Assembly: GCF_030544485.1 (NCBI RefSeq)
Contig: NZ_CP130610.1
Coordinates: 806,001-870,000 of the forward strand
DNA length: 64,000 nt
Reading direction: 5' to 3'
DNA from: Halomonas sp. HAL1
GTDB lineage: Bacteria; Pseudomonadota; Gammaproteobacteria; Pseudomonadales; Halomonadaceae
Shown here: positions 1 through 64,000 of the stretch, piece after piece
Layout of the letters: the number at the start of each line of letters is the position of its first letter
How positions within the stretch are numbered: the first letter of the stretch is position 1
The notes under the pieces: generated by a model
The model's database searches: none
What the model was told of the DNA's origin: nothing
What the model saw: only the letters and a program-made list of their open reading frames with translations
Translations under genes and position numbers: made by a program

Positions 1-551
1 ATGTCTTTCTCTAACCAATCCGTATGCTTACTTTCTTGTGAAACATATACAGCTTGATTAATTGAAAATATCTTTTTACCGATGAGTGTCTCATTAGGGC
101 TAACCACCGGGCGAAAAGCTATATCAGCGTCTCGAGCCTCAAGGCTCATAAGTTCATTGCTTACAATAATGCTTATATTTAGCTCTTTATACTTACAATT
201 AAAATCATGAATAATGTTTCCTAGTAAGCCATATAATAATGTATCTGTGGTGGTTACGGTTAAACTCCCAGAAAAACTTTCATTAGCGGAGTAGAGTTTG
301 CGCTGGGCATAAAGAACTTGTTTCTCTATTTCTTTCGCGCTTCTAACTAACTCTAGACCAGCTAAGGTAGGTACATATGAGTTGTTTTCTCGATGAAATA
401 GCTTTACACCACATTTTTTCTCAATCTCCGCTAAACGTCTATATATTGTTGGATAGCTAAAGCTCAGCTTAAGAGCTGATTTTTTCAATACCTTTTCTTC
501 AGCGATTGCCAGTATAACCTTGAAGTCATCCCATTTAAGATTTTCAATCAT
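1..551 (-). CDS. LysR-type transcriptional regulator (C-terminus beyond window)
   Basis: Reading leftward from an ATG at 551, the frame is open to base 1 (about 183 codons) and continues outside the window. Residues 1-62 form a LysR-type winged helix-turn-helix (starts MIENLKWDDFKVILAIAEE, then a SALKLSFSYPTIYRRLAEIE recognition segment and a KLFHRENN wing). The rest is the start of the effector-binding domain. It is AT-rich like the biosynthetic operon to its right, from which it is transcribed divergently, so it is the likely local regulator of that operon. The ligand is unknown. The assignment to LysR is firm from the N-terminal domain; completeness cannot be judged. Confidence 0.85.
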   Translation of the reverse strand, partial: MIENLKWDDFKVILAIAEEKVLKKSALKLSFSYPTIYRRLAEIEKKCGVKLFHRENNSYVPTLAGLELVRSAKEIEKQVLYAQRKLYSANESFSGSLTVTTTDTLLYGLLGNIIHDFNCKYKELNISIIVSNELMSLEARDADIAFRPVVSPNETLIGKKIFSINQAVYVSQESKHTDWLEKD

Positions 552-560
552 GATAACCTC

Positions 561-578
561 ATTTTCATTAATGATAAT
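561..578. promoter_or_regulatory. Near-perfect palindrome between divergent LysR and MFS genes
   Basis: The sequence ATTTTCATTAATGATAAT has a perfect 10-bp core (TCATTAATGA) and outer ATT/AAT arms. It lies 10 bp upstream of the LysR start and about 60 bp before the MFS start. A T-N11-A type dyad in this place is typical of a LysR autoregulatory site. Its function is inferred from position only. Confidence 0.45.
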
Positions 579-640
579 TTACATATTAGACATGATGAGC
601 TAATGTTTCAATAAATTCATCAAAAGAAACTAATGCAAAT

Positions 641-1879
641 ATGAGTGAAGTCAATAGAGTTGCTCCTGTTATATCTAAAAAACAGCAATTTAACGCTGTG
701 TTTGTTGCCGCTTTATGCGTTATAACTGCTGGTAGTTATGCGACGTTATCAGGTCTGTTAACTTCACAGTTAATTAAAGAATTAGGGTGGACAACACTTA
801 ATACAACATTTGGCATCACCATAAATATGATTCTTTATGGTGCAACAGCACCATTTGCGATTCATCTCATGGAAAAATATGGGATCAAAAAAATTGTCAT
901 ACTCAGCCTTAGTACCCTTTGTATAGGTGCATTGTTTTGCACGATAAATTCGAAAATTATTTTCAATCTTGCATGGGGTATTTTAGTTGGACTTGGGTGT
1001 GGCTCTCTTACGATGTCATTTGGTGCGCTATTTGCTCGTTCGTGGTTTAAGAAAACTGGGCTTCCGACTGGAATCTTGACGGCTTCGTCTGTTACTGGGC
1101 AATTTGTTTTACTACCTCTATGGGCTAAATTAGCAAATGAATTTAGCTGGCGAGCACCTTTGATTGGCTGCATTGCTCTTACATTAGTTACATTATTAAT
1201 CATATATTTAGTTTTTAATGAAAAAATGTCTGCGATTAAAACAGTCACAGAGTACAACATTAAGCCAGATAGCACTTTTGCAGATGTATTTATTGATTTG
1301 AAAAAATTCATGAAAAATAAGAAGTTTTGGGTGATAGCGCTAGCATTTGGAATGTGTGGTGCCACTACAAATGGTCTTATGTGGAGTAGTTTTACTCCTG
1401 CAGCATCTTTAGAAGGAATATCAGTAGCCGACTCTTCTTATTTGCTATTGATAATAGGTCTGTTAAATATTCCAGGTACTATTGGAGCAGGATGGCTTTC
1501 AGATAAAATAAATAAACAGAAACTACTATCAGTTATTTTTATTTTACGAGGCGCTAGTTTGATTTGTCTGCCCTTTATATTATCACAACCAGTAGGTTGG
1601 GAACTGATAGTCTTTGCCGTCGTGTTTGGCGTATTTGATGTTGCAACTGTTCCTCCTGTCATTAATTTATGCAACCAAATATTTGGAGATCGAGGGCCTT
1701 TTGCTTTTAGCTGGATAAATGTGGCTCATCAAATAGGGGCTGGTCTGGTTGCTTTTTTAGGGGGGGTGATTGCATTTATGACTGGATCGTATTTTACACT
1801 GTGGTTTATTGCAGGAGGTATTTTTTTCACAGCCGCTATTATAGTTCTTACTCCTTATCATAGCGAAAAGGCAATATAG
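641..1879 (+). CDS. MFS transporter, probable product exporter of the AT-rich cluster
   Basis: A 412-aa polytopic protein with about 12 hydrophobic segments in two six-helix halves, separated by a charged loop near residues 190-225. The N-terminal half has the typical MFS loop between helices 2 and 3 (HLMEKYGIKKIV). The gene is first in the rightward AT-rich operon, and the next gene begins 15 bp after its stop, so it is probably co-transcribed with the biosynthetic genes and exports their product or imports a precursor. The substrate cannot be read from the sequence. The ATG at 641 lacks a strong Shine-Dalgarno sequence. Overall it resembles monocarboxylate/oxalate-type (OFA) MFS proteins more than drug:H+ antiporters; that subfamily call is tentative. 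Confidence 0.8.
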   Translation: MSEVNRVAPVISKKQQFNAVFVAALCVITAGSYATLSGLLTSQLIKELGWTTLNTTFGITINMILYGATAPFAIHLMEKYGIKKIVILSLSTLCIGALFCTINSKIIFNLAWGILVGLGCGSLTMSFGALFARSWFKKTGLPTGILTASSVTGQFVLLPLWAKLANEFSWRAPLIGCIALTLVTLLIIYLVFNEKMSAIKTVTEYNIKPDSTFADVFIDLKKFMKNKKFWVIALAFGMCGATTNGLMWSSFTPAASLEGISVADSSYLLLIIGLLNIPGTIGAGWLSDKINKQKLLSVIFILRGASLICLPFILSQPVGWELIVFAVVFGVFDVATVPPVINLCNQIFGDRGPFAFSWINVAHQIGAGLVAFLGGVIAFMTGSYFTLWFIAGGIFFTAAIIVLTPYHSEKAI

Positions 1880-1893
1880 CCTTTGGAGGTAAA

Positions 1894-2383
1894 ATGGAAA
1901 ATGTAATATTCACTAGACCTGAAGCATGTCATGCTCAAGAGGTTAAGACACTTGTCGACGAAAATGAACAGTTAGATAGTAACAGCTTATATATATACCT
2001 TATATGGTGCTCTTTTTTTTTCGCAAAATTCTGCAATAGCAATAAAGGACAATAAAGTTATTTCATTTGTAACGGGGTTTAGAAAACCTGATGATCCCGA
2101 AACATATTTTTTATGGCAAACAGCTGCAAAGAAAAGGCATGGAGTAGCTAATCTTGGTTTAAATCTAATTTTATATGCGGTCGAAAAAGAAATAGAAAAT
2201 GGAATTACAGCTATTGAGGCATCTGTAAACAAAAAAAATACACCCATAGTAATGTTAATGAAAACACTGAATAAAAGGATAGAAGGTGATTTGTCTACCA
2301 CATCACTATTTTCCTCGGAACAACTTAGCCATGAGGGCATGCAACACCACGAAGAAACGTTAATGAGAATCGAAATCAACTAA
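1894..2383 (+). pseudogene. EctA-like diaminobutyrate acetyltransferase homologue, frameshifted at a T9 run
   Basis: The ATG at 1894 follows a good GGAGG. The first frame gives 53 residues and stops at 2053-2055. Losing one T from the nine-T run at 2013-2021 restores an open frame to the stop at 2381-2383 (about 162 aa). The joined protein follows the EctA layout of the GNAT fold: LDSNSLYIYL near residue 30 (EctA: LDLNSSYAYL), FVTGFRKPDDPETYFLWQ in the middle (EctA: GFVTGYRPPDRPDTLFVWQ-like), an acetyl-CoA loop and a C-terminal HEETLMRIEI tail (EctA: HEDEYLFRI-like). No ectB or ectC is nearby, so ectoine itself is not the expected product. The frameshift may be real decay, transcriptional slippage on poly-T, or a sequencing error. 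Confidence 0.8.
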
Positions 2384-2393
2384 TGGAGGATTT

Positions 2394-3689
2394 ATGTCTT
2401 CTTATTGGATTCCTGATGAAAATTGCATAAGTAATGTGGCTGATAAATTTGGAACGCCTACATACTTATACTCTGAAAAAGATATAATAAATAATATTCT
2501 TACTTTAAAAAGTAATTTAGGTGGTTGTGCTAAAATACTTTATTCTTTGAAGGCCAATCCAAATGTGCAAATAGTTAATATCATGAAAAAATATGATATT
2601 GGCAGTGAGGTTTCTTCTTATGGTGAGCTTGTTATTGCCAAAGAAGCTGGAATGTCTCCTGAGGATATAATTTTTGTAGGGCCAGGTAAGTCTGATGTTG
2701 AGCTGAGAGCATGCATAGAATTTAAAATACAGGCGATAGTTTGTGAATCTGAAAGTGAAATAATTAGAATTATTGAATTGTGTGATAATTGCTCTAATGG
2801 TCCGGTCAATATAATAGTAAGATTAAATCCATCGTTTAAAGGAGGTAGTGAAACACTGAAAATGTCAGGAAAGCCTCGTCAGTTTGGTGTAGATGATACT
2901 GAAGCTGCCAATTTAATTAAAAAATACAAATCTTATAGCTGTATTAATATTGTTGGTTTTCATGCATATATGGGTACTAGGATATTAAGTGAGTCTGATA
3001 TTGTTAATAACACACTACGTAAGTTATCCTTATTTGATAAGCTAGCTGAAGAAAATAAGATTCAGCTTAGTATGGTTGATGTCGGAGGTGGATTTGGAGT
3101 TCCTTACTATGATGGTGAGAAAGAGTTAGATATTGAAGTTATAGGGAAAGAGTTGTCACAAGCATTTCATGTTTTCAAAAGACAACACCCAGGATGTGAG
3201 ATAGTTATGGAGATCGGAAGATATTTAGTTGCTAACAGTGGAGTGCTAATAACTAAAGTCATTGATGTAAAAGAATCTAAGGGTGAAACTTTTGCAATCA
3301 CTAATGGCGGTATGAATATCCATTTGCTAGCGTCAGGTCTTGGAAGTTTTTCAAAGAAAAATTTACCTTATTCTGTTTTTAAAAAAACACCAGTAAAGGA
3401 AAATAATGGACTCACTACCATTACTGGGCCTTTATGTACACCAACAGATATACTTATAAAAAAAACAAATATGTCAGAACCTAGCATTTCTGATCAAGTG
3501 ATTGTGTATCAGTCAGGTGCATATGGCCCAACTGCATCTCCAGTTTATTTTCTTAGCCATGGTTATCCTGCAGAGGTAATGCATACTGGAAATGGCGTCA
3601 ATTTAATAAGAGAACGTGATTGTATAGAAGATTCTTTAAAAAAGCAGTTTCTTAATAATAAGAGGCTATGTTCGAATGATAGGAATTGA
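2394..3689 (+). CDS. PLP-dependent (type III fold) amino acid decarboxylase, BtrK / LysA family
   Basis: A 431-aa protein of the alanine-racemase-fold decarboxylases. Visible landmarks are the Schiff-base lysine in YSLKANPN (K53), H190 in GFHAYMG, the phosphate loop GGGFG (231-235), EIGRYLVA (273-280), the catalytic-type cysteine in GPLCTPTD (C348) and a tyrosine in SGAYGPT (377). The LNPSFKGG...GKPRQFGVDD stretch matches the subgroup that includes BtrK of butirosin synthesis and exosortase-associated decarboxylases better than classical diaminopimelate decarboxylase. BtrK acts on an aminoacyl thioester held by a carrier protein, and a carrier protein and adenylation enzyme are present here, so an ACP-bound substrate is likely but inferred. 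The RBS is GGAGG at 2384-2388. The 3' end overlaps the next gene by 14 bp. Confidence 0.85.
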   Translation: MSSYWIPDENCISNVADKFGTPTYLYSEKDIINNILTLKSNLGGCAKILYSLKANPNVQIVNIMKKYDIGSEVSSYGELVIAKEAGMSPEDIIFVGPGKSDVELRACIEFKIQAIVCESESEIIRIIELCDNCSNGPVNIIVRLNPSFKGGSETLKMSGKPRQFGVDDTEAANLIKKYKSYSCINIVGFHAYMGTRILSESDIVNNTLRKLSLFDKLAEENKIQLSMVDVGGGFGVPYYDGEKELDIEVIGKELSQAFHVFKRQHPGCEIVMEIGRYLVANSGVLITKVIDVKESKGETFAITNGGMNIHLLASGLGSFSKKNLPYSVFKKTPVKENNGLTTITGPLCTPTDILIKKTNMSEPSISDQVIVYQSGAYGPTASPVYFLSHGYPAEVMHTGNGVNLIRERDCIEDSLKKQFLNNKRLCSNDRN

Positions 3690-4035
3690 TGTCGTGTCAA
3701 CTAAAGAAGTTGAAAGTATGTGTTTTAAACGATGGTTTGTTTTGTATGCTTATACTTATGAGGAATTCCTGAAAAGTGAAACATTTAGTCGTTCTAGAAA
3801 GATTGAATATCTTTCTTCGCGATTTTGTGCAAAAGAGGCTGTTTTTAAATGCTTGTGTTCTTATACAGGCGAAAAGCTTAAATTTAAACCTAAAAGCATT
3901 GAGGTTTTAAATAACGTAAATAATGTGCCAGTTGTTAAGTTGGACTTTCCCTACGATATTAGTTTTACAGGTGGTTTAACCGTATCAATTTCCCATAAGA
4001 AAAATATATGTGTGGCAATAGCATTAATAAAGTAG
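3676..4035 (+). CDS. AcpS-family 4'-phosphopantetheinyl transferase
   Basis: A 119-aa protein with both AcpS hallmarks: IGIDVV at residues 2-7 (Mg-binding D5) and FCAKEAVFK at 50-58 (E54 and K58), plus a C-terminal VSISHKKNICVAIALI strand. It would transfer phosphopantetheine from CoA to the serine of the carrier protein encoded at 6970. It overlaps the decarboxylase gene by 14 bp, which implies translational coupling and a dedicated role in this pathway rather than in housekeeping fatty acid synthesis. Confidence 0.88.
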   Translation: MIGIDVVSTKEVESMCFKRWFVLYAYTYEEFLKSETFSRSRKIEYLSSRFCAKEAVFKCLCSYTGEKLKFKPKSIEVLNNVNNVPVVKLDFPYDISFTGGLTVSISHKKNICVAIALIK

Positions 4036-4050
4036 TTGTAAGGAGGTTTT

Positions 4051-4416
4051 ATGGATAAAGAGTTTAGCTTGACTACTAGGGTTTCTTTTAAAGACATACA
4101 TTATGATGGAAAAGTAGTAGCAGGGGCTCACGTGCTAGAGTTGTTTGGCGACGCTATAACTGGCCTGGCGTTAATGAATGACAATGACGAAGGTCTTTTA
4201 TCAAAGTGGGAGAATGTTAATTTTTATCAAAAAGTAAACCCGGGAGACTTTCTAAAGGTTTACGCTAGAATAGTAAGCTCTAGCAGATTAAAAAGAAATG
4301 TTGAAGTAAATGCTTGGAGGGTAACCGGGTTAAAAGAATATAATGGTAATAATGATCTAGTTGCTGATGCGAAAGGTACCTTTGTTATACCTTTTGTCAA
4401 AGCGAAAGGAGTTTGA
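4051..4416 (+). CDS. Hotdog-fold protein resembling 3-aminobutyryl-CoA ammonia-lyase (Kal)
   Basis: A 121-aa single hotdog domain. Its layout (VSFKDIHYDGKVVAGAHVL, LFGDAIT, NDEGLLSKWENVNFY, VNPGDFLKVYARIV, then DAKGTFVIP) tracks what I recall of Kal, the 3-aminobutyryl-CoA deaminase of lysine fermentation, better than generic 4HBT thioesterases. By analogy it would add or remove ammonia at the beta carbon of an acyl thioester, here probably carried on the ACP. A plain thioesterase role cannot be excluded. The RBS AAGGAGG lies 7 bp before the ATG and 3 bp separate its stop from the next ATG, so it belongs to the operon. Confidence 0.7.
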   Translation: MDKEFSLTTRVSFKDIHYDGKVVAGAHVLELFGDAITGLALMNDNDEGLLSKWENVNFYQKVNPGDFLKVYARIVSSSRLKRNVEVNAWRVTGLKEYNGNNDLVADAKGTFVIPFVKAKGV

Positions 4417-5816
4417 TCTATGTCTACGTTAATAACATTCTTGAAGTTAGCTGTTGAAAAAAGTCCCGACAAAACAGCTATTGAGGATAAGGATGGTACT
4501 ATAAGCTTTAGAGATCTAGACTCATACTCTGACAGTGCAGCTTTGTATTTTAGTGATTTTATTGTATCTCCAGGTGATAGAGTTGTTGTAAGAGGTGTTA
4601 ACTCTATAAGCTATGTGATTGTTATATTAGGTTTATTGAAGGCTAGAGCAGGTTTTTGCCCTGTGTTCTCTAGCGCCCCACCTGACCAAGTAAATTATAT
4701 TATTGACGACTCTCAAGCTACAGCTTTTATTGAAATATTAGAGAGTGAGGTTTTAGTTAATAATAAAGTAGTTTCTCACGGAAATCTCTTTTACTACCAA
4801 TGTGATAGTGGTAACTTGTGTCAAAGTTATCCTCTTCCAGAAGACCTTGCGTGTCTAATATATACATCTGGGTCAACAGGTAAGCCCAAGGGTATAGCAA
4901 CATTGCATAAACAATCATTTTTTGTAATTAATGCAATTTTAGAAAAGATTGATTACTATCCTAGTGATGTGGTTTTAACTTTATCTCCCTTCTCTTTTGA
5001 TTATGGTTTGTATCAAGTATTTATCTGTTTTGCATCACAGTCAAAATTATTTTTGTCTTCAGAAAAAGATTCAGGCGTTTTTATTTTAAAAACTATTTCA
5101 AGCACAAACGCTAATGTGTTAGCGGCAGTTCCATCAATGATTGATAATATGGCTTTGTTGCTAAAAAAGGCAGATGGATTTAAATGTAGCTTGCGTACTA
5201 TAACTTCAACTGGTGCGTCTGTAAACCAAAGTTCTATAGATATTATTCGTCAGGAGATGCCTGATGTTAGTTTTCAGTTGATGTATGGCCTTACTGAGTG
5301 TAAACGTGTTTCTATTGCACCTTTAGATGCGGATATTAGTAGACCTGGAACTTGTGGCCTGCCATTGAGTGGCTCTGAGGTGAAAATCGTTAACGAAGAT
5401 GGAGTAGAATTAAAAGCAAATGAGATGGGGTATATTGTCGTTATCGGGCCACATTTAATGAGTGGTTACTGGGGAGCTAAAGAGCTTACTGAGAAAACTT
5501 TCAAAACAAAATTTGATGTGCTGAGAGAGTTGCATACTGGTGATTTAGGTTGGCTTGATGAAGAGGGTTACTTGTTTTGTGCTGGCAGAAATAAAGACAT
5601 TTTTAAACAAGGTGGTTACAGAGTTTCTTGTGTAGAGGTTGAAGCGGCTGCCATGAGTGCTAGCTGCGTTGAGGCCGCAGCTCTTATACCACCCACAAAA
5701 AATAAAAAAAGTAAGCTATTTGTTCTCTCATCGGATAAGAATTTTGACTTAAAAGATTACTTAAGAACTAAAATTGAAGAATATAAAATTCCAAGTAAAG
5801 TGATTGTGTTAAGTAC

Positions 5817-6443
5817 TTATACAAAAATAATCCGGTATTCGTTGCCGTAGCCTGACAACACCTTATGGACATAGTCTTTCAAGGACGAGAAGCTTTCATA
5901 AGCCGTCAACGGCAGCCACTCATACTTGACCTTGCGCCAAAGAATCTCGATGAGATTTAGCTCCGGCGAATAAGCAGATAGATAGACGAGGTACACACGG
6001 TGCGACATCCATTCCAACTCCTTATGTCGGAAAGCCTTTGAGCGATGGACACTGGCATTATCCAGCACCACGATGGCAAAAGCGTCCGGCGACTTCTGGG
6101 CAATCAGGCGGTCAAAAGCCTCAATGACCACCTCGGTGGTGATGGTCGTCATGGTCGAGTGGTAAATCAGCGAGCCCTGACGACTCAAGAAGCCCAGTAC
6201 GTTCAGGCGCTGACTATGCGAGTAGCCCGGCATTTCCTGAGGATGGCCGATAGGGCTCCAGGCGTAAGGCAAGACGGAGGACAGGGCAAAGCCTGACTCA
6301 TCGAAATAGTACAGTTCCGTCTCGCCCCGATCTTCCCAACGCTGAAGCTCAGCCAGCAGGCCTTGTGTATGGCGGAAGTCAGTCTCGTTACGCTGGCTTT
6401 TCAGGGATCGCCGGGTGCGCTTAAAGCTATACCCCAGATTTTT
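5817..6443 (-). CDS. IS630 transposase, C-terminal DDE catalytic part (orfB), needs frameshift from orfA
   Basis: The frame opens inside the A7 run, immediately after an in-frame TAA, and reads LGYSFKRTRRSLKSQ onward to the stop at 5817-5819. Catalytic acidic residues are visible in YYFDESGF (first D), VVLDNASVH (second D) and SPELNLIE (E). No start codon or ribosome site lies near the frame opening; the first internal ATG (6272) would miss the first D. A +1 or -2 realignment on the A7 run would join it to orfA, either by programmed transcriptional slippage or because the element is mutated. Confidence 0.8.
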   Translation of the reverse strand, partial: KNLGYSFKRTRRSLKSQRNETDFRHTQGLLAELQRWEDRGETELYYFDESGFALSSVLPYAWSPIGHPQEMPGYSHSQRLNVLGFLSRQGSLIYHSTMTTITTEVVIEAFDRLIAQKSPDAFAIVVLDNASVHRSKAFRHKELEWMSHRVYLVYLSAYSPELNLIEILWRKVKYEWLPLTAYESFSSLKDYVHKVLSGYGNEYRIIFV

Positions 6444-6837
6444 TTAATGCTCGCTTGAGCGTCATGGTACAGGCACCTTTTCCGGTTTCCTGCTGGAGTC
6501 GTGCCTGGACGGCCTTCAGCTGATGAGGTTGCTCTTGTACGAGTTCAAGTAACCGCTCCCGCTCCGCATCACTATAGATGGCGGGTCGCCCGGCGCGAGG
6601 CTTGTCCCGGAGCCCATCGAGGCCCTGTGCCTCCCAAGCATCGAACCAGAGCGAAACTGTTTCGCGGGTAACGGACAGAATCTTGCAGATCTGATCGATG
6701 GTATGACCTTGGTGACTCAGCACGATGGCATGAGCCCGACGACGCAAGGCGGGTTTCACGCCATAGGTATAGGTTGCCATCAATGTATGAAGGTCTGTGT
6801 CGGATAGGGAAGGCACAAAGCGGAATGTCATGCGCAT
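6427..6837 (-). CDS. IS630 transposase, N-terminal HTH part (orfA)
   Basis: A 136-aa frame containing a helix-turn-helix domain (TIDQICKILSVTRETVSLWF) followed by a second, homeodomain-like HTH (AGRPAIYSDAERERLLELV). These are the DNA-binding domains that recognise the inverted repeats. It terminates just after an A7 run (T7 at 6439-6445 on the plus strand) and the catalytic domain continues in another frame. An ATG at 6837 is used; an alternative internal start at residue 3 is possible. Confidence 0.85.
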   Translation of the reverse strand: MRMTFRFVPSLSDTDLHTLMATYTYGVKPALRRRAHAIVLSHQGHTIDQICKILSVTRETVSLWFDAWEAQGLDGLRDKPRAGRPAIYSDAERERLLELVQEQPHQLKAVQARLQQETGKGACTMTLKRALKKSGV

Positions 6838-6969
6838 CGTCCTGGATCAACGGGTCAGGTTTATAAGCATAGCGGAAAATATGTGTTTTGGTACTTAGAT
6901 AGCATGCCGGTTAATCAAAACGGAAAAATTGACAAGGTCGAGTTGGAAAAATACTAAAGGAGGAATGTT

Positions 6970-7236
6970 ATGTTTGATAAAGAATCCGCGAAGGAAGCTC
7001 TCAAAGAGGCGTTGGAAAATGTTCTTGGAGAGTCAGTTGGTAAACTAAATTTCGATATACGCATGTTTGAGGACTTACATATGGACTCAACAACCATGCT
7101 TGAGTCTCTGCTAGAATTAGAGGAAAAGCTTGGTTTTGATATTGATCCAGAAGAATTAGACATGGAAGATTTTTTAACTGTAAATGCCTATACTGAGTTT
7201 TTAGTTCAGGCGGTTAGAGAAAAAGAACAAGATTAA
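6970..7236 (+). CDS. Acyl/peptidyl carrier protein
   Basis: An 88-aa acidic helical protein with the phosphopantetheine site in DLHMDSTTMLE (Ser40) and the usual four-helix ACP layout. It follows the stranded end of the adenylation gene by 12 bp and has a strong AAGGAGG ribosome site of its own. It is the expected substrate of the AcpS-type transferase and the adenylation enzyme of the same operon, and the probable scaffold for the decarboxylase and hotdog enzymes. It is the last gene of the AT-rich operon. Confidence 0.9.
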   Translation: MFDKESAKEALKEALENVLGESVGKLNFDIRMFEDLHMDSTTMLESLLELEEKLGFDIDPEELDMEDFLTVNAYTEFLVQAVREKEQD

Positions 7237-7247
7237 GTGTAGAGGTT

Positions 7248-7270
7248 TGCGAGGAGTAACTCTCCTCGCA
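7248..7270 (+). terminator. Hairpin terminator after the ACP gene
   Basis: TGCGAGGAG pairs with CTCCTCGCA across a short loop, 11 bp after the ACP stop. An AT-rich stretch follows. It marks the end of the AT-rich operon. Confidence 0.7.
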
Positions 7271-7562
7271 CCAATTATTCATATTTAATTTTTAATATGA
7301 TGGACCATTTTAGGCTTAAATACCCGTGCCAACCGAGCGACATCACCATCGGTTTACCGGTGGCTGGGCCTGACCTTGCCCCTAGATTAGTAGCACTCGC
7401 TCAATGAGATACTCCACCTGATGCTGGCCTTTAAGCATGCTCAACAGGTCAGATAATTGAGGGTTAGACTGAAACAACACTGCCCTTGGTGCAAAAGAGG
7501 GCATCCGCCCCAGCCGCTATGTGATTTACTATCAGCAACTGTTATTCACGGAGGAAGCATCC
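7271..7562. other. Intergenic junction between AT-rich island and GC-rich DNA; possible FecE-type gene remnant
   Basis: No intact gene is seen. On the minus strand, about 7275-7371 reads ...GPATGKPMVMSLGWHG..., similar to the P-V-TGKPMM-PLG tail of the siderophore ABC ATPase encoded at 50161-51009, so it may be a short 3' remnant of such a gene. A 40-codon minus-strand frame (7382-7504, MPSFAPRAVLFQ start) has no recognisable homology. The promoter of the DUF808 gene must lie here but no clear -35/-10 pair stands out. Confidence 0.35.
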
Positions 7563-8513
7563 ATGGCCATAGGCGGCTTGATAGGATTACTGGACGACAT
7601 TGCCGCACTGGCGAAGTTGTCCGCAGCATCACTGGACGATGTGAGTGCCGCCGCTGGGCGAGCGACGGCGAAGGCGGCCGGGGTGGTGGTGGATGATACG
7701 GCTGTGACGCCGCAATATTTGCAGGGGGTGGCAGCGGAGCGTGAACTGTCGCTTGTGAAGCAGATCGCGCTGGGGTCGATCCGCAACAAGCTGATTTTTA
7801 TCCTGCCGGTGGCGCTGCTGCTGAATCACTTTTTGCCCGCGCTATTGCCGATCATCCTGATGATAGGCGGCACCTACCTGGCTTTTGAGGGCGCGGAGAA
7901 AGTCTGGCACAAGCTTTCCGGCAAGCATGACGAGGAAAAGCCAGCGGTAGAGCAGGGGCCGGAAGCCGAGAAAAAGATCGTGAGTGGCGCCATTCGTACC
8001 GACCTGATTTTGTCGGCTGAAATCATGGTGATCGCGCTGGCCACGGTCTCCCATCAAGGCTTCTGGTCACAGCTGGCGAGCCTGGTAGTGGTCGCGTTTT
8101 TCATCACCATTCTGGTGTATGGCGTGGTCGCGCTGTTGATCAGGATGGATGATATGGGCCTGAAGCTCGCCCAGCGGGATAGTACGAGCATGCAGACCCT
8201 GGGCCGTGGGCTGGTGACGGCCATGCCCAAGGTGCTAGCGACCATCTCGGTCGTGGGCACCGTCGCTATGCTCTGGGTGGGTGGGCATATCCTGATGGTC
8301 AATCTGGGTGCCGATGGCACGGGGTGGTTCAACGCGCCCTATGAGTGGGTACACCATATTGAGCTAGGCATTAGCGAGGCCACCGGTGCCTTGGGCGGCA
8401 CGCTGGGCTGGAGCTTCAATACGCTGTGCTCTGCAGTGATTGGCTTTTTGGTGGGCTCGGTGGTGGTGGGGGTGTTGCACCTCATTCCCACCAAGAAGGC
8501 GCATGCCGAGTAG
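7563..8513 (+). CDS. DUF808 family inner membrane protein (YedI-like)
   Basis: A 316-aa protein starting MAIGGLIGLLDDIAALAKL, the conserved DUF808 N-terminus with the LDDVSAAAGRATAKAAGVV segment and AVTPQYLQG. About five or six membrane segments follow. The ATG at 7563 is preceded by GGAGG 7 bp upstream and matches the family's start; an in-frame start further upstream is not supported. Function in the family is unknown. It is monocistronic, between a junction region and a strong terminator. Confidence 0.88.
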   Translation: MAIGGLIGLLDDIAALAKLSAASLDDVSAAAGRATAKAAGVVVDDTAVTPQYLQGVAAERELSLVKQIALGSIRNKLIFILPVALLLNHFLPALLPIILMIGGTYLAFEGAEKVWHKLSGKHDEEKPAVEQGPEAEKKIVSGAIRTDLILSAEIMVIALATVSHQGFWSQLASLVVVAFFITILVYGVVALLIRMDDMGLKLAQRDSTSMQTLGRGLVTAMPKVLATISVVGTVAMLWVGGHILMVNLGADGTGWFNAPYEWVHHIELGISEATGALGGTLGWSFNTLCSAVIGFLVGSVVVGVLHLIPTKKAHAE

Positions 8514-8544
8514 GTGCGCGCCGCGAGGTAAGTATCAGGCATCT

Positions 8545-8574
8545 AAATGCCCGCCATCAAGGCGGGCATTTTTG
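8545..8574 (+). terminator. Rho-independent terminator after the DUF808 gene
   Basis: AAATGCCCGCC pairs with GGCGGGCATTT across a five-base ATCAA loop, followed by TTTT. It lies 30 bp after the stop codon. Confidence 0.9.
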
Positions 8575-8603
8575 TGAGATAGGGGAGGGTATGTCCCGTG
8601 ACC

Positions 8604-9776
8604 TTACTCTGCCACCGCCGCTGAATACTGCTGACCGGCGCTCGCCCAGGCAATAACGGCCAAGCCTAAAGCGATCAGCGAAAGGATGGCGCCCGCCCAG
8701 TTTGGAGAGGCCAAACCGAACCCGGCGGCAATCGTCGCGCCACCCACCCATGCGCCGATAGCATTACCCAGGTTGAACATACCGATGTTCACCGACGCTG
8801 CCATGGTGGGTGCGCCTGCTTGGCTGGCACGGTCCATCACCAGTTTCTGGATCGGGGATACGGTGGCGAAGCCAAAGGCGGCCATGAGGAAGACCGAGGC
8901 CGAGGCCACAACGCTGTTCCCAACGCCGAGCCAGAAGACGAAAAGTACCGCAGCCTGCGCGGCAAGGGTCACAAACAGCGTTCCGAAAAGTGAACGGTCA
9001 GCAAATCGACCGCCTATCCAGTTACCAACCGCCAGACCCAGTCCGAACAGAACCATCAGTTTTGCCACACCGGTGTCGGTAAATCCTGCCTCTTCGACCA
9101 TCATCGGGGCGATGTAGGTAATAGAGGTAAAGAAAGCGGCAGGGCCGAAGACGGTAATGCCCATGGCGAGCAGCACCTGGGGGTCTGCGAAGGCACGTAG
9201 TTCACTCTTCAAGGCGATGGCCTTGCCCGCTTTGATGGGGGGCACTAGCAGCGCGATGCTGATGACGGTGATAAGACCGATCCCGGCGATCAACCAAAAC
9301 ACTAGCCGCCAGCTGTAGGCTTGCGCGAGCCAGGTGCCAGCAGGAACGCCGAATAGGTTGGCCATCGTTAGCCCCGAGAACATGAAAGCGATGGCACTTG
9401 CTTGACGGTCTTTCGCGACCAGCGAGGCGGCGATGATGGAGCCCATACCGAAGAAAGTGCCGTGGTTGAACGCCGTTAAAATACGGCCCGCCAGCGCGAT
9501 GGGGAGCGTCGGCGCCACTGCCGTGATCACGTTACCTAGCGTGAAGATGAGAGCGAGGCTAATAAGCATCGTTTTACGTGGCACCTTGGCGCCTAGAATC
9601 GTCAGGATGGGCGCACCTACGAACACGCCTAATGCGTAGGTGGTGGCCATTAAACCTGACGTGGGTATATCGACGCCGAAATCCCTGGCGATCTGGGGAA
9701 GGATGCCAGCGACGACGAATTCCGTCATTCCGATACCGAATGCGCCAATCGCTAACGCGAAAAGTGCTAATGGCAT
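8604..9776 (-). CDS. MFS efflux transporter, DHA1 family (AraJ/YdhP-like)
   Basis: A 390-aa 12-helix transporter beginning MPLALFALAIGAFGIGMTEF, the typical AraJ/YdhP start, with the GRILTAFNHGTFFGMG segment in helix 4-5. It likely exports sugars or small drugs by proton antiport; the substrate is unknown. It is divergent from an Lrp/AsnC-type regulator 88 bp away, which probably controls it. A paralogue with the same N-terminus and GR-L-AF-HG-FFG motif lies at 30093-31253. Confidence 0.85.
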   Translation of the reverse strand: MPLALFALAIGAFGIGMTEFVVAGILPQIARDFGVDIPTSGLMATTYALGVFVGAPILTILGAKVPRKTMLISLALIFTLGNVITAVAPTLPIALAGRILTAFNHGTFFGMGSIIAASLVAKDRQASAIAFMFSGLTMANLFGVPAGTWLAQAYSWRLVFWLIAGIGLITVISIALLVPPIKAGKAIALKSELRAFADPQVLLAMGITVFGPAAFFTSITYIAPMMVEEAGFTDTGVAKLMVLFGLGLAVGNWIGGRFADRSLFGTLFVTLAAQAAVLFVFWLGVGNSVVASASVFLMAAFGFATVSPIQKLVMDRASQAGAPTMAASVNIGMFNLGNAIGAWVGGATIAAGFGLASPNWAGAILSLIALGLAVIAWASAGQQYSAAVAE

Positions 9777-9864
9777 AATAGTGTCTCCGTAAATGATATT
9801 TTCAATCGAATGTGGTTCGGTTATATTTATTTTATTGAAAATAATATTCGGAGGTAAAACGATA

Positions 9865-10365
9865 ATGGTGCCGTCAGATAAAGAAACAGATGCTATTCGG
9901 CAGATAAAGCATCATCCGGCTGAACTTGATTCAATTGACCGAAAAATATTAGGCGCGCTCGCCGAAGATGCGTCGCGTAGCTACGCTGAACTCAGCAAAA
10001 TCGTGCATCTATCCGCTCCCGCTGTGCATGACCGCGTAAAAAGACTTAAGCGTGATGGGGTCATCAAGGGCACCGTCGCCATACTGGACGGCTGCAAGCT
10101 TGGCCGAACGCTGCTGACTTTCCTGCTGGTTGATACCAGTAGCTACAGCGCCACGCGCAAACTACTGGCCTTTGCCGACAGACCCGAAGTAGAAGAGCTG
10201 CACACCGTGGCAGGAGATGGCTGTGTGTTCATTAAGGTACGTGCTGCTAACACTGAATCGCTTGAGGACTTCCTGATGGAGATTCAGAGCCTTGAAGGGG
10301 TCAGGTCTGTCCGCAGCTATATTGCACTTTCCACCTTCCTGGAAAGAGGCCCATCGCCAGATTAG
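9865..10365 (+). CDS. Lrp/AsnC family transcriptional regulator
   Basis: A 166-aa protein. Residues 20-80 hold the Lrp-type winged HTH (LDSIDRKILGALAEDASRSY, then LSKIVHLSAPAVHDRVKRL). The C-terminal RAM ligand-binding domain follows (GCKLGRTLLTFLLVDTSS...EELHTVAGDGCVFIKVRA). I take the ATG at 9865 because GGAGG lies 10 bp before it; the frame is open 24 codons upstream without ribosome-site support. It is divergent from the MFS gene at 8604 and probably regulates it in response to a small amino-acid-like ligand. Confidence 0.85.
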   Translation: MVPSDKETDAIRQIKHHPAELDSIDRKILGALAEDASRSYAELSKIVHLSAPAVHDRVKRLKRDGVIKGTVAILDGCKLGRTLLTFLLVDTSSYSATRKLLAFADRPEVEELHTVAGDGCVFIKVRAANTESLEDFLMEIQSLEGVRSVRSYIALSTFLERGPSPD

Positions 10366-10514
10366 GTAGCCCGCTCGATAGCATGATGGAAGGGGGACGG
10401 CGAGCCAGAAGAGTATCTTTGAGGTGGTGCCCTTGGCAGGACACTGATCTACCCCTCGCCTTGAACGATACAGCCGAGGGAGTCGGTAACCACGCAACTT
10501 AGAACTTATTTACC

Positions 10515-11009
10515 TTAGTTGTTCAGCCTATTTTGAAGCGCTTGTTGTTTGTAGAGCGCCCGCAGCTGCAACGGAATACCAAGAATGAGTGCAATCAACA
10601 GTACGCTTTGTACGCCGAGCAATAGCGGGTCATCCAGATTAGTCACGAGTGGATCTCCGACAGGTAGCCGCCTCAAACTTTCACTGACGGTGGGGATCAT
10701 TAACATGAAAATGCTGATGCTCAGTAAAACAGTTTCGACATATTTGCCGAATCGCTTCGTTTTGGGCCACCTGGCGATACCATATCCCAATAAAACCACC
10801 CCGAGCGTGATGGTGGCAACGATCGAGCTTATGGGCTGATGCGCAATAGGATAGACCGTGAGCGCGCCTAGCAACATGAACCAGAAATAAGCGCGACCTG
10901 CCTTGGTGTTGGGGGCAACTCGACCATGTTTAACAAGCATATAGATAGCGAGAGGAATGGCCGGAAGGCTTCCCATAGTGTGTAACCAACCAAGAGGTGA
11001 AATGTCCAT
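10515..11009 (-). CDS. Uncharacterised integral membrane protein under TetR operator
   Basis: A 164-aa protein with about five hydrophobic helices (for example YFWFMLLGALTVYPIAHQP and FMLMIPTVSESLRRLPVGD between them). The histidines H10 and H57 lie close to membrane segments. I do not recognise its family with confidence; it has the look of small DUF2306-like or cytochrome-like membrane proteins. A palindrome matching the operator of the TetR gene at 12529 lies 36 bp upstream of its start, so it probably belongs to that regulon. The start ATG at 11009 has AAGGAA 8 bp upstream. Confidence 0.65.
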   Translation of the reverse strand: MDISPLGWLHTMGSLPAIPLAIYMLVKHGRVAPNTKAGRAYFWFMLLGALTVYPIAHQPISSIVATITLGVVLLGYGIARWPKTKRFGKYVETVLLSISIFMLMIPTVSESLRRLPVGDPLVTNLDDPLLLGVQSVLLIALILGIPLQLRALYKQQALQNRLNN

Positions 11010-11044
11010 AAAGGGTTCCTTATGATAATTTAAAATACTCTATA

Positions 11045-11064
11045 CCTATCTTCTAGTAGGTAGC
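11045..11064. promoter_or_regulatory. TetR-regulon operator copy 1
   Basis: Contains ATCTTCTAGTAGGT, one base different from the exact 14-mer at 12485 and 13131. It lies upstream of the membrane protein gene at 10515-11009 and is followed by a low-complexity GTAG-rich stretch (11059-11098). Confidence 0.7.
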
Positions 11065-11169
11065 GTGTAGTGGATAGTGTGTAGCAGGTAGTTAGTAAGA
11101 CGCAGCTTTGCTGCGAGGTAGTGCGTGTTTCTGTTTTAGGAGAAGGTGCTGTTGGCCATCTTATTTATT

Positions 11170-12042
11170 TCATTGAGCAGCAAGCCCAGCAGGCAGCTCG
11201 TCTTGCTCCAGGCTGTTGTGTCTACTTGATATCCAATGCTCAGTTAGGCGGGAAGGCGATGACCGGCGTTTCGATTTGGCGCCTGTTCGTTTGGGTAGGG
11301 CGGGGTTGTAGAACGGAATCCACACGCCAATGGCCCAGGCGTGGCTCAAATTTATAGAGATACTCACCGGGTCAGGATAATAAACGTCATCCATGAAGGC
11401 TTCCCAAGCGAGCGCTTGATCGAGTGCTGCAGGCGCCTGAAGAGGGGGCGTATGTAGGTCGGTTTTTTCAGCCGCTAGGAAAATAACGTCAGCATCCCAT
11501 TTGCCGCCCTTCAGAAACTGCTCAGCATATCTTTCCTCTAGAGGTGGTGTGGTGGCCTGAAGCCCAATAGTGTCGCAATTGAGCCAACTGGCATCAAAGA
11601 TGCCGCTGCCTGGATGGGAATGGCACTGTCTCGGCGCTCTGCCCGTATCGTGATATATAGACAACCTTGAGAGGGTGACCAGTTGCGACACTGAGTCGAA
11701 GGAGCCTTTTGATTCAAGAAGCTGCTGGTGTTTTATCTGCTCGTTCAGGAAGGCGAGAAACTGTCCACTTTCCGCTGAGGGCGGGATTCTGTCGCTGCGT
11801 TCCTGTGTGCTATCAGTCTCTTGAAACGCAGCCAACTCCGATAGGGCGGAGGGCTGCGACACTGCGTTGGAGGAATCCACGGGCTTAAGAGCATCTTGGT
11901 GTTTTATCTGCGCAGCCAGCAGGGGGAAGAACGGCTCCTCTGATACTTTAATCCCTCTTTGCCCATGGGCGCTGGTTCTTGTTGTCCCCGTGTGGGAAGT
12001 TCTCATTGTTGCTACGGGTGAGCTGCTAATTGGGTACATCAT
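11170..12042 (-). CDS. Unknown 290-aa protein with internal repeat, TetR-regulated
   Basis: I recognise no domain. The ATG at 12042 is supported by AGGAGG 6 bp upstream and by an ATGA overlap with the preceding 52-aa gene; an in-frame ATG ten codons upstream lies inside that gene and is rejected. Residues about 40-80 and 85-130 look like a duplicated unit (AAQIKHQDALKPVDSSNAVSQ versus NEQIKHQQLLESKGSFDSVSQ, each followed by a -LSELA/TLSRL- segment). No signal peptide or membrane helix is evident. The C-terminus is rich in Arg/Lys and Ser. Coupling to a tiny membrane protein and the TetR operators upstream suggest an induced two-component unit of unknown purpose. Confidence 0.6.
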   Translation of the reverse strand: MMYPISSSPVATMRTSHTGTTRTSAHGQRGIKVSEEPFFPLLAAQIKHQDALKPVDSSNAVSQPSALSELAAFQETDSTQERSDRIPPSAESGQFLAFLNEQIKHQQLLESKGSFDSVSQLVTLSRLSIYHDTGRAPRQCHSHPGSGIFDASWLNCDTIGLQATTPPLEERYAEQFLKGGKWDADVIFLAAEKTDLHTPPLQAPAALDQALAWEAFMDDVYYPDPVSISINLSHAWAIGVWIPFYNPALPKRTGAKSKRRSSPSRLTEHWISSRHNSLEQDELPAGLAAQ

Positions 12043-12197
12043 GCGATCCACCTCCTGGCACTGATGAGACATGCTGCTAGCAAAACGGAAATCAGCAAGA
12101 TAGCTACCGCGAGGGGCAGGCTTAAGCCGCTGCCGTATGGCATTTCCTTTGCTGGCAAGAGGAAAGTCGTATCGTTATATCCAGTCATAATCGTCAT
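12039..12197 (-). CDS. Small single-pass membrane protein (52 aa)
   Basis: Starts MTIMTGYNDTTFLLPAKEMP and contains one strong hydrophobic helix (LSLPLAVAILLISVLLAACL, residues 25-44) before a basic ISARRWIA end, giving an N-out topology by the positive-inside rule. AGGAG lies 6 bp before the ATG. Its TGA overlaps the ATG of the 290-aa gene (ATGA), so the two are translationally coupled. No family is recognised; a membrane anchor or regulatory peptide for the downstream protein is inference. Confidence 0.6.
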   Translation of the reverse strand: MTIMTGYNDTTFLLPAKEMPYGSGLSLPLAVAILLISVLLAACLISARRWIA

Positions 12198-12528
12198 CTC
12201 GCTCCTATTGCTAAATTAATGGCTCGTTCGTGGTGTACCCATAGCCTCAACGAAGCGAAGTGCCATACCATCTAGTCCACGCTGTTCATTTCGTCATAGC
12301 GGCCGCTTCCGTCGACCCTCCTCTCTAGCTCATCCCCACAGTGGCGCCGAGAATGATTCGGATAGAATTCTTCGCATATTTTTCACATTAGCTTCCTACT
12401 AGAAGGTAGGGTTAAAGGACGAATTGAAGTTTCCCTGGATGCGATATATTGGGAGAACCCATCGGAGTGTGGTTAGTGATATTTACCTTCTAGTAGGTAG
12501 GCTAAGTCGATAAATGAAAACTGCCTTT
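12198..12528. promoter_or_regulatory. Regulatory region with two TetR-type operators
   Basis: This 331-bp gap separates the tetR-like gene from the 52-aa gene. It carries TCCTACTAGAAGGT at 12394-12407 and the exact 14-mer ACCTTCTAGTAGGT at 12485-12498, about 91 bp apart, both upstream of the leftward 52-aa/290-aa operon. The long leader (about 200 bp) between the operator at 12394 and the 52-aa start holds no other gene that I can see. Confidence 0.65.
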
Positions 12529-13119
12529 TTACTTACCCTGATCATTGATAAGTCGTTCGATTAAGGGTTCGGTAACAACGCTAAATACTTTTTCGTCGCC
12601 GTAGACTCTTGCCGACAGCATGGCGCCATGCACGGCCGCCATGAAGCTTTCCGCTTCAGATTGCGCGGTCCCGGTAAGTAAAAAGGCATTTTGCATCGCC
12701 CCTTCCTCTATTACAGAGGCCAGCCACGTCGATAGCGTTCGGAAATGAGCCCTCACCTCAACCACAATCTCTGGAGGTAACACCGGGATTTGGCTCGCGA
12801 GTAATGCGCACACACAAAAGCTGCTCGTGGGATCGCCAATACACGCCGCCCAGTAGTTGATATAGGCGCGCAGTTGGTCTGCTGGGTCGGTATTATAGCT
12901 TTTCACTGTAGCCAACCCCGCTTTCGCCTCTTCACGATAAAGCTGCAATAGCGTTCGGACTAAATCGACTTTGCTGGGAAAATGATGGTGAATGCTTGCC
13001 TTTCGAATACCGACAACGTCGGCAATATCAGCATAACTGAAACCGTTATATCCGCCCGCAATGATCAAGGTGCGCGCGCAGCGGATGATTTCGTCAGAAG
13101 TGTTAGTCAGTTTAGTCAT
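12529..13119 (-). CDS. TetR/AcrR family repressor of the ACCTTCTAGTAGGT regulon
   Basis: A 196-aa protein with a TetR HTH at residues 8-55 (ARTLIIAGGYNGFSYADIAD, VVGIRKASIHHHFPSKVDLV) and a variable ligand domain. The ligand is unknown; the cysteines in SSFCVCALLAS are notable and could be redox- or electrophile-sensitive. A perfect copy of the palindrome lies 12 bp upstream of the start, implying autorepression; three more copies lie before neighbouring genes. The start ATG at 13119 fits the domain start. Confidence 0.87.
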   Translation of the reverse strand: MTKLTNTSDEIIRCARTLIIAGGYNGFSYADIADVVGIRKASIHHHFPSKVDLVRTLLQLYREEAKAGLATVKSYNTDPADQLRAYINYWAACIGDPTSSFCVCALLASQIPVLPPEIVVEVRAHFRTLSTWLASVIEEGAMQNAFLLTGTAQSEAESFMAAVHGAMLSARVYGDEKVFSVVTEPLIERLINDQGK

Positions 13120-13130
13120 GCGCCAAACCT

Positions 13131-13144
13131 ACCTTCTAGTAGGT
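13131..13144. promoter_or_regulatory. TetR operator (autoregulatory copy)
   Basis: ACCTTCTAGTAGGT, identical to the copy at 12485-12498, with ACCT-AGGT arms around a CTAG centre. It sits immediately upstream of the tetR-like gene and also 50 bp from the end of the AraC gene. Confidence 0.75.
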
Positions 13145-13193
13145 TTGCTGTCAAGAAGCCCGACGTAAAATTGAGAGGATGTGGCGCGCTAAG

Positions 13194-14081
13194 TTACCTC
13201 GACTTCATCTGCTCAACAATCCGCGCAGCATCTTTCGCCGGAGGCCGGCCGAAAGTGCGGGCATATTCCCGGCCAAACTGCGTGGAGCTTTCGTATCCCA
13301 CTTCGTGAGCTGCCTCCGTGACACTGTAACCAGTGGAAATCAGTAGTGTCCGAGCCTTAAGTAGCCGCACCTGCTTCTGATACTGCAAGGGGCTGAGCGC
13401 CGTCACGGCTTTGAAATGACGGTGGAACGCAGAGACGCTCATGGCTGCTTCCTTGGCCAGTGCCTCCATCCGTAAGGGCCGTGCATAGTCGTTACGAAGT
13501 CGCTGAATGACCTGGTGCACCCGTGCCAGGGCGGTGTCTGGTGTGGCGATGTCGCGCAGCATCCAGCCCATTGGCCCCTGAAGCACGCGATAAAGAATCT
13601 CGCGCTCGTAGGCGGGTGCAAGCGCCGCACTGTCGGCAGGCTGCTCCATCAAGCGCAACATGCGCACCCAGGCATCGAGCAGTTCCGGTGTCACGGCTGC
13701 CACGGAAAACCCCGTTGCATGCCCGGCGCTGCTGGCAGCATTGGGCAGTTCCGAGAGCAGGCCTGCCAGATGAGCAGCGTCTAGGGTTAGGCTCACCGCG
13801 AGGTAGGGTTCTCCCGAGTTGCTACTGCGTACAACCCCCGCTGCAGGCAGATCAACTGACATCACAAAATAGGTCGCGGGGTCGTAGTGCAGGGTGCGCC
13901 CGCCCACGGTCATGGATTTGCTGCCCTGCAGGATCAGGTTGACCATGGGGTCGTACACGGCGGCAAGCTCGTGTTCCAGAATGGTACCTTGCACCATCGC
14001 CACCCGGGGAATACCGGTTTCGGTACGTCGGTTATGTGCATGGGCAGCCAGACGGCGAAGTTCGTTGAGTTGTTCTTCCAT
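13194..14081 (-). CDS. AraC family regulator with AraC_N domain
   Basis: About 295 aa. The N-terminal half is the AraC_N cupin-like domain (YDPMVNLILQGSKSMTVGG, YFVMSVDLPAAG, EPYLAVSLTLD). The C-terminal half has two HTHs (MEALAKEAAMSVSAFHRHFK and VTEAAHEVGYESSTQFGREY). This subfamily commonly sits next to short-chain or aldehyde-type oxidoreductases and activates them. I choose the ATG at 14081; a TTG six codons upstream is also possible. It is divergent from the VOC/reductase pair at 14309-15717. A paralogue is at 60432-61364. Confidence 0.85.
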   Translation of the reverse strand: MEEQLNELRRLAAHAHNRRTETGIPRVAMVQGTILEHELAAVYDPMVNLILQGSKSMTVGGRTLHYDPATYFVMSVDLPAAGVVRSSNSGEPYLAVSLTLDAAHLAGLLSELPNAASSAGHATGFSVAAVTPELLDAWVRMLRLMEQPADSAALAPAYEREILYRVLQGPMGWMLRDIATPDTALARVHQVIQRLRNDYARPLRMEALAKEAAMSVSAFHRHFKAVTALSPLQYQKQVRLLKARTLLISTGYSVTEAAHEVGYESSTQFGREYARTFGRPPAKDAARIVEQMKSR

Positions 14082-14214
14082 GACGCTATTGAATGTCAAA
14101 CCAGGAGCAGGGACAAGAGAAAAGCAGAAATAGGCAGGATTGCGGTAGGAACAGGCGGGCCGTTAGGTGAGCGGGTACCTATCATGGGAAGACTAAATCT
14201 CACAGGAGCGTCAC

Positions 14215-14316
14215 ATGAGCACTATCGTCATTACCGGAGGTAGCCAGGGGATCGGCGCAAGCACGGCACTGCGCTTACCGGTGGCTATGCCATCTAAAGG
14301 GGTGACCCATGCTTGA
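14215..14316 (+). pseudogene. Remnant of a short-chain dehydrogenase (N-terminal Rossmann motif only)
   Basis: With a good AGGAG site, the frame starts MSTIVITGGSQGIGASTALRL, which is the beginning of an SDR with its TGGSxGIG nucleotide motif. It then runs into unrelated sequence and stops at 14314-14316, overlapping the VOC gene start. The rest of the SDR has been deleted. The AraC regulator opposite probably once controlled it. Confidence 0.75.
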
Positions 14317-14704
14317 TCATATTTTCCTCACGGTGAGCGATACCGAGCGCTCCATCGTTTTTTACGAGCGGGTGCTACCCCTTTTGGGAATTACCAACCG
14401 GCATGACTTTGACGGCCATGATGGCCCGCCTGGCCACCCTGATCTGAAGGGGTTCGGTGCCAAGGGACGTGTGTTTTTCTGGCTAAAGCAGGGAGAGGCG
14501 GCGCCCGGCGCGGTGCATGTGGGCTTCGTTGCAGCGTCCGAAGAGGAGGTCAATGCCGCCTATGCCGAAGCCTTGGCAGCGGGCGCCACAGCGATCCACC
14601 CGCCTGGGCCTCAGCTCCACTATGATCCCCGCTATTACGCCGCGCAGGTCAGGGATCTTGACGGCTACACCCTAGAGTTTGTCTACAAAAGCTGGCAGCA
14701 CTGA
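14309..14704 (+). CDS. VOC family (glyoxalase/dioxygenase superfamily) protein
   Basis: A 131-aa single-domain protein starting MLDHIFLTVSDTERSIVFYERVL, with paired beta-alpha-beta-beta-beta modules. Potential metal ligands are H4, the H around HVGFVA and E in LDGYTLEFVYK near the end, as in the glyoxalase fold. The enzymatic reaction is unknown. It is followed by an oxidoreductase gene after 2 bp, so they form an operon. A paralogue lies at 18616-19017, with the same HYDPRYYAAQV/HYHDHYYAAYV and LD-DGYTLE/PDGVNVE ending. Confidence 0.8.
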   Translation: MLDHIFLTVSDTERSIVFYERVLPLLGITNRHDFDGHDGPPGHPDLKGFGAKGRVFFWLKQGEAAPGAVHVGFVAASEEEVNAAYAEALAAGATAIHPPGPQLHYDPRYYAAQVRDLDGYTLEFVYKSWQH

Positions 14705-14706
14705 CC

Positions 14707-15717
14707 ATGAAAACATTGATGATCTATGGCGCCGCCGGTTACACCGGTGGCATGGCGGCGGAGCACGCTGCATCCGCAGGTATTCACCTAGTTGTCGCAG
14801 GGCGTGCGAAGGATCGTGAGTCTCTGGACATATTGGCAGGGCGTTTAGGCGCTGATATTCGGCTCTTTTCGCTCGATGATCCGGAGGCAATCGCAAGGGG
14901 CCTTGAAGGCATCTTTGTTCTGCTCAACGCCGCCGGGCCTTTTATGAACACGGCCAAGCCGCTGATGTCGGCCGCCATTCGTGCTGGCGTGCACTACCTC
15001 GATTTCTCGGCCGAACTCGATACCTACCGGCAGGCGTTGGCGCTCGACGGGCAGGCGCGTGCTGCGGGTGTGATGCTGCTGCCGGGAAGCGGTGGTAGCG
15101 TCGCGATGCTGGGAAGCTTGGCGGGGCATGCCGTGGCGCGGGTCACCCATCCCCGCACGATCAGTATCGCCTTGCAGGTGGCGGGGGGAATGTCGAGAGG
15201 GTCGGTGACCAGCGCGAGCCAGAACATCACGACGGAGACGCTTCATCTGGTTGGCGGCGAACTCGTTGCACGCAGCCCAGAGGAGGTGCGTGATTTCGAT
15301 TTTGGCGAGGGCCCGCTATCGTCGTTCCCTGTCACGCTGCCCGATCTCGTGACACTTCACCAGGCGACAGGCGTGCGTGATATCGAAACCTTCGTGCACG
15401 TGGCGGCGGGTGCGTTCCCCGATGGAGACGCCAACGAACTCCCAGCGGGGCCCAGTTCCGATGAGCGGGCGGCGAACCGCTACCATGCGGTTGTCGAAGT
15501 GACCGATATGGACGGTTCGGTGGCGCGCTCGGTGCTTGATACGGTGAACGGTTACACCTTCACGGCCATGGCGGCGGCAGAGGCAGCCCGGCGAGTACTT
15601 GCAGGTGAGGTGCAGCCTGGCTTCCAGACCCCTGCGGGCCTGTTCGGCAACGGCTTTGCCGAGAGCATCGCCGATACACGGATTATCGACGTTACGCCCA
15701 GCGAGGATGGGGATTGA
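14707..15717 (+). CDS. Saccharopine-dehydrogenase-like NAD(P)-dependent reductase
   Basis: A 336-aa protein with an N-terminal Rossmann motif (MIYGAAGYTGGMAAEHAA) and the conserved LNAAGPFMNTAKPLM plus GVHYLDFSAEL segments of the saccharopine dehydrogenase / trans-acting enoyl reductase-like family. The substrate is unknown. It is co-transcribed with the VOC gene upstream (2-bp gap) and its stop lies 2 bp from the convergent TetR gene. Confidence 0.8.
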   Translation: MKTLMIYGAAGYTGGMAAEHAASAGIHLVVAGRAKDRESLDILAGRLGADIRLFSLDDPEAIARGLEGIFVLLNAAGPFMNTAKPLMSAAIRAGVHYLDFSAELDTYRQALALDGQARAAGVMLLPGSGGSVAMLGSLAGHAVARVTHPRTISIALQVAGGMSRGSVTSASQNITTETLHLVGGELVARSPEEVRDFDFGEGPLSSFPVTLPDLVTLHQATGVRDIETFVHVAAGAFPDGDANELPAGPSSDERAANRYHAVVEVTDMDGSVARSVLDTVNGYTFTAMAAAEAARRVLAGEVQPGFQTPAGLFGNGFAESIADTRIIDVTPSEDGD

Positions 15718-15719
15718 CG

Positions 15720-16325
15720 TTAGCTGGAAGCGAACTCAACGTCCAAAGCGCGCCCGGCGACCTCTGCGCACCCAACGAGCTTTTGCTGAGGCAGCCCAAG
15801 ACAGGCATAGGAAGAGAGGCCGCGCAGCGTGAGTAGGACATAGTCGGTGATTTGGTCGACATCTCCCGAGCGGCAGGAGTTGGCGATGTAGCCATGAATG
15901 TCTCCGCTAATGGGTTTGGCCAGCGTGGCAGCCAACGCCGCGGCTTGCGGGTCGTCCGCCCGCATTGCCTCTGTCACCATGCACCCGCGCAACACCGGGT
16001 CGCGCGTGTAATGTTTCGCTGCGGCAACGAACAGGCCGGTAAGCGCCTCAGCGGGGGAAGCATCCGAGGAAAGGATCTTATCCAGCGGCAGCATTTGCTT
16101 CGCAATATAACTCTGCAAAGTACGCTCGAACAGTGCCAACTTGCTTCCGTAGGCGGCATAGAGACTTGGCGGCACGATATCCAGTGCCTGCGTAAGCTCT
16201 GCGATCCCGACCGCATCATATCCTCGTGCATGAAAGAGCGCCCGCGCGGTCTCGATACCTTGTTCACGGTCGAACGCAGGCCTGCGCGTGCGGGCGGTCT
16301 TGATTTTTATGGACTGATTGGCCAT
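15720..16325 (-). CDS. TetR family repressor, paralogue A
   Basis: A 201-aa protein. The HTH spans residues 18-65 (FDREQGIETARALFHARGYD, VGIAELTQALDIVPPSLYAAYGSK). The C-terminal domain carries RGCMVTEAMRADDPQA, shared with the repressor at 19014-19649 (RGCMVAEGMRADDPQA). It is divergent from an SDR at 16467, and a TATAGTG-N2-CACTATA site lies between them. It likely represses that SDR and itself. The ligand is unknown. Confidence 0.87.
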   Translation of the reverse strand: MANQSIKIKTARTRRPAFDREQGIETARALFHARGYDAVGIAELTQALDIVPPSLYAAYGSKLALFERTLQSYIAKQMLPLDKILSSDASPAEALTGLFVAAAKHYTRDPVLRGCMVTEAMRADDPQAAALAATLAKPISGDIHGYIANSCRSGDVDQITDYVLLTLRGLSSYACLGLPQQKLVGCAEVAGRALDVEFASS

Positions 16326-16360
16326 GGCAACGGCTACCTAAAATGAAGAGCAAAGCAAGA

Positions 16361-16400
16361 GTTCTGTTACCGATCGCTACGTTCTGCTATCGATCACTAC
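16361..16400. repeat. Tandem 20-bp direct repeat in the TetR/SDR intergenic region
   Basis: GTTCTGTTACCGATCGCTAC is followed directly by GTTCTGCTATCGATCACTAC (17 of 20 identical). Each unit contains a CGAT-centred dyad. It lies 35 bp upstream of the TetR start and is distinct from the TATAGTG operator; it may be a second regulator site. Confidence 0.6.
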
Positions 16401-16430
16401 ATAGTACTTGCGCGCCGTTTTAATGCCAAA

Positions 16431-16446
16431 TATAGTGACCACTATA
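16431..16446. promoter_or_regulatory. TetR-type operator upstream of SDR A
   Basis: TATAGTGACCACTATA: 7-bp inverted arms TATAGTG/CACTATA around a 2-bp spacer, 20 bp before the SDR start. The same TAGTG-N2-CACTA core occurs at 19680 before the paralogous SDR. Confidence 0.7.
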
Positions 16447-16466
16447 TTCAATCAGAGGGAATATCC

Positions 16467-17210
16467 ATGCACTTCGAAAACAAAGTAGCTTTGGTGACAG
16501 GCGGCTCTTCAGGTATCGGCCTTGGCATCGCCACGCATCTCGCCCAGTTGGGTGCCCACGTCATCATCACCGGTCGCGACCCTGCGAAGCTGGCGCAAGC
16601 AGCTCAAAGTATTGGACCAAACGTCTCTTCTGTCGTTCTGGACGTCACGAATGTCGCGGAAATCGACGCGCTCTACGAAACTGTGCGGCGCGATCATGGT
16701 CGCCTCGATATTCTCGTGGCCAATGCAGGTAGCGGGCAGATCATTCCTCTTGGATCACTCACCGAAGAGTATGTCGACAGGACGTTCGATACCAACGTCA
16801 AGGGTGTCATTTTCACGGTGCAGTCGGCACTCCCGCTGATGACTTCCGGCGGCTCGATCGTGATCGTGGGCTCCACCTCGTCGATCAATCCCGCGCCTGG
16901 TCTAAGCGTCTACGGTGCATCGAAAGCCGCAGTGCGCACTCTTGTTCGAGCCTGGATCCAAGACATTAAAGGCTCCGGCGTTCGTATCAACGTGGTCAGT
17001 CCTGGCCCGGTTCACACGGAAAGCCTTGAGAACTTCTTCCCGCCAGAGCAGGCTGAAGCGGCTTTCGAATATATGAAGGGGCAGAGCATGGTCGGCCGGA
17101 TCGGCACGCCGAAAGACATTGCGCATGCAGTCGCCTACCTCGCAAGCGACGAGGCGGCCTACACCAACGGCATAGAGTTATTCGTAGACGGCGGCGCCTC
17201 TCAAGTGTGA
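16467..17210 (+). CDS. Short-chain dehydrogenase/reductase (SDR), paralogue A
   Basis: A 247-aa classical SDR: TGGSSGIG (11-18), NAG in LVANAGSG, active-site YGASK with an upstream serine (VGSTSSINP), and a C-terminal GIELFVDGGASQV. It reduces or oxidises a small carbonyl/alcohol with NAD(P)H; the substrate is unknown. It is controlled by the divergent TetR gene at 15720. It is strongly similar to the SDR at 19734 (both share LG.ITEE-type, FSTNVKG/FDTNVKG and LFxDGGASQ segments). Confidence 0.87.
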   Translation: MHFENKVALVTGGSSGIGLGIATHLAQLGAHVIITGRDPAKLAQAAQSIGPNVSSVVLDVTNVAEIDALYETVRRDHGRLDILVANAGSGQIIPLGSLTEEYVDRTFDTNVKGVIFTVQSALPLMTSGGSIVIVGSTSSINPAPGLSVYGASKAAVRTLVRAWIQDIKGSGVRINVVSPGPVHTESLENFFPPEQAEAAFEYMKGQSMVGRIGTPKDIAHAVAYLASDEAAYTNGIELFVDGGASQV

Positions 17211-17231
17211 CCGCATGGGCCAAGCCTTTTG

Positions 17232-17292
17232 CTATCGCCTCGATCTGCAGATGGATCAGCAGATCGGTGGCCCGTTCCTGAAGTGGCGATAG
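17232..17292. terminator. Nested hairpin between convergent SDR genes
   Basis: An outer stem CTATCGCC/GGCGATAG (17232-17239 with 17285-17292) encloses an inner GATCTGC/GCAGATC stem (17242-17248 with 17259-17265). It lies between two convergent genes and could act as a bidirectional terminator, though no clear U-tract follows. Confidence 0.5.
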
Positions 17293-17339
17293 AAAGCTGA
17301 CACGCTTATGTCTGCCAACGCTCTATCCGAATCGTGCAA

Positions 17340-18068
17340 TTACCAGGGCTGGCGGCCGTGGCTTCCGAAGAAGCCACCGGTGGGGCCGTCATCGCCTATT
17401 AATGACATCCTAATCGCAGTCACTGCTCCTTCATCCGGCGTGAGCGCACCGACGTTGCCATTGAGGTCGGTCTGGACATTGCCGGGCTCGACCACGTTGA
17501 CCTTGATGCCGAGCGGCTCAAGTTCCTTCGCGAATGCAACCGTGACGGCGCTCAACGCGACCTTCGACGTCGTGTAGTCCATGAAATTGACGCTAGAGTA
17601 AATGGACGTCGGATCGGTGATCAGGGCGAGCGAACCCACTCCGCTGCCCATCATGACGATCCGCGCTCCACCCGCCGCCTTGAGTAGCGGAAGGAACTTT
17701 TGCGTGACCCGGATCGGACCGTAGAGGTTCACCTCGAAAGTGGCCTTGATGTCCTCCATCCGGGCCTCGCTCGGCGGCAGTTTCGGGTCGATGATGATGC
17801 CCGCATTGTTCACGAGAACGTGCAGGGCGCTGGCTTCAAGCGCGACTGTATCCGCCGCGCGGTGAACGCTGCTTTCGTCGGCAACGTCAATATCGAGGAA
17901 CCGGACGTCTAGTCCCTCATCGAGAAGGGTTTTGACCGCCGCTTCTCCACGGGTGCGGTCGCGCGCCCCCATCCAGACCGACATGCCTGCCTGCGCGAGC
18001 CCCCTGGCGATGGCTAAGCCGATGCCTTTGTTGGCACCGGTGACCAGGGCTTGCCGCTTTCCAGACAT
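17340..18068 (-). CDS. Short-chain dehydrogenase/reductase (carbonyl reductase-like)
   Basis: A 242-aa SDR with TGANKGIG near the start, NNAG in VLVNNAGII, a catalytic YTTSK (after SVNFMDYTTSK) and VNVVEPGNVQTDL. It matches the carbonyl-reductase-like SDRs that carry TGANKGIG rather than the TGGSSGIG group of its neighbours. The ATG at 18068 overlaps the TGA of the upstream gene (TGATG), implying translational coupling; a GTG one codon earlier is less likely. Confidence 0.85.
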   Translation of the reverse strand: MSGKRQALVTGANKGIGLAIARGLAQAGMSVWMGARDRTRGEAAVKTLLDEGLDVRFLDIDVADESSVHRAADTVALEASALHVLVNNAGIIIDPKLPPSEARMEDIKATFEVNLYGPIRVTQKFLPLLKAAGGARIVMMGSGVGSLALITDPTSIYSSVNFMDYTTSKVALSAVTVAFAKELEPLGIKVNVVEPGNVQTDLNGNVGALTPDEGAVTAIRMSLIGDDGPTGGFFGSHGRQPW

Positions 18069-18550
18069 CACTTGGCCGCCTGTTCGACCGGGACGGCGAC
18101 GTGGCGGCTGATGTCACCGAACAGGCGCGGGTCGACTTCGCGCGAAGCGTAACGCCATGCGCCGTCGTGAAGCTCGAACGTGTCAACATACCGGCCAGTC
18201 ACGATCGGCTGCAGCGGAAAGCCGGGAAGTTCCTGGTGGACAGTGAAATAGCTGACCGTGCTGACGCTCGTGGCGCTCTTGATATCGATAAGAACGTTCG
18301 AGACGGAGTGCCAGGTCCGCGGGGTGTCGTCCACATGATACTGGAGATTCGTGCGGAGAAAATTCGCGATGTCGTCGCGACCTGTGACATAGGTATCGAT
18401 GACCTTGAACTGGGCGTGCGCGAGCAGCTCGGCGTTCGCGTCGACCTTCCCGATATCCAGGTTGTGGACATAGGCGGCGAGCAGGCGGCGAACCTCGCTC
18501 TCTATCACTAGGCGGTCGAGAGCAGTAAGCGTGGTTTCGGGAGTGGTCAT
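18068..18550 (-). CDS. SnoaL/NTF2-like protein
   Basis: A 160-aa alpha+beta barrel of the SnoaL-like group (LDRLVIESEVRRLLAAYVHNLD; YVTGRDDIANFL; HSVSNVLIDI; TGRYVDTFELHDGAWRYASREVD). Such domains act as small hydratases, isomerases or dehydratases or as ligand-binding modules. It is co-transcribed with the downstream SDR, so both may act on one substrate. No catalytic residue assignment is attempted. Confidence 0.78.
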   Translation of the reverse strand: MTTPETTLTALDRLVIESEVRRLLAAYVHNLDIGKVDANAELLAHAQFKVIDTYVTGRDDIANFLRTNLQYHVDDTPRTWHSVSNVLIDIKSATSVSTVSYFTVHQELPGFPLQPIVTGRYVDTFELHDGAWRYASREVDPRLFGDISRHVAVPVEQAAK

Positions 18551-18615
18551 AGTCTTCCTTCACAGAGTTAAAGAGATTACGTATATAGCGTGGTTGTCCT
18601 CAAGAGGCTGAAGAG

Positions 18616-19017
18616 TCAACGCTCGGATGGCTGCTGACAGACGACCTCAACATTGACGCCATCGGGATCCAGGACATAGGCGGCGTAGTAGTGGTCGTGA
18701 TAGTGGGTGCGAATGCCCGGTGCGCCGTTATCCTCCCCACCCGCTGCCAGCGCGGCGCGATAAAACGCATCGACAATGGACCATTTTGCTGCGGCGAAGG
18801 CGATATGGAGGCCTTCGCCCGGTAGTTCGTTGTCGTGTATCCATAGCCTTGGGTAGCCCTCCATCCCAAAACCGTGCCGTGTGCCGCCGCTGCGTGTGCG
18901 GTCTGGCCCTACGGTGATGATGCGGGTGAACCCCAGCGGGGCAAGCGCCTGTTCGTAGAAGCATCGCGATACTTCCGCATCACGTACGGCGAACTCGACA
19001 TGGTCAAGAATACTCAT
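18616..19017 (-). CDS. VOC family protein, paralogue B
   Basis: A 133-aa VOC-fold protein (MSILDHVEFAVRDAEVSRCFYEQAL start; GEGLHIAFAA; HYHDHYYAAYVLDPDGVNVEVV end). Its ATG overlaps the stop of the TetR gene upstream (ATGA at 19014-19017), so it is co-expressed with that repressor. This resembles ligand-metabolising or ligand-sensing partners in TetR operons. It is related to the VOC protein at 14309. Confidence 0.8.
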   Translation of the reverse strand: MSILDHVEFAVRDAEVSRCFYEQALAPLGFTRIITVGPDRTRSGGTRHGFGMEGYPRLWIHDNELPGEGLHIAFAAAKWSIVDAFYRAALAAGGEDNGAPGIRTHYHDHYYAAYVLDPDGVNVEVVCQQPSER

Positions 19018-19649
19018 GCGTTTTTGCTCTCATCAGGTGTGTGAAGAAAGGTCTCGAAGGCCTGGCCAGACAGTTCGGCTACGGCAAGCAGGCGAGCCCT
19101 GGAGCGGCCAGCGCGCGCGCCTGCTGAGAGACCTTGCAGTGTCGTCACGACGTAATCGGCTAGTTGTTGTGCCTGGTGCGGCTGACTTCTCTTGATGTAG
19201 CCCTCGATAAAGTCCGCCGCTGCATCGCCATAGGCGTTCGCCAGTTGGCGGGCCTGAGGATCATCGGCGCGCATGCCTTCAGCCACCATGCAGCCACGCT
19301 TGGCTTTCGACTTGGTGTAGAGCCGGACGGCTTGCCGCAGTAAATCATCGATTGCTGCTGATAAGGGCCGGTCGGGCGTCAGGATCTTGTCGGCCGGCAG
19401 GTTGGCTTCTGCCACGTAGATCGCCAGGCAGCGTTCGTACAGCCCCGCCTTGTTGCCATAGGCGGCGTAGAGGCTAGGCGGGTTGATGCCCAGTGCACGG
19501 GTGAGCTCGGCAACTCCTACCGCGTCGTAGCCGCGTTCGTGAAATAGATCTTTTGCAACGGCAACGCCCGCCTCTCTGTCGAAGGGGCGTCGAGGTGAGC
19601 GTTCTGCCACACGTTCGCCAGTACCTGTATTGGATGGTTTGCTTTTCAT
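19014..19649 (-). CDS. TetR family repressor, paralogue B
   Basis: A 211-aa protein with an HTH at residues 22-70 (FDREAGVAVAKDLFHERGYD, VGVAELTRALGINPPSLYAAYGNK). It is closely related to the repressor at 15720. It is divergent from an SDR at 19734, with a TAGTG-N2-CACTA site in the gap. It overlaps the VOC gene by 4 bp. Because both repressors have near-identical recognition helices and operators, cross-regulation is likely. Confidence 0.87.
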   Translation of the reverse strand: MKSKPSNTGTGERVAERSPRRPFDREAGVAVAKDLFHERGYDAVGVAELTRALGINPPSLYAAYGNKAGLYERCLAIYVAEANLPADKILTPDRPLSAAIDDLLRQAVRLYTKSKAKRGCMVAEGMRADDPQARQLANAYGDAAADFIEGYIKRSQPHQAQQLADYVVTTLQGLSAGARAGRSRARLLAVAELSGQAFETFLHTPDESKNA

Positions 19650-19679
19650 GTTGACGATACCGATTGACTCTTTGGTTTG

Positions 19680-19691
19680 TAGTGGTCACTA
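19680..19691. promoter_or_regulatory. TetR-type operator upstream of SDR B
   Basis: TAGTGGTCACTA, a perfect 12-bp palindrome followed by a half-site-like TTTAGTGACTACTA (19700-19713). It shares its core with the site at 16431-16446. Confidence 0.7.
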
Positions 19692-19733
19692 TAGCATTGC
19701 TTTAGTGACTACTACAAACCGAAAGGTGATACT

Positions 19734-20480
19734 GTGAAACAAGATATGAACCGTAACGTTGCTGTTGTGACCGGTGGCAGTAGTGGTATCGGGTTTGCCA
19801 TCGCCAAGCGCTTGATCGATGACGGAGCCGATGTCGTGATAACGGGAAGGCGGCAGGCGGTATTGGATGAGGCCGTACACAGGCTGGGCAGCAGCGCTAC
19901 GGGGATAGTGGCTGATGTCGCCAGTGCTGCGAGCTTGGCGTCTTTCTATGAGTCTGTGAAAAACCGCTTCGGACGTATCGATACCCTGGTGGCCAATGCC
20001 GGTGGCGGTAGTCATGCACCGCTTGGGCAAATCACGGAGGAACAGATCGACCAGCAGTTCTCAACCAACGTTAAAGGCGTGGTGCTGACCGTCCAGGGAG
20101 CGATGGGATTAATGGGCTCCGGTGCCAGCATCGTGATCGTTGGTTCCTCGTCCTCAATAGACCCAGGGCCAACCATGAGCATTTACGGTGGCACCAAGGC
20201 AGCCGTGCGCAACATGGTGCGCAGTTGGGTGGCGGAACTGAAGGGAACGGGTATTCGCATCAATATCCTGAGCCCTGGGCCCACCAACACGGCTTCATTG
20301 CGCGAGGCATTCGGCGAGCACGCTGAGGAAGGCATGGCGTTTCTGACAGCTAAAAGCCCGCTGGGGCGTATCGGTGAACCCGAGGAGATTGCCTCGGTCG
20401 CGGCCTTTCTGGCCAGCGATGCCGCCAGCTATGTCAACGGGGTGGAGTTGTTTGCTGATGGTGGCGCTTCACAGACATAG
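19734..20480 (+). CDS. Short-chain dehydrogenase/reductase (SDR), paralogue B
   Basis: A 248-aa classical SDR: TGGSSGIG (13-20), LVANAGGG, SSSSIDPGPTMSIYGGTKAAV (Ser and Tyr-x3-Lys active site), and LFADGGASQT at the end. It is a close paralogue of the SDR at 16467. Expression is expected to be controlled by the divergent TetR gene at 19014. The start could be the GTG at 19734 (preceded by AAAGGTGA) or the ATG four codons later. Confidence 0.87.
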   Translation: MKQDMNRNVAVVTGGSSGIGFAIAKRLIDDGADVVITGRRQAVLDEAVHRLGSSATGIVADVASAASLASFYESVKNRFGRIDTLVANAGGGSHAPLGQITEEQIDQQFSTNVKGVVLTVQGAMGLMGSGASIVIVGSSSSIDPGPTMSIYGGTKAAVRNMVRSWVAELKGTGIRINILSPGPTNTASLREAFGEHAEEGMAFLTAKSPLGRIGEPEEIASVAAFLASDAASYVNGVELFADGGASQT

Positions 20481-20548
20481 TGAGGCACCAGCACCGTCGG
20501 ATAGAGCCATACAGTTCCTTGCTATCCTTATCTGCCATTGACTGATCT

Positions 20549-20594
20549 ATGAGCCGAATATAAACCATAATCGGCTCAAGATATGATTTGAATA
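20549..20594. repeat. 46-bp palindromic repeat element, copy 1
   Basis: Begins ATGAGCCGAATATAAACC and contains the inverted arms TGAGCCGA and TCGGCTCA; it ends in ATGATTTGAATA. A second copy with about five differences is at 35126-35171. It is intergenic in both places. Confidence 0.7.
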
Positions 20595-20632
20595 ACTGAG
20601 GTGGTAAGGGAATTTGTTGATGCTGGTTAAGC

Positions 20633-20657
20633 AACTACCGAAGGCTTTTCGGTAGTT
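20633..20657 (-). terminator. Hairpin downstream of the DMT transporter gene
   Basis: AACTACCGAA pairs with TTCGGTAGTT over a 5-base loop, 17 bp after the leftward DMT gene stop. No long U-tract is seen. Confidence 0.5.
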
Positions 20658-20673
20658 CATCAAGAAATAGGCG

Positions 20674-21594
20674 TCAGACCCGCCGTTGCCGTAACACCAT
20701 CACCCCCGCCATTAAGATCATGCCCATACCCAGCCACGTCATGGCATCGGGCACTTCGCTGAATAGCAGGTAGCCCCAAAGGCTGGCAAAGATGAGGTAG
20801 GCGTAATCAAAGGTGCCGATCAACGCCGAAGGGGCAATTTGATAAGCCCTTGCCACCCCGGTATTCACAATGATCAGCAGTAGGGCGTAGGCGCCCACGA
20901 TCAATAACGCTTTGGCGTCTAGCGGTTGCCAACCGGCGAACAGGAATGGCGCGCGTTCAGCGAGTGTTTCTGTGCTGTTGATTGCTACCAGCACACTGAA
21001 GAGAGTGCCTGCTGCCAGGAAGGCTAGATTCAATCCCAGGGTGAGAAGTAAGGGGTGCTCCCGTTGGCAGTGGTGGCGAGTGACCAGCATGGCTAGCGCA
21101 TAAAAGAGGGCGGCAAGCACGGGTAGAAGTGTGGCAGGTGTGAAGGTGTCGCCGCCAGGGCGCAACACTACCACCACGCCCAGGAAACCGCAGAGGATGC
21201 CCAGCCAGGCCTGGCGTGAAAGATGCTCGCCTGCACCAAAAGCAGCCAGCACGGCAATAAACAGCGGTGTGGTGTAAATGGCGACCGCTGCCACTGAGAG
21301 CGGAATCAGCGGCAGTGCTGCGTAGTAGGCGATCCACATCAGCAACAGAAGCAGGCTTCTTATCGCCACCCAGCGGCGTGACTTTACCCTGGGGCGAGGG
21401 CCTGGATGGCCAATGATCAATCCAAACAGTATCGGCAGCGATAGTGTTGAGGCGATGACATAGAGTTGCCATAGCGACATACTGGCGCTCAGATACTTAA
21501 CCAGAGCGTCGGTCAACGCCAGGAGAAAGACAGCCCCCACGATAAGGCTTATGCCCTGTAGGATATTATCTTGTGGTTCAGCGGTGGCCTTCAT
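20674..21594 (-). CDS. EamA/DMT family transporter
   Basis: A 306-aa protein with ten hydrophobic helices in two EamA repeats (first from ISLIVGAVFLLALTDALVK; second from ATLLPVLAALFYALAMLVTR). It probably exports an amino acid or metabolite. I place the start at the ATG at 21594 (MKATAEPQ); the frame extends 91 codons upstream but would overlap the divergent LysR gene and has no hydrophobic or conserved content there. The LysR gene at 21688 is its likely regulator. Confidence 0.85.
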   Translation of the reverse strand: MKATAEPQDNILQGISLIVGAVFLLALTDALVKYLSASMSLWQLYVIASTLSLPILFGLIIGHPGPRPRVKSRRWVAIRSLLLLLMWIAYYAALPLIPLSVAAVAIYTTPLFIAVLAAFGAGEHLSRQAWLGILCGFLGVVVVLRPGGDTFTPATLLPVLAALFYALAMLVTRHHCQREHPLLLTLGLNLAFLAAGTLFSVLVAINSTETLAERAPFLFAGWQPLDAKALLIVGAYALLLIIVNTGVARAYQIAPSALIGTFDYAYLIFASLWGYLLFSEVPDAMTWLGMGMILMAGVMVLRQRRV

Positions 21595-21687
21595 TGCAGC
21601 ATTCCAAGTATGAATTCCGCTCGAGAATGCCGCTGCCTTTAGCAGTGCTTCAAACGACTTCTGCGTCACCATGCATGAGCTCAGATT

Positions 21688-22617
21688 ATGGATAACTTCA
21701 TCAAGTCTCTTCCACCGCTGGCTTCGCTGCGCCCCTTTGAGGCAGCCGCCAGGCTCGAAAGCTTTTCGCGTGCGGCGGATGAGCTCCACCTGACCCAGGC
21801 GGCTATCAGCCGGCAGATCCGTGCGCTGGAGGAAGACCTTGGCGTGATGCTTTTCGAGCGCCGTCATCGCCGTGTGTTTCTTACCCGTGAAGGGCGTGAG
21901 TTTGGCCGTACGGTCTCCCAGGCGCTGGAAAGTATTGCTACGGGGGCTCAGGCGCTGCGCGGCGACCCAAATGATAAGCGCGTCTTGTTGTTCTGCCAGT
22001 TATGTGAAGCGTTCTATTGGCTGATGCCAAAGCTGGCTGACTTCAATCGTCGCTATCCTGACATTGAGATTCAGCTGGCGACGTCGACACGGCCGATTAC
22101 CGAATTTAGTGGTAGCTTCGACATTGCGCTGCAAACCAACGGAAGGCCTAGCGGGAGCCATCGATTGGTGTTTACCGCCGAGGACGAGATATTTCCGGTC
22201 TGCAGCCCTGCTTACCTGAAAGGGGGCACTACGCCGTTGAGTCTCAACGCGTTGCTGAACCAGCGGCTACTGCATCATCACGCTGACCCGGCGGATTGGT
22301 TGGAGTGGGATGACTGGTTGCGTGCCATGGGGCACTTTGAACTCTCAGCAGCGGAGAGTGCTGTTTTCGATAGTTATCCGCTGCTACTGCAAGCGGCTGT
22401 CGCGGGGCACGGTATCGCCTTGGGATGGCGGCGCACGACGCAACGCTTAATTGAAAGTGGCGAACTGATCCGCCCGGTGGCAGAGAGCTTGCCCCAGCAC
22501 GATGCCATCGCCCTATACACACGCCAAGGTGCACCGCAACGCGCAGGCAGCGAGGCGTTATTGGGCTGGCTGCGTGAGGTGTTGGGTGATGAGCAGATTG
22601 CTGAAACGGCAGGCTAG
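21688..22617 (+). CDS. LysR-type regulator (GcvA-like)
   Basis: A 309-aa protein starting MDNFIKSLPPLASLRPFEAA, the GcvA-type N-terminus, with HTH FSRAADELHLTQAAISRQIR and LGVMLFERRHRRVFLT. The effector domain follows. It is divergent from the DMT transporter and probably controls it. Confidence 0.87.
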   Translation: MDNFIKSLPPLASLRPFEAAARLESFSRAADELHLTQAAISRQIRALEEDLGVMLFERRHRRVFLTREGREFGRTVSQALESIATGAQALRGDPNDKRVLLFCQLCEAFYWLMPKLADFNRRYPDIEIQLATSTRPITEFSGSFDIALQTNGRPSGSHRLVFTAEDEIFPVCSPAYLKGGTTPLSLNALLNQRLLHHHADPADWLEWDDWLRAMGHFELSAAESAVFDSYPLLLQAAVAGHGIALGWRRTTQRLIESGELIRPVAESLPQHDAIALYTRQGAPQRAGSEALLGWLREVLGDEQIAETAG

Positions 22618-22711
22618 GCGCTAGATGAAGTGGCTGAACTGCGTATTGTATTGAAGGTAAGCGCTGATCCTTGCTTTCATTTCCGTATGCCCGCTTCACA
22701 CATAAAACGAA

Positions 22712-22734
22712 AGGGCAGTCCAAGTGACTGCCCT
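22712..22734. terminator. Hairpin between LysR and MFS genes, strong on the minus strand
   Basis: AGGGCAGTC pairs with GACTGCCCT over a CAAGT loop. Read leftward it is followed by TTTCGTTTT, so it would terminate the MFS transcript that ends at 22807; it may also serve the rightward LysR gene. Confidence 0.75.
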
Positions 22735-22806
22735 CTCCTGCTTGATGGCGCTTGGGGTGGCCATCGACCGTGGCTGTTTTTCACGGCTGGCGAGAGTTTC
22801 CCTTCT

Positions 22807-24039
22807 TTACTGACAGGCCTCCGCGACGGCATCGCCATCGGTAGAGACAGTAGGCCGCGTTCTCACGCCGACGAGCACCAGGGCGGCAGCGGCCAGCAAC
22901 AGCGTGCCGGCGGTTGCAAACACGCCCAGCACGCCGCTGATATCGAACATCACGCCACCGATGGCGGCCCCCAGGGCGATTGCCAGTTGTATCGAAGCGA
23001 CGATGAGACCACCGCCGCTTTCGGCTTCGTCCGGCACGACACGGGTGATCCAGGTCGACCAGGCGACTGGCACGGCGCCGAAGGCTAAGCCCCACAGCGC
23101 CACCATGACGATATCGGTGCCCATTGAGAAACCGCCCAGTGTGGCCAGCAACCAGCCCAGCACCCCCATGATCAGCGGCATCAGCAGCAGCGTCAGGCGC
23201 AGGCTACGCTCCAGCAGGTAACCCGCGGCCAGCGTGCCTACGAAGTTAGCGACTCCGAACGCCAGCAGGGTCGAGGAGAGCTCGTTGATACCCATCTGGG
23301 ATATGCCTTCGAGAAACGGACGTACATAGGTAAAGAAGGCGAAATGGCCGCAGAACACAAGCAGAAGGGCGACGATGCCGGCCGCCATGCCCGGCCGCTT
23401 GATGACGCTCACCAGCGTGCCGAGCGGCGTCGGGCGTCCGGGTGCCATCCGCGGCAGAGTGAAGTACTGCAGCACCAGCGTCAGCACCGAGAGTGCCGTC
23501 GTCAGCAGAAAAACATTGCGCCAGCCGATCATGTCGCCGAGATAGCTGCCCAACGCTGCGGCGCTGATAGTGGCAATGGGCACGCCAGCGAACAGCAACG
23601 ACAGCGCGCGCGGCACGTCATGTTCCGACACCAGCCGCATGACTGTGGCGACAGAGAGCGCCCAGAACCCGCCCAGCGCTACCCCGAGTAGTACCCGCCC
23701 GACCAGCAACCAGGCTAGATGCGGCGCGAATGCGACGATCAGGTTAGCGGCGATCATCAGCACGGAGAACGCCAGCAGCACGTGGCGACGGTCGAGTCGC
23801 TGTGTGACGGAGGTCACCAGTAGGCCGGCAAGCAGCGCCACCACCGCGGTGACCGTGACAGCCTGTCCGGCCTGCCCTGCGCTGATCATCAGCGAATCTG
23901 CCATCGGCGTCAGCAGGCTGGCCGGCAGAAATTCAGCCATCACTAGGCTGAACACGCCCATCGTTAGCGAAAACACGGCGGTCCAGCGCGATGGGGTCTG
24001 CGACTCGTGTGTCGAGTGTTGAGATTCGTATGCCGTCAT
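22807..24039 (-). CDS. MFS efflux transporter (NepI-like DHA1 family)
   Basis: A 410-aa 12-helix MFS with the NepI-type N-terminal run (WTAVFSLTMGVFSLVMAEFL), LLVGRVLLGVALGGFW in helix 4 and a VAWSTWITRVVPDEAESGGG stretch in the C-terminal half. NepI exports purine ribonucleosides; here the substrate is only suggested. It is divergent from the AraC-type gene 80 bp away. Confidence 0.85.
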   Translation of the reverse strand: MTAYESQHSTHESQTPSRWTAVFSLTMGVFSLVMAEFLPASLLTPMADSLMISAGQAGQAVTVTAVVALLAGLLVTSVTQRLDRRHVLLAFSVLMIAANLIVAFAPHLAWLLVGRVLLGVALGGFWALSVATVMRLVSEHDVPRALSLLFAGVPIATISAAALGSYLGDMIGWRNVFLLTTALSVLTLVLQYFTLPRMAPGRPTPLGTLVSVIKRPGMAAGIVALLLVFCGHFAFFTYVRPFLEGISQMGINELSSTLLAFGVANFVGTLAAGYLLERSLRLTLLLMPLIMGVLGWLLATLGGFSMGTDIVMVALWGLAFGAVPVAWSTWITRVVPDEAESGGGLIVASIQLAIALGAAIGGVMFDISGVLGVFATAGTLLLAAAALVLVGVRTRPTVSTDGDAVAEACQ

Positions 24040-24119
24040 TTCGATACTTCCGATTAAGACTTGGGATGACGCGTAGGTTAAAGTATTACCTCAAGACCCT
24101 CTATCACTATGAGTACGGT

Positions 24120-25133
24120 ATGTTTGATAAAACGTCCGAAAATTTCGCCACTGTCGGCTCTGAGATCAGCTCCAGCGAATGGATCAACGAATTGATGCTT
24201 GGCATGCGCTTGTCCGGGTTGAGCTATCGGCATGTTCAGGTAGCGCCGCCCTTTGGCATTCGTTTCGATACTGATGCCAACTGCGCGCAATTTCACTTTA
24301 TTGCCCGGGGGGCCGTCATCCTGCGGCTCGGCGGTGAGGAGCAGATTCTGGAGACCGGCGATGCCATACTCCTGCCTCGCGGCGGCGAGCACTGCCTGCT
24401 TTCTTCGCCCGGTGTGATGAGTCGCGACATCGAACAGATCGACTCACTGCCGGTGTGTGATAACTTCAGTTGCGTCAACGAGTGCCCGGACACTGCTGAT
24501 GTCGCTCCATCGGTGCGTCTATTCAGCGGCTGCATGCAGTTCGATCTCGGTGGTATGCAACCGCTGGTCTCGATGATGCCTGACGTCATGCATGTGGGGA
24601 CGCTGCTGTCGCGCTATCCGGAGGTGTTGCCGATGCTGGAAGCGATGGCGCGCGAAGCGAGTCTCAAACGGGCCGGTTCTGCTGGCATTCTCTCCCGGTT
24701 GGCGGATGTGGTAGCCGCCAGCATCGTGCGAGGCTGGGTTGAGTGTGGCTGCGGTGATATCGGTGGCTGGGTCGAGGCGCTGCGCGATCCGCGTCTGGGC
24801 AAAGTCATCGCCGCTGTCCACCGCGAGCCTGGACGTGACTGGACAGTGGCCACCATGGCAGCGGAGGCGGGCAGCTCGCGCTCGGTGTTCGCCGACCGCT
24901 TCCGCAGCTCACTGGGTATCTCGCCGCTCGGCTATGTCACCCAACTGCGTATGCGCTTGGCCACGCGATGGATTGCCGAGCGGCAGCTATCCAATGATCA
25001 GATCGCCTGGCGCCTGGGCTACGGCTCTCAGGCCGCCTTTAGTCGCGCTTTCAAGCGGTCGACTGGGCAGACACCGGGAAGGTTGAAACACGGCCAAGCG
25101 CCCGGTTCAAGCGTGGCACGCCTAGGCCAGTAG
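24120..25133 (+). CDS. AraC family regulator with cupin_6 sensor domain
   Basis: A 337-aa protein from the ATG at 24120 (MFDKTSENFATV); an upstream in-frame start would overlap the divergent MFS gene. Residues 20-190 form a cupin-type sensor (GAVILRLGGEEQILETGDAI, LLPRGGEHCL). Its cysteines (CDNFSCVNEC) could bind metal or sense redox. The C-terminal 100 residues hold two AraC HTHs (VATMAAEAGSSRSVFADRF and NDQIAWRLGYGSQAAFSRAF). It is the likely activator of the divergent efflux gene. Confidence 0.87.
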   Translation: MFDKTSENFATVGSEISSSEWINELMLGMRLSGLSYRHVQVAPPFGIRFDTDANCAQFHFIARGAVILRLGGEEQILETGDAILLPRGGEHCLLSSPGVMSRDIEQIDSLPVCDNFSCVNECPDTADVAPSVRLFSGCMQFDLGGMQPLVSMMPDVMHVGTLLSRYPEVLPMLEAMAREASLKRAGSAGILSRLADVVAASIVRGWVECGCGDIGGWVEALRDPRLGKVIAAVHREPGRDWTVATMAAEAGSSRSVFADRFRSSLGISPLGYVTQLRMRLATRWIAERQLSNDQIAWRLGYGSQAAFSRAFKRSTGQTPGRLKHGQAPGSSVARLGQ

Positions 25134-25171
25134 TAGTTTTGGCGGGTGATCGTGGTGTCGCTCGACGGTCC

Positions 25172-25303
25172 ATCAGCTCAACAGTTTGGTGGAGGATAAA
25201 GACATGTTGGCAGAAAATTTGGAAAACTGGGCTCAGCAAGAACGTCAGGAAGGCGAAAAGCTGGGTATTGAGAAAACAGCTCGTAATCTGCTCAAGCTTC
25301 CCG
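25172..25303 (+). pseudogene. C-terminal fragment of Rpn-family nuclease/transposase, truncated both ends
   Basis: Encodes LVEDKDMLAENLENWAQQER and on to ARNLLK, a segment of the C-terminal region of Rpn (PD-(D/E)XK recombination-promoting nuclease) proteins. The catalytic domain is absent upstream. Downstream, the usual GVLSDEQIAEVTGL end, present in the copy at 31615, is deleted and the frame enters GFA-gene sequence. Confidence 0.75.
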
Positions 25304-25672
25304 GTCCCGGTCATATCGCTCCATTGCAGGGAAAGGCGGCAGCCAATGTTCGCGGCGAATGTTCCAAAGTTCATACGTCGGTTTCAGTTGATTCGGAGCA
25401 TCAAGGGCACCAAGGTGTATTTCGATTTCTTCCTCGCTTACCGCAAAAACCGACGAACCACATGTCGAACAGAAGTAACGCCCCTCATAACTGTGCGGTT
25501 TGCCTTCGATAATGACAGCTTGCTTGGGATAATCAGCAGCCGCATAGAAAAGCGCCCCATGATGCTTGCGACAATCCATACAGTGGCAAATACCTACCCG
25601 AAGCGGCTCGCCATTAGCCACGATTTTGATCTTACCGCAGAGACAGCCGCCTGTTAGTTGCACCATTGCCAA
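25292..25672 (-). CDS. GFA-domain (CENP-V/GFA, glutathione-dependent formaldehyde-activating-like) protein, copy A
   Basis: A 126-aa zinc-binding GFA-fold protein with the cysteine pattern GGCLCGKI, ICHCMDCRK and FCSTCGSSVF, which supplies the two zinc sites. The family name comes from Gfa, but most single-domain members have unknown substrates. It is about 93% identical to the protein at 31870-32250 (differences such as V4/A4, K58/E58 and the C-terminus DREA/DRQD). The last codons were rewritten by the deletion junction. Confidence 0.88.
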   Translation of the reverse strand: MAMVQLTGGCLCGKIKIVANGEPLRVGICHCMDCRKHHGALFYAAADYPKQAVIIEGKPHSYEGRYFCSTCGSSVFAVSEEEIEIHLGALDAPNQLKPTYELWNIRREHWLPPFPAMERYDRDREA

Positions 25673-25829
25673 TCTCCAGAAAATTCATATCTTCTGAATT
25701 CAAAGTAGGTGGCACTTTCGGTTTTGTCTTGCTGCCATCTCGTTGGTATTTCGTTTACAAGCAGGCGCGGATAGTAAGCTGGTAAATCGCCTTTCTGTGG
25801 TTCTTTAAAAAATAGATAATTTGTGAACC

Positions 25830-26015
25830 ATGAGTACACATAAAGAAGAAATACTAAAGAGAGTGCTTGAGGCCATCCCTTCAGGGACCATGGTCGACAC
25901 CGCATGACTCGAATACCACGGTGTCAGCCGTTTCCTTGCTCGCAAATACGTCGATAACGGCTGGCTGGAGCGCGTTAACCGCGGCGTCTTCAGCGTGTCT
26001 GGTACCTTGGGCTAG
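25830..26015 (+). pseudogene. Broken AbiEi-type antitoxin N-terminal domain
   Basis: Reads MSTHKEEILKRVLEAIPSGT then MVDTA, an in-frame TGA at 25905-25907 (where the family has Trp), then LEYHGVSRFLARKYVDNGWL, ERVNRGVFSV and a stop at 26013. This is the winged-helix N-terminal domain of AbiEi/type IV antitoxins. The C-terminal domain and any AbiEii toxin gene are absent. Confidence 0.75.
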
Positions 26016-26206
26016 ATGCGTACTTAGCGCCTCGAGGTTGCTTTTGCGTTTTTCCAAGCTAAGAGTTGTTGACGTCGATTAGGTCTGCTGTTTGAAGCGC
26101 TCAAAGTGGTGAGTTTGGGCAACGTATTAACGCCCACAAGTAGCAATCGTTGGTCAAGGTGAATAAAGCCACCGCATACGCGGGATTTGGCAGAGCTGAG
26201 TGATGT

Positions 26207-27046
26207 TTAACCACTCCCCGCCACAATCAACATCGTCGCTACAATAGACAATGCGATCCCTATCATACTGGTACCGCTAACTGCCTCCTTGCGAACTAGT
26301 GAGCCGAAAACGACCGGTATTAGCGGGTACATCGACACAATCACAATGCTGATAATGGTGAGTTGTCCTTGGCGTGATAGCGCATAGAGCGTAAGCCCTA
26401 GCGCGCTGATACCGCCCGCCATCGTTGCGAAAAGTGGAAAGCGGTTTTGTGCTGGCTTTGCGCGTTGGTAAAACGGCAGTAAACACAGGCCTCCGCTTAG
26501 CATGCATAGGGCGATGCCATACAGCGCCGCATAGTCGGGCACCAGCCCAAGAAAGTGCAATTGCAGAGCAAACCCCAAGCCTGCACCTAACCCGAAAAGT
26601 AGGCCCGTTTTGGTTATGCTGCTCATCTGCCCTTTAGTTATTCGACCTCCGCCCGCCGTTAACCAGATAGCGGGCAGGGCGAGCATAACGCCGAGCCATA
26701 CCCAGGCGTTGGGCCGCTCGCCAAGAAATACCAAAGAGAGCCCAAGGGCGATCGTCACCATCGAGACAGCGCTAACAGGCACTACGATAGCAAAGGGAGC
26801 CTGCGATAAGCCTTTATAAAGGAGCAACGCGCCCAGAGCCGAGCCAAGGCCAGCGACCGCGCCCCATCTCCAGGCATCTGGCTCCCATGTGAAAAAGAGC
26901 AGCGCACCTGCAAGGCTGATAAGCGCCCCGCCCAAATGGGTGTAAAAACCAATATTAAGCGGCGGATAAAAACGGGCGAGCAAGCCATTGATAAAGTGTG
27001 TACTGCCGAGCAACAGCATGGCGCTTAGTGCCAGAATGATGGACAT
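26207..27046 (-). CDS. EamA/DMT-like transporter
   Basis: A 279-aa protein with nine or ten hydrophobic helices in two repeats (HFINGLLARFYPPLNIGFYT; later GLLFGLGAGLGFALQLHFLG). The layout is that of small DMT exporters. It is divergent from a LysR gene 100 bp away, which probably regulates it. The substrate is unknown. Confidence 0.82.
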   Translation of the reverse strand: MSIILALSAMLLLGSTHFINGLLARFYPPLNIGFYTHLGGALISLAGALLFFTWEPDAWRWGAVAGLGSALGALLLYKGLSQAPFAIVVPVSAVSMVTIALGLSLVFLGERPNAWVWLGVMLALPAIWLTAGGGRITKGQMSSITKTGLLFGLGAGLGFALQLHFLGLVPDYAALYGIALCMLSGGLCLLPFYQRAKPAQNRFPLFATMAGGISALGLTLYALSRQGQLTIISIVIVSMYPLIPVVFGSLVRKEAVSGTSMIGIALSIVATMLIVAGSG

Positions 27047-27145
27047 GGGATTTCCAGGTCAGGATGATAAATGAAAGGCCACCATAGAAGGCGCTAGTGC
27101 GCGGCTGGAAACTCGGTTCGCTCATGGTCGTTATGAGGGGGAGTG

Positions 27146-28060
27146 ATGATAAGAGGTGCCGATATATCTATTGCTCAGCTGCGTGTGCTGCTTGCGGTAG
27201 CGGAAGAGCAATCCTATACCCGCGCGGCGGCGCGTCTTGGTGTTAGCCAATCTGGCGTAAGTCACTCAATGAAGGCATTGGAAAAGCTGGCGGGTGGCCC
27301 GCTCATCACAAAAGCGGCGGAAAGGTGGGATATGACTGCTTTAGGCGAGTTAGCGCTTACTAGTGCCAGAAAGGTTGTGGGAGAGCTTGAGGTATTGAGC
27401 CAGCAAGTGGCCCAGTTCCATAATAAAGTGGATGAAACGCTGAAAATAGGCGTTATTCCAAGTGTGCTAACGGGCTGGTTATCGCCATACCTTTCTAGCT
27501 TAACGAGCCGCTATCCTGATGCCATTAGCCTTGTGCTTGAAGGCATGGAAGAAGAGATAAAGGAATGGGTGGAAGGCGGTGTGGTTGATATGGGCATAAC
27601 CACCGATGTGACGCAGCTTAATCTCACCTACTGGTGTGAGCACTTCGATTGGCAGCTATTAAAGAAGGATGAAATCGTTGCCGTTCTACCCGAGAACTAT
27701 CCACTCAGCAAACAAGCTAGCGTTACGGTAGCGGAGCTTGCCGATCATCCGCTGATTATGTCGTCAGGGGGTTGTGAGGCGCTTATTCAGCAGATATTTG
27801 CTCACTCGTTGGAGGAGATAGATACCTTTCAGGTCGATTTCTGGGTACGCGATACGCGGACGCTGTTACAGATGGTTGCTGGCGATGTCGGTGTTAGCCT
27901 AGTGCCCACACTGGCCTTGAAAAGTAAGCCAACGCCCGGCGTGGTAATGCGTCCTTTATCGCCGAGGCGGGACCGGAACTTGATTGCGTTTTGGCCAAAA
28001 AAACAGCCTCTTGGCCAAATAGGTCAGCAATTGCTGAGTGAGTATTCTCCACGGGATTAG
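27146..28060 (+). CDS. LysR-type transcriptional regulator
   Basis: A 304-aa protein with N-terminal HTH (LRVLLAVAEEQSYTRAAARL, GVSQSGVSHSMKALE) and a typical substrate-binding domain (LKIGVIPSVLTGWLSPYLSS). GAGGGGG precedes either the GTG at 27143 or the ATG at 27146; I use the ATG. It likely controls the divergent DMT transporter. Confidence 0.87.
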   Translation: MIRGADISIAQLRVLLAVAEEQSYTRAAARLGVSQSGVSHSMKALEKLAGGPLITKAAERWDMTALGELALTSARKVVGELEVLSQQVAQFHNKVDETLKIGVIPSVLTGWLSPYLSSLTSRYPDAISLVLEGMEEEIKEWVEGGVVDMGITTDVTQLNLTYWCEHFDWQLLKKDEIVAVLPENYPLSKQASVTVAELADHPLIMSSGGCEALIQQIFAHSLEEIDTFQVDFWVRDTRTLLQMVAGDVGVSLVPTLALKSKPTPGVVMRPLSPRRDRNLIAFWPKKQPLGQIGQQLLSEYSPRD

Positions 28061-28220
28061 TTATGCAGGCATCGCTTTGCGGTTTCAAAGTATCCTCAAA
28101 GTACACGTTATTCCTGAAAACAACGTTTAAATGCCTGCTTTTTGCATTCAATATACTATTTTGAATGCAATGGAAGCGTAGTTGCGCATACCACATGCAA
28201 TAGGAGTTTGGGCTATGGGC

Positions 28221-28469
28221 ATGATGACTGTCAGGATCATTCCTGACGAAGTGCACAATGCACTGAAAGCGCGCGCCAAGTGAAACCACCGCAGCGCCGA
28301 GGCTGAGGTGCGGGCTATCCTGGAAGTGGCCACACGGCCAGGAAATCGTCTCAAAATGGGCGATGCCCTGGCTGATTTGGGTCGCAAGGTCGGAGTGACC
28401 CATGAAGACGTTGCGGTCTTTGAAAAGGTGCGTGACAAGACACCGGCTGAACCGATGAGGTTTGAATGA
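28221..28469 (+). pseudogene. FitA-like antitoxin with premature stop
   Basis: A ribbon-helix-helix antitoxin frame: MMTVRIIPDEVHNALKARAK, then TGA at 28281-28283, then the remainder including AEVRAILEV and a C-terminal TPAEPMRFE. The normal family member continues through the stop position with a Q/R-HHRS-type sequence. Its end overlaps the toxin ATG (ATGA), the usual fitAB arrangement. The operon is therefore disabled at the antitoxin. Confidence 0.82.
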
Positions 28470-28861
28470 TCGTACTGGGTACCCATGTCATTTTAGAGGC
28501 AATGAAACCCGAAACTAATCCGGCCGTCAGAGCTTGGCTTAATGAGCAGTCGGCTGAAACGTTATACCTGTCTAGTGTCACACTTGCAGCGTTGTTATTT
28601 GGTATTGCGGCGCTGCCCAACGGGAAGCGCGAGGACATGTTGAACGAGGCCTTGGGCGGTCTTACTGAGCTGTTCAGAGGGCGGATTTTGTCTTTCGACG
28701 CTGACGCCGCTCACAAGTATGCCGAGCTGGCTGTGACGGCTAGAACCGCCGGGCGGGGTTTTCCTGTGCCGGATGGCTACATTGCCGTATCACAAGGCTA
28801 TCAAGTCGCCTCTCGAGATATGGCTTCCAATGTTGAGGTCATTAATCCCTGGGAAACCTAA
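28466..28861 (+). pseudogene. FitB/VapC-like PIN-domain toxin, catalytic residues lost
   Basis: 131 aa, clearly a PIN-domain toxin (TLYLSSVTLAALLFGIAALP, FPVPDGYIA, INPWE end). The first catalytic Asp (family VLDTNV) is Gly5 here (VLGTHV) and the conserved Glu (TLAELL) is Ala42. The region after DGYIA is a few residues shorter than usual. The frame is intact but the nuclease should be inactive. It pairs with the broken FitA upstream. Confidence 0.82.
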
Positions 28862-29043
28862 CGGTTCCCTAGGAGTTTGAAATCGATGCTTATCAAAGAG
28901 TTGGCCGCTCGTTTTAACAATGTCCCGTAGACCGGATGCTGGGATGATAGTTTTCAGTAGAAGTAGAGGTTTAAAGCGTCCCTTGTTACTGGGAAAAACC
29001 CTATATTACGAAGCAGCCGCGGTGCTGAACGGGAATATATCGC

Positions 29044-29949
29044 ATGAAAAACCTAGATGATCTTGAAGCTTTTGTACGTGTGGTCGACAGTGGTGATTTT
29101 TCAAGTGCGGCTCGCTCCCTAAATCTTACTGCTGGTGCTATTAGTAAACAGATAAAAAGACTTGAAGGTTCTCTGGGAGTTACTTTGTTTGACCGCAGTA
29201 CCAGGCGAATACGTGTTACAGAAGAGGGGCTGAAAATTTATGAATGCATTAAAAGGGGGCTAGGCAGTATTCATGAAGCTTTTAATATTGCTGAGCAAGG
29301 TCGTGAATATCTCACTGGCAATATTGCGATCAGTAGTCCTTCTACTTTTAATGACCATTTTCTGATAGAGGCTATTGGAGAATTTAAAAAATATCACCCT
29401 AGTATTAGTTTTTATTTAGACAGCTCCAATAGAATGGTAGACCTATATTCTGATGGCATAGATATCGCAATCCGATCAGGCCAGCTCTCAGATTCACAGT
29501 TAGTTGCAAGAAGGGCCTTTGAGCAAAACCGCATTTTGGTTTGCTCTCCAGATTATCTGAAAAAAATTACTTTACCTTCAAATGCGCAGGACATTTATAT
29601 GCTTAATAGCCTAGTTTTTGGCTATCCTGGCTTTAATTCAACATACTGGACGTTAGAAAATATCAATAATGGCGAAGTGCACAAGGTCCCTATAAAAAAA
29701 GAAATGGTTTCAGATGATGGCAGGGCGTTGCTGAATTGGGCTCTTCAAGGGCATGGTGTCGCTTTGCGAGAATCATGGGGCATAAAAAAATATCTCATCT
29801 CAGGGGAGCTGGTTAATATACTTCCAGAATGGCAAGAACCCGCCACCCCCATTCAAGTTGTCCGCACTATGCGTAATCCTGTACCAATGCGTGTCTCCAT
29901 GTTTTCCAATTTTCTTATAGAGTTCTGCCAGGATAAATTGAAGGCATAG
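29044..29949 (+). CDS. LysR-type transcriptional regulator
   Basis: A 301-aa protein (MKNLDDLEAFVRVVDSGDFS, AARSLNLTAGAISKQIKRLE HTH; LGVTLFDRSTRRIRVT wing). It belongs to the group with the FDRSTR-R-T-EG signature common in regulators of drug/arabinose exporters. It is more AT-rich than its surroundings. It reads toward the MFS gene at 30093, 143 bp downstream, and probably regulates it. Confidence 0.87.
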   Translation: MKNLDDLEAFVRVVDSGDFSSAARSLNLTAGAISKQIKRLEGSLGVTLFDRSTRRIRVTEEGLKIYECIKRGLGSIHEAFNIAEQGREYLTGNIAISSPSTFNDHFLIEAIGEFKKYHPSISFYLDSSNRMVDLYSDGIDIAIRSGQLSDSQLVARRAFEQNRILVCSPDYLKKITLPSNAQDIYMLNSLVFGYPGFNSTYWTLENINNGEVHKVPIKKEMVSDDGRALLNWALQGHGVALRESWGIKKYLISGELVNILPEWQEPATPIQVVRTMRNPVPMRVSMFSNFLIEFCQDKLKA

Positions 29950-30092
29950 CTAACGGATTTTTAAATTCAGGATTTCAAAGATCACATTTAATGTGACAGA
30001 CGTTCACAAGTGTTGTTCCAAGTAACGTATAGCCCGGTGTGAAATGGTCATGCATTATTGCCCCGTAAATTTCTATTCTCGGGGAGCAAGAT

Positions 30093-31253
30093 ATGCCGCT
30101 TGCATTATTGGCGTTGGCTATTAGTGCTTTTGCTATAGGCACAACAGAATTCGTCACCACAGGATTGCTGCAAGATGTTGCCAGTGACCTAAACGTCACT
30201 ATTCCACAAGCTGGGTATTTAACTTCTGGCTACGCGATGGGGGTTGTTGTAAGTGCTCCAATATTAACTATTTTGCTATCGCGATTTAATCGAAAACACA
30301 CATTATTGTTTCTCATCTTATTGTTCATCATTGGCAGTGTTGTGTCTGCTTTGGCTGCGAACTTTCAGCAATTACTGGTTGGCCGAGTGCTCTCTGCATT
30401 TTGCCATGGCGCATTCTTCGGAATCGGTGCAGTCGTAGCGACCACAGTGGCTGCTCCTAACAAAAAAGCGAGTGCCATGGCGTTAATGTTTACTGGTCTG
30501 ACGCTCGCAAATGTAATCGGTGTTCCTTTGGGTACATATTTTGGTCAACACTTCGGCTGGCGAGCAGCCTTTTGGGTGATAGCAGCACTGGGGGGTGTCG
30601 GATTCATCGGTTTGTTGGCGTTGGTGCCAAAACAGGTAACCGAACGCAGCAATATTCTAAATGAAATTGCCGTTTTTAGGCGGCCTCAAGTCTGGCTGGC
30701 ATTGCTTGTCACTGCAATTGGCTTCAGTGGATTGCTGGCTTCTTTCGCCTACATCTCGCCCATGATGACTGAAATTGCCGGTTTTGCTCCAGAAACACTC
30801 GCTTGGATACTATCCATCTATGGTATTGGGTTGGTCGTAGGCAACTTAGTAGCGGCAAGGTTTGCTGACAAAGCGTTGGCTCCTACCATTTTAACGCTGT
30901 TGGCATTATTAGTACTTACGCTTTTGTTGTTCACCTATACCATTCACATTAAGCCGCTGGCTTTAATCAACGTATTCCTTTTGGGTGCTATTGGTTTCGG
31001 TACGATACCTCCGCTACAGATGTATGTCATGGAGAAAGCAACAGGTGCGCCAGCGCTAGCTTCTGCTGCGAATATTTCGGCATTCAACTTGGGTGCTGCA
31101 GGTGGCGTCTGGTTGGGGGGCGCAGCTATTGAGGCAGGGTATGGCTTGGTTTCTCCGAACTGGATTGGAGCAATCACGACAGGTGCTGGTTTGTTAGTAG
31201 CGATTTACGCAGTGCGTCAAAAACGTAACTTGGTTCTGGGAACCGGTTGTTAA
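30093..31253 (+). CDS. MFS efflux transporter, AraJ/YdhP-like, paralogue of 8604
   Basis: A 386-aa 12-helix MFS starting MPLALLALAISAFAIGTTEF, with RVLSAFCHGAFFGIGAVVA in helices 4-5 and LGAIGFGTIPPLQMYVM in the second half. GGGGAG lies 8 bp before the ATG. Together with the LysR gene upstream it forms a regulator-exporter pair. Its base composition is lower in GC than the surroundings, like the LysR gene, suggesting joint transfer. Confidence 0.86.
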   Translation: MPLALLALAISAFAIGTTEFVTTGLLQDVASDLNVTIPQAGYLTSGYAMGVVVSAPILTILLSRFNRKHTLLFLILLFIIGSVVSALAANFQQLLVGRVLSAFCHGAFFGIGAVVATTVAAPNKKASAMALMFTGLTLANVIGVPLGTYFGQHFGWRAAFWVIAALGGVGFIGLLALVPKQVTERSNILNEIAVFRRPQVWLALLVTAIGFSGLLASFAYISPMMTEIAGFAPETLAWILSIYGIGLVVGNLVAARFADKALAPTILTLLALLVLTLLLFTYTIHIKPLALINVFLLGAIGFGTIPPLQMYVMEKATGAPALASAANISAFNLGAAGGVWLGGAAIEAGYGLVSPNWIGAITTGAGLLVAIYAVRQKRNLVLGTGC

Positions 31254-31264
31254 TTTTCTCTCAG

Positions 31265-31580
31265 CGATTAACTTTCGACTGACGAATTACACAACGCACT
31301 AATAGCGCGAGCCAAGCAGGACCACTGCAGCGCTGAGTCTGAGGTACTTATCCTGGAAGAGGTGCCATGGCTAAAAACGCACCTCAAGATAGGGGATGCC
31401 CTGATGTGTTTGGGCCGCAAGGTTGGGTTGAACAATGAAGGCGTCGCGTTCTTTAAACTGGCTCAAGGCAAGACACCGGCTGAACTGATGAGGTTCGATT
31501 AATCGTACCTGGATACCAATGTCGTTGCCTAGGCGATGAAATCTGAATCTGATCTGGCCGTTAGAGATTGGCTTAAACGC
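31265..31580 (+). pseudogene. Second decayed fitAB locus
   Basis: The DNA is recognisably homologous to 28236-28545: a FitA segment (CTGACGAATTACACAACGCA and onward to ACACCGGCTGAACTGATGAG) and the start of FitB (TACCTGGATACCAATGTCGT), with several indels and stops. The FitB part is cut off near 31580 and continues into the Rpn fragment, giving a chance 97-codon open frame from 31536 that is not a real gene. Confidence 0.75.
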
Positions 31581-31614
31581 CACTTGCAGCGGCTCGGGGC
31601 TGAGGTCGACCTCA

Positions 31615-31829
31615 ATCAGCTCAACAGTTTGGTGGAGGATAAAGACATGTTGGCAGAAAATTTGGAAAACTGGGCTCAGCAAGAACGTCAGGAAGGCGAA
31701 AAGCTGGGTATTGAGAAAACAGCTCGTAATCTGCTCAAGCTGGGGGTGCTTAGTGACGAGCAAATTGCTGAAGTGACCGGCTTGGCGTTAGAGGATGTGG
31801 TTAAGTTGCGTATTGAAGGTAAGCGCTGA
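31615..31829 (+). pseudogene. C-terminal fragment of Rpn-family nuclease
   Basis: Encodes QLNSLVEDKDMLAENLENWA, the EGEKLGIEKTARNLLK helix and a complete family-type end (GVLSDEQIAEVTGLALEDVV, KLRIEGKR). The catalytic PD-(D/E)XK domain is missing. It is the undeleted counterpart of the fragment at 25172. Confidence 0.75.
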
Positions 31830-31869
31830 TCGATTGCCTTCTGACCTAAGCGGCAGCCCTTAAACCTGC

Positions 31870-32250
31870 TCAATCTTGCCGATCCCGGTCATATCGCTCT
31901 ATGGCAGGGAAAGTCGGCAGCCAGTGTTCGCGGCGAATGTTCCAAAGCTCATACGTCGGTTTCAGTTGATTCGGAGCATCAAGGGCACCAAGGTGTATTT
32001 CGATTTCTTCCTCGCTTACCGAAAAAACCGACGAACCGCATGTCGAACAGAAGTAACGCCCCTGATAACTCTGCGGCTCACCTTCGATAATGACAGCTTG
32101 CTTGGGATAATCAGCAGCCGCATAGAAAAGCGCCCCATGATGCTTGCGACAATCCATACAGTGGCAAATACCTACCCGAAGCGGCTCGCCATTAGCCACG
32201 ATTCTGATCTTACCGCAGAGACAGCCACCTGTTAGTTGAGCCATTGCCAA
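31870..32250 (-). CDS. GFA-domain protein, copy B
   Basis: A 126-aa zinc-binding GFA-fold protein with Cys motifs GGCLCGKI, ICHCMDCRK and FCSTCGSSVF. It is near identical to the protein at 25292. Its 3' end is the ancestral one. The role is unknown; no formaldehyde detoxification genes are adjacent. Confidence 0.88.
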   Translation of the reverse strand: MAMAQLTGGCLCGKIRIVANGEPLRVGICHCMDCRKHHGALFYAAADYPKQAVIIEGEPQSYQGRYFCSTCGSSVFSVSEEEIEIHLGALDAPNQLKPTYELWNIRREHWLPTFPAIERYDRDRQD

Positions 32251-32325
32251 TCTCCAGAAGATTCATACCTCCTGAATTCAAAGTAGGTGGCACTTTTGGT
32301 TTTGTCTTGCTGCCATCTTGTTGGT

Positions 32326-32355
32326 ATTTAATGGCCGTCAATTTAATGGCCGTAA
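32326..32355. repeat. Two tandem 15-bp repeats
   Basis: ATTTAATGGCCGTCA is followed by ATTTAATGGCCGTAA, right at the right edge of duplicated block B and upstream of the PQQ dehydrogenase genes. The surrounding 32251-32546 otherwise holds only promoter space; no gene is seen. Confidence 0.6.
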
Positions 32356-32546
32356 ACTGACATAAATCGAGAATGACAGGCTTTAACACATAAGTTAATC
32401 AAGTGATCCTTTACAGGGTAGAGAATCTCTACTTGGATTAAGGAGGACGGCGCTTCATTTTATAAAGGCATTTTGTAAAGGCATTGTTAGTGGGTTTGCC
32501 AAGCGCTCTTGATAGCAATAAACCACGATCAACGGAGGTATCTGGT

Positions 32547-32909
32547 TTGGCTACCGATAAAGCATCTCGGGGTGTGGGCGGTTGGTTTCTGCTCGTGTTC
32601 GCCATCATTCTGGTCATCCTCGGCCTGATTCTTGCAGCCGGCGGGCTCTGGCTGGTGACGCTGGGAGGCTCCTGGTATTACCTCATTGCCGGTCTGGGGC
32701 TGATCATTTCGGGTGGCTTAATGGCCAGGGATTTGCTCACGGGAGTCTGGGTCTATTTCTTGGTTCTGTTAGGCACGCTGATTTGGGCCTTATGGGAGGT
32801 TGGCTTGTCGCCATGGGAGCTGCTGCCCCGGGTATTCGGTTACATCGTCCTGGGTGTCATCGTCTTGGCGCTCCTGCCCACTCTCAAACGCCGCCAGGCC
32901 ACTATATGA
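32547..32909 (+). CDS. Membrane-domain subunit of a split PQQ glucose/quinate-type dehydrogenase
   Basis: A 120-aa protein with four to five membrane helices (GGWFLLVFAIILVILGLILA, WYYLIAGLGLIISGGLMARD, VYFLVLLGTLIWALWEVG), matching the N-terminal ubiquinone-binding membrane domain of mGDH/quinate dehydrogenase. I choose the TTG at 32547 because GGAGG sits 7 bp upstream; the frame is open to 32484 without such support. In the family this domain is normally fused to the catalytic propeller; here it ends at TGA 32907-32909 and the catalytic part is a separate gene. It would anchor the dehydrogenase and pass electrons to ubiquinone. Confidence 0.8.
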   Translation: MATDKASRGVGGWFLLVFAIILVILGLILAAGGLWLVTLGGSWYYLIAGLGLIISGGLMARDLLTGVWVYFLVLLGTLIWALWEVGLSPWELLPRVFGYIVLGVIVLALLPTLKRRQATI

Positions 32910-32920
32910 GGAGCGCTGCC

Positions 32921-35011
32921 ATGTTCACGTCACTGCGAGTGCTGGCCTATGTCGTCAGCCTGTCACTGGCGACGCATGCCGTTGCCCAGAATGCCGAGGG
33001 TGAAACCGAAGCCCCTGAGGAGCCCACCTCAAGCGAGGTTCAGACACCGACCTTCTCGGCGACGCCGCAGCCCAGCGATGACCCAGCGCCCGGCGATTGG
33101 GCCGCCTGGGGGCGAGAGAGCGGCGCCTCACGTCATTCGCCGCTGGATGAAATCACGCCCGACAATGTCAGCCAGTTGGAGGTTGCCTGGACCTATCGCA
33201 CTGGCGATATGCCGGAAGAAGGGGAGGGCAAATACGCGCCCGAAACTACACCGCTCAAGGTTGGCGACAATCTGTATCTCTGCTCGGCCATGAACGTCAT
33301 GGTCTCCCTTGATGCACGGACCGGCGAGGAGCAGTGGCGCCATGATCCCCAGGTCGATCCAGGTGCCATTCCCTATAGCGCCAGCTGCCGCGGCGTGACC
33401 TATTACGAAGTTCCGGATGCCGCCGATGACCAGCTCTGCGCAACCCGCATTATTGAGGGGACGTTGGACGCCCGATTGATTGCCGTCGATGCGCAAACGG
33501 GCGAGCTGTGCCAGGAGTTTGGTGACGGCGGTACGGTAGATCTATGGGCAGGCATCGGCGAGAAGGTGCCCGGTTGGTACTCCGTCACCGCGCCACCGGT
33601 CGTCGTCCAGGGCGTCCTGGTGACCGGTGCCCAGGTCAAGGACGGACAAGCGGAGGATGCGCCATCTGGCGTGATTCGCGGCTACGATGCCGTTACCGGC
33701 GAACTGGAGTGGGCCTGGGACATGGGCAAGCCCAATCTGGATGGGCTGCCACCCGAGGGCGAGACCTATACCCGAGGCACACCCAACATGTGGACCACTG
33801 CTTCCTCCGATGAGGCGTTGGGTTACGTCTACCTGCCGATGGGCAACTCCTCGGTCGATTACTGGGGCGGGAACCGCAGCGAGGAAGAAAATGAATTCTC
33901 GACCTCGCTCGTCGCCATCGACGTCAACACCGGCGAACCGGTCTGGCACTTCCAGACCGTCCATTACGATGTCTGGGATTATGACCTCGGTTCGCAACCG
34001 ACCCTGGTCGATTTCCCACGAGATGACGGCAGCACGGTGCCGGCGATCATTCTGCCCTCCAAACAGGGCGATATTTACGTTCTCAACCGTGAAACCGGCG
34101 AATCGCTATTTCCCGTGGAAGAGGTCGAGACGCCCACTGGCGGTGTTGAGCCAGATAACCTCTCGCCCACACAACCTAGTTCAGGTTATCACTCCCTCGC
34201 TTTCCCGAACCTAGAAGAGAAGGATATGTGGGGGATGACGCCCATTGACCAGTTGTGGTGTCGTATTCAATTCCGCCGAGCCTCCTATAAAGGCATGTAC
34301 ACGCCGCCGACCGTGGGTCAGCGCTTCATTCAGTACCCCGGATACAATGGCGGCAACGACTGGGGCAGTACAGCGGTGGACGCCGAGCGCGGCATCATCA
34401 TTGCCAATTACAATGACATTCCCAACTTCAACCGTCTCGTCCCCCGTGAAGAAGCCGAGGAACGTAATCTTCGACCCATCTATGCAGGAGGTGACAACAC
34501 CGATAGCGAGTCGGATGGGCCCGCCGAAGGTGCCGGCGATCCACAAGTAGGTGCGCCTTATGCAATCGACGTCAATGCTGGCTGGCGAGCGCCGGTTACC
34601 GGCATGCCCTGTACCGCGCCTCCTTATGGCGGCATTCGCGCCATCGATCTCGCGAGCGGTGAAACGCTCTGGGATGAGCCATTGGGCACGGCACGCAAGA
34701 ATGGCCCCTTCGGGATACCTTCATATATGCCTTTCAAGATCGGCACACCCAACAACGGTGGCCCTCTGCTGACGGCCAGCGGTCTGATATTCATCGCTGC
34801 CGCCACCGATGATCTGATTCGCGCTATCGACACGGAAACCGGTGAGGTGCTTTGGAACGATGTACTGCCGGCCGGTGGGCAGGCCAACCCCATAACCTAT
34901 GAGGCGAATGGTCGCCAATATGTAGTCATCGGGGCCGGCGGGCATCACTTCATGGAAACACCGATAGGCGATTATGTAATCGCCTATGCGCTACCGGAAG
35001 ACGGGAACTAA
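32921..35011 (+). CDS. PQQ-dependent glucose/quinate/shikimate-family dehydrogenase, periplasmic catalytic subunit
   Basis: 696 aa from the ATG at 32921, with GAGGAG 7 bp upstream; an ATG at 32906 overlapping the previous stop is the alternative. A signal peptide is visible (LRVLAYVVSLSLATHAVAQ, cut after AVA). The eight-blade propeller follows: WAAWGRESGASRHSPLDEIT start, AWTYRTGDMPE, RGYDAVTGELEWAWDMG, HYDVWDYDLGSQPTLVDFP (active-site Asp region) and PSKQGDIYVLNRETGE (PQQ lysine region), ending VVIGAGGHHFMETPIGDYVI. It oxidises a sugar or polyol in the periplasm; the substrate is uncertain. Confidence 0.88.
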   Translation: MFTSLRVLAYVVSLSLATHAVAQNAEGETEAPEEPTSSEVQTPTFSATPQPSDDPAPGDWAAWGRESGASRHSPLDEITPDNVSQLEVAWTYRTGDMPEEGEGKYAPETTPLKVGDNLYLCSAMNVMVSLDARTGEEQWRHDPQVDPGAIPYSASCRGVTYYEVPDAADDQLCATRIIEGTLDARLIAVDAQTGELCQEFGDGGTVDLWAGIGEKVPGWYSVTAPPVVVQGVLVTGAQVKDGQAEDAPSGVIRGYDAVTGELEWAWDMGKPNLDGLPPEGETYTRGTPNMWTTASSDEALGYVYLPMGNSSVDYWGGNRSEEENEFSTSLVAIDVNTGEPVWHFQTVHYDVWDYDLGSQPTLVDFPRDDGSTVPAIILPSKQGDIYVLNRETGESLFPVEEVETPTGGVEPDNLSPTQPSSGYHSLAFPNLEEKDMWGMTPIDQLWCRIQFRRASYKGMYTPPTVGQRFIQYPGYNGGNDWGSTAVDAERGIIIANYNDIPNFNRLVPREEAEERNLRPIYAGGDNTDSESDGPAEGAGDPQVGAPYAIDVNAGWRAPVTGMPCTAPPYGGIRAIDLASGETLWDEPLGTARKNGPFGIPSYMPFKIGTPNNGGPLLTASGLIFIAAATDDLIRAIDTETGEVLWNDVLPAGGQANPITYEANGRQYVVIGAGGHHFMETPIGDYVIAYALPEDGN

Positions 35012-35371
35012 GATCGCTGTCTTGGCTGAGCCAGTATTCGACTGGCTCAGCTACCAGCCTGTGAGGATGAATATGGGAAGGGCTGACAAGAAAGACAAGC
35101 GTCCTAACAAGCCCTCTGAATGCCCATGAGCCGAATATAAACCTTAATCGGCTCATAAAATGATCCGAATAGATGGTGCAATCAGCTCATTTATATTTGG
35201 GAATAGCTCCACTGGCCGTCTTTTTAACCGAGTAACTGTGCACCTGCTTCATCGCCGTCCCGTTCATTTGAGTCATTTAAGGCCCATGAGGGTTTTTGTG
35301 GGCCTTTAAATGCTCACTGTGGGTCAGGCTGGGCGAGGCCGTGACTATCTAACGTCTGTACCAACTACTTT
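35012..35371. other. Intergenic region with palindromic repeat and hairpin
   Basis: This 360-bp gap contains the 46-bp element (35126-35171) and an imperfect hairpin at 35276-35310 (TTTAAGGCCCA with TGGGCCTTTAAA). No coding sequence is visible. The hairpin could terminate the leftward AraC or rightward PQQ transcripts. Confidence 0.55.
35126..35171. repeat. 46-bp palindromic repeat element, copy 2
   Basis: ATGAGCCGAATATAAACC start with TGAGCCGA/TCGGCTCA arms, ending ATGATCCGAATA; homologous to 20549-20594 in the same orientation. Confidence 0.7.
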
Positions 35372-36157
35372 TTACGCTTCCTGCTGACGATTAGCCGCCC
35401 GAACAAAAGCGCTGGGAGATTGGCCGAGCACCTTGCGAAACATGCTGGAGAAAGCGGCAGGGCTGTCGTAGCCGAGTTCCAGCGCGGTTCGGGTAACAGA
35501 GTTGCCGGAGAGCAGCCTGGGAATCGCCGCCATTAGGCAGGCCTGCTGGCGCCATACGCCAAAGGAGAGCCCGGTCTGCTGACGGAACAGACGATTGAAG
35601 GTGCGTTGACTGCAATGCAACTGCCGGGCCCACTCTTCGGGAAGAGTGTGAATGCTCGGTTGGCCGAGAAACGCCCTGCACAGGCTAGCGAGTGGAAGGT
35701 CATGGGGCTGGGGCGCAAACAGTGGCAGGGCCTGAGCCTGTTCCAGTTCGCATAGGAGTAGTTGAGCCAGGGCTCCGTCGCGGCCTTTTTCATCATAGAG
35801 TGCGGGAATGTGGGCGGAAGCCAGCAGTAAATGATGCAGGAGAGGCGTCACGACCAGCACCTCACAGCTGCTCGAAGTGCGTGGCGCGACGTGGGGTTCG
35901 ATATACAGGCTTCGGGTGCTCACCCCGTTCATGCGCACTTGGTGCCGCTTGCCCGCAGGTAGCCAGACGCCGCTATAGGGCGGCACCATCCAGGTGCCGT
36001 CATCCGTGTTCACCTCCATCACGCCGGTCATGCCATAGAGAAACTGGGCACGGCGATGGGTATGAAAGTCCAGAAGGGTGCCGGGGCGGTAATCAGTGCC
36101 GATGGCCACCACGGGCCGTGCTACATGATCCACATCTGAAAGAGGCGTATTGAGCAT
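35372..36157 (-). CDS. AraC family regulator with N-terminal cupin
   Basis: 261 aa from the ATG at 36157 (MLNTPLSDVDHVARPVVA); the open frame reaches 36310 but that part is derived from a decayed permease gene. Residues 20-100 form a cupin sensor (PGTLLDFHTHRRAQFLYG, VWLPAGKRHQVRM); the C-terminal HTHs include LHCSQRTFNRLFRQQTGLSF and VTRTALELGYDSPAAFSSMF. The family member type is often next to transporters; the gene that once lay opposite is the TauE/SafE remnant at 36187. A copy of its first 100 bp and promoter is found at 37931-38030 before the intact TauE gene. Confidence 0.85.
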   Translation of the reverse strand: MLNTPLSDVDHVARPVVAIGTDYRPGTLLDFHTHRRAQFLYGMTGVMEVNTDDGTWMVPPYSGVWLPAGKRHQVRMNGVSTRSLYIEPHVAPRTSSSCEVLVVTPLLHHLLLASAHIPALYDEKGRDGALAQLLLCELEQAQALPLFAPQPHDLPLASLCRAFLGQPSIHTLPEEWARQLHCSQRTFNRLFRQQTGLSFGVWRQQACLMAAIPRLLSGNSVTRTALELGYDSPAAFSSMFRKVLGQSPSAFVRAANRQQEA

Positions 36158-36186
36158 TAGCGTTAACCTGGCTGAAACGCGGTGAT

Positions 36187-36375
36187 GGTCTGTGCTGCTT
36201 TCCTGTCCACATGGCGCCACCACCAACGGCAGACCGTGCAATGGCACGGTGGGCTCATGGCTTGGTATCCGCTTGGCGTCGTGATGGATCGGGCGCATTC
36301 TTGATCGCATTCATACTAGGGCGTACCTGTTACTGCTGACGGTAGTGCTGGTGGTGATAGTCGTCATGCGTGATT
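36187..36375 (+). pseudogene. TauE/SafE permease remnant 1
   Basis: About 190 bp matching two separated parts of the intact gene at 38106: an internal segment (GCTTTCCTGTCCACATGGCG and onward to GCAATGGCAC) joined directly to the 3' end (GTGGGCTCATGGCTTGGTAT to GTCATGCG). Most of the gene has been deleted, leaving AraC without its divergent partner. Confidence 0.8.
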
Positions 36376-36390
36376 TCAAGTAATCTCAGC

Positions 36391-37374
36391 TCACATGTGT
36401 ACAAGAACCTTGCCTATAACGCTGGACGATTCCAATGCCTCGTGAGCATCCGCTACGTTCCGCAAAGGCATGTTTAAACCAATTTTTGGCGAGTAGTATC
36501 CGGCCTCAAGGCACGAGTTGATATCCGCTATAGCAGCTTGTTTCAACTCATCGGGTACATTGTAGATATACACGAAACGGAAGACACAGCCATGCATCAT
36601 GGCCTTCAATAATGGAATGGAAAGCTCATCCATCGCATTGGCGGTTGCATAGGCGCTTATAACCCCTCCTTGGGACAAACAGGCCAAGTTGATGTCAAGA
36701 TTGGGCTTCAAAGCGACATCGACAATATGGTCAACGCCGAGTCCTTCTGTGGCTTCTAAAACAATACTCGCAACATCTGCCGACTTTCGGTCGATCACTA
36801 GATCTGCGCCATTTTCTTCGGCTACGGTGGCTTGTTCAGTGCTCATCACCGTTGTTGAAACCCATGCGCCGGCCCACTTTGCCAATAGAATTGCTGCTGT
36901 TCCGACCACTCCGGCTCCGCCATGAATCAGCACTCGTCGGCCTTTAAGACTGCCATCAGAAAACAGGCAGCGGTGAGCTGTTAGCGCCGGAATCCCAAGC
37001 GAAGCACCTACTTCAAATGAGGTCGTATCCGGCAAGTGAACCGCCTGACGCGCAGGAACCACAACGAACTCTGCTGCCGTGCCTGTCGCTCGACCGTATT
37101 GTGCTTCGTATACCCAAACCCGCTCGCCGAGCCTATCCGGTGGCACGTTCGCGCCAACGGCATCAATAACCCCTGCGCCATCTTGATGGGGAATGATGCG
37201 CGGATAAGGCATTTCTGCGGAGAAACCAGTTCGCGCCTTGACATCGGTTGGGTTGAGTCCGGAAACATGAATGCGGACGCGCACCTCGTCTGACCCTGGT
37301 TCTGGTGTCGGCAATTCACCGACTTTCAGCACATCACGAGCGCTGCCTTGGGCTTCATAGTAAGCTGCTTTCAT
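36391..37374 (-). CDS. Zinc-independent quinone oxidoreductase-like MDR alcohol dehydrogenase
   Basis: A 327-aa medium-chain reductase: N-terminal GroES-like domain (VSGLNPTDVKARTGF, IIPHQDGAGVIDAVG) and Rossmann domain with HGGAGVVGTAAILLAKWAGA. The catalytic zinc ligands are absent, as in QOR/NADPH:quinone reductases. It is divergent from an HxlR regulator at 37528 that likely senses a quinone or electrophile and controls it. Confidence 0.87.
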   Translation of the reverse strand: MKAAYYEAQGSARDVLKVGELPTPEPGSDEVRVRIHVSGLNPTDVKARTGFSAEMPYPRIIPHQDGAGVIDAVGANVPPDRLGERVWVYEAQYGRATGTAAEFVVVPARQAVHLPDTTSFEVGASLGIPALTAHRCLFSDGSLKGRRVLIHGGAGVVGTAAILLAKWAGAWVSTTVMSTEQATVAEENGADLVIDRKSADVASIVLEATEGLGVDHIVDVALKPNLDINLACLSQGGVISAYATANAMDELSIPLLKAMMHGCVFRFVYIYNVPDELKQAAIADINSCLEAGYYSPKIGLNMPLRNVADAHEALESSSVIGKVLVHM

Positions 37375-37527
37375 CAGGGTGCTCCATCAAGCTTTTCAGG
37401 TAAAAGGGTGCAGCACAGCACTAGCCGCTGCGGAAGAGATATTCTAGATACTAGGGGTGAAATTGAAAAGTAGGCACTGATTTGATATATAGGGATATAT
37501 TTTATACTAATGGCGGGTGTATAACGG

Positions 37528-37884
37528 ATGAAGAAGCAAGAAGCTCGTGAGTATCGGTGCACTGTTGAAGCGACCGTTGCTGTTGCTGGCGGCAAATGGA
37601 AACCGCTGATCATTTACTATCTACTCAGCGGAACCAAACGATTCGGAGAGCTTCGCAAGCTTATCGGTGGCGTCACGCAACGGTCGTTGACATTGCAACT
37701 TCGAGAGCTTGAATCGCACGGTATTATCTCTCGAGAAGTGTTTGCCGAAGTTCCCCCACGTGTCGAATATTCGCTTACCGAGCTTGGGCTGACTCTGGCC
37801 CCTGTGCTCAACGCCATGAAAGAGTGGGGAGATAGCTATCTCTCTTGGCAAGACACCAACAGCAATAATACTCATATTAACTAA
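37528..37884 (+). CDS. HxlR family transcriptional regulator
   Basis: A 118-aa winged-helix protein with the HxlR pattern: CTVEATVAVAGGKWKPLIIY, RFGELRKLIGGVTQRSLTLQ, LRELESHGIISREV, PPRVEYSLTELG. The conserved N-terminal cysteine (C11), which in several family members senses electrophiles, is present. It is divergent from the quinone oxidoreductase. The AT-rich 153-bp gap (37375-37527) contains GATATATAGGGATATAT, a candidate operator. Confidence 0.87.
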   Translation: MKKQEAREYRCTVEATVAVAGGKWKPLIIYYLLSGTKRFGELRKLIGGVTQRSLTLQLRELESHGIISREVFAEVPPRVEYSLTELGLTLAPVLNAMKEWGDSYLSWQDTNSNNTHIN

Positions 37885-37930
37885 CAGCCTCTTTTAAGCT
37901 TGGTAATTGATATGGTCAATCTGTGCTCCT

Positions 37931-38030
37931 TAATCAGTGCCGATGGCCACCACGGGCCGTGCGACATGATCCACATCTGAAAGAGGCGTATTGAGCATTA
38001 GCGTTAACCTGGCTGAAACGCGTTGATGGT
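37931..38030. repeat. Duplicate of the AraC gene 5' end and promoter
   Basis: About 100 bp nearly identical to 36090-36189, including the first codons of the AraC gene on the minus strand. It is followed by the intact TauE gene, so it shows the ancestral araC-tauE divergent junction. Confidence 0.85.
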
Positions 38031-38105
38031 TGTCCGAATGACGAATGTCGGCCAAGCCTCGCCAGCATATAGTGCCTGCTGTTTCGTTTCATCAGGAGAG
38101 TGCCG

Positions 38106-38915
38106 GTGTATAGCGTATTGCTTCTTTGTGGCGGGGTGGCGGGAGTGACCACCGTATTGTTCGGTTTCGGTGGCGGGTTCGTGGTGGTTCCCTTGCTGTA
38201 TACCCTGCTGATTGCCGTCCATGGGTCGGATAGTGGTATTGGCCAAGCGGCCATGCATATCGCGGTGGCTACCTCGACGGCGTTGATGATATTTGCTGCT
38301 TCCCTGTCCACGTGGCGCCACCACCAACGGCAGACTGTGCCATGGCACTTGGTGCGTCCGCTGGTGGGCTATATCGCCGTGGGCGCTGTGCTGGGCGCAG
38401 CGGCGGCCGTGTCGTTAAGTGGCGAGTGGGTGCGCTGGGCGTTCATTGGTTATTTAGCCCTCACGATTGCGGATGCCATTTTGCGGCCCGGTTTTCTGCA
38501 TCAGTCAGGGAGTGATGTGCGTCCTATGGGGCGTGGAGTAACGGCGATGACGGGGACATTGATTGGTGCGGTGGCCGCCCTGCTGGGCGTTGGCGGCAGC
38601 GTGATGACCGTACCGCTTATGCGTCGGAGAGGCGCGAGCATGACGGCAGGCACTGCCATGGCCAATCCGTTGTCGTTGCCCATGGCGGTGAGTGGCACCG
38701 CGACGTATGTGTTGCTGTCGGCAAATCACCCAGCGTTGGGGGACTGGTATGCCGGTTATGTGGATCTGCGCGCCTTGTTGGTACTCGCAGTGGGCTCATG
38801 GCTCGGTATTCGCCTAGCGTCGACCTGGATCGGGCGCATCCCTGACCGTATTCATGCCAGGGTGTACTTGCTATTGCTGACCATGGTGCTGGTGGTGATG
38901 GTCGTCATGCATTAA
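38106..38915 (+). CDS. TauE/SafE family sulfite/anion permease
   Basis: 269 aa from the GTG at 38106 (7 bp after AGGAG); a GTG at 38100 lies too close to the ribosome site. About eight hydrophobic helices with the TauE duplicated GFGGGFVVVPLL and LLGVGGSVMTVPLMRRRGAS motifs. It exports or imports small organosulfur or sulfite anions in the family; the substrate here is not known. Two decayed copies flank it at 36187 and 41147. Confidence 0.87.
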   Translation: MYSVLLLCGGVAGVTTVLFGFGGGFVVVPLLYTLLIAVHGSDSGIGQAAMHIAVATSTALMIFAASLSTWRHHQRQTVPWHLVRPLVGYIAVGAVLGAAAAVSLSGEWVRWAFIGYLALTIADAILRPGFLHQSGSDVRPMGRGVTAMTGTLIGAVAALLGVGGSVMTVPLMRRRGASMTAGTAMANPLSLPMAVSGTATYVLLSANHPALGDWYAGYVDLRALLVLAVGSWLGIRLASTWIGRIPDRIHARVYLLLLTMVLVVMVVMH

Positions 38916-39030
38916 CACCGGACATAGTCCAGAGATGAGTGAAGGTGGGGCGCTGCATCACGTGCGCTTCGAAGTAAATGTAGGTATTTCCTCACAGGTA
39001 TTTCCACCATGACGCATGCTTGCGCCTCCT

Positions 39031-39951
39031 TTATAGAGGTTGTGAGTGTGGTGGCTGGCTCATAGGCCCTGTCATGAAGTCGACGAAGGCTCTCAACGCG
39101 CTGGACATGTGCTCGCGATGAGGATAGTAGAGATAGAACCCTGGGATCGATGGCATCCATGAGGACAGGACTCGCACCAACTCACCGCTGTCAAAATGGG
39201 CTTGCAGGTGATTCTCGGGCAAATAGGCGAGTCCGGTGCCTTCCAGAACCGCCGTGGCAATCAGGCTGGTGTCATTGATGGTCAATACGTGGCGCACCTG
39301 TAGATCGAAACATCTATCGTCCTCCTGAAAAGTCCAAGCGTACAAGGCATTCGAGGCGCTCCAGCGGTAGTTGATGCAGACGTGGTCGTGAAGATCGGCC
39401 GGCACTTCCGGTGGCGGGCGCCGAGCAAAGTAGCTTGGTGAACCCACTACGGCCATATCAAGGGCCAGCGTCAGTTGTCTGGCGACCATATCCTGTTGCA
39501 AGCGCTCGCCCGAGCGAATACCCGCGTCGAAGCCTTGCGAGACGATATCGGTCAGTGTGTCATCGATGACGAGATCTACATTGATATCAGGATAGTGCTC
39601 CAGGAAGGCATGAAGTTGTGGCATTAGCACCAGCTGTGCTGCGATGCGGGGCAAATTGATCCTGATCGTGCCTTGCGGTGAGGCCTGAAACGCTGCCGAC
39701 TCATGAACGGCCTGCCGGATGTCCATGATGGCTGGCTCCACACGCTGTAGTAGACGTTCACCCGCCTGAGTGAGCGATACGCTACGGGTGGTTCGACTCA
39801 AGACTCGTACGCCCAGACGCGTCTCCAGCGAGCGGATGGTGTGACTCACTGCCGATGGCGACATTCCCAGGCGTAACGCAGCACGACGGAAACTCTGCGA
39901 TCTGGCCACCTCCATGAACGCGATGAGCTCGGCAATCTCCTTTCCATTCAT
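39031..39951 (-). CDS. LysR-type transcriptional regulator
   Basis: 306 aa from the ATG at 39951 (MNGKEIAELIAFMEVARSQS; an ATG five codons upstream is possible). HTH FRRAALRLGMSPSAVSHTIR, then LGVRVLSRTTRSVSLTQAGE. It is divergent from the MDR oxidoreductase at 40069 with about 100 bp between, and probably controls it. Confidence 0.87.
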   Translation of the reverse strand: MNGKEIAELIAFMEVARSQSFRRAALRLGMSPSAVSHTIRSLETRLGVRVLSRTTRSVSLTQAGERLLQRVEPAIMDIRQAVHESAAFQASPQGTIRINLPRIAAQLVLMPQLHAFLEHYPDINVDLVIDDTLTDIVSQGFDAGIRSGERLQQDMVARQLTLALDMAVVGSPSYFARRPPPEVPADLHDHVCINYRWSASNALYAWTFQEDDRCFDLQVRHVLTINDTSLIATAVLEGTGLAYLPENHLQAHFDSGELVRVLSSWMPSIPGFYLYYPHREHMSSALRAFVDFMTGPMSQPPHSQPL

Positions 39952-40068
39952 ATTGATGTCTCTCATTCATCACTACGTGTTGATTGGTGCGTATTATAGT
40001 ACACGCGCCGTCGTGGGATAGTTCCGACACGCTGTCGACATCCGTCGGCACGACTCGATGGAGCTAAC

Positions 40069-41097
40069 ATGATGAAAGAGATAAGGCGTTGGGAGATGGA
40101 CGCGATCGGTCGTGGAAGACTGAAAATGGCCACCCGCGAGAAGCCGCGTCCCGCGGCGGGGGAGGTGCTGGTCAGGGTGGCAGCCGTCTCGCTCAACTAC
40201 CGCGACAAGATGGTAATCGAAAGCGGCAGAGGACTGTCGTTGACTTACCCCTTCACTCCCGGTTCCGACATGGCTGGCACCATCGTCGAACTGGGGGAGC
40301 AAGTGGATGGGTTTGACGAAGGAGATCGTGTCATCTCCGTGTTCACGCCTGACTGGATCGATGGACGTCGACCTGGTAACGCGCGAACACCGGCTTACCG
40401 CACCTTGGGAGGTTTCTATCCCGGTGTGCTGAGCGAATACGTTGCCATTCCTGCCGCATGGGTGGTTCATGCGCCGCGCTCTCTGAATGATCTCCAGGCA
40501 AGTACATTGCCCTGCGCTGGACTCACCGCCTGGTTCGCGCTCGTCGAGAGATCCGGTGTCAAAGCTGGCGATCGGGTGCTGATTCCGGGGACAGGCGGGG
40601 TGGCGCTATTCGGTTTGCTCATTGCGAAGATGAGCGGGGCAGAGGTGATCGTTGCCACCCAACCGTCTAAAGGCGAGCGAGTGCTGGCGCTGGGTGCTGA
40701 TCACTGGGTGGATCGTTCCCGCGACGACTGGATGGAAGCCGTGTACGCGCTGACTGACAATGAGGGCGTGGATCACGTGCTCGACGTGGTCGGTGGCGAT
40801 AATCTCGGCGTTTCAGTCCAACTGGCCGCCGTCGGTGGGCACGTATGCCAGATCGGGGCGTTGGCAGGATTCGATATCGCATCCCCGGCCATGCCTTTGA
40901 TGCTAAAGGACGTCACGATTCACGGTATTGGCACAGGCAGTCGACGAGCGCTGGAACGCTTCGTGCGGGCGGTAGATCAAGCTCGGCTTGAGCCGGTCAT
41001 TGATGCACGTTATTCCCTCGCCGAGCTGCCTCAGGCACTGGATCATCTGGATCAAAGGCCATTTGGCAAGATCGTGATCGACGTGCATGACGATTGA
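40069..41097 (+). CDS. NAD(P)-dependent MDR alcohol dehydrogenase/quinone oxidoreductase
   Basis: A 342-aa medium-chain reductase (VSLNYRDKMVIESG, FTPGSDMAGTIVELG, and Rossmann GTGGVALFGLLIAKMSGAEV). It lacks the structural-zinc cysteine cluster. The LNYRD segment is typical of the ADH subgroup acting on small aldehydes/alcohols with unknown in vivo role. GGAG lies 7 bp upstream of the start. Regulated probably by the divergent LysR gene. Confidence 0.85.
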   Translation: MMKEIRRWEMDAIGRGRLKMATREKPRPAAGEVLVRVAAVSLNYRDKMVIESGRGLSLTYPFTPGSDMAGTIVELGEQVDGFDEGDRVISVFTPDWIDGRRPGNARTPAYRTLGGFYPGVLSEYVAIPAAWVVHAPRSLNDLQASTLPCAGLTAWFALVERSGVKAGDRVLIPGTGGVALFGLLIAKMSGAEVIVATQPSKGERVLALGADHWVDRSRDDWMEAVYALTDNEGVDHVLDVVGGDNLGVSVQLAAVGGHVCQIGALAGFDIASPAMPLMLKDVTIHGIGTGSRRALERFVRAVDQARLEPVIDARYSLAELPQALDHLDQRPFGKIVIDVHDD

Positions 41098-41146
41098 GAT
41101 CAGTGCGGTGGAGCGCTGGTCTATGAAGCCGATGCGATCATGTGGT

Positions 41147-41621
41147 TCGAATGACGAATGTCGGCCAAACCTCGCCAAGATATAGTGCCTTCTGTTTCGC
41201 TTCATCAGGATTGTGTCGGTGTATAGCCTATTGCTTCTTTGTGGAGGAGTGGCAGAAGTAACCACCGCGTTGTTCGGTTTCGGTTGTGGGTTTGTAGAAG
41301 TTGCTTTACTGCTTCCCTGTCGGCATGGAGCATCACTAACGACAGATCGTGCAATGGTACCTAGTGCGTCCGCTGGGCGTTGTCGGCAGCGTGATGACCA
41401 CACAGCTTATGCAACGTATGTGTGACTAACGGAAAATCACCCATGGGGACTGGTATGCCGGTTATGTGGATCTGCGCGCCTTGCTGTTACTCGCAGTGGG
41501 CTCATGGCTCGGTATTCGCCTGGCGTCGACCTGGATTGGGCGCATTCCTGACCGTATTCATGCCAGGGTGTACCTGCTATTGCTGACCATGGTGCTGGTG
41601 GTGATGGTTTTTGTGCGTTGA
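41147..41621 (+). pseudogene. TauE/SafE permease remnant 2
   Basis: Homologous in patches to the gene at 38106 including its upstream region (GAATGACGAATGTCGGCCAA) and its 3' end (GGACTGGTATGCCGGTTATG to GCTGGTGGTGATGG), with several internal deletions and a TGA near 41424. The whole 41098-41769 stretch holds nothing else but this debris and a tandem repeat. Confidence 0.82.
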
Positions 41622-41708
41622 GCGTTGCTTGCTTGGGAGATGCCTGTTTTGTAGAGCGGCTCTTTATGGGGTGCAGGGTTGAAAGACGTAAAGTTGATTC
41701 ATTCAGCA

Positions 41709-41783
41709 ATCACGCGCTATGTGATCACGCGCTATGTGATCACGTACTATGTGATCACGTACTATGTCATCACGCCATATGTG
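41709..41783. repeat. Five tandem 15-bp repeats overlapping the sensor kinase 3' end
   Basis: Units ATCACGCGCTATGTG (x2), ATCACGTACTATGTG, ATCACGTACTATGTC and ATCACGCCATATGTG. Adjacent units form TGATCAC-type dyads. The last unit encodes the kinase C-terminus (SHMA and stop), so the array has grown from, or into, the coding end. Confidence 0.88.
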
Positions 41784-42861
41784 ATGGAGTAGGCCAGCGC
41801 AACTCAAAACAAGAGCCACCCTCATCAGAGGGGTAACATCTGGCCTCGCCACGGTGGGCTCTCGCAATCGCCGCGACTACCGCCAATCCGAGCCCACTTC
41901 CTCGCTTGTCTCCTGGCATACCATTTTCGGCGTCCCGCGCATGGCGGAATGCCGTGAAAATATGAGCGGCATCTTCCTGCGGTATGCCTGGGCCAGCATC
42001 GCTAACACGCAAAACACACCAGCCGTCGTTCTGGCGCGTTTGGATGATGAGTGTCCCTGGGGATGCATGCTGGCGAGCGTTTTCCAGCAACGCAAGCAAT
42101 GCCTGACGTATACGGAAGGGGTCGCAATACGCAGTGCCAGACTGCAGATCAAGGGTTGGATAATGTTTTGATGCATTTAGGGCATGCTTACAAAACTCAA
42201 CGACGGATTCAATTTCAGCAGAAAGATCACATTCCTTGATCTCAAGATTCAGATGACCGCTTTCGGCCAAGCTCACGGCGCGAAGGTCTTCAATCAGTTG
42301 TGCCATGCCGTCGATTTGGGTAAGGAGACTTTGAAACTGGGGTTGTTCAGGAGGGAAGACGCCTTCTGCCAAGCCTTGCAGACGTCCGCGTAAAATAGTG
42401 ACCGGCGTACGCAGCTCATGGGCAATAGCGGCATTCCAGAACGTCATTTCCTTGGACATACGCTGTAATTGGTCTGCTAGCGCATTGAAGTCGTTGGCTA
42501 ACACGGCGGCCTCGCCTAAAGAGCGATCACCCGTTGTGGCGCGTGCGTCCAGGTCGCCTTGCGCGACGCGACGCATGCTTTCTGTGACGGAGTTTAGGGG
42601 TACCAGAATGCGACGTGCCAAGTGAACGCCCACTATCACGGCGAACGCCAGCCCAACCAACGTTGTGCTAACGAGCCAAGCCCACTCTAGCCCCGACGGG
42701 AACATGTTGGGTTCGTTAATCGACCCCTGCCAAAAATGGAAGGTAATGAAATAGAACACATAAGAGGTCACCACGACTAACAGTGTGATGCCAAACGCCA
42801 TCGCTGCCATTGTTAACGCGATGGTGCGGCTTAGCCCAATGAGCTTCATTCTGTTCCCCAT
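41770..42861 (-). CDS. Sensor histidine kinase (BaeS/AdeS-like)
   Basis: A 363-aa two-pass membrane kinase: helices at about 14-40 and 60-80 around a short periplasmic loop, HAMP (RRILVPLNSVTESMRRVAQG), His148 in AIAHELRTPVTIL, N box LLENARQHA, G1 DAGPGIP and G2 GSGLGLAVV. It overlaps the response regulator gene by 16 bp. It likely responds to envelope or drug stress and controls the divergent RND pump. Its C-terminal codons are part of a 15-bp tandem repeat. Confidence 0.88.
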   Translation of the reverse strand: MGNRMKLIGLSRTIALTMAAMAFGITLLVVVTSYVFYFITFHFWQGSINEPNMFPSGLEWAWLVSTTLVGLAFAVIVGVHLARRILVPLNSVTESMRRVAQGDLDARATTGDRSLGEAAVLANDFNALADQLQRMSKEMTFWNAAIAHELRTPVTILRGRLQGLAEGVFPPEQPQFQSLLTQIDGMAQLIEDLRAVSLAESGHLNLEIKECDLSAEIESVVEFCKHALNASKHYPTLDLQSGTAYCDPFRIRQALLALLENARQHASPGTLIIQTRQNDGWCVLRVSDAGPGIPQEDAAHIFTAFRHARDAENGMPGDKRGSGLGLAVVAAIARAHRGEARCYPSDEGGSCFELRWPTPSHMA

Positions 42862-43580
42862 AGCCGGTACCCAACGCCGCGTATGCCAACGGGTATGCCT
42901 CTCACATCGACATCTTCCAGTTTTTTACGCAGCTTGCTGATATGGCTGTCGACAGTGCGCTCAAGCGCCTCGCCCTCGGGTAGGCAGGCGGCCAACAACT
43001 CTGCGCGGGTGCAAACTTTTTTGGGCGCGCGTGCAAGGTGCGTCAACAATCTGAATTCAGTGAGCGTTAACGCAAGGCTGTGCGAGTCTCCTCCTACCTG
43101 AACAAAGGCTTCGTGTTGTTCAAGGTCGATCTCAAAGGGCGGCACCCGGAGGACACGGGGTTGGTGGCTTGCATCAGCCATGGTGCGTCTTAACACTGCC
43201 TGAATGCGTGCGACGACCTCGGCAGGGTTAAACGGCTTGACGACGTAGTCGTCGGCACCAAAACGTAAACCCATGAGTTTATCGATATCCTGATCCATCG
43301 CGGTCAACATGATGACGGGTGTCTTACCACGGTGGCGAACCTCTGACAGCACCTGCCAGCCATCCATTTTAGGCATCTTTACATCAAGTAAGACGAGATC
43401 GGGTTTCATCGACATATGCATGTCCAATGCTTTGCGTCCATCTTCTGCGTAGATGGTTCGGAGCCCCGCCCGTTTCAGATAAGCCTGCAGAATATCAGCG
43501 ATCTCAGGCTCGTCTTCGGCGATGAGAACCAGTGCTTGCTGGCCAGAATAAGAACTTGGCGACTGATGAGTCGTGGACAT
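42846..43580 (-). CDS. OmpR-family response regulator (BaeR/AdeR-like)
   Basis: 244 aa from the ATG at 43580; an upstream in-frame start adds an unconserved 23 residues. Receiver domain with acidic pocket AEDEPE (22-25) and phospho-acceptor D66 in LLDVKMP, K in VVKPFNP, then an OmpR winged helix (LTLTEFRLLTHLARAPKKVC, ERTVDSHISKLRKKLEDVDV). Divergent from the pump operon at 43720. Confidence 0.9.
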   Translation of the reverse strand: MSTTHQSPSSYSGQQALVLIAEDEPEIADILQAYLKRAGLRTIYAEDGRKALDMHMSMKPDLVLLDVKMPKMDGWQVLSEVRHRGKTPVIMLTAMDQDIDKLMGLRFGADDYVVKPFNPAEVVARIQAVLRRTMADASHQPRVLRVPPFEIDLEQHEAFVQVGGDSHSLALTLTEFRLLTHLARAPKKVCTRAELLAACLPEGEALERTVDSHISKLRKKLEDVDVRGIPVGIRGVGYRLWGTE

Positions 43581-43684
43581 GAAAGCGCCTAATGAAACAT
43601 TAATTGTGTTCTCCATCATATCTACACATACCGTCGACGTTAATACCACGCTACAGCGATATAGTCCCCTTCAATTTTATGGCT

Positions 43685-43700
43685 AGGCAAATGTTTGCCT
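43685..43700. promoter_or_regulatory. Perfect inverted repeat upstream of the RND operon
   Basis: AGGCAAATGTTTGCCT: 7-bp arms AGGCAAA/TTTGCCT around TG, 20 bp before the membrane fusion protein start. The place suits a repressor or attenuating site; OmpR-type regulators usually bind direct repeats, so another factor may be involved. Confidence 0.5.
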
Positions 43701-43719
43701 ATGTCTGAAGGGACGATAC

Positions 43720-44880
43720 ATGACGATCCGACATATCTATCGAAATGGTGGCTTCTGTGCCTTGCTGCTAATCGTGCTAACTGCTTGCGGTTCAGTTGAG
43801 CAAGAAGTAGCGCCGCCTCCTGCTCGAGTGACGGTTGTTACCTTGGAACCCGTTAAATTGGAGCTGACTGAAGACTTGTCGGCCCGGGTCGTTCCTTTTC
43901 AAATGGCGGAAATTCATCCGCAGGTCAGCGGGATTGTTCAACGTCGCCTGTTCGAACAGGGAACCGACGTGAGTGCGGGGCAGCCATTATTCGAAATCAA
44001 CCCAGCGCCGTTTCGAGCGGAAGTAGAAACAGCAGAAGCCGCTTTGCAGAAAGCCGAATCCGAACTCGCTCATGCCCGTGCGCAGTCAGCCCGGTTGGAG
44101 CCGCTTGTCCGGGCACAGTCGGTGAGCCGTCAGGCCTACGATGACACCGTCTCCAAAAGTCAGCAGGCCGCTGCTGATGTGGCCCAAGCGCGTGCCACGC
44201 TGTCGCGCCGCCGCCTTGACCTGGAATTCTCCACGGTGGTGTCCCCCATTGCAGGCCGAATTGATCAGGCGTTGGTAACGGAGGGAGCGCTGGTGGCCAG
44301 CAGCGATAGCACGCCCATGGCCCGTGTTCAGCAGATCGATAAGGTCTATGTCGACGTTCGGCGCTCGGCTTCCGCGCTCGAATCGCTTCAAGATGCGATG
44401 GCGGCGCAACCCTCCCTCGACAATGGCTTACCGGTCACCATCCTGGGCAGCAACGGTACACCCTACGATGTCACCGGACGCATTCTTTTTTCGGGAATCA
44501 ATGTGGACACCAGCACGGGTGACCTTTTGCTGCGAGTTCTCGTAGACAATCCCCATCGACGCCTGCTGCCCGGCATGTTTGTGCGTGCCCGCGTGCCGTA
44601 TGCACGCTATGACGATGCGTTGACGGTACCGCAACAGTCTGTGGTACGCATTGGCGGTAAGCCCTACGTTTGGTTGATTGGTGCTGACGACAAGGCGGTG
44701 ATGGTTTCAGTGGAGCTTGGTGAATTGGCGAACGGCAATTATCGGGTGCAAACAGGAGTGACAGAGGGGCAGAAAGTCGTCGTCGAGGGTATAGAGCGAC
44801 TGACTGATGGTATCGACGTCAGCGCGACTGATTGGAAGATGCCTATGCCACTCAACGCCTCAGCGGCATCCTCTCACTAA
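43720..44880 (+). CDS. RND efflux periplasmic adaptor (membrane fusion lipoprotein)
   Basis: A 386-aa AcrA/AdeA-like adaptor. Lipoprotein signal with lipobox LTAC (Cys23). Order: lipoyl/barrel-sandwich halves (AEIHPQVSGIVQRRLFEQGT; VVSPIAGRIDQALVTEGALV) around an alpha-hairpin (residues about 100-160), then beta-barrel and membrane-proximal domains (LPGMFVRARVPYA). It links the RND pump encoded 18 bp downstream to an outer-membrane channel not encoded here. Confidence 0.9.
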   Translation: MTIRHIYRNGGFCALLLIVLTACGSVEQEVAPPPARVTVVTLEPVKLELTEDLSARVVPFQMAEIHPQVSGIVQRRLFEQGTDVSAGQPLFEINPAPFRAEVETAEAALQKAESELAHARAQSARLEPLVRAQSVSRQAYDDTVSKSQQAAADVAQARATLSRRRLDLEFSTVVSPIAGRIDQALVTEGALVASSDSTPMARVQQIDKVYVDVRRSASALESLQDAMAAQPSLDNGLPVTILGSNGTPYDVTGRILFSGINVDTSTGDLLLRVLVDNPHRRLLPGMFVRARVPYARYDDALTVPQQSVVRIGGKPYVWLIGADDKAVMVSVELGELANGNYRVQTGVTEGQKVVVEGIERLTDGIDVSATDWKMPMPLNASAASSH

Positions 44881-44898
44881 GTTTCAGGAGTATCCGCA

Positions 44899-47800
44899 AT
44901 GCCCCAGTTCTTCATCCAGCGCCCAGTCTTCGCGTGGGTGGTCGCGCTGTTTATCATCCTGTCGGGTGTGATCGCCATCCCTAAGCTGCCGGTCGCTCAC
45001 TACCCTTCGGTAGCGCCGCCTTCGGTGACCATCACCGCGACGTATCCCGGCGCCACGCCGCAGACCATGAACGACGCCGTGCTCAGCCTCATTGAACGAG
45101 AGCTCTCCAGCGTCAAGAACCTGCTGTACTTCGAATCGACCGCCGATGCTTCGGGGTCGGCCTCTGTCACCGCCACCTTCAAGCCTGGGACAAACCCGGA
45201 ACTGGCACAGGTGGATGTGCAGAATCGGCTCAAGGCCGTCGAACCCCGGTTACCCCAGGCGGTTCGTCAGGATGGGCTGAGCGTAGAGTCAGCGTCATCC
45301 AGTTTTCTGATGATTGTGGGCCTGAATTCCGATGATGGGCGCTTTGATGAGATCGCCCTGAACGACTATATGGCGCGCAATATCGTGGAGGAGCTACGCC
45401 GCATTGATGGCGTCGGGCGTGTGCAGCTGTTCGGCGCTGAGCAGGCAATGCGCATCTGGATAGACCCTGCAAAGCTGATTTCTTTCGGCTTGTCAGTGAA
45501 TGATCTCTCGACTGCGATCACAGAGCAGAACGCACCGATTGTGCCGGGCAGCATCGGCGCGTCTCCCTCCGTGCCAGGACAAAAAGTCACCTCGCTATTG
45601 ACCGCGCAGGGGCAATTGAGCACGCCGGAAGCGTTCGCCGCTATCGTACTTCGCGCTAATGTCGACGGCTCAAAAGTGGTGTTGGGCGATGTGGCGCGCG
45701 TCGAGTTGGGCGCCCAATCCTACGGCTTCTCCAATCGTGAGAATGGCCAGCCAGCGACGGCGGCTGCCATACAACTGGCACCCGGTGCCAATGCGGTGCG
45801 CACGGCGGAAGGCGTGCAGGCGCGTTTGGCTGAGTTAAACCAGGCGCTGCCTGCGGGCATGAGCTCATCGATCCCCTTTAATACGGCCCCGTTCGTTAAG
45901 GTGTCTATCAAGAAGGTCATCCATGCCCTCATCGAGGCGATGGTACTTGTCTTCCTGGTGATGTTGCTGTTTCTACAGAACATCCGTTACACGCTGATTC
46001 CCGCACTGGTCGCGCCGATTGCACTGTTGGGAACCTTCACGGTGATGCTGCTGGCAGGTTTCTCAATCAACGTGCTGACGATGTTCGGCATGGTGTTGGC
46101 GATTGGCATCATCGTCGATGACGCTATCGTGGTGGTCGAGAATGTTGAGCGCATCATGGCCAAAGAGGGATTGTCGCCAAAGGACGCCACCATCAAGGCG
46201 ATGAAGGAAATCACTGGCGCGGTGGTGGGGATCACCTTGGTATTGACGGTGGTGTTTATCCCGATGGCTTTCTCGAGTGGCTCGGTCGGGGTGATCTACC
46301 AGCAATTCGCGCTGGCGATGGTGGTCTCGATTCTGTTCTCGGCGTTTCTGGCGCTGTCGCTGACGCCAGCGCTATGCGCCACCCTTCTCAAACCCATTAA
46401 GCCGGGGCACCACGACAAAGGCGGTTTCTTCGGCTGGTTTAACCGGGCGCTTACCCGTATGACCGCCCGTTACGAATCGCGCGTTGGGAGGCTAGTCGCC
46501 CGCAGCGGTCGGGTCATGGTGGTGTTTGTGGTCATCGCGGGTGTGCTGCTGCTCGCCTTCCGCCAGTTGCCTTCGGCTTTTCTGCCGGAAGAGGATCAAG
46601 GCTATTTTATGACCAGTATCCAGTTGCCCGCTAATGCGACCACCGAGCGTACCTTGGATGTGGTCAAGGCGTATGAGGAGTACGTCATGGCGCGCCCTGC
46701 CGTAGACGGCAATATGTCTATTTTGGGCTTCGGATTCTCGGGATCCGGCGCGAATACGGCACTGACGTTCACCACGCTAAAGGATTGGGGGCAGCGCGAC
46801 GGTGCCACGGCGGCGAGTGAAGTGGAAGGGGTTCAGGAAGCCATGAGTCAACTGAACGAAGGGACGGTAATGAGTATGTTACCGCCGGCCATTGATGAAT
46901 TGGGCACCAAGTCCGGCTTTACGATGTTCTTGCAGGATCAACGCAATCAGGGGCCGGCCGCCCTTAAGGCTGCCGAGACGACGCTGCTAGAACTGGCGGC
47001 GCAGAGCAAGGTGGTCAGCGACGTCTATTCCGACGGCCTGCCAGCAGGTGCGAGCATTCGTCTTGATATTGATCGTCAAAAGGCCGAAGCGCTCGGGGTG
47101 TCGTTCGCCAATATTAGCGACATCCTGTCGACCGCAATGGGGTCGTCTTACATCAACGATTTCCCGAATGAGGGCCGGATGCAGCAGGTGATTATGCAAG
47201 CGGATGCGTCGGCACGCATGCAGGTCGACGACGTGCTCAAGCTGCATGTGCGAAATAGCAGGGGTGGCATGGTGTCCCTGTCAGAGGTGGTGACTCCGGT
47301 GTGGGACGAAACACCGCTACAAATGGTGCGCTACCTGGGCTATCCCGCCACCAGCATTTCCGGCAGTGCGGCGAAGGGGGCTTCCACTGGTGACGCCATG
47401 GCTGAAATGGAGCGTCTGGCGCAGCAACTTCCGCCCGGTTTCGCCGTGGCCTGGACGGGGCAGTCCCTTCAGGAACGCCAGTCGGCAGCCCAGGCGCCAA
47501 TGCTGGTGGCGCTATCCATCCTGGCGGTGTTCCTGGTGTTAGCCGCGCTCTACGAGAGCTGGACGATTCCGCTGTCGGTCATCCTGGTTGTGCCGCTGGG
47601 GTTGCTGGGTGCGGTGGCCGCCATGTTGCTGCGTGACCTGCCGAACGATGTTTTCTTCAAAGTCGGTATGGTCACCGTGATCGGACTGTCGGCGAAAAAC
47701 GCGATCCTGATCGTTGAGTTCGCAAAACAGTTGCGTGAGCAAGGTAAAGGGCTGATGGAGGCCGCGGTGGAAGCCGCCAGCCTGCGCCTGCGCCCGATTC

Positions 47801-48045
47801 TGATGACCTCACTCGCTTTCGGCTTGGGAGTGGTGCCATTGATGGTTGCGTTTGGCGCCAGTGCCAAAACCCAGCATGCGATAGGCACGGGCGTTTTCGG
47901 CGGCATGGTTAGCGGAACGCTTCTGGTGATTCTCTTCGTCCCGGTGTTCTTCGTTTTCGTGATAGGTCTTCAGGAGCGCGTTAGTGGCTGGCGTACGGCT
48001 CGTCGCCCCTCATCATTACAACCCGATAACGATATAGCGCATTAA
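44899..48045 (+). CDS. RND multidrug efflux transporter, AcrB/AdeB (HAE1) family
   Basis: A 1048-aa inner-membrane pump with the HAE1 N-terminus (MPQFFIQRPVFAWVVALFII), twelve membrane helices and two large periplasmic loops. The proton-relay aspartates are in GIIVDDAIVVVENVERIM. The length is normal for the family. It forms a tripartite pump with the adaptor upstream and probably a shared TolC/OprM-type channel; none follows this gene. Expression should depend on the divergent two-component system. Downstream 48046-48205 holds no gene. Confidence 0.92.
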   Translation: MPQFFIQRPVFAWVVALFIILSGVIAIPKLPVAHYPSVAPPSVTITATYPGATPQTMNDAVLSLIERELSSVKNLLYFESTADASGSASVTATFKPGTNPELAQVDVQNRLKAVEPRLPQAVRQDGLSVESASSSFLMIVGLNSDDGRFDEIALNDYMARNIVEELRRIDGVGRVQLFGAEQAMRIWIDPAKLISFGLSVNDLSTAITEQNAPIVPGSIGASPSVPGQKVTSLLTAQGQLSTPEAFAAIVLRANVDGSKVVLGDVARVELGAQSYGFSNRENGQPATAAAIQLAPGANAVRTAEGVQARLAELNQALPAGMSSSIPFNTAPFVKVSIKKVIHALIEAMVLVFLVMLLFLQNIRYTLIPALVAPIALLGTFTVMLLAGFSINVLTMFGMVLAIGIIVDDAIVVVENVERIMAKEGLSPKDATIKAMKEITGAVVGITLVLTVVFIPMAFSSGSVGVIYQQFALAMVVSILFSAFLALSLTPALCATLLKPIKPGHHDKGGFFGWFNRALTRMTARYESRVGRLVARSGRVMVVFVVIAGVLLLAFRQLPSAFLPEEDQGYFMTSIQLPANATTERTLDVVKAYEEYVMARPAVDGNMSILGFGFSGSGANTALTFTTLKDWGQRDGATAASEVEGVQEAMSQLNEGTVMSMLPPAIDELGTKSGFTMFLQDQRNQGPAALKAAETTLLELAAQSKVVSDVYSDGLPAGASIRLDIDRQKAEALGVSFANISDILSTAMGSSYINDFPNEGRMQQVIMQADASARMQVDDVLKLHVRNSRGGMVSLSEVVTPVWDETPLQMVRYLGYPATSISGSAAKGASTGDAMAEMERLAQQLPPGFAVAWTGQSLQERQSAAQAPMLVALSILAVFLVLAALYESWTIPLSVILVVPLGLLGAVAAMLLRDLPNDVFFKVGMVTVIGLSAKNAILIVEFAKQLREQGKGLMEAAVEAASLRLRPILMTSLAFGLGVVPLMVAFGASAKTQHAIGTGVFGGMVSGTLLVILFVPVFFVFVIGLQERVSGWRTARRPSSLQPDNDIAH

Positions 48046-48205
48046 TGCCATGCGATGACTGATGCTGCCAACTTTGAGCATCGGCCTGACTGCTTCCTCG
48101 ATTGTAATTATGGGGGCAGCAGGTGCCAGTAGAGGAGGGGCTGCAGGCTCTTTGGAAGCCACCGGCTACCTGACCCGTCCATCGAACAGTTGATCAACAG
48201 TCGCC

Positions 48206-48715
48206 TTAGCGCCACAGCCCTGTAAGTGGCCCGCCTACCGGGGAATCCTTGGGTAATGTCACGGCAGCGACTCGCGATTGTGCTGCTGCAAACTGTGCGG
48301 GGTCGCCGCGCTCTATTTCCGGCTCTTGCCCTGGTGGGTAGGCGCCTACCATGCAGAAATCATCGTTCGCCTCCAGGCTGGCATGCCCAACGCCCGCTGG
48401 CAGCACTAGCACATCGCCTGCGTAAAGCATCAGTTCCTGGCCGTTAGGGCCTCCCAGCCGTGCCCGGGCCTGCCCGCGGAAGATGCCCAGTGCTTCATGG
48501 GCAGTGGAGTGAAAGTGGTCAAAGTCATACAGGTGGTAGCGCCACGCCGGCGGCCAGCCGTGGCGTTTGAACATGGCTTCGAACGACTCGGCCCGTTCCT
48601 CGGCATTGCTGAGGTCGAGAACTTGACGATAAACCAGCACCGGCAGCGGCGAGTTGGGGTAGCCGGTCGTTTCATCGCTGTCGAGATGGAGTCGTTCGGG
48701 CTGGGGGATCGGCAT
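48206..48715 (-). CDS. Cupin-domain protein (YjlB-like)
   Basis: A 169-aa cupin: HLYDFDHFHSTAHEALGIFR (metal-binding His/Glu of motif 1) and VLVLPAGVGHASLEANDDF (motif 2 His). GAGGAG precedes the ATG. The family is uncharacterised; no partner gene is adjacent. Confidence 0.8.
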   Translation of the reverse strand: MPIPQPERLHLDSDETTGYPNSPLPVLVYRQVLDLSNAEERAESFEAMFKRHGWPPAWRYHLYDFDHFHSTAHEALGIFRGQARARLGGPNGQELMLYAGDVLVLPAGVGHASLEANDDFCMVGAYPPGQEPEIERGDPAQFAAAQSRVAAVTLPKDSPVGGPLTGLWR

Positions 48716-48743
48716 CCTGGTCTCCTCGTTGGGGGGTGTGTTT

Positions 48744-48902
48744 TTAGAATAGCTTTGAGCACACTCTTTTGCATAGCCGAGCTAACCGATAACGGGCTGG
48801 CTGCGTGTTTAGTCGATTACCGCCAAGCAGCGTATCCCTCGTTTTCTGTTCGATTGCCTTGATAGCATCAGTCGGTATCATATCCTTGATGTTGTCCATC
48901 AT
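48744..48902 (-). CDS. Possible 52-aa small protein
   Basis: Begins MMDNIKDMIPTDAIKAIEQK and ends LARLCKRVCSKLF. AAGGA lies 5-6 bp before the ATG, and the composition (amphipathic N-terminal helix, basic C-terminus) looks coded, but there is no recognised homologue. It lies in the 213-bp gap between the cupin and MFS genes, opposite the MFS promoter, and could also be chance. Confidence 0.3.
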   Translation of the reverse strand: MMDNIKDMIPTDAIKAIEQKTRDTLLGGNRLNTQPARYRLARLCKRVCSKLF

Positions 48903-48927
48903 TACGTCCTTATTACCGCGAGCTTCT

Positions 48928-50127
48928 ATGACCCAATCTAAAACGCCCTTCATTGTGGTACTGAGCTTGGCATTGACCATGATGCTGGGCCCGTTTTCCA
49001 TGGACACGTACCTGCCGGCTTTTCCGGTTATCGGCGAATCGCTGGGGGTTTCTCAGCAGGCGGTATCGTTGAGTGTTTCGGTGTATGTATTCGCGATGGC
49101 GTTGGGGCAGTTAATCGGCGGTGCGCTTTCAGACCGCTTCGGGCGCCAGCGTGTTTTGATGAGCGGGCTGGCGATTTTTGCGCTTTCAAGCGTTGTTATT
49201 GGTGTGGCGGATTCTTTAAACATGCTACTCGGCGGGCGGGCCGTTCAAGCCCTTGGTGCCGGTTTTACTCTGGTATCTGTACCGGCGCTGGTACGCGACC
49301 GAGTGGCGGGCCGCGACGCCGCGAAACTGTTTTCGATGATGGGCTTTATCATGGTGCTGGCACCTGGCATTGCTCCGAGCGTAGGCAGCGCGATTCTGGC
49401 GCTGGGTTCCTGGCACACTATCTTTTTCGCCTTGGCGGTATACGCGTTATTGCTGGTGCCGTTGTTGGTGCGGGTGATCTTTACCGGTACGGGCAAGGTG
49501 TCTCGAGCGAAAAGCCCTAAGATGAGCCTGCTGGCGCGTTACAAACTGGTACTGTCGACCAAGCCGGCCCTGCCGTTCATCGTTTGGCAGGCCGCTTCTT
49601 TTTCTACCCTGATGATGTTCATCACCTATGCGTCATTTATCTATCAGGGGCATTTCGGCCAGTCGCCTTCGGCCTTTTCGATGCTGTTTGCGGCGAATAT
49701 CGTCGCTATGCTTATCTTCAATATTCTCAATCGGGCGATGCTTTCCAGGCTGTCTTCGCTGCGTATCCTGCAGTTGGCAACGGGCTGTCAGGCAGTTGGC
49801 GTAGTATTGCTGGTGATGGCTGCCTTTATGGATTGGCCGATGTATGCCTTCCTGCCCCCCATGATGCTGACCATCGGCTCGATAGGGGCGATCTCGCCGA
49901 ATATTCAGGCCTGTTTTTTGGAGTTTTTTCCCACCAGTGGCGGGACGGCCGCAGCGCTTCTGGGCGCAGCCCAGTTCGGTGTCGCCGGGCTGCTGAGCGC
50001 ATTGTCCGCCATGGTGCCGCATACGCTTGAAACGGTCATTCTGGCCATGGCCGCCTGTGGCTCAGTAGCGTATCTGATGCTTGCCCGCTCTATCATCAAA
50101 GGGCGTGCCGCTGTCGAGGCGCTCTAG
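48928..50127 (+). CDS. Bcr/CflA-type MFS drug efflux transporter
   Basis: A 399-aa 12-helix MFS. The start at the ATG at 48928 gives the canonical Bcr/CflA beginning (VVLSLALTMMLGPFSMDTYL, PAFPVIGESLGVS), with GGALSDRFGRQRVL between helices 2 and 3 and VQALGAGFTLVSVPALVRDR in helix 4-5. An earlier start at 48805 would add an unconserved segment. Likely exports drugs or sulfonamide/amino acid-like compounds. Confidence 0.87.
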   Translation: MTQSKTPFIVVLSLALTMMLGPFSMDTYLPAFPVIGESLGVSQQAVSLSVSVYVFAMALGQLIGGALSDRFGRQRVLMSGLAIFALSSVVIGVADSLNMLLGGRAVQALGAGFTLVSVPALVRDRVAGRDAAKLFSMMGFIMVLAPGIAPSVGSAILALGSWHTIFFALAVYALLLVPLLVRVIFTGTGKVSRAKSPKMSLLARYKLVLSTKPALPFIVWQAASFSTLMMFITYASFIYQGHFGQSPSAFSMLFAANIVAMLIFNILNRAMLSRLSSLRILQLATGCQAVGVVLLVMAAFMDWPMYAFLPPMMLTIGSIGAISPNIQACFLEFFPTSGGTAAALLGAAQFGVAGLLSALSAMVPHTLETVILAMAACGSVAYLMLARSIIKGRAAVEAL

Positions 50128-50148
50128 GTCAGACGGCGCGCTCTTGCT

Positions 50149-50184
50149 AAAAGCCTTGTGTTAACCAAAACATGGGGCTTTTTT
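50149..50184 (+). terminator. Rho-independent terminator after the Bcr-like gene
   Basis: AAAAGCC pairs with GGGCTTTT over a loop that includes the stop codon of the leftward ABC ATPase gene, followed by TTTT. It may serve both convergent transcripts. Confidence 0.7.
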
Positions 50185-51009
50185 AGTTCGTGAACATGTG
50201 TCGTTGGCGGTGTGGTGCCCGCTATGTCGCCCGAGCGGTATCATCATCGGTTTGCCGGTGACGGGGTCTTCGATCACCCGGCTCTCCAGGCCAAATACCT
50301 CCCGGACCATCTGCTCGGTCAGAATCTTTTCTGGTGGGCCTACTGCGTACACCTGGCCGTTAGCCATGGCGACCAGTTGGTCGGCGTAGCGGGCGGCCAG
50401 GTTGAGTTCGTGGAGCACCATGACGATGGTGGTGCCGCGCTGTCGGTTTAGGTCGGTGAGAAGATCCAGCACGTCGACCTGATGATTGATATCCAGAAAG
50501 GTGGTGGGCTCATCCAGCAGCAACACCTTGGTTTGCTGGGCCAGCGCCATGGCGATCCACACCCGCTGGCGCTGCCCGCCGGAAAGCTCGTCCACGTGGC
50601 GTTCGGCCAGCTCGCTCATATGGGTGGCGGCCAGGGCGTCGGCGACGGCAGTCTCATCGGCCGCGCTCCAGCGTTTGAATAGCCCCTGGTGCGGGTGGCG
50701 GCCTCGGCTGACCAGCTCGAGCACGCTAATGCCTTCCGGGGCGATGGGCGATTGCGGCAGAAACCCAAGTTGCTGCGCCAGACGGCGGGTGGGTAGCTGG
50801 TGGATGTCGTTACCCTCCAGCAGCACACTGCCCTGCGTGGGTGTCAGTAATCGTGAAAGCACGCGCAAAAGCGTCGATTTTCCACAGGCGTTGGCACCCA
50901 CAATGGCGGTGGTCTGACCTGTGGGTACGGTCAGGCTAACGTCATGCAGAATGGTGCGTTCCCCATAGTCTGCCACCAGGCCTTGGGCGAGTAGTGAGCA
51001 AGCGCTCAT
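50161..51009 (-). CDS. Ferric-siderophore ABC transporter ATPase (FecE/FhuC-like)
   Basis: A 282-aa ABC ATPase: Walker A GANACGKST (38-46), signature LSGGQ (142-146), Walker B LLLDEP (163-168), H-loop LHEL and the FecE-type tail VIEDPVTGKPMMIPL. It energises uptake through the permeases encoded upstream and overlaps the preceding permease gene by 4 bp. The Walker A carries Ala where Gly is common (GANACGKS rather than GPNGCGKS), which is tolerated in the family. Confidence 0.9.
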   Translation of the reverse strand: MSACSLLAQGLVADYGERTILHDVSLTVPTGQTTAIVGANACGKSTLLRVLSRLLTPTQGSVLLEGNDIHQLPTRRLAQQLGFLPQSPIAPEGISVLELVSRGRHPHQGLFKRWSAADETAVADALAATHMSELAERHVDELSGGQRQRVWIAMALAQQTKVLLLDEPTTFLDINHQVDVLDLLTDLNRQRGTTIVMVLHELNLAARYADQLVAMANGQVYAVGPPEKILTEQMVREVFGLESRVIEDPVTGKPMMIPLGRHSGHHTANDTCSRTKKAPCFG

Positions 51010-52049
51010 AGGGAGCCTCGGGTTTTGTTGTCGCGAAGTATTAAGTAGAGAAGATAAGGCGCACCTAATACGCCAGTCACGATGCCGACCGGATAGCGGG
51101 CGGGCAGCAGGAACTGTCCGGCGTAATCCCCGAGCAGCACCAACAGAGCACCTACCAGAGCGGCGGGCACCAGCAGCGAGCCATTGCGGCCCATCAGCCG
51201 CGCCGCAATGGGGCCGGAAAGGAACGCTACAAAGGCCACCGGGCCGGAAACGGCGGTGGCAAACGCCACCAGTGCCACCGCGGTGATGATCACGATCACC
51301 CGCGATACCGCTAAGCGAACCCCCAGCCCGGCAGCAAGGTCGTCACCCATGCGCAGGGTTTCAAGATCGCGGCGGCGGCTTAGCAATAGTCCGCCGAACA
51401 GGAGCAGGGCAACCAACAGCGGCAGCGCTTGATCCAACTGCGCGCCGTTGACGCTACCGGTGAGCCAGCGCAGGGCTTCTTGCAGTGTCCAGCTGGGTGC
51501 GCGCATCAGCAGATAGGCGGTTACGCTTTGCAGCATCGCGGCCAATCCGATACCAATCAGAATCAACCGCCCGCCGGTCACGCCCTGTCGCCAGGAGAGC
51601 GTGTAGATCAACAGCGCCACGCCCAGCCCTGCAGCAATCGCCACCATTGAAACCGCCGGGCCGCTCAGCGATAGCACCACGATGGCAAACACGGCGCCGG
51701 TACTGGCGCCGGTGCTGATGCCAATGATGTCCGGGCTTGCCAGCGGGTTGCGCAGCATGGTCTGAAAGGCGATGCCGCCCAGGCCAAAGCAGGCGCCTAC
51801 CAACACTGAAACGACAGCCCTGGGCAGGCGCAGCTCACGCACGGTGAAACCAGCGCCAGGCACTTCCGCACCGCCAAGTATGCGTAGCACCGTGGTTAGC
51901 GGGGTGAAGGACTGTCCCAGCATCAGGGTTAATAGCACGCCTGCTAAAAGACAGGCAACAAGCACCGCCATGATGCGTGCGCGGTGCCTGGCGTTCGTCC
52001 GGCGGATGTGTCGGAAGTGGCTGATGGCGTTGAGGGGCGGCTGGCTCAT
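51006..52049 (-). CDS. Ferric-siderophore ABC permease (FecD-like)
   Basis: A 347-aa permease of the FecCD/BtuC family with about nine or ten helices (LPRAVVSVLVGACFGLGGIA, FQTMLRNPLASPDIIGISTG, GPVAFVAFLSGPIAARL). The start is the ATG at 52049, which overlaps the stop of the other permease gene (ATGA); the frame is open 87 codons further but in the wrong coding sequence. It also overlaps the ATPase gene. Confidence 0.9.
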   Translation of the reverse strand: MSQPPLNAISHFRHIRRTNARHRARIMAVLVACLLAGVLLTLMLGQSFTPLTTVLRILGGAEVPGAGFTVRELRLPRAVVSVLVGACFGLGGIAFQTMLRNPLASPDIIGISTGASTGAVFAIVVLSLSGPAVSMVAIAAGLGVALLIYTLSWRQGVTGGRLILIGIGLAAMLQSVTAYLLMRAPSWTLQEALRWLTGSVNGAQLDQALPLLVALLLFGGLLLSRRRDLETLRMGDDLAAGLGVRLAVSRVIVIITAVALVAFATAVSGPVAFVAFLSGPIAARLMGRNGSLLVPAALVGALLVLLGDYAGQFLLPARYPVGIVTGVLGAPYLLYLILRDNKTRGSL

Positions 52050-53137
52050 AGCGAGCCTACCTTGCGGTTGCGCACGATCCAGATAAACACCGGCGCACCG
52101 ATAAAGGCGGTCACAATGCCAACGTCCAGCTCCGATGGGTGGGCCACCAGCCGCCCGGCCACGTCTGAAAACGTCAGTAGTACTGCACCACCCAAAGCAG
52201 AGAAGGGCAGCAGCCAGCGGTAATCGCCGCCCGCAAGCAGGCGGCAGGCGTGGGGTACCACCAGTCCTACAAAACCAATCGGGCCACACACGGCGGTAAT
52301 CGAACCGCATAGCAGTACCGCGGCTATCGCTGATATAGCCCGCGCCACGGCCACCTTTTCACCCAACCCGGCGGCGGTTTCATCGCCCAATGCCAGCATA
52401 TTGAGTTTGCGCGCGGCAAGCAGGGTAATCACAAATCCCGTTGTCAGAAAAGGCAATATGGGCAGAAGCTGGCCATAAGTTGCGCCGCCCACGCCGCCAA
52501 CTAACCAGGATTGCACCAGCCCACCGATATCGCCACGCGGCAACACTACGGCGGTCGTCAGCGAGCTAAGTGCCGCGGTGATGGCGGCCCCTGCCAGTGC
52601 CAGCCTGAGCGGCGTGGCACCGCCCTGGCCGAGGCTGGCAATCGCGTAAACCGCACAGGCTGCGATACCGGCGCCAGCAATGGCTGTCCAGATGTAGCTG
52701 GTCGTCTCATCGATACCGAACCAGGCAATGCCAATCACCACCGCCAGCGCCGCTCCGGCGTTGACGCCCAGAAGGCCGGGGTCGGCCAGTGGGTTACGGG
52801 TCAGGCCCTGCATGACTCCACCAGAAACGCCTAGCGCGGCTCCCGCCAGCATGGCAAGTAACGTGCGTGGCAGGCGGCTGGCCACGGCGGCATCGCCCAT
52901 GGTTTCTACTTGGCCGCTCAGCGCGGCGACGATTTCCGACCAGCCTACTTCTCGGGCGCCAAACGCGACAGAGAGCGTGGCGGCAAGGCCGAGCAGAACA
53001 AGCAGCGCTACGCCACCGGACAACCGTTGGGCAGCATTGCGTTTGATGCGAAGAGCGACAGCGCGATTAACGCTTGAGCCAGACGCCGGGACGCTACTGC
53101 TGTGACTTGCGTGCGGCTTCTGAGAGCAGGTCTGCAT
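52046..53137 (-). CDS. Ferric-siderophore ABC permease (FecC-like)
   Basis: A 363-aa FecCD-family permease (LPRTLLAMLAGAALGVSGGV, MQGLTRNPLADPGLLGVNAG, GPIGFVGLVVPHACRLL). The ATG at 53137 implies a 44-bp overlap with the binding protein gene; no later start precedes the first helix, so the overlap appears real. A less likely start lies 26 codons upstream. Confidence 0.87.
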   Translation of the reverse strand: MQTCSQKPHASHSSSVPASGSSVNRAVALRIKRNAAQRLSGGVALLVLLGLAATLSVAFGAREVGWSEIVAALSGQVETMGDAAVASRLPRTLLAMLAGAALGVSGGVMQGLTRNPLADPGLLGVNAGAALAVVIGIAWFGIDETTSYIWTAIAGAGIAACAVYAIASLGQGGATPLRLALAGAAITAALSSLTTAVVLPRGDIGGLVQSWLVGGVGGATYGQLLPILPFLTTGFVITLLAARKLNMLALGDETAAGLGEKVAVARAISAIAAVLLCGSITAVCGPIGFVGLVVPHACRLLAGGDYRWLLPFSALGGAVLLTFSDVAGRLVAHPSELDVGIVTAFIGAPVFIWIVRNRKVGSL

Positions 53138-54089
53138 AATCGTCCAATAGCCATGAAATCGACATGGGGGTCGGGTTGGCCGCCGTGCCCAGCGGCGTGT
53201 TGCCGAGCATGACAATGGCGCCGTTTTCTACTACTGGCAGGCGGGAGGTGAGCGGGTGCGCGTTGAGCTGATCGATCAGCGGCTGACCACCGTAAGTGAC
53301 GAGAATATCCACGTCGTTGAACTCGTCGATCAGTTCAGAGCTGATTTCGCCAGCGAATTTACCGGGGGTGGAGTTCTGTTTGACGACTTCAGGCGAGACT
53401 AGCCCGAGGTCGTGAAAAAACCGCACCCGTGCGTCGTTGTCGGTGTAGAACGAAATGCGCCCCAGGTTGGTGGGGTCAAGGTGGGTTACGAACATGGCTG
53501 TCTTGCCCGATAGCTCTGGGTGGTTGTCGGCGGTGTCGGCAATCTGTGCCTCGATTTGCTCCATGAGCGCCTGGCCTTCCTCCGCCATGCCTAGCCCTGC
53601 GCTGTTCAGTTGAATCATATCCCGCCAGTCGGTTGCCCAGGGGCCTTGGGGGTAGGCCACCACCGGGGCAATCTGGCTCAAGGTCGTGTAGTCCGCCTGG
53701 CTCAACCCTGAGTAGGCCGCCAGAATCACATCGGGCTGGCTGGCAGCCACGGCTTCAAAATCAATCCCATCGCCTTCATCGAACAGGGGCGGGGGCGCGC
53801 TACCCAGCTCTTCAAGCCGGGCTTCCACCCAGGGCAGCAGCCCGTTGCCGTTGTCGTCGCCAAAGTTGGCAGCGGCAAAGCCGACCGGTATCACGCCAAG
53901 CGCCAGCGGCACTTCGTGATTGGCCCAGGCCACGGTCGCTACCCGTTCGGGCTTCTCAGAAAGCACGGTTGTGCCCAGAGCATGTTCGATTTCAAGGGGA
54001 TATTGCTGCGCGCCAACGGGAGCAGCGCCAAGGCTGCACGCAGTGAGAAGGACCACACAGGCGGCCAGACGTTGATGGAGCGATGCCAT
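53094..54089 (-). CDS. Periplasmic ferric-siderophore binding protein (FecB-like)
   Basis: A 331-aa class III binding protein with a secretion signal (LAACVVLLTACSLGAAPVGA; the LTAC at 15-18 would allow lipidation, or cleavage after VGA). The domain shows VATVAWANHEVPLALGVIPV, PDVILAAYSGLSQADYTTLS and DILVTYGGQPLIDQL. It is first in the leftward four-gene importer operon, divergent from the TonB receptor. Confidence 0.9.
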   Translation of the reverse strand: MASLHQRLAACVVLLTACSLGAAPVGAQQYPLEIEHALGTTVLSEKPERVATVAWANHEVPLALGVIPVGFAAANFGDDNGNGLLPWVEARLEELGSAPPPLFDEGDGIDFEAVAASQPDVILAAYSGLSQADYTTLSQIAPVVAYPQGPWATDWRDMIQLNSAGLGMAEEGQALMEQIEAQIADTADNHPELSGKTAMFVTHLDPTNLGRISFYTDNDARVRFFHDLGLVSPEVVKQNSTPGKFAGEISSELIDEFNDVDILVTYGGQPLIDQLNAHPLTSRLPVVENGAIVMLGNTPLGTAANPTPMSISWLLDDYADLLSEAARKSQQ

Positions 54090-54396
54090 CGCTTCCTCCG
54101 AAAGCTTGAGTCTTTGAAATAGCTCTTTGCTAAAGCCCTTTGCTAAAGCCCTTTGAAACCGATCTTTGCAATAGCGTGATATCCGAGAGGTAAGTTCGCG
54201 GTGTCAGTGGGCTTGGCAAGTGGCTCCAATAACGTATGGCGTGTTGCCAGTGTGGTCGCTATTTTTAAAACAAATGATTATGATTGACATTAGCACTATT
54301 GACTCGGTGATGCTAGCTTCGGATACTCTCCCGGCTTTTCAAAAGAAAACTATAAGGCGAGCAGGGCCGGTTTAATTATTTCAAGGGATCTTCAAC
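54090..54396. promoter_or_regulatory. Divergent iron-transport promoter region with candidate Fur box and small repeat
   Basis: The 307-bp gap contains a 13-bp tandem direct repeat (TTTGCTAAAGCCC at 54126-54138 and 54139-54151) near the importer start and an AT-rich AAATGATTATGATTGACAT at 54272-54290, close to the Fur consensus GATAATGATAATCATTATC. Iron-dependent repression of both the importer and the receptor is likely. Confidence 0.65.
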
Positions 54397-56523
54397 ATGA
54401 CTGATAGCAAAGGCACCGTCCGGCTTAACTCAAGCCGCTTGCGGTGGCAGCAGACCACGACAGCCATTCTGTGCGGCACGACGCTGGTCACACTTCCCAT
54501 GATTGGGAACGCACAGGAAACCGGCGATGGCAGTGACGATAGTGAGGGATATCGCCTCGCTCCCATTATCGTCAACGCCCAGGCCTACGCTGATGATGAT
54601 GCCAATTCAATCGTTGCCCAAGAGCTGTGGGTAGGCGGTAAGGTGGCCACCAGTATTCTCGATACGCCGGCCTCTGTGTCAGTCATCACTGAGAAGGAGA
54701 TCGAGCAGCGCAACGCCTCAACCACAGAGGAAGTGCTGCAATATACGCCAGGCGTTCTCACCGATTATTACGGCACCGATGACCGTAATGACTATTTCCA
54801 AATCCGGGGGTTTCAGGCCACCACCTACCGTGACGGGCTGACGCTAGGCTCAATGCGGGGTGTACGTGAGGAGCCTTACGCCTATGAGCGCGTCGAGGTG
54901 TTGCGTGGGGCCAACTCCACTCTATTCGGTCCCGCGGATCCAGGCGGTTCGGTCAACTTTGTAAGCAAGCGGCCACGGTTTGAGCGTTTTGGAGAGGGCT
55001 ATCTCTCCTACGGTTCATTTGACGCAAAAGAGGCCGGTGTTGACGTAGGTGACACGCTGAACGCTGACGAGACCGTGGCCTACCGGTTTACCGGCACCAT
55101 CCGAGACAGCGACCGCGAATACGATCACTCCAAAGACAATAATGGTTTCTTGATGGGCGGCCTGACCTGGGAGCCAACGGATGCCACATCAGCGAGCGTT
55201 ATCTTCGATTACCTGAAGCGCGACGACACCCCTAATAGCGGTGGTTATCCGCTTGACCGGGAGTACGATCGCAGCGAGTTCTTTGGTGAGCCAGGCTTTA
55301 ATTATCACGATGTCGAGCGTACCAGCCTTACCGGACAGCTCACCCATGATTTCAATAACGGCCTGACGTTGCGGGGTAACCTGCGTTACAGCGACCTGAC
55401 CGACGACTTCGGCTACGTCTACATCACTGACTCGGCAGCGCGAGTTGGAAGCGTGGTGGATCGCGACTACTTTGGTACCGACAACGAAGCACAGGAGCTA
55501 ATCGGCAACGCTATCCTGCAATACGACGCCCGCTTTGATCAGGTCGATAGCAGCACGCTCGTGGGTGTCGAGTATCGCGATGCCTCAACCGAAGACAGTT
55601 CGTTTTACGGGGATGCGACCTCCATTGATATCGCCAATCCTGTCTTTAGCGGTGCTCCGAGTAGCCTGAACGTCTATAGCAGCAACAAGCAGGACTTCAC
55701 CACTGAGTCGGTCTTCCTGACCCAGAACTTGTCCTTTTATGATCGATTCATCGTGACCGCGGGTGCGCGCAACGATGGTTTGGATATCTCCAGTACCAAC
55801 ATGGCTGGCGTCACCGAGTCCGCCGACTATTCGGAAAACTCCGTTCGTGGCGCGCTGACCTATCGCGTCACCGACGAAGTTTCCGCTTATGTCAGCATGG
55901 TGGAGTCTGTCGCACCGCCCTCAGTTGGTGTCGAGCCCGAGCGGGGCGAGCAGTATGAGATTGGCGCGAAATACGCTCCATTCGGTACCAATGCGCTGTT
56001 TTCGGCGTCCATTTATGACCTGACCAGAGATGATGTCACTATCTCGGTGGTACAGGACAATGGCGTTATCGAGCGGGAAACCGTGGGTGAGTCCCGCGTG
56101 CGGGGTATTGATATTGAGGCCAAGGCTGAATTGACCGATAGCCTTAGCCTAGCGGGTGGTTACTCCTATATGGAGTCGGAAGTGGTGCGCGACAGCAATG
56201 CAGCCAGAGAAGGGAACGAGTTTACTGCGGCACCCAAACATACGGCGTCGTTGTGGGGCTACTATACCTTGCCACGCCAGGACATGAGTGTTGGCCTTGG
56301 CGCCCGTTATGTCGGCTCCTACTACTTTGACGCCGCCAATACGTCCAAGAGCAGTGCGGCCACGCTCTTCGATGCAGCCTTCAGCTACCAGCTCACCCAA
56401 GATGCCGACCTGGCCGTCAATGTCAGCAACTTGCTCGATGAGCAGCACGTGGTCGGTTCCAGCACGGCTGATTACTATAATCCGGGGCGCGAAATCAGCG
56501 CTAAAGTGAGCTATCGCTGGTGA
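54397..56523 (+). CDS. TonB-dependent ferric-siderophore receptor (FhuA/FoxA-like)
   Basis: A 708-aa outer-membrane receptor. Signal peptide up to about residue 40 (ending MIGNAQ), no STN extension. The plug domain shows VSVITEKEIEQRNASTTEEV, LQYTPGV, QIRGF, YERVEVLRGANSTLFGPADP and GGSVNFVSKRP. The barrel ends with the canonical aromatic YRW. The R-V-EVLRGA-S-LFG-ADPGG pattern is that of hydroxamate receptors. It brings a ferric siderophore to the periplasm for the divergent ABC importer. Confidence 0.9.
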   Translation: MTDSKGTVRLNSSRLRWQQTTTAILCGTTLVTLPMIGNAQETGDGSDDSEGYRLAPIIVNAQAYADDDANSIVAQELWVGGKVATSILDTPASVSVITEKEIEQRNASTTEEVLQYTPGVLTDYYGTDDRNDYFQIRGFQATTYRDGLTLGSMRGVREEPYAYERVEVLRGANSTLFGPADPGGSVNFVSKRPRFERFGEGYLSYGSFDAKEAGVDVGDTLNADETVAYRFTGTIRDSDREYDHSKDNNGFLMGGLTWEPTDATSASVIFDYLKRDDTPNSGGYPLDREYDRSEFFGEPGFNYHDVERTSLTGQLTHDFNNGLTLRGNLRYSDLTDDFGYVYITDSAARVGSVVDRDYFGTDNEAQELIGNAILQYDARFDQVDSSTLVGVEYRDASTEDSSFYGDATSIDIANPVFSGAPSSLNVYSSNKQDFTTESVFLTQNLSFYDRFIVTAGARNDGLDISSTNMAGVTESADYSENSVRGALTYRVTDEVSAYVSMVESVAPPSVGVEPERGEQYEIGAKYAPFGTNALFSASIYDLTRDDVTISVVQDNGVIERETVGESRVRGIDIEAKAELTDSLSLAGGYSYMESEVVRDSNAAREGNEFTAAPKHTASLWGYYTLPRQDMSVGLGARYVGSYYFDAANTSKSSAATLFDAAFSYQLTQDADLAVNVSNLLDEQHVVGSSTADYYNPGREISAKVSYRW

Positions 56524-56530
56524 TGTACTT

Positions 56531-56552
56531 CCCCCGCTTTTAAAGGCGGGGG
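56531..56552 (+). terminator. Terminator hairpin after the TonB receptor
   Basis: CCCCCGC pairs with GCGGGGG across TTTTAAAG, 8 bp after the receptor stop. No long U-tract follows, so termination efficiency is uncertain; it also lies just downstream of the convergent DUF1330 gene. Confidence 0.65.
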
Positions 56553-56560
56553 GAGGCGCT

Positions 56561-56857
56561 TTACGCTTCTTGAACACCGTCAACGATAAAGACGCGGTAG
56601 TCGGCGCCCTGGAAGCGGTGCTTGCGAGCTTCCTGGTAGGCGGGGCTTTCATACCAGGCGCGGGCGGCAGCCATATCGGGGAAGCGCAGAATCACGGCCC
56701 CTTCCATGGCGCTGCCTTCCAGCACTTCAAAATCACCGTAGAAGGCGAGCGGCTGCGGGTCGTGGCCTTCACGAGCGGCTTTCGCCTTCTCGCCGTAGCG
56801 CTCCATCTCCTGAGCATCGTGGGTGTGTTCGCGGGTCAGTACGACATAAGCGGGCAT
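56561..56857 (-). CDS. DUF1330 family protein
   Basis: A 98-aa ferredoxin-like dimeric alpha-beta-barrel protein (MPAYVVLTREHTHDAQEMER; LAFYGDFEVLEGSAMEGAVI; RFPDMAAARAWYESPAYQEA; FIVDGV end). The family has no established function. It is single, facing the TonB receptor. Confidence 0.85.
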   Translation of the reverse strand: MPAYVVLTREHTHDAQEMERYGEKAKAAREGHDPQPLAFYGDFEVLEGSAMEGAVILRFPDMAAARAWYESPAYQEARKHRFQGADYRVFIVDGVQEA

Positions 56858-56936
56858 TCAGTTCTCCTGATGTCATCGTTAATCAATCCGCTAGAGCATA
56901 TCACCGCCTAACAGCGGAGCCACATTAGAAAGATCG

Positions 56937-57482
56937 TTATTCAGCTTTACTGGAAATATCGGCTGTCAGGGGCGGCACTGGTTCAGGCGCTGACGCTATC
57001 AACGCCACGGGCTCCAGTTGGTCGTTTTCCAGCGTTGCCAGGATTATCTCGTAACAGTCGTCGATATGGCTGTTGCCCAAATACTTCATGGTGGCGAAGC
57101 TGATCCCGCCCGCAATGGCGCTGCCCAGGAATGGTACATACTTAGACGCACTTTTTGCCGATATCCTGCCAGTCATCCTTTTGAACGTCATCATGAGTAG
57201 TTTACGGGTGATGTATTTGCCCGCCATCTTGCTGCCGGTCGTTGAAATGGAGTTCATGACAAATAGCCGGGTCTCTGTATCCAGGCTCTCGATCTGTTCA
57301 GGCGATAAGCCAAATTTTTCGTTAATCTTGGGAATTAACCGCAGCAATATGGCGACATCCGAGCCGATGTTCACGCCTGGGATGGGAATGATGGCGGTGC
57401 CCGCGGAAAGGCCCGAGCTCTTCGTAACCATCGAGCGGCACGATTGCTTGATGGCCTCGAGCTCTTCAAGTGACTCGATCAT
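56937..57482 (-). CDS. DUF697/EcsC-like small membrane-associated protein
   Basis: A 181-aa protein with two glycine-rich hydrophobic hairpins (SAGTAIIPIPGVNIGSDVAI and KYVPFLGSAIAGGISFATMK) separated by helices. This double PIPG / PFLGSAIAGG pattern resembles DUF697 or EcsC-type proteins; the call is approximate. Function unknown, and no operon partner is apparent. Confidence 0.6.
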   Translation of the reverse strand: MIESLEELEAIKQSCRSMVTKSSGLSAGTAIIPIPGVNIGSDVAILLRLIPKINEKFGLSPEQIESLDTETRLFVMNSISTTGSKMAGKYITRKLLMMTFKRMTGRISAKSASKYVPFLGSAIAGGISFATMKYLGNSHIDDCYEIILATLENDQLEPVALIASAPEPVPPLTADISSKAE

Positions 57483-57509
57483 ATAAGGTCCTTTTTAGAT
57501 CAAACGGAA

Positions 57510-57538
57510 AAGGCGGCAGCCCAAGCGGCTGCCGCCTT
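57510..57538 (-). terminator. Strong terminator downstream of the PQQ sugar dehydrogenase gene
   Basis: AAGGCGGCAGCC pairs perfectly with GGCTGCCGCCTT over a 5-base loop; read leftward it is followed by TTCCGTTT. It lies 25 bp after the stop of the gene at 57563. Confidence 0.88.
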
Positions 57539-57562
57539 GCTCACGCTGTTGATTTAAGCGTC

Positions 57563-58855
57563 TTATTCGTCACCTTCATAGGTAACACGCCAAACGGCGT
57601 TCGTCAGGTCATCGGCGATGATAAGGGCGCCTTCGGGGTCGATGGTGACGCCGACCGGGCGACCGCGGGTTTGACCATCTTCAGTCAGAAAACCGGAGAC
57701 GAAATCAATGGGGTCGCCAGAAGGGCTGCCATCGCTGAAGGGCACAAAGACGACCTTATAGCCAACGGGGTCGGCGCGATTCCAACTGCCGTGCTCGCCG
57801 ATAAACACACCTTCAGCGAACTCATCGCCCATTTCGGGTATGGAGAAGGCGAGGCCAAGCGGCGCTACGTGCGAACCCAGGCTGTAGTCGGGCACCACGG
57901 CTGACTCCACTTTTTCAGGCGCTTGTGGACGGACGCGCGGGTCGACATGCTGCCCCCAATAGCTATAGGGCCAGCCATAGAAGCTGCCTTCCTGCACGGT
58001 GGTGAGGTAGTCAGGAACGAGGTTGGGGCCAAGCTCATCACGCTCGTTGACCACGGCCCATAGCTGATCAGTCTCTGGTTGAATGGTCAGCGCGGTGGGG
58101 TTGCGTAGGCCCGTGGCATAAGGCCGATGCATGCCCGTTTCGGTATCAATTTCCCACACCTCGGCGCGGTTAACCTCCGCTGCCATGCCGCGTTCGGTGA
58201 TATTGCTGTTGGAGCCAATACCCACGTACAAGAATTCACCGTCGGCGCTAGCGGTCATCGCTTTCGTCCAGTGGTGATTGATCTCAGCGGGTAGCTTGGT
58301 AAGCTCCTCCGGCGGGCCGCTGGCCTCGGTTTGGCCTTCCTCGTAGTCAAAGCGAACGACCGCATCCTGGTTGGCCACATAGAGATTGTTATCAACTAAC
58401 GCCAGCCCGTAGGGCGCGTTGAGGTCTTCGGCAAACACCGACTGCTCGTAGTTGCCATCGCCATTTTCATCGCGCAGCAGGGTTAAGCGATTGCCGCTCT
58501 CAACAGTGGTGGTGCCCTGGCTTTTGATATATCCGGCAATGAAATCTTTCGGCTTCAACTGAGGCGCGTTGCCGCCGCTCCCTTCGGCCACCAGAATATC
58601 GCCGTTGGGTAGCACCAACGTTTGGCGCGGTATCTGAAGATCCGTCGCAATGGCGGTAATGGTGTAGCCGTCGGGAACGGTGGGTGACTGGCCCCCCCAT
58701 TCAGCGGGCTCGGGAATTGTCATGTCGGGCAAAAGCCCGCGTTGCGGTTCAGCTAGGTCAGGGTTTGGGCCGTACTGTTGTGCGTCTTGGGCGCTGGCGC
58801 TACCTGCCACCAAAAGCACCGAGAGAGGTGCAGCGTAGAGGCTGGGAAGCTTCAT
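57563..58855 (-). CDS. Soluble PQQ-dependent sugar dehydrogenase (sorbosone dehydrogenase family)
   Basis: A 430-aa periplasmic protein with signal peptide (LYAAPLSVLLVAGSASAQ). Six-blade propeller segments are visible: LPNGDILVAEGSGG, LNAPYGLALVDNNLYVANQD, HHWTKAMTASADGEFLYVGI, GLRNPTALTIQPETDQLWAV, GEHGSWNRADPVGYKVVFV. This family oxidises aldoses using PQQ. It overlaps the upstream DUF2231 gene by 4 bp, a combination common for this family, where the membrane protein is thought to be the partner. Confidence 0.88.
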   Translation of the reverse strand: MKLPSLYAAPLSVLLVAGSASAQDAQQYGPNPDLAEPQRGLLPDMTIPEPAEWGGQSPTVPDGYTITAIATDLQIPRQTLVLPNGDILVAEGSGGNAPQLKPKDFIAGYIKSQGTTTVESGNRLTLLRDENGDGNYEQSVFAEDLNAPYGLALVDNNLYVANQDAVVRFDYEEGQTEASGPPEELTKLPAEINHHWTKAMTASADGEFLYVGIGSNSNITERGMAAEVNRAEVWEIDTETGMHRPYATGLRNPTALTIQPETDQLWAVVNERDELGPNLVPDYLTTVQEGSFYGWPYSYWGQHVDPRVRPQAPEKVESAVVPDYSLGSHVAPLGLAFSIPEMGDEFAEGVFIGEHGSWNRADPVGYKVVFVPFSDGSPSGDPIDFVSGFLTEDGQTRGRPVGVTIDPEGALIIADDLTNAVWRVTYEGDE

Positions 58856-59280
58856 GATTTATCTCCGGTGCCTAGGCGAGAAAAACCGACCCACGTGGCT
58901 GTGCCGGCCAATAAAACAACAACGATGGAGAGGGCAAAGCCAGCAGGCATCATGGCCCAGGCATCCCGCGCATGCGCCAGCGCATTAACAAAGGCCAGTA
59001 TCCCGGTCAGCAGTAGTAGCGCTGGGTAAATCATGAGCGCCAGGCCGCGGTGCGAAGCGCGAAAGAAGCCAATAATGGCACATAAAAATGCAAGCCCTGT
59101 GAATACAAGCCCACCCACGTTTAACCAGGAAGCAAAGGTAGCCCATTGAATATGGTAGGTCGTTGAGTAGGCGTAATCACTTAGCGTGGCGCCCAAAAAG
59201 AGAGGGATAGTGCCAGCAAGCAGTGTGGCGTGAAGCGGATTCAGCCCGCTTCGATAAGTGCGATTGTCAGTGGCTGTCAC
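58852..59280 (-). CDS. DUF2231 membrane protein
   Basis: A 142-aa protein with four helices starting GLNPLHATLLAGTIPLFLG (the LHP/LHA DUF2231 beginning) and containing WATFASWLNVGGLVFTGLAF. It ends overlapping the PQQ dehydrogenase start (ATGA), so the two are translationally coupled. It may anchor or electron-couple the dehydrogenase. The upstream gap 59281-59517 holds no other gene. Confidence 0.85.
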   Translation of the reverse strand: MTATDNRTYRSGLNPLHATLLAGTIPLFLGATLSDYAYSTTYHIQWATFASWLNVGGLVFTGLAFLCAIIGFFRASHRGLALMIYPALLLLTGILAFVNALAHARDAWAMMPAGFALSIVVVLLAGTATWVGFSRLGTGDKS

Positions 59281-59517
59281 GGCAAACTCCTTATGCTGTT
59301 CAAGCTAATTAATTTACCTAGATTGACCGACGCTAAACGCCAAGCCATCCCAGGCAACGACATCATGTTCGTCAGGGGGGAGTATAGTTGACGATCAAAA
59401 ACTTGCCCAAAGCGAAGCGGGCAGGTGGTTAGCCGCACGTGATGCTCATGAATGCTTACCATAAGAACTCTTTAATGCTGCCACCAGACCGCTTTTTGTG
59501 AGGAGATGCGGGGGAAG

Positions 59518-60261
59518 TCACATCTTACTGAGCATCTCCACCGCTTGATCGAAGTGTCCATCCCGCTCTGCCCAGCGCAGGAACTTCACTTTCTCCACCA
59601 GAATTTCCTTGGGTGTCGGTTGTTGGCTAAACAGCGTCATGACTTCTTCGATGTAGTCATTGAGCGGCATATAGCCTTCCCGGGTCGACTGGCCTGGCGT
59701 CAGCTCTGTCTGTACGGCGGGAGGCGCAAGCTCGATGAGCTCGACCTTACCCTTGAGCTGTTCGCGCAGGGAGATTGTGTAGGAGTGGATAGCTGCCTTG
59801 GTGGCGTTATAGGTGGGCGTACCGCTTAACGGTACAAACGCTAACCCGGATGAGACGTTCACGATTGCCGCGTCTGGCTGGCTTACCAGATGGTCAGTTA
59901 GGGCGTTCGTTAGCCGGATTGGCCCGAGCAGATTGGCAGTGACCGTCTGCTCGGCATCGCTCAAATCGCGGGTGCAGGACACGTCTTCGCGCCGCATAAT
60001 GCCCGCATTGTTGATCAGTACATTGAGGTTGGGGTGCTCAGCGACGACCCGCTCTGCAAAGGCGGTAATGGCTTTTGGATCCTCGACATCGACGACCATC
60101 GCGTACATGTTTTGCTGACCAGTAATGGTCTCTTCCAGCGTTTCCATGCGCCGACCGGCGACGATGACGGTGTTGCCAAGAGCATTGAAGCGTAAGGCAA
60201 GTTCACGGCCAATCCCGGAGCCGCCACCGGTGATAAGCATAGTATTTCCTGATGTTTTCAT
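59518..60261 (-). CDS. Short-chain dehydrogenase (DltE-like SDR)
   Basis: A 247-aa SDR with TGGGSGIG near the start, NNAG (VLINNAGIMRRED), Ser in VNVSSGLAFVP, YNATKAAIHSY active site, and a C-terminal WAERDGHFDQAVEML. The group resembles DltE-type oxidoreductases; substrate unknown. It is divergent from an AraC regulator 170 bp away. Confidence 0.87.
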   Translation of the reverse strand: MKTSGNTMLITGGGSGIGRELALRFNALGNTVIVAGRRMETLEETITGQQNMYAMVVDVEDPKAITAFAERVVAEHPNLNVLINNAGIMRREDVSCTRDLSDAEQTVTANLLGPIRLTNALTDHLVSQPDAAIVNVSSGLAFVPLSGTPTYNATKAAIHSYTISLREQLKGKVELIELAPPAVQTELTPGQSTREGYMPLNDYIEEVMTLFSQQPTPKEILVEKVKFLRWAERDGHFDQAVEMLSKM

Positions 60262-60431
60262 GGTTTCACTCTCCGTCTATTTGTAGGACTCGATGCCACT
60301 AATGTTTTAACAATTCGGTGGCGGCGGGGCTTGCCAACACCTGCGCAAAACTTGCCTGATCCTGCAGGTGTGGAGAAACACCTTATCGGCCATGCTAAAT
60401 TTGAGTCGAGAGGCTGGCTTGAGGAAAGCAG

Positions 60432-61364
60432 ATGAACTCACTTATACAAGCGGTTCAGACATATGCCACGCAACATGCTAATAGCGATGGTTTGGTGTTA
60501 TCCCGTGTGCCGGGGCTTAGTATGATGTGTGTAGAAACCCCCGCTGGTGACTTGCAATCGATATATAAACCGCTGGTTTGCCTAGTGTTACAAGGGGCAA
60601 AGCGGATGATGGTCGGGCGCCAGAATAGAGTGGTAACTGCGGGGGAGTCCGCGATCGTGAGCGCGGATATGCCTGTCGTCGGGCGGATAGTCCAGGCGAA
60701 TCCGAGCGAGCCCTATCTGGCGGTCGCGGTCGAACTGGACATGGTTATCTTGCGCGAACTTGCCGCTCACTTAGGGACGCCGCGGCCACAGCGGCCATCT
60801 GAGATGCAGACACTATTTGCTGAAGATACCGAAGCCGAGGTGATTGACTGCGTATCACGGCTGATGAAGCTGCTGGATCGCCCTGACTCAGCACCGCTTC
60901 TACGCCCGGGTATCATGCAGGAGTTGCACTATTGGCTGCTATCGGGCCCTCATGGCATCGCTTTGCGGGGTATTGCCGACCCTGATAGCTACGCGAGCCG
61001 TCTTGCCGCTGCCATTGACATCTTGAGAGCCGAGTACACATCGCGCGTGCCGGTGGAGCAATTGGCGACAAAGGCAGGCATGAGCCTCACCTCGTTTCAT
61101 AAGCACTTCAAACACATGACGTCGCTTACGCCGGGGCAGTACCAGCAACGGCTGCGCTTGATCGAAGCGCGCCGCCTAATGCTCCATGAAGGGTGTTCCG
61201 CGAGCCATGCTGCCTTCGAGGTGGGGTACGAAAGTGTTTCTCAGTTCACTCGCGAATACGGTCGCCTTTTCCAGCTGCCGCCAAAGCGTGATGCGCTGCG
61301 CTTTCAAAAATCCAGCGAGGCTGCCAGCAGTCATGCAGTGGCGTCGCAACGACTAGGTGCCTGA
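60432..61364 (+). CDS. AraC family regulator with AraC_N domain
   Basis: A 310-aa protein with AraC_N (YKPLVCLVLQGAKRMMVGR, AIVSADMPVVGRI, EPYLAVAVELD) and two HTHs (QLATKAGMSLTSFHKHFKHM and SHAAFEVGYESVSQFTREYG). Related to the regulator at 13194, and like it adjacent to an SDR, which it probably activates. Confidence 0.87.
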   Translation: MNSLIQAVQTYATQHANSDGLVLSRVPGLSMMCVETPAGDLQSIYKPLVCLVLQGAKRMMVGRQNRVVTAGESAIVSADMPVVGRIVQANPSEPYLAVAVELDMVILRELAAHLGTPRPQRPSEMQTLFAEDTEAEVIDCVSRLMKLLDRPDSAPLLRPGIMQELHYWLLSGPHGIALRGIADPDSYASRLAAAIDILRAEYTSRVPVEQLATKAGMSLTSFHKHFKHMTSLTPGQYQQRLRLIEARRLMLHEGCSASHAAFEVGYESVSQFTREYGRLFQLPPKRDALRFQKSSEAASSHAVASQRLGA

Positions 61365-61440
61365 GCCTTCTGCAGGCACGTCAGTGCCAAGCTGCGCGTG
61401 TTTATCGATTGGATTGTGGCGTTGATGGCGCAGCACGCAC

Positions 61441-63516
61441 CTACGGTTGATCGACGGGGAATAGACGTTTGAGAGGTGAGCGGGGACGCGTTGGCTGATT
61501 CGCCATGATGCGCGCCAGGCGCTCCAGGGCCAGTTCGAGCCGCTCAATCAAGCCCTCCAACAATACCCGGCGGTCGGCGGGTACGTCGCCGTAAGCCTTT
61601 ATCGCCTCATCCAACTGCTGGCCTGCTTCACGAATTCCTTGGGGTGGCCGCCCGTTGGCGCTCGCTTCAAACCCCTCTGCCAGCGTGCGCAACAGGTGGT
61701 GGTGGGCGTCGCGAATGAACGGGTGCGGGGCGTCATCCAGCCGATCACGTAGACGCAGCGTGGCGGTGCCCAAGTCGAGCCCGGTCAAACCAAGAATAAA
61801 CAGGTGGCGCTGGTCTTCTGGCAGCATGTCGTCGTGCTGGGCCAACTGCAGCAGGCGGTCTGCCATGTGACCGCTGAAACGGGTCTCGGCGTCGCGAATC
61901 GAGCGTCGTCCAAGCTCGTGTATATCCCGGGATATGGCCTTGATCAGACGCCGCCGCCTGAGCCTTGCGCCGAGGCCTGGCAGCAGCCGAAAGCCCATGA
62001 CCACAGCGCTCAGCCCGATCACCACCGCCACCACCCGGTTGGCGAAACTGTCGAACGAGAAGTCCATGCCGTTGCCGGGCATGGTGAGCAGAATGTTGAA
62101 AATGGTAAATGCCAGGCAGTAACCCATGGTCGCCGGGTTGGTGGCGCCCAGCAGGCCTAGGAACAGCGGCGTGCCAAACAGCATGGCCAGCATCGGAAAG
62201 CCATTGGCCTGTGAGAGCAACACATGGCCGAACAGAAAGGCGCTGGGGATTGCCGCCAGCATGCCTTTGTAGAACATCATAGTGATCGCCAGGGGATTGT
62301 CACGGCTGGCGAAGAAGGCGGAGAAGAGCGTGCCCAGCATCATCGCGATCATGGCGCTTTGCCAAGCAGTGACAATCCAGAAGGTTGCCAGCAACGAAAA
62401 TAGCAGCCCCGAGCGTAGGGCGTTGATACTGGCGGCGAGGTGGTCACGGTGCCAGGCCAGTGGCGACGAACGAAGCTTGTGGCTCGCCGGTGAGGCTATC
62501 GCCTCGCGGGCGTCGAGCATGATCATGGCGTGACCGATGGATTCACGTAGCCCCAACCGGAGACGACGATCGAGAGGGGCTAAGCTGGCCTCTTCCTCAC
62601 TTTCATGAACCCGATGACGTAACGCCTGAAGGGCTTTTCTGGCCTCAACGACTCCTTTGACGTGCTCAGCATCGCGAAAGCCTTTTGCGACCTCGCCCGC
62701 GAGTTCGATACTTTGTTGAGCGAGCCGGTCGGCGTGGTCGTGCATCAATTGATGAAGCGCCTGCAGGTTGGCGAAAAAGCGCAATGTGCGTCGTGTCAGA
62801 ACATGGGTGGCACGCACTCGTCCGGGACCCACCGGGCCTTCAAAACGGGCGGCCTGGCTATCTGTTTCAAGCAGCGTTAACGGCCCGAGACTGCTGCGCA
62901 GGGCCTTCTGCATGGCTGGAATATCGTCACTGGCTTCTAAGCGCAGGGCAGCATGCTCGAAGGCTTCATTGATGACGCTGTCAGCCTGGGTGGCAAGGTG
63001 GGTGCCTACATGGGAAGGCCAAAGCAGTGAGCTGACCAGCATGGCGCACACTGCGCCAAGCCCCAGTTCTGAAAGGCGTGCCACGGCGATGTCGAAGATG
63101 CCAGCCGGGGTGCTGCCACTGGAGATCACCACGATCAGCATCGCGGTCACGGCGGCCATCAGGCAACCATAGGTGTAGTTGTTACGCCACAGCGAACCGA
63201 CATAAGTGCACAGCATGATCCAGCCGGTCAGCACGATAAGCGCAGGTATTCTGGCCTGGGCAAAGAGTGCCATGATCGTGATACCCGCCACTGCGCCGAT
63301 AAAAGTACCGACAAGCTGGCAGATGCCTTTTTCGACCACCATGCCACTCATGGGTCGGATCTGGAGAAATGCTGCCGAGATCAGTGCCCAGTAAGGGCGC
63401 TCCAGGTCGAACAGCAGCGCGATGTAAAGCGCGAGCATCATGGCCAGGGTCGTCTTGATGGCGAATTTGACCGCCGTGGCGTTGGGTGTCAGGTAAGTAC
63501 TAAGAAACGGTGACAT
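61441..63516 (-). CDS. FUSC-family inner membrane efflux protein (AaeB/YccS-like)
   Basis: A 691-aa protein with two membrane blocks (six helices near the N-terminus: WALISAAFLQIRPMSGMVVE; six near residues 370-510: FSLLATFWIVTAWQSAMIAM, FASRDNPLAITMMFY) and cytoplasmic helical domains. The family includes AaeB, which exports aromatic carboxylic acids. It begins 3 bp after the HlyD-like gene, so they form an efflux pair. Confidence 0.88.
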   Translation of the reverse strand: MSPFLSTYLTPNATAVKFAIKTTLAMMLALYIALLFDLERPYWALISAAFLQIRPMSGMVVEKGICQLVGTFIGAVAGITIMALFAQARIPALIVLTGWIMLCTYVGSLWRNNYTYGCLMAAVTAMLIVVISSGSTPAGIFDIAVARLSELGLGAVCAMLVSSLLWPSHVGTHLATQADSVINEAFEHAALRLEASDDIPAMQKALRSSLGPLTLLETDSQAARFEGPVGPGRVRATHVLTRRTLRFFANLQALHQLMHDHADRLAQQSIELAGEVAKGFRDAEHVKGVVEARKALQALRHRVHESEEEASLAPLDRRLRLGLRESIGHAMIMLDAREAIASPASHKLRSSPLAWHRDHLAASINALRSGLLFSLLATFWIVTAWQSAMIAMMLGTLFSAFFASRDNPLAITMMFYKGMLAAIPSAFLFGHVLLSQANGFPMLAMLFGTPLFLGLLGATNPATMGYCLAFTIFNILLTMPGNGMDFSFDSFANRVVAVVIGLSAVVMGFRLLPGLGARLRRRRLIKAISRDIHELGRRSIRDAETRFSGHMADRLLQLAQHDDMLPEDQRHLFILGLTGLDLGTATLRLRDRLDDAPHPFIRDAHHHLLRTLAEGFEASANGRPPQGIREAGQQLDEAIKAYGDVPADRRVLLEGLIERLELALERLARIMANQPTRPRSPLKRLFPVDQP

Positions 63517-63519
63517 GGG

Positions 63520-64000
63520 TCACTCGGGCTGTTGGGTCGAGAGTTCGTCGGTAGACTCGGCTGGCTCGACGCGTACCGTGGCCGTCATGCCAACGCTCAG
63601 CAGCGTGTCATTGGGCACCTCGTCTAGTGCGATGCGCACCGGTATACGCTGCGCCAGTCGCACCCAGCTAAAGGTGGGCTCCACCTGCGGTAGCAATTGC
63701 TGGTTGAGGGTCGTGTTGCTATCGGCAATGCCGCGGCCAATACCGACGACGCGTCCTTCCAGGTGTGTATCGCCATTCATCAGCACGACCTCGACCGGCG
63801 CGCCAACCTGGATAGAGGGCATTTTAGTCTCTTCAAAGTAGCCCACGACATAGAAAGAGTTTTCGGCAATCAGCGCCATGACCGGGGAGCCGCGATTGAC
63901 GTAAGTCCCCGTGCTGAGTTGCACATTGAGTATGTGGCCACTGACGGGAGCACTTATCTGGGTGCGCGCCAAATCAAGCTGGGCGCTGGCCAGTTTCGCT
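63520..64000 (-). CDS. HlyD/AaeA-family membrane fusion protein (N-terminus beyond window)
   Basis: About 160 C-terminal residues are visible. It has the second lipoyl half (TQISAPVSGHILNVQLSTGT, YVNRGSPVMALI) and the FSWVRLAQRIPVRIALDEVP segment typical of AaeA-like adaptors (VRLAQRIPVRI). The frame continues past base 64000, so the start is missing. It couples the FUSC protein to the outside. Confidence 0.87.
   Translation of the reverse strand, partial: AKLASAQLDLARTQISAPVSGHILNVQLSTGTYVNRGSPVMALIAENSFYVVGYFEETKMPSIQVGAPVEVVLMNGDTHLEGRVVGIGRGIADSNTTLNQQLLPQVEPTFSWVRLAQRIPVRIALDEVPNDTLLSVGMTATVRVEPAESTDELSTQQPE

Follow-up and report, generated by a model that had tools for sequence, protein, structure and literature searches.

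An AT-rich operon with two broken genes

The window, by which we mean the whole 64,000-nucleotide stretch of Halomonas sp. HAL1 DNA that was analyzed, begins with an AT-rich operon of eight genes (positions 1-7270). These encode a LysR-type regulator, an MFS transporter, an EctA-like protein (here EctA*), a BtrK/VinO-type decarboxylase, an AcpS-type phosphopantetheinyl transferase (PPTase), a KAL-type hotdog protein, a VinN-type adenylation enzyme and an acyl carrier protein (ACP). The G+C content is 33-38% across positions 1-6000, versus 50-64% over most of the remaining window, and a perfect 9-bp hairpin (7248-7256/7262-7270) marks the right border. A sequence-only reading had described eight adjacent AT-rich genes bounded on the right by a terminator and a change of composition; both descriptions hold, and all of the genes lie where it placed them and match the families that it named. 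The features are as follows.

1-551, minus strand: start of the gene for a LysR-type regulator (289 amino acids in total; extends left of the window)
641-1879, plus strand: MFS transporter, the likely exporter of the product
1894-2055, plus strand: EctA* (EctA-like acyltransferase), first piece (TIGR02406, 25.6 bits)
1997-2383, plus strand: EctA*, second piece, in another frame (TIGR02406, 64.8 bits), with RHGVANLG replacing the acetyl-CoA loop
2394-3689, plus strand: BtrK/VinO-type PLP decarboxylase
3676-4035, plus strand: AcpS-type PPTase
4051-4416, plus strand: hotdog protein of the 3-aminobutyryl-CoA/beta-alanyl-CoA ammonia-lyase kind
4420-5809, plus strand: VinN-type adenylation enzyme, its 3' end cut by an insertion element
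5810-6897, minus strand (transposase frames): IS630-like element, ends approximate
6898-6957, plus strand: last bases of the adenylation gene past the IS630-like element, placed by sequence
6970-7236, plus strand: stand-alone ACP, with DLHMDSTTML
7248-7270, plus strand: terminator-like hairpin closing the AT-rich block

The frame switch in the EctA-like gene falls in a run of nine T residues (2013-2021), and this break could be a sequencing artefact. The adenylation gene is interrupted by the IS630-like element (about 5810-6897), which has TA at each end; the host genome contains four copies of it, the one in the window included, that are essentially identical. Judging from these TA ends, we take it to belong to the IS630 family. 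With breaks in the genes of both EctA* and the adenylation enzyme, the window copy of the cluster is probably inactive.

A type I restriction gene adjoins the LysR gene. The related cluster of R. gallicum likewise has a LysR gene at the corresponding place, and tblastn gave no match between the two regulators at E 1e-8. Scans of the window against Rfam and for tRNA genes returned no matches, and when positions 641-4416 were searched against plasmids for a close DNA source of the AT-rich block, no match was found. Viral carriage of the cluster was considered and set aside: no hotdog relative was found in viral_contigs, and among 19 matches of the decarboxylase to phage records, the best five are 26-29% identical (two annotated as lysA, three unannotated).

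Related loci and their EctC genes

In the host family, the cluster is found in one of 275 genomes, five short weak matches having been set aside. Fourteen apparently intact relatives, all located through their hotdog gene, occur elsewhere, in soil bacteria: one on a Rhizobium plasmid (R. gallicum), 12 in Streptomyces and one in Halosaccharopolyspora. Synteny in intact copies had been proposed as a check, and the same set is present in these 14 loci. Its recurrence at 14 other loci puts the co-occurrence of these genes beyond chance. All 14 also contain EctC alongside this set. EctB is found in 10 and is missing from four, R. gallicum among them, and an EctD-like hydroxylase is found in nine, in one case by annotation only. 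A homologue of the MFS transporter lies within the examined stretch of nine relatives, that of R. gallicum being 43% identical. In 11 of the 14 the hotdog protein and the PPTase form one fused protein; in R. gallicum the fusion partner of the hotdog protein is the decarboxylase.

Seven further loci have the acyl module but neither EctA nor EctC, and a KAS III-like gene was found in all three of these that were tested; its acyl-ACP therefore looks like a general donor. Matches to the adenylation enzyme are present in Sinorhizobium, Rahnella and Tritonibacter as well. Two candidate relatives were set aside. For an EctA-EctB fusion with EctC in S. fredii GR64, tblastn of the surrounding stretch found no gene of the acyl module, and the EctA of S. 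californicus has a differently altered loop and falls outside the EctA* clade. The latter gene adjoins genes for an adenylation enzyme, a decarboxylase, an ACP and an acyl-CoA dehydrogenase.

The window cluster lacks EctC, which is why the sequence-only reading was silent on it. The host has one EctC elsewhere and carries its own ectABC, and a second EctC is present in all three cluster genomes tested. The iron ligands of EctC are Glu57, Tyr84 and His92, according to the available text of PMC6344544. With residues placed by eye from alignments, Tyr84 is retained in eight of the 14 relatives and is His in six. Genes for a P450 and an FAD-oxidoreductase occur in exactly these six His-type relatives and in no others.

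The acyl module and the altered EctA loop

The best PDB matches of the decarboxylase are BtrK structures 7ru7 and 2j66 (E about 1e-73), and its motifs YSLKAN and GPLCTP are conserved across the cluster set. YSLKAN is the PLP-lysine motif. The adenylation enzyme best matches PDB 3wvn (E 7.4e-75). Equivalents of VinN Asp230, Lys330 and Arg331 (numbering by chain offset) are found in 18 of 18 aligned adenylation enzymes. The position of VinN Ser299, which is said in the available text of PMC7756342 to help bind the alpha-carboxyl, is Thr in all 18. Aspartate loading and decarboxylation on the ACP have precedent in homologues, as far as the consulted portions of PMC12186527, PMC11284099 and PMC7756342 describe them.

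The hotdog protein matches beta-alanyl-CoA:ammonia lyase in the PDB (4mtu, E 3.7e-8) and scores 81.1 bits against the KAL model NF052388, under the curated cut-off of 160. The family-conserved residues HY.G, LFGD..T, D.DE and GD are kept in the window protein and in nearly all relatives, and Glu38 is replaced by Gly in the window and in R. gallicum. Its relatives catalyze the gain or loss of ammonia at the beta carbon in CoA thioesters. It is possible, if rather unlikely, that a beta-alanyl rather than an acryloyl group is transferred, giving 2-(2-aminoethyl)-ectoine, while the hotdog protein edits or releases thioesters; this is a sub-case of the explanation preferred below. Beta-alanyl-ACP is what the characterized homologues make, in the portions of the reports at hand, and the missing Glu38 fits such a role, but the protein retains the other core ammonia-lyase residues, is found in every relative (the relatives having been found through it) and is PPTase-fused in 11 of 14.

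KAL-type enzymes add ammonia to enoyl thioesters in a reversible reaction. By analogy, the hotdog protein might add an amine of diaminobutyrate to acryloyl-ACP, and EctA* and EctC would then modify the N-carboxyethyl product. We regard this aza-Michael route as extremely unlikely, since it leaves EctA* with no clear acyl donor and nothing here supports it directly.

EctA* matches TIGR02406, whose equivalog cut-off is 120.6 bits. Two Streptomyces representatives score 138.9 and 139.4, above the cut-off, that of R. gallicum scores 105.4, below it, and the two window pieces, in separate frames, score 25.6 and 64.8. In canonical EctA, the acetyl-CoA (pyrophosphate) loop RGxG[LVI][AG] is whole in 53 of 55 rows, with RG in all 55. 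This loop is absent from all 16 cluster EctA* rows of the alignment, each of which has RHG[IV][PA]xLG. LDxNSxY is kept in all 15 rows covering that region (in the window, on the first-frame piece) and HxxE in all 16, and the rows form a single clade (100/97). AlphaFold, given three sequences, produced a model of EctA* that was too poor for use (mean pLDDT 56). Judging from GNAT structure, the changed loop may prevent use of acetyl-CoA. Since none of the 16 rows has the loop and further residues conserved in EctA persist, the group that EctA* moves is more likely an ACP-bound acyl than acetyl. The changed loop also disfavors an ordinary duplication of ectoine genes.

The clusters might instead be two unrelated neighbors, that is, ordinary ectoine genes beside a beta-alanyl-ACP module that serves something else. 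The retention of Tyr84 in eight of 14 EctC proteins, the Streptomyces EctA* scores above the equivalog cut-off and the occurrence of the acyl module elsewhere without Ect genes speak for this. Nevertheless, we consider it improbable, because all 16 EctA* rows have the changed loop and fall in one clade, another EctC exists in the host and in the three tested cluster genomes, and EctA* stays inside the module in the window and R. gallicum despite having no adjacent EctB.

Because EctC is present in all 14 relatives and EctB in 10, diaminobutyrate is a likelier acceptor than an ACP-bound beta-amine. The sequence-only reading had the ACP-bound intermediate modified at the beta amino group and acetylated; in such a scheme, EctA* would acetylate the beta-amine, and EctC, if present, would cyclize or be incidental. 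EctA-like proteins are acetyltransferases by family; however, the loss of the acetyl-CoA loop with other conserved EctA residues kept, and the presence of EctB in 10 of 14 clusters, make that scheme highly improbable. Its ACP loading, decarboxylation to a beta-aminoacyl thioester and export probably stand, whereas its acetylation step is not supported, the loop being absent from 16 of 16 rows.

A proposed carrier-protein variant of the ectoine pathway and its closest relatives

We are slightly more inclined to accept than to doubt that the cluster is a carrier-protein variant of the ectoine pathway, the window copy being decayed and horizontally acquired. As established for homologues elsewhere, the VinN-type enzyme would load L-aspartate through its beta-carboxyl onto the PPTase-primed ACP, and the BtrK/VinO-type decarboxylase would strip the alpha-carboxyl to give beta-alanyl-ACP. 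We infer that the hotdog protein then converts this to acryloyl-ACP, probably by deamination, and that EctA* acylates the gamma-amine of diaminobutyrate, the EctB product, with the ACP-bound group. EctC would close the tetrahydropyrimidine ring to yield ectoine with a different group at carbon 2, a step for which the window host would need its chromosomal EctC. In some clusters, EctD-like and P450 enzymes might oxidize the substituted ectoine, and the MFS protein would export the 2-substituted (perhaps 2-vinyl) compound.

This explanation is favored by the 14 loci with the same set and EctC (EctB in 10, EctD-like in nine), by the hotdog fusions to PPTase (11 of 14) and decarboxylase (R. gallicum), and by the 16 EctA* rows that lack the loop, keep LDxNSxY and HxxE and form one clade (100/97). 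The VinN Asp230, Lys330 and Arg331 equivalents in all 18 adenylation enzymes, the second EctC in three tested cluster genomes and the separate host ectABC, the published precedent in homologues for aspartate loading and on-ACP decarboxylation, and the seven loci with the acyl module but without EctA/EctC argue for it as well. Against it stand the Streptomyces EctA* scores above an acetyltransferase equivalog cut-off, the window copy without EctC and with two broken genes, the four relatives without EctB (R. gallicum included), Thr for VinN Ser299 in 18 of 18, and a hotdog protein that scores below the KAL cut-off and has Gly for Glu38 in the window and R. gallicum.

The exported product is probably an ectoine look-alike and not ectoine itself, in keeping with the compatible solute analogue that was among the earlier guesses. 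More tentatively, and with considerable doubt, the clusters might make 2-vinyl-ectoine or a hydroxylated or oxidized form of it, aspartate-derived acryloyl-ACP replacing acetyl-CoA as the donor; this reactive (Michael-acceptor) mimic would be exported, perhaps as an antimetabolite.

Among the best open-licence PMC matches, none links an ACP module with EctA/EctC in its title or the start of its abstract, in line with the sequence-only reading, which knew of no described pathway with this gene set. If correct, the proposal would join two well-known pathways that the literature search nowhere found described together, and it would show a way for ectoine enzymes to accept ACP-bound acyl groups and so yield new cyclic amidines. 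It would also give EctC-like proteins encoded away from canonical ect operons one possible task; their role is called unresolved in the available part of a review (PMC5924519). Public records label the Streptomyces proteins 'diaminobutyrate acetyltransferase' and 'ectoine synthase' and those of R. gallicum 'GNAT' and 'ectoine synthase', so the clusters are easily mistaken for ordinary ectoine genes; RHG[IV][PA]xLG would be a simple sequence marker for locating more of them.

The relatives share EctA-like and EctC-like proteins, and often EctB and EctD-like proteins, with the ectoine/hydroxyectoine pathway (EctB, EctA, EctC, EctD). Unlike that pathway, they have an EctA* without the acetyl-CoA loop, a built-in aspartate-loading, decarboxylating ACP module, often an exporter, and, in six of 14, His for the EctC iron ligand Tyr84. 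The hotdog protein shares its fold family and most core residues with 3-aminobutyryl-CoA/beta-alanyl-CoA ammonia lyases (NF052388; PDB 4mtu), but it scores below the KAL cut-off, lies in an ACP cluster and is PPTase-fused in 11 of 14 relatives. Butirosin BtrK (PDB 2j66, 7ru7) is the best solved homologue of the decarboxylase; its substrate is carrier-bound glutamate by the PDB title, whereas the adenylation enzyme here points to aspartate. Vicenistatin VinN/VinL/VinO (3-methylaspartate) similarly combine an adenylation enzyme, a stand-alone ACP and a PLP decarboxylase acting on a carrier-bound beta-aminoacyl unit, but that unit primes a polyketide synthase, and the system as described in the available text of PMC11284099 has no Ect genes or hotdog protein. 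In AFC-BC11 (AfcQ/AfcK/AfcP; PMC12186527) and bolagladin (BolO/BolC/BolN; PMC7756342), L-aspartate is attached by the side-chain carboxyl and undergoes decarboxylation while on the ACP, as proposed here; the beta-alanyl units are then dehydrogenated and built into lipopeptides, and EctA and EctC go unmentioned in the available parts of both reports.

Window cluster and its relatives

The AT-rich cluster has a G+C content of 33-38% over window positions 1-6000, compared with 50-64% over most of the remaining window. Its features are as follows.

1-7270: genes for LysR (minus strand), MFS, an EctA-like acyltransferase, a BtrK/VinO-type decarboxylase, an AcpS-type PPTase, a hotdog protein of the ammonia-lyase (KAL) type, a VinN-type adenylation enzyme and an ACP
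2013-2021: run of nine T residues, inside which the EctA-like gene switches between its two frames
about 5810-6897: IS630-like element that cuts the adenylation gene
7248-7270: hairpin that closes the cluster

Because the EctA-like gene is split and the adenylation gene is cut, this copy is probably inactive. A sequencing error might account for the frame break but hardly for the insertion; the host genome holds four essentially identical copies of the element, including that in the window. The DNA just left of the cluster, included in stretch L004, encodes a type I restriction enzyme-like protein (L004 1418-4474) and a match to the candidate defence family PDC-S14 (L004 4511-5404, 353.5 bits), so the cluster may be part of a defence island.

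Fourteen loci combine the window gene set with EctC. They are found on a Rhizobium gallicum plasmid (L006), in Streptomyces (L007, L008, L009 and L155, on plasmids; L016, L018 and L129-L134) and in Halosaccharopolyspora (L015). Genes for the decarboxylase, hotdog protein, adenylation enzyme, ACP, EctA-like protein (EctA*) and EctC are each present in all 14, the counts for the hotdog protein and adenylation enzyme not being independent because the loci were found through one or the other. Matches to these six genes are stop-free in every relative and mostly near full length, so the clusters look intact. The PPTase is present in 13 relatives, EctB in 10, a homologue of the window MFS gene within the fetched stretch of nine, and an EctD-like gene in nine (eight by tblastn, among them one truncated piece and the query sequence, and L007 by annotation). 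The hotdog protein shares one reading frame with the PPTase in 11 relatives; in R. gallicum its partner is the decarboxylase. R. bangladeshense carries a remnant disrupted by insertion elements, comprising MFS, EctA* with one stop, the tail of the adenylation enzyme, ACP, and EctC in two halves.

On the R. gallicum plasmid (NZ_CP017102.1 85937-94114; L145 9938-18115), a further ectoine synthase-like gene immediately precedes a type I polyketide synthase, possibly another non-ectoine use of EctC.

Altered loop of EctA*

The canonical set comprises 55 EctA rows, of which the phylum supplied 20 and Streptomyces 30, in both cases the top-scoring matches given loci; there are five others, and the host's own EctA is counted twice. 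The acetyl-CoA loop RGxG[LVI][AG], which as in other GNAT enzymes would bind the CoA pyrophosphate, occurs in 53 of these rows, and its RG in all 55. The same position reads RHG[IV][PA]xLG in all 16 EctA* rows (the 14 relatives, R. bangladeshense and the second-frame piece of the window). In a second stretch, NxAS..LF, S is replaced by I and F by L or M, again in 16 of 16. EctA* keeps LDxNSxY (15 of 15 covering rows), a late Glu (16/16) and HxxE (16/16), the last presumably serving the acceptor side. All 16 rows fall in one clade (100/97), in which the window sequence groups with two Rhizobium rows (100/100), but its branch is long and its composition unusual. The host has separate EctA, EctB and EctC genes elsewhere, that EctA having a normal loop, and a second EctC occurs in each of three cluster genomes tested.

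Two other EctA genes have different loops. On the S. fredii GR64 symbiosis plasmid (L154 7950-10251), an EctA-EctB fusion reading KVRNTGVGK, not the usual RGxG, lies with an EctC gene between a NodA-family gene and nifHDK. An S. californicus plasmid (L153 8980-9540) encodes an EctA reading TINAPGLAV beside adenylation enzyme, decarboxylase, ACP and acyl-CoA dehydrogenase genes; like EctA*, it may have been redirected to acyl groups on a carrier.

Occurrence of the acyl module

Seven loci (L013, L017, L021 and L135-L138) have the decarboxylase, ACP, PPTase and hotdog genes without EctA/EctC, and the adenylation enzyme is also matched in the fetched stretch of five of them, only distantly in L021. 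A KAS III-like gene is near the module in all three loci tested by Pfam (L013, L135 and L138). The module therefore looks like a unit of its own that can be paired with different acceptor enzymes. L138 also has an aspartate/asparagine-tRNA-synthetase-like gene (5958-7217, minus strand), under the family cut-offs, which might be either a biosynthetic enzyme or a copy conferring resistance, and in L013 an ATP-grasp gene (5485-6945) directly precedes the decarboxylase.

With the window hotdog protein as marker, 1 of 369 genomes matched in the class. In the family 6 of 275 did, five by short matches only (27-28 of 145 positions, E 4.5-6.1e-4), whose exclusion leaves the host as sole match. The four matches among 398 genomes of the phylum are the host, one at E 4e-22 and two weak ones; the 18 kb of the E 4e-22 match contain a distant AMP-ligase match and no match to the decarboxylase, ACP, EctA or EctC. 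The Streptomyces search gave matches in 18 of 343 genomes, including that on which it was centred. The 11 strongest represent six clusters of the EctA*/EctC kind and five modules without EctA/EctC, and six of the seven weaker loci, when fetched, had no decarboxylase or ACP match.

Proposed pathway and known systems

The best solved relatives of the adenylation enzyme are 3wvn and 3wv4, which we take to be VinN, the vicenistatin loading enzyme. Located by constant chain offset, the equivalents of VinN Asp230, Lys330 and Arg331 are kept in all 18 aligned enzymes, and the Ser299 position is Thr in all 18. The hotdog protein retains most family-conserved residues, but the window and R. gallicum versions both have Gly for Glu38. 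KAL-type enzymes act on beta-amino thioesters of the kind that beta-alanyl-ACP represents. Among EctC key residues, taken from PMC6344544, Tyr84 is kept in eight relatives and is His in six. P450 and FAD-oxidoreductase gene matches occur in all six of the latter and in no other relative; the product of these clusters may therefore be oxidised further. As to where R. gallicum might obtain its diaminobutyrate, PMC10228743 reports a diaminobutyrate aminotransferase from R. leguminosarum.

In the simplest scheme using the conserved genes, Asp would be put on the ACP and decarboxylated to beta-alanyl-ACP, which would yield acryloyl-ACP; the acyl group would then pass to diaminobutyrate, and the acyl-diaminobutyrate would be closed to a cyclic amidine and exported. 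That the ACP is the acyl donor, whichever of the two acyl groups is transferred, has roughly even chances judging from the sequences, and a vinyl form of the product is less likely than not. EctC is missing from the window cluster and EctB from four of the 14 relatives, both of which count against an ACP donor. The changes at the Ser299 and Glu38 positions also weigh against it, as do Streptomyces EctA*, which still passes the acetyltransferase cut-off, and the structure model of EctA*, which proved useless.

The literature searched, with subscription papers mostly outside its reach, gave no description of an ACP module combined with EctA/EctC. Homologues provide the precedent for the first two steps, the later ones being inferred. 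VinN and VinO load 3-methylaspartate on an ACP and decarboxylate it (PMC11284099); AfcQ activates L-Asp and AfcP decarboxylates the ACP-bound Asp (PMC12186527); and BolO is proposed to load Asp likewise (PMC7756342).
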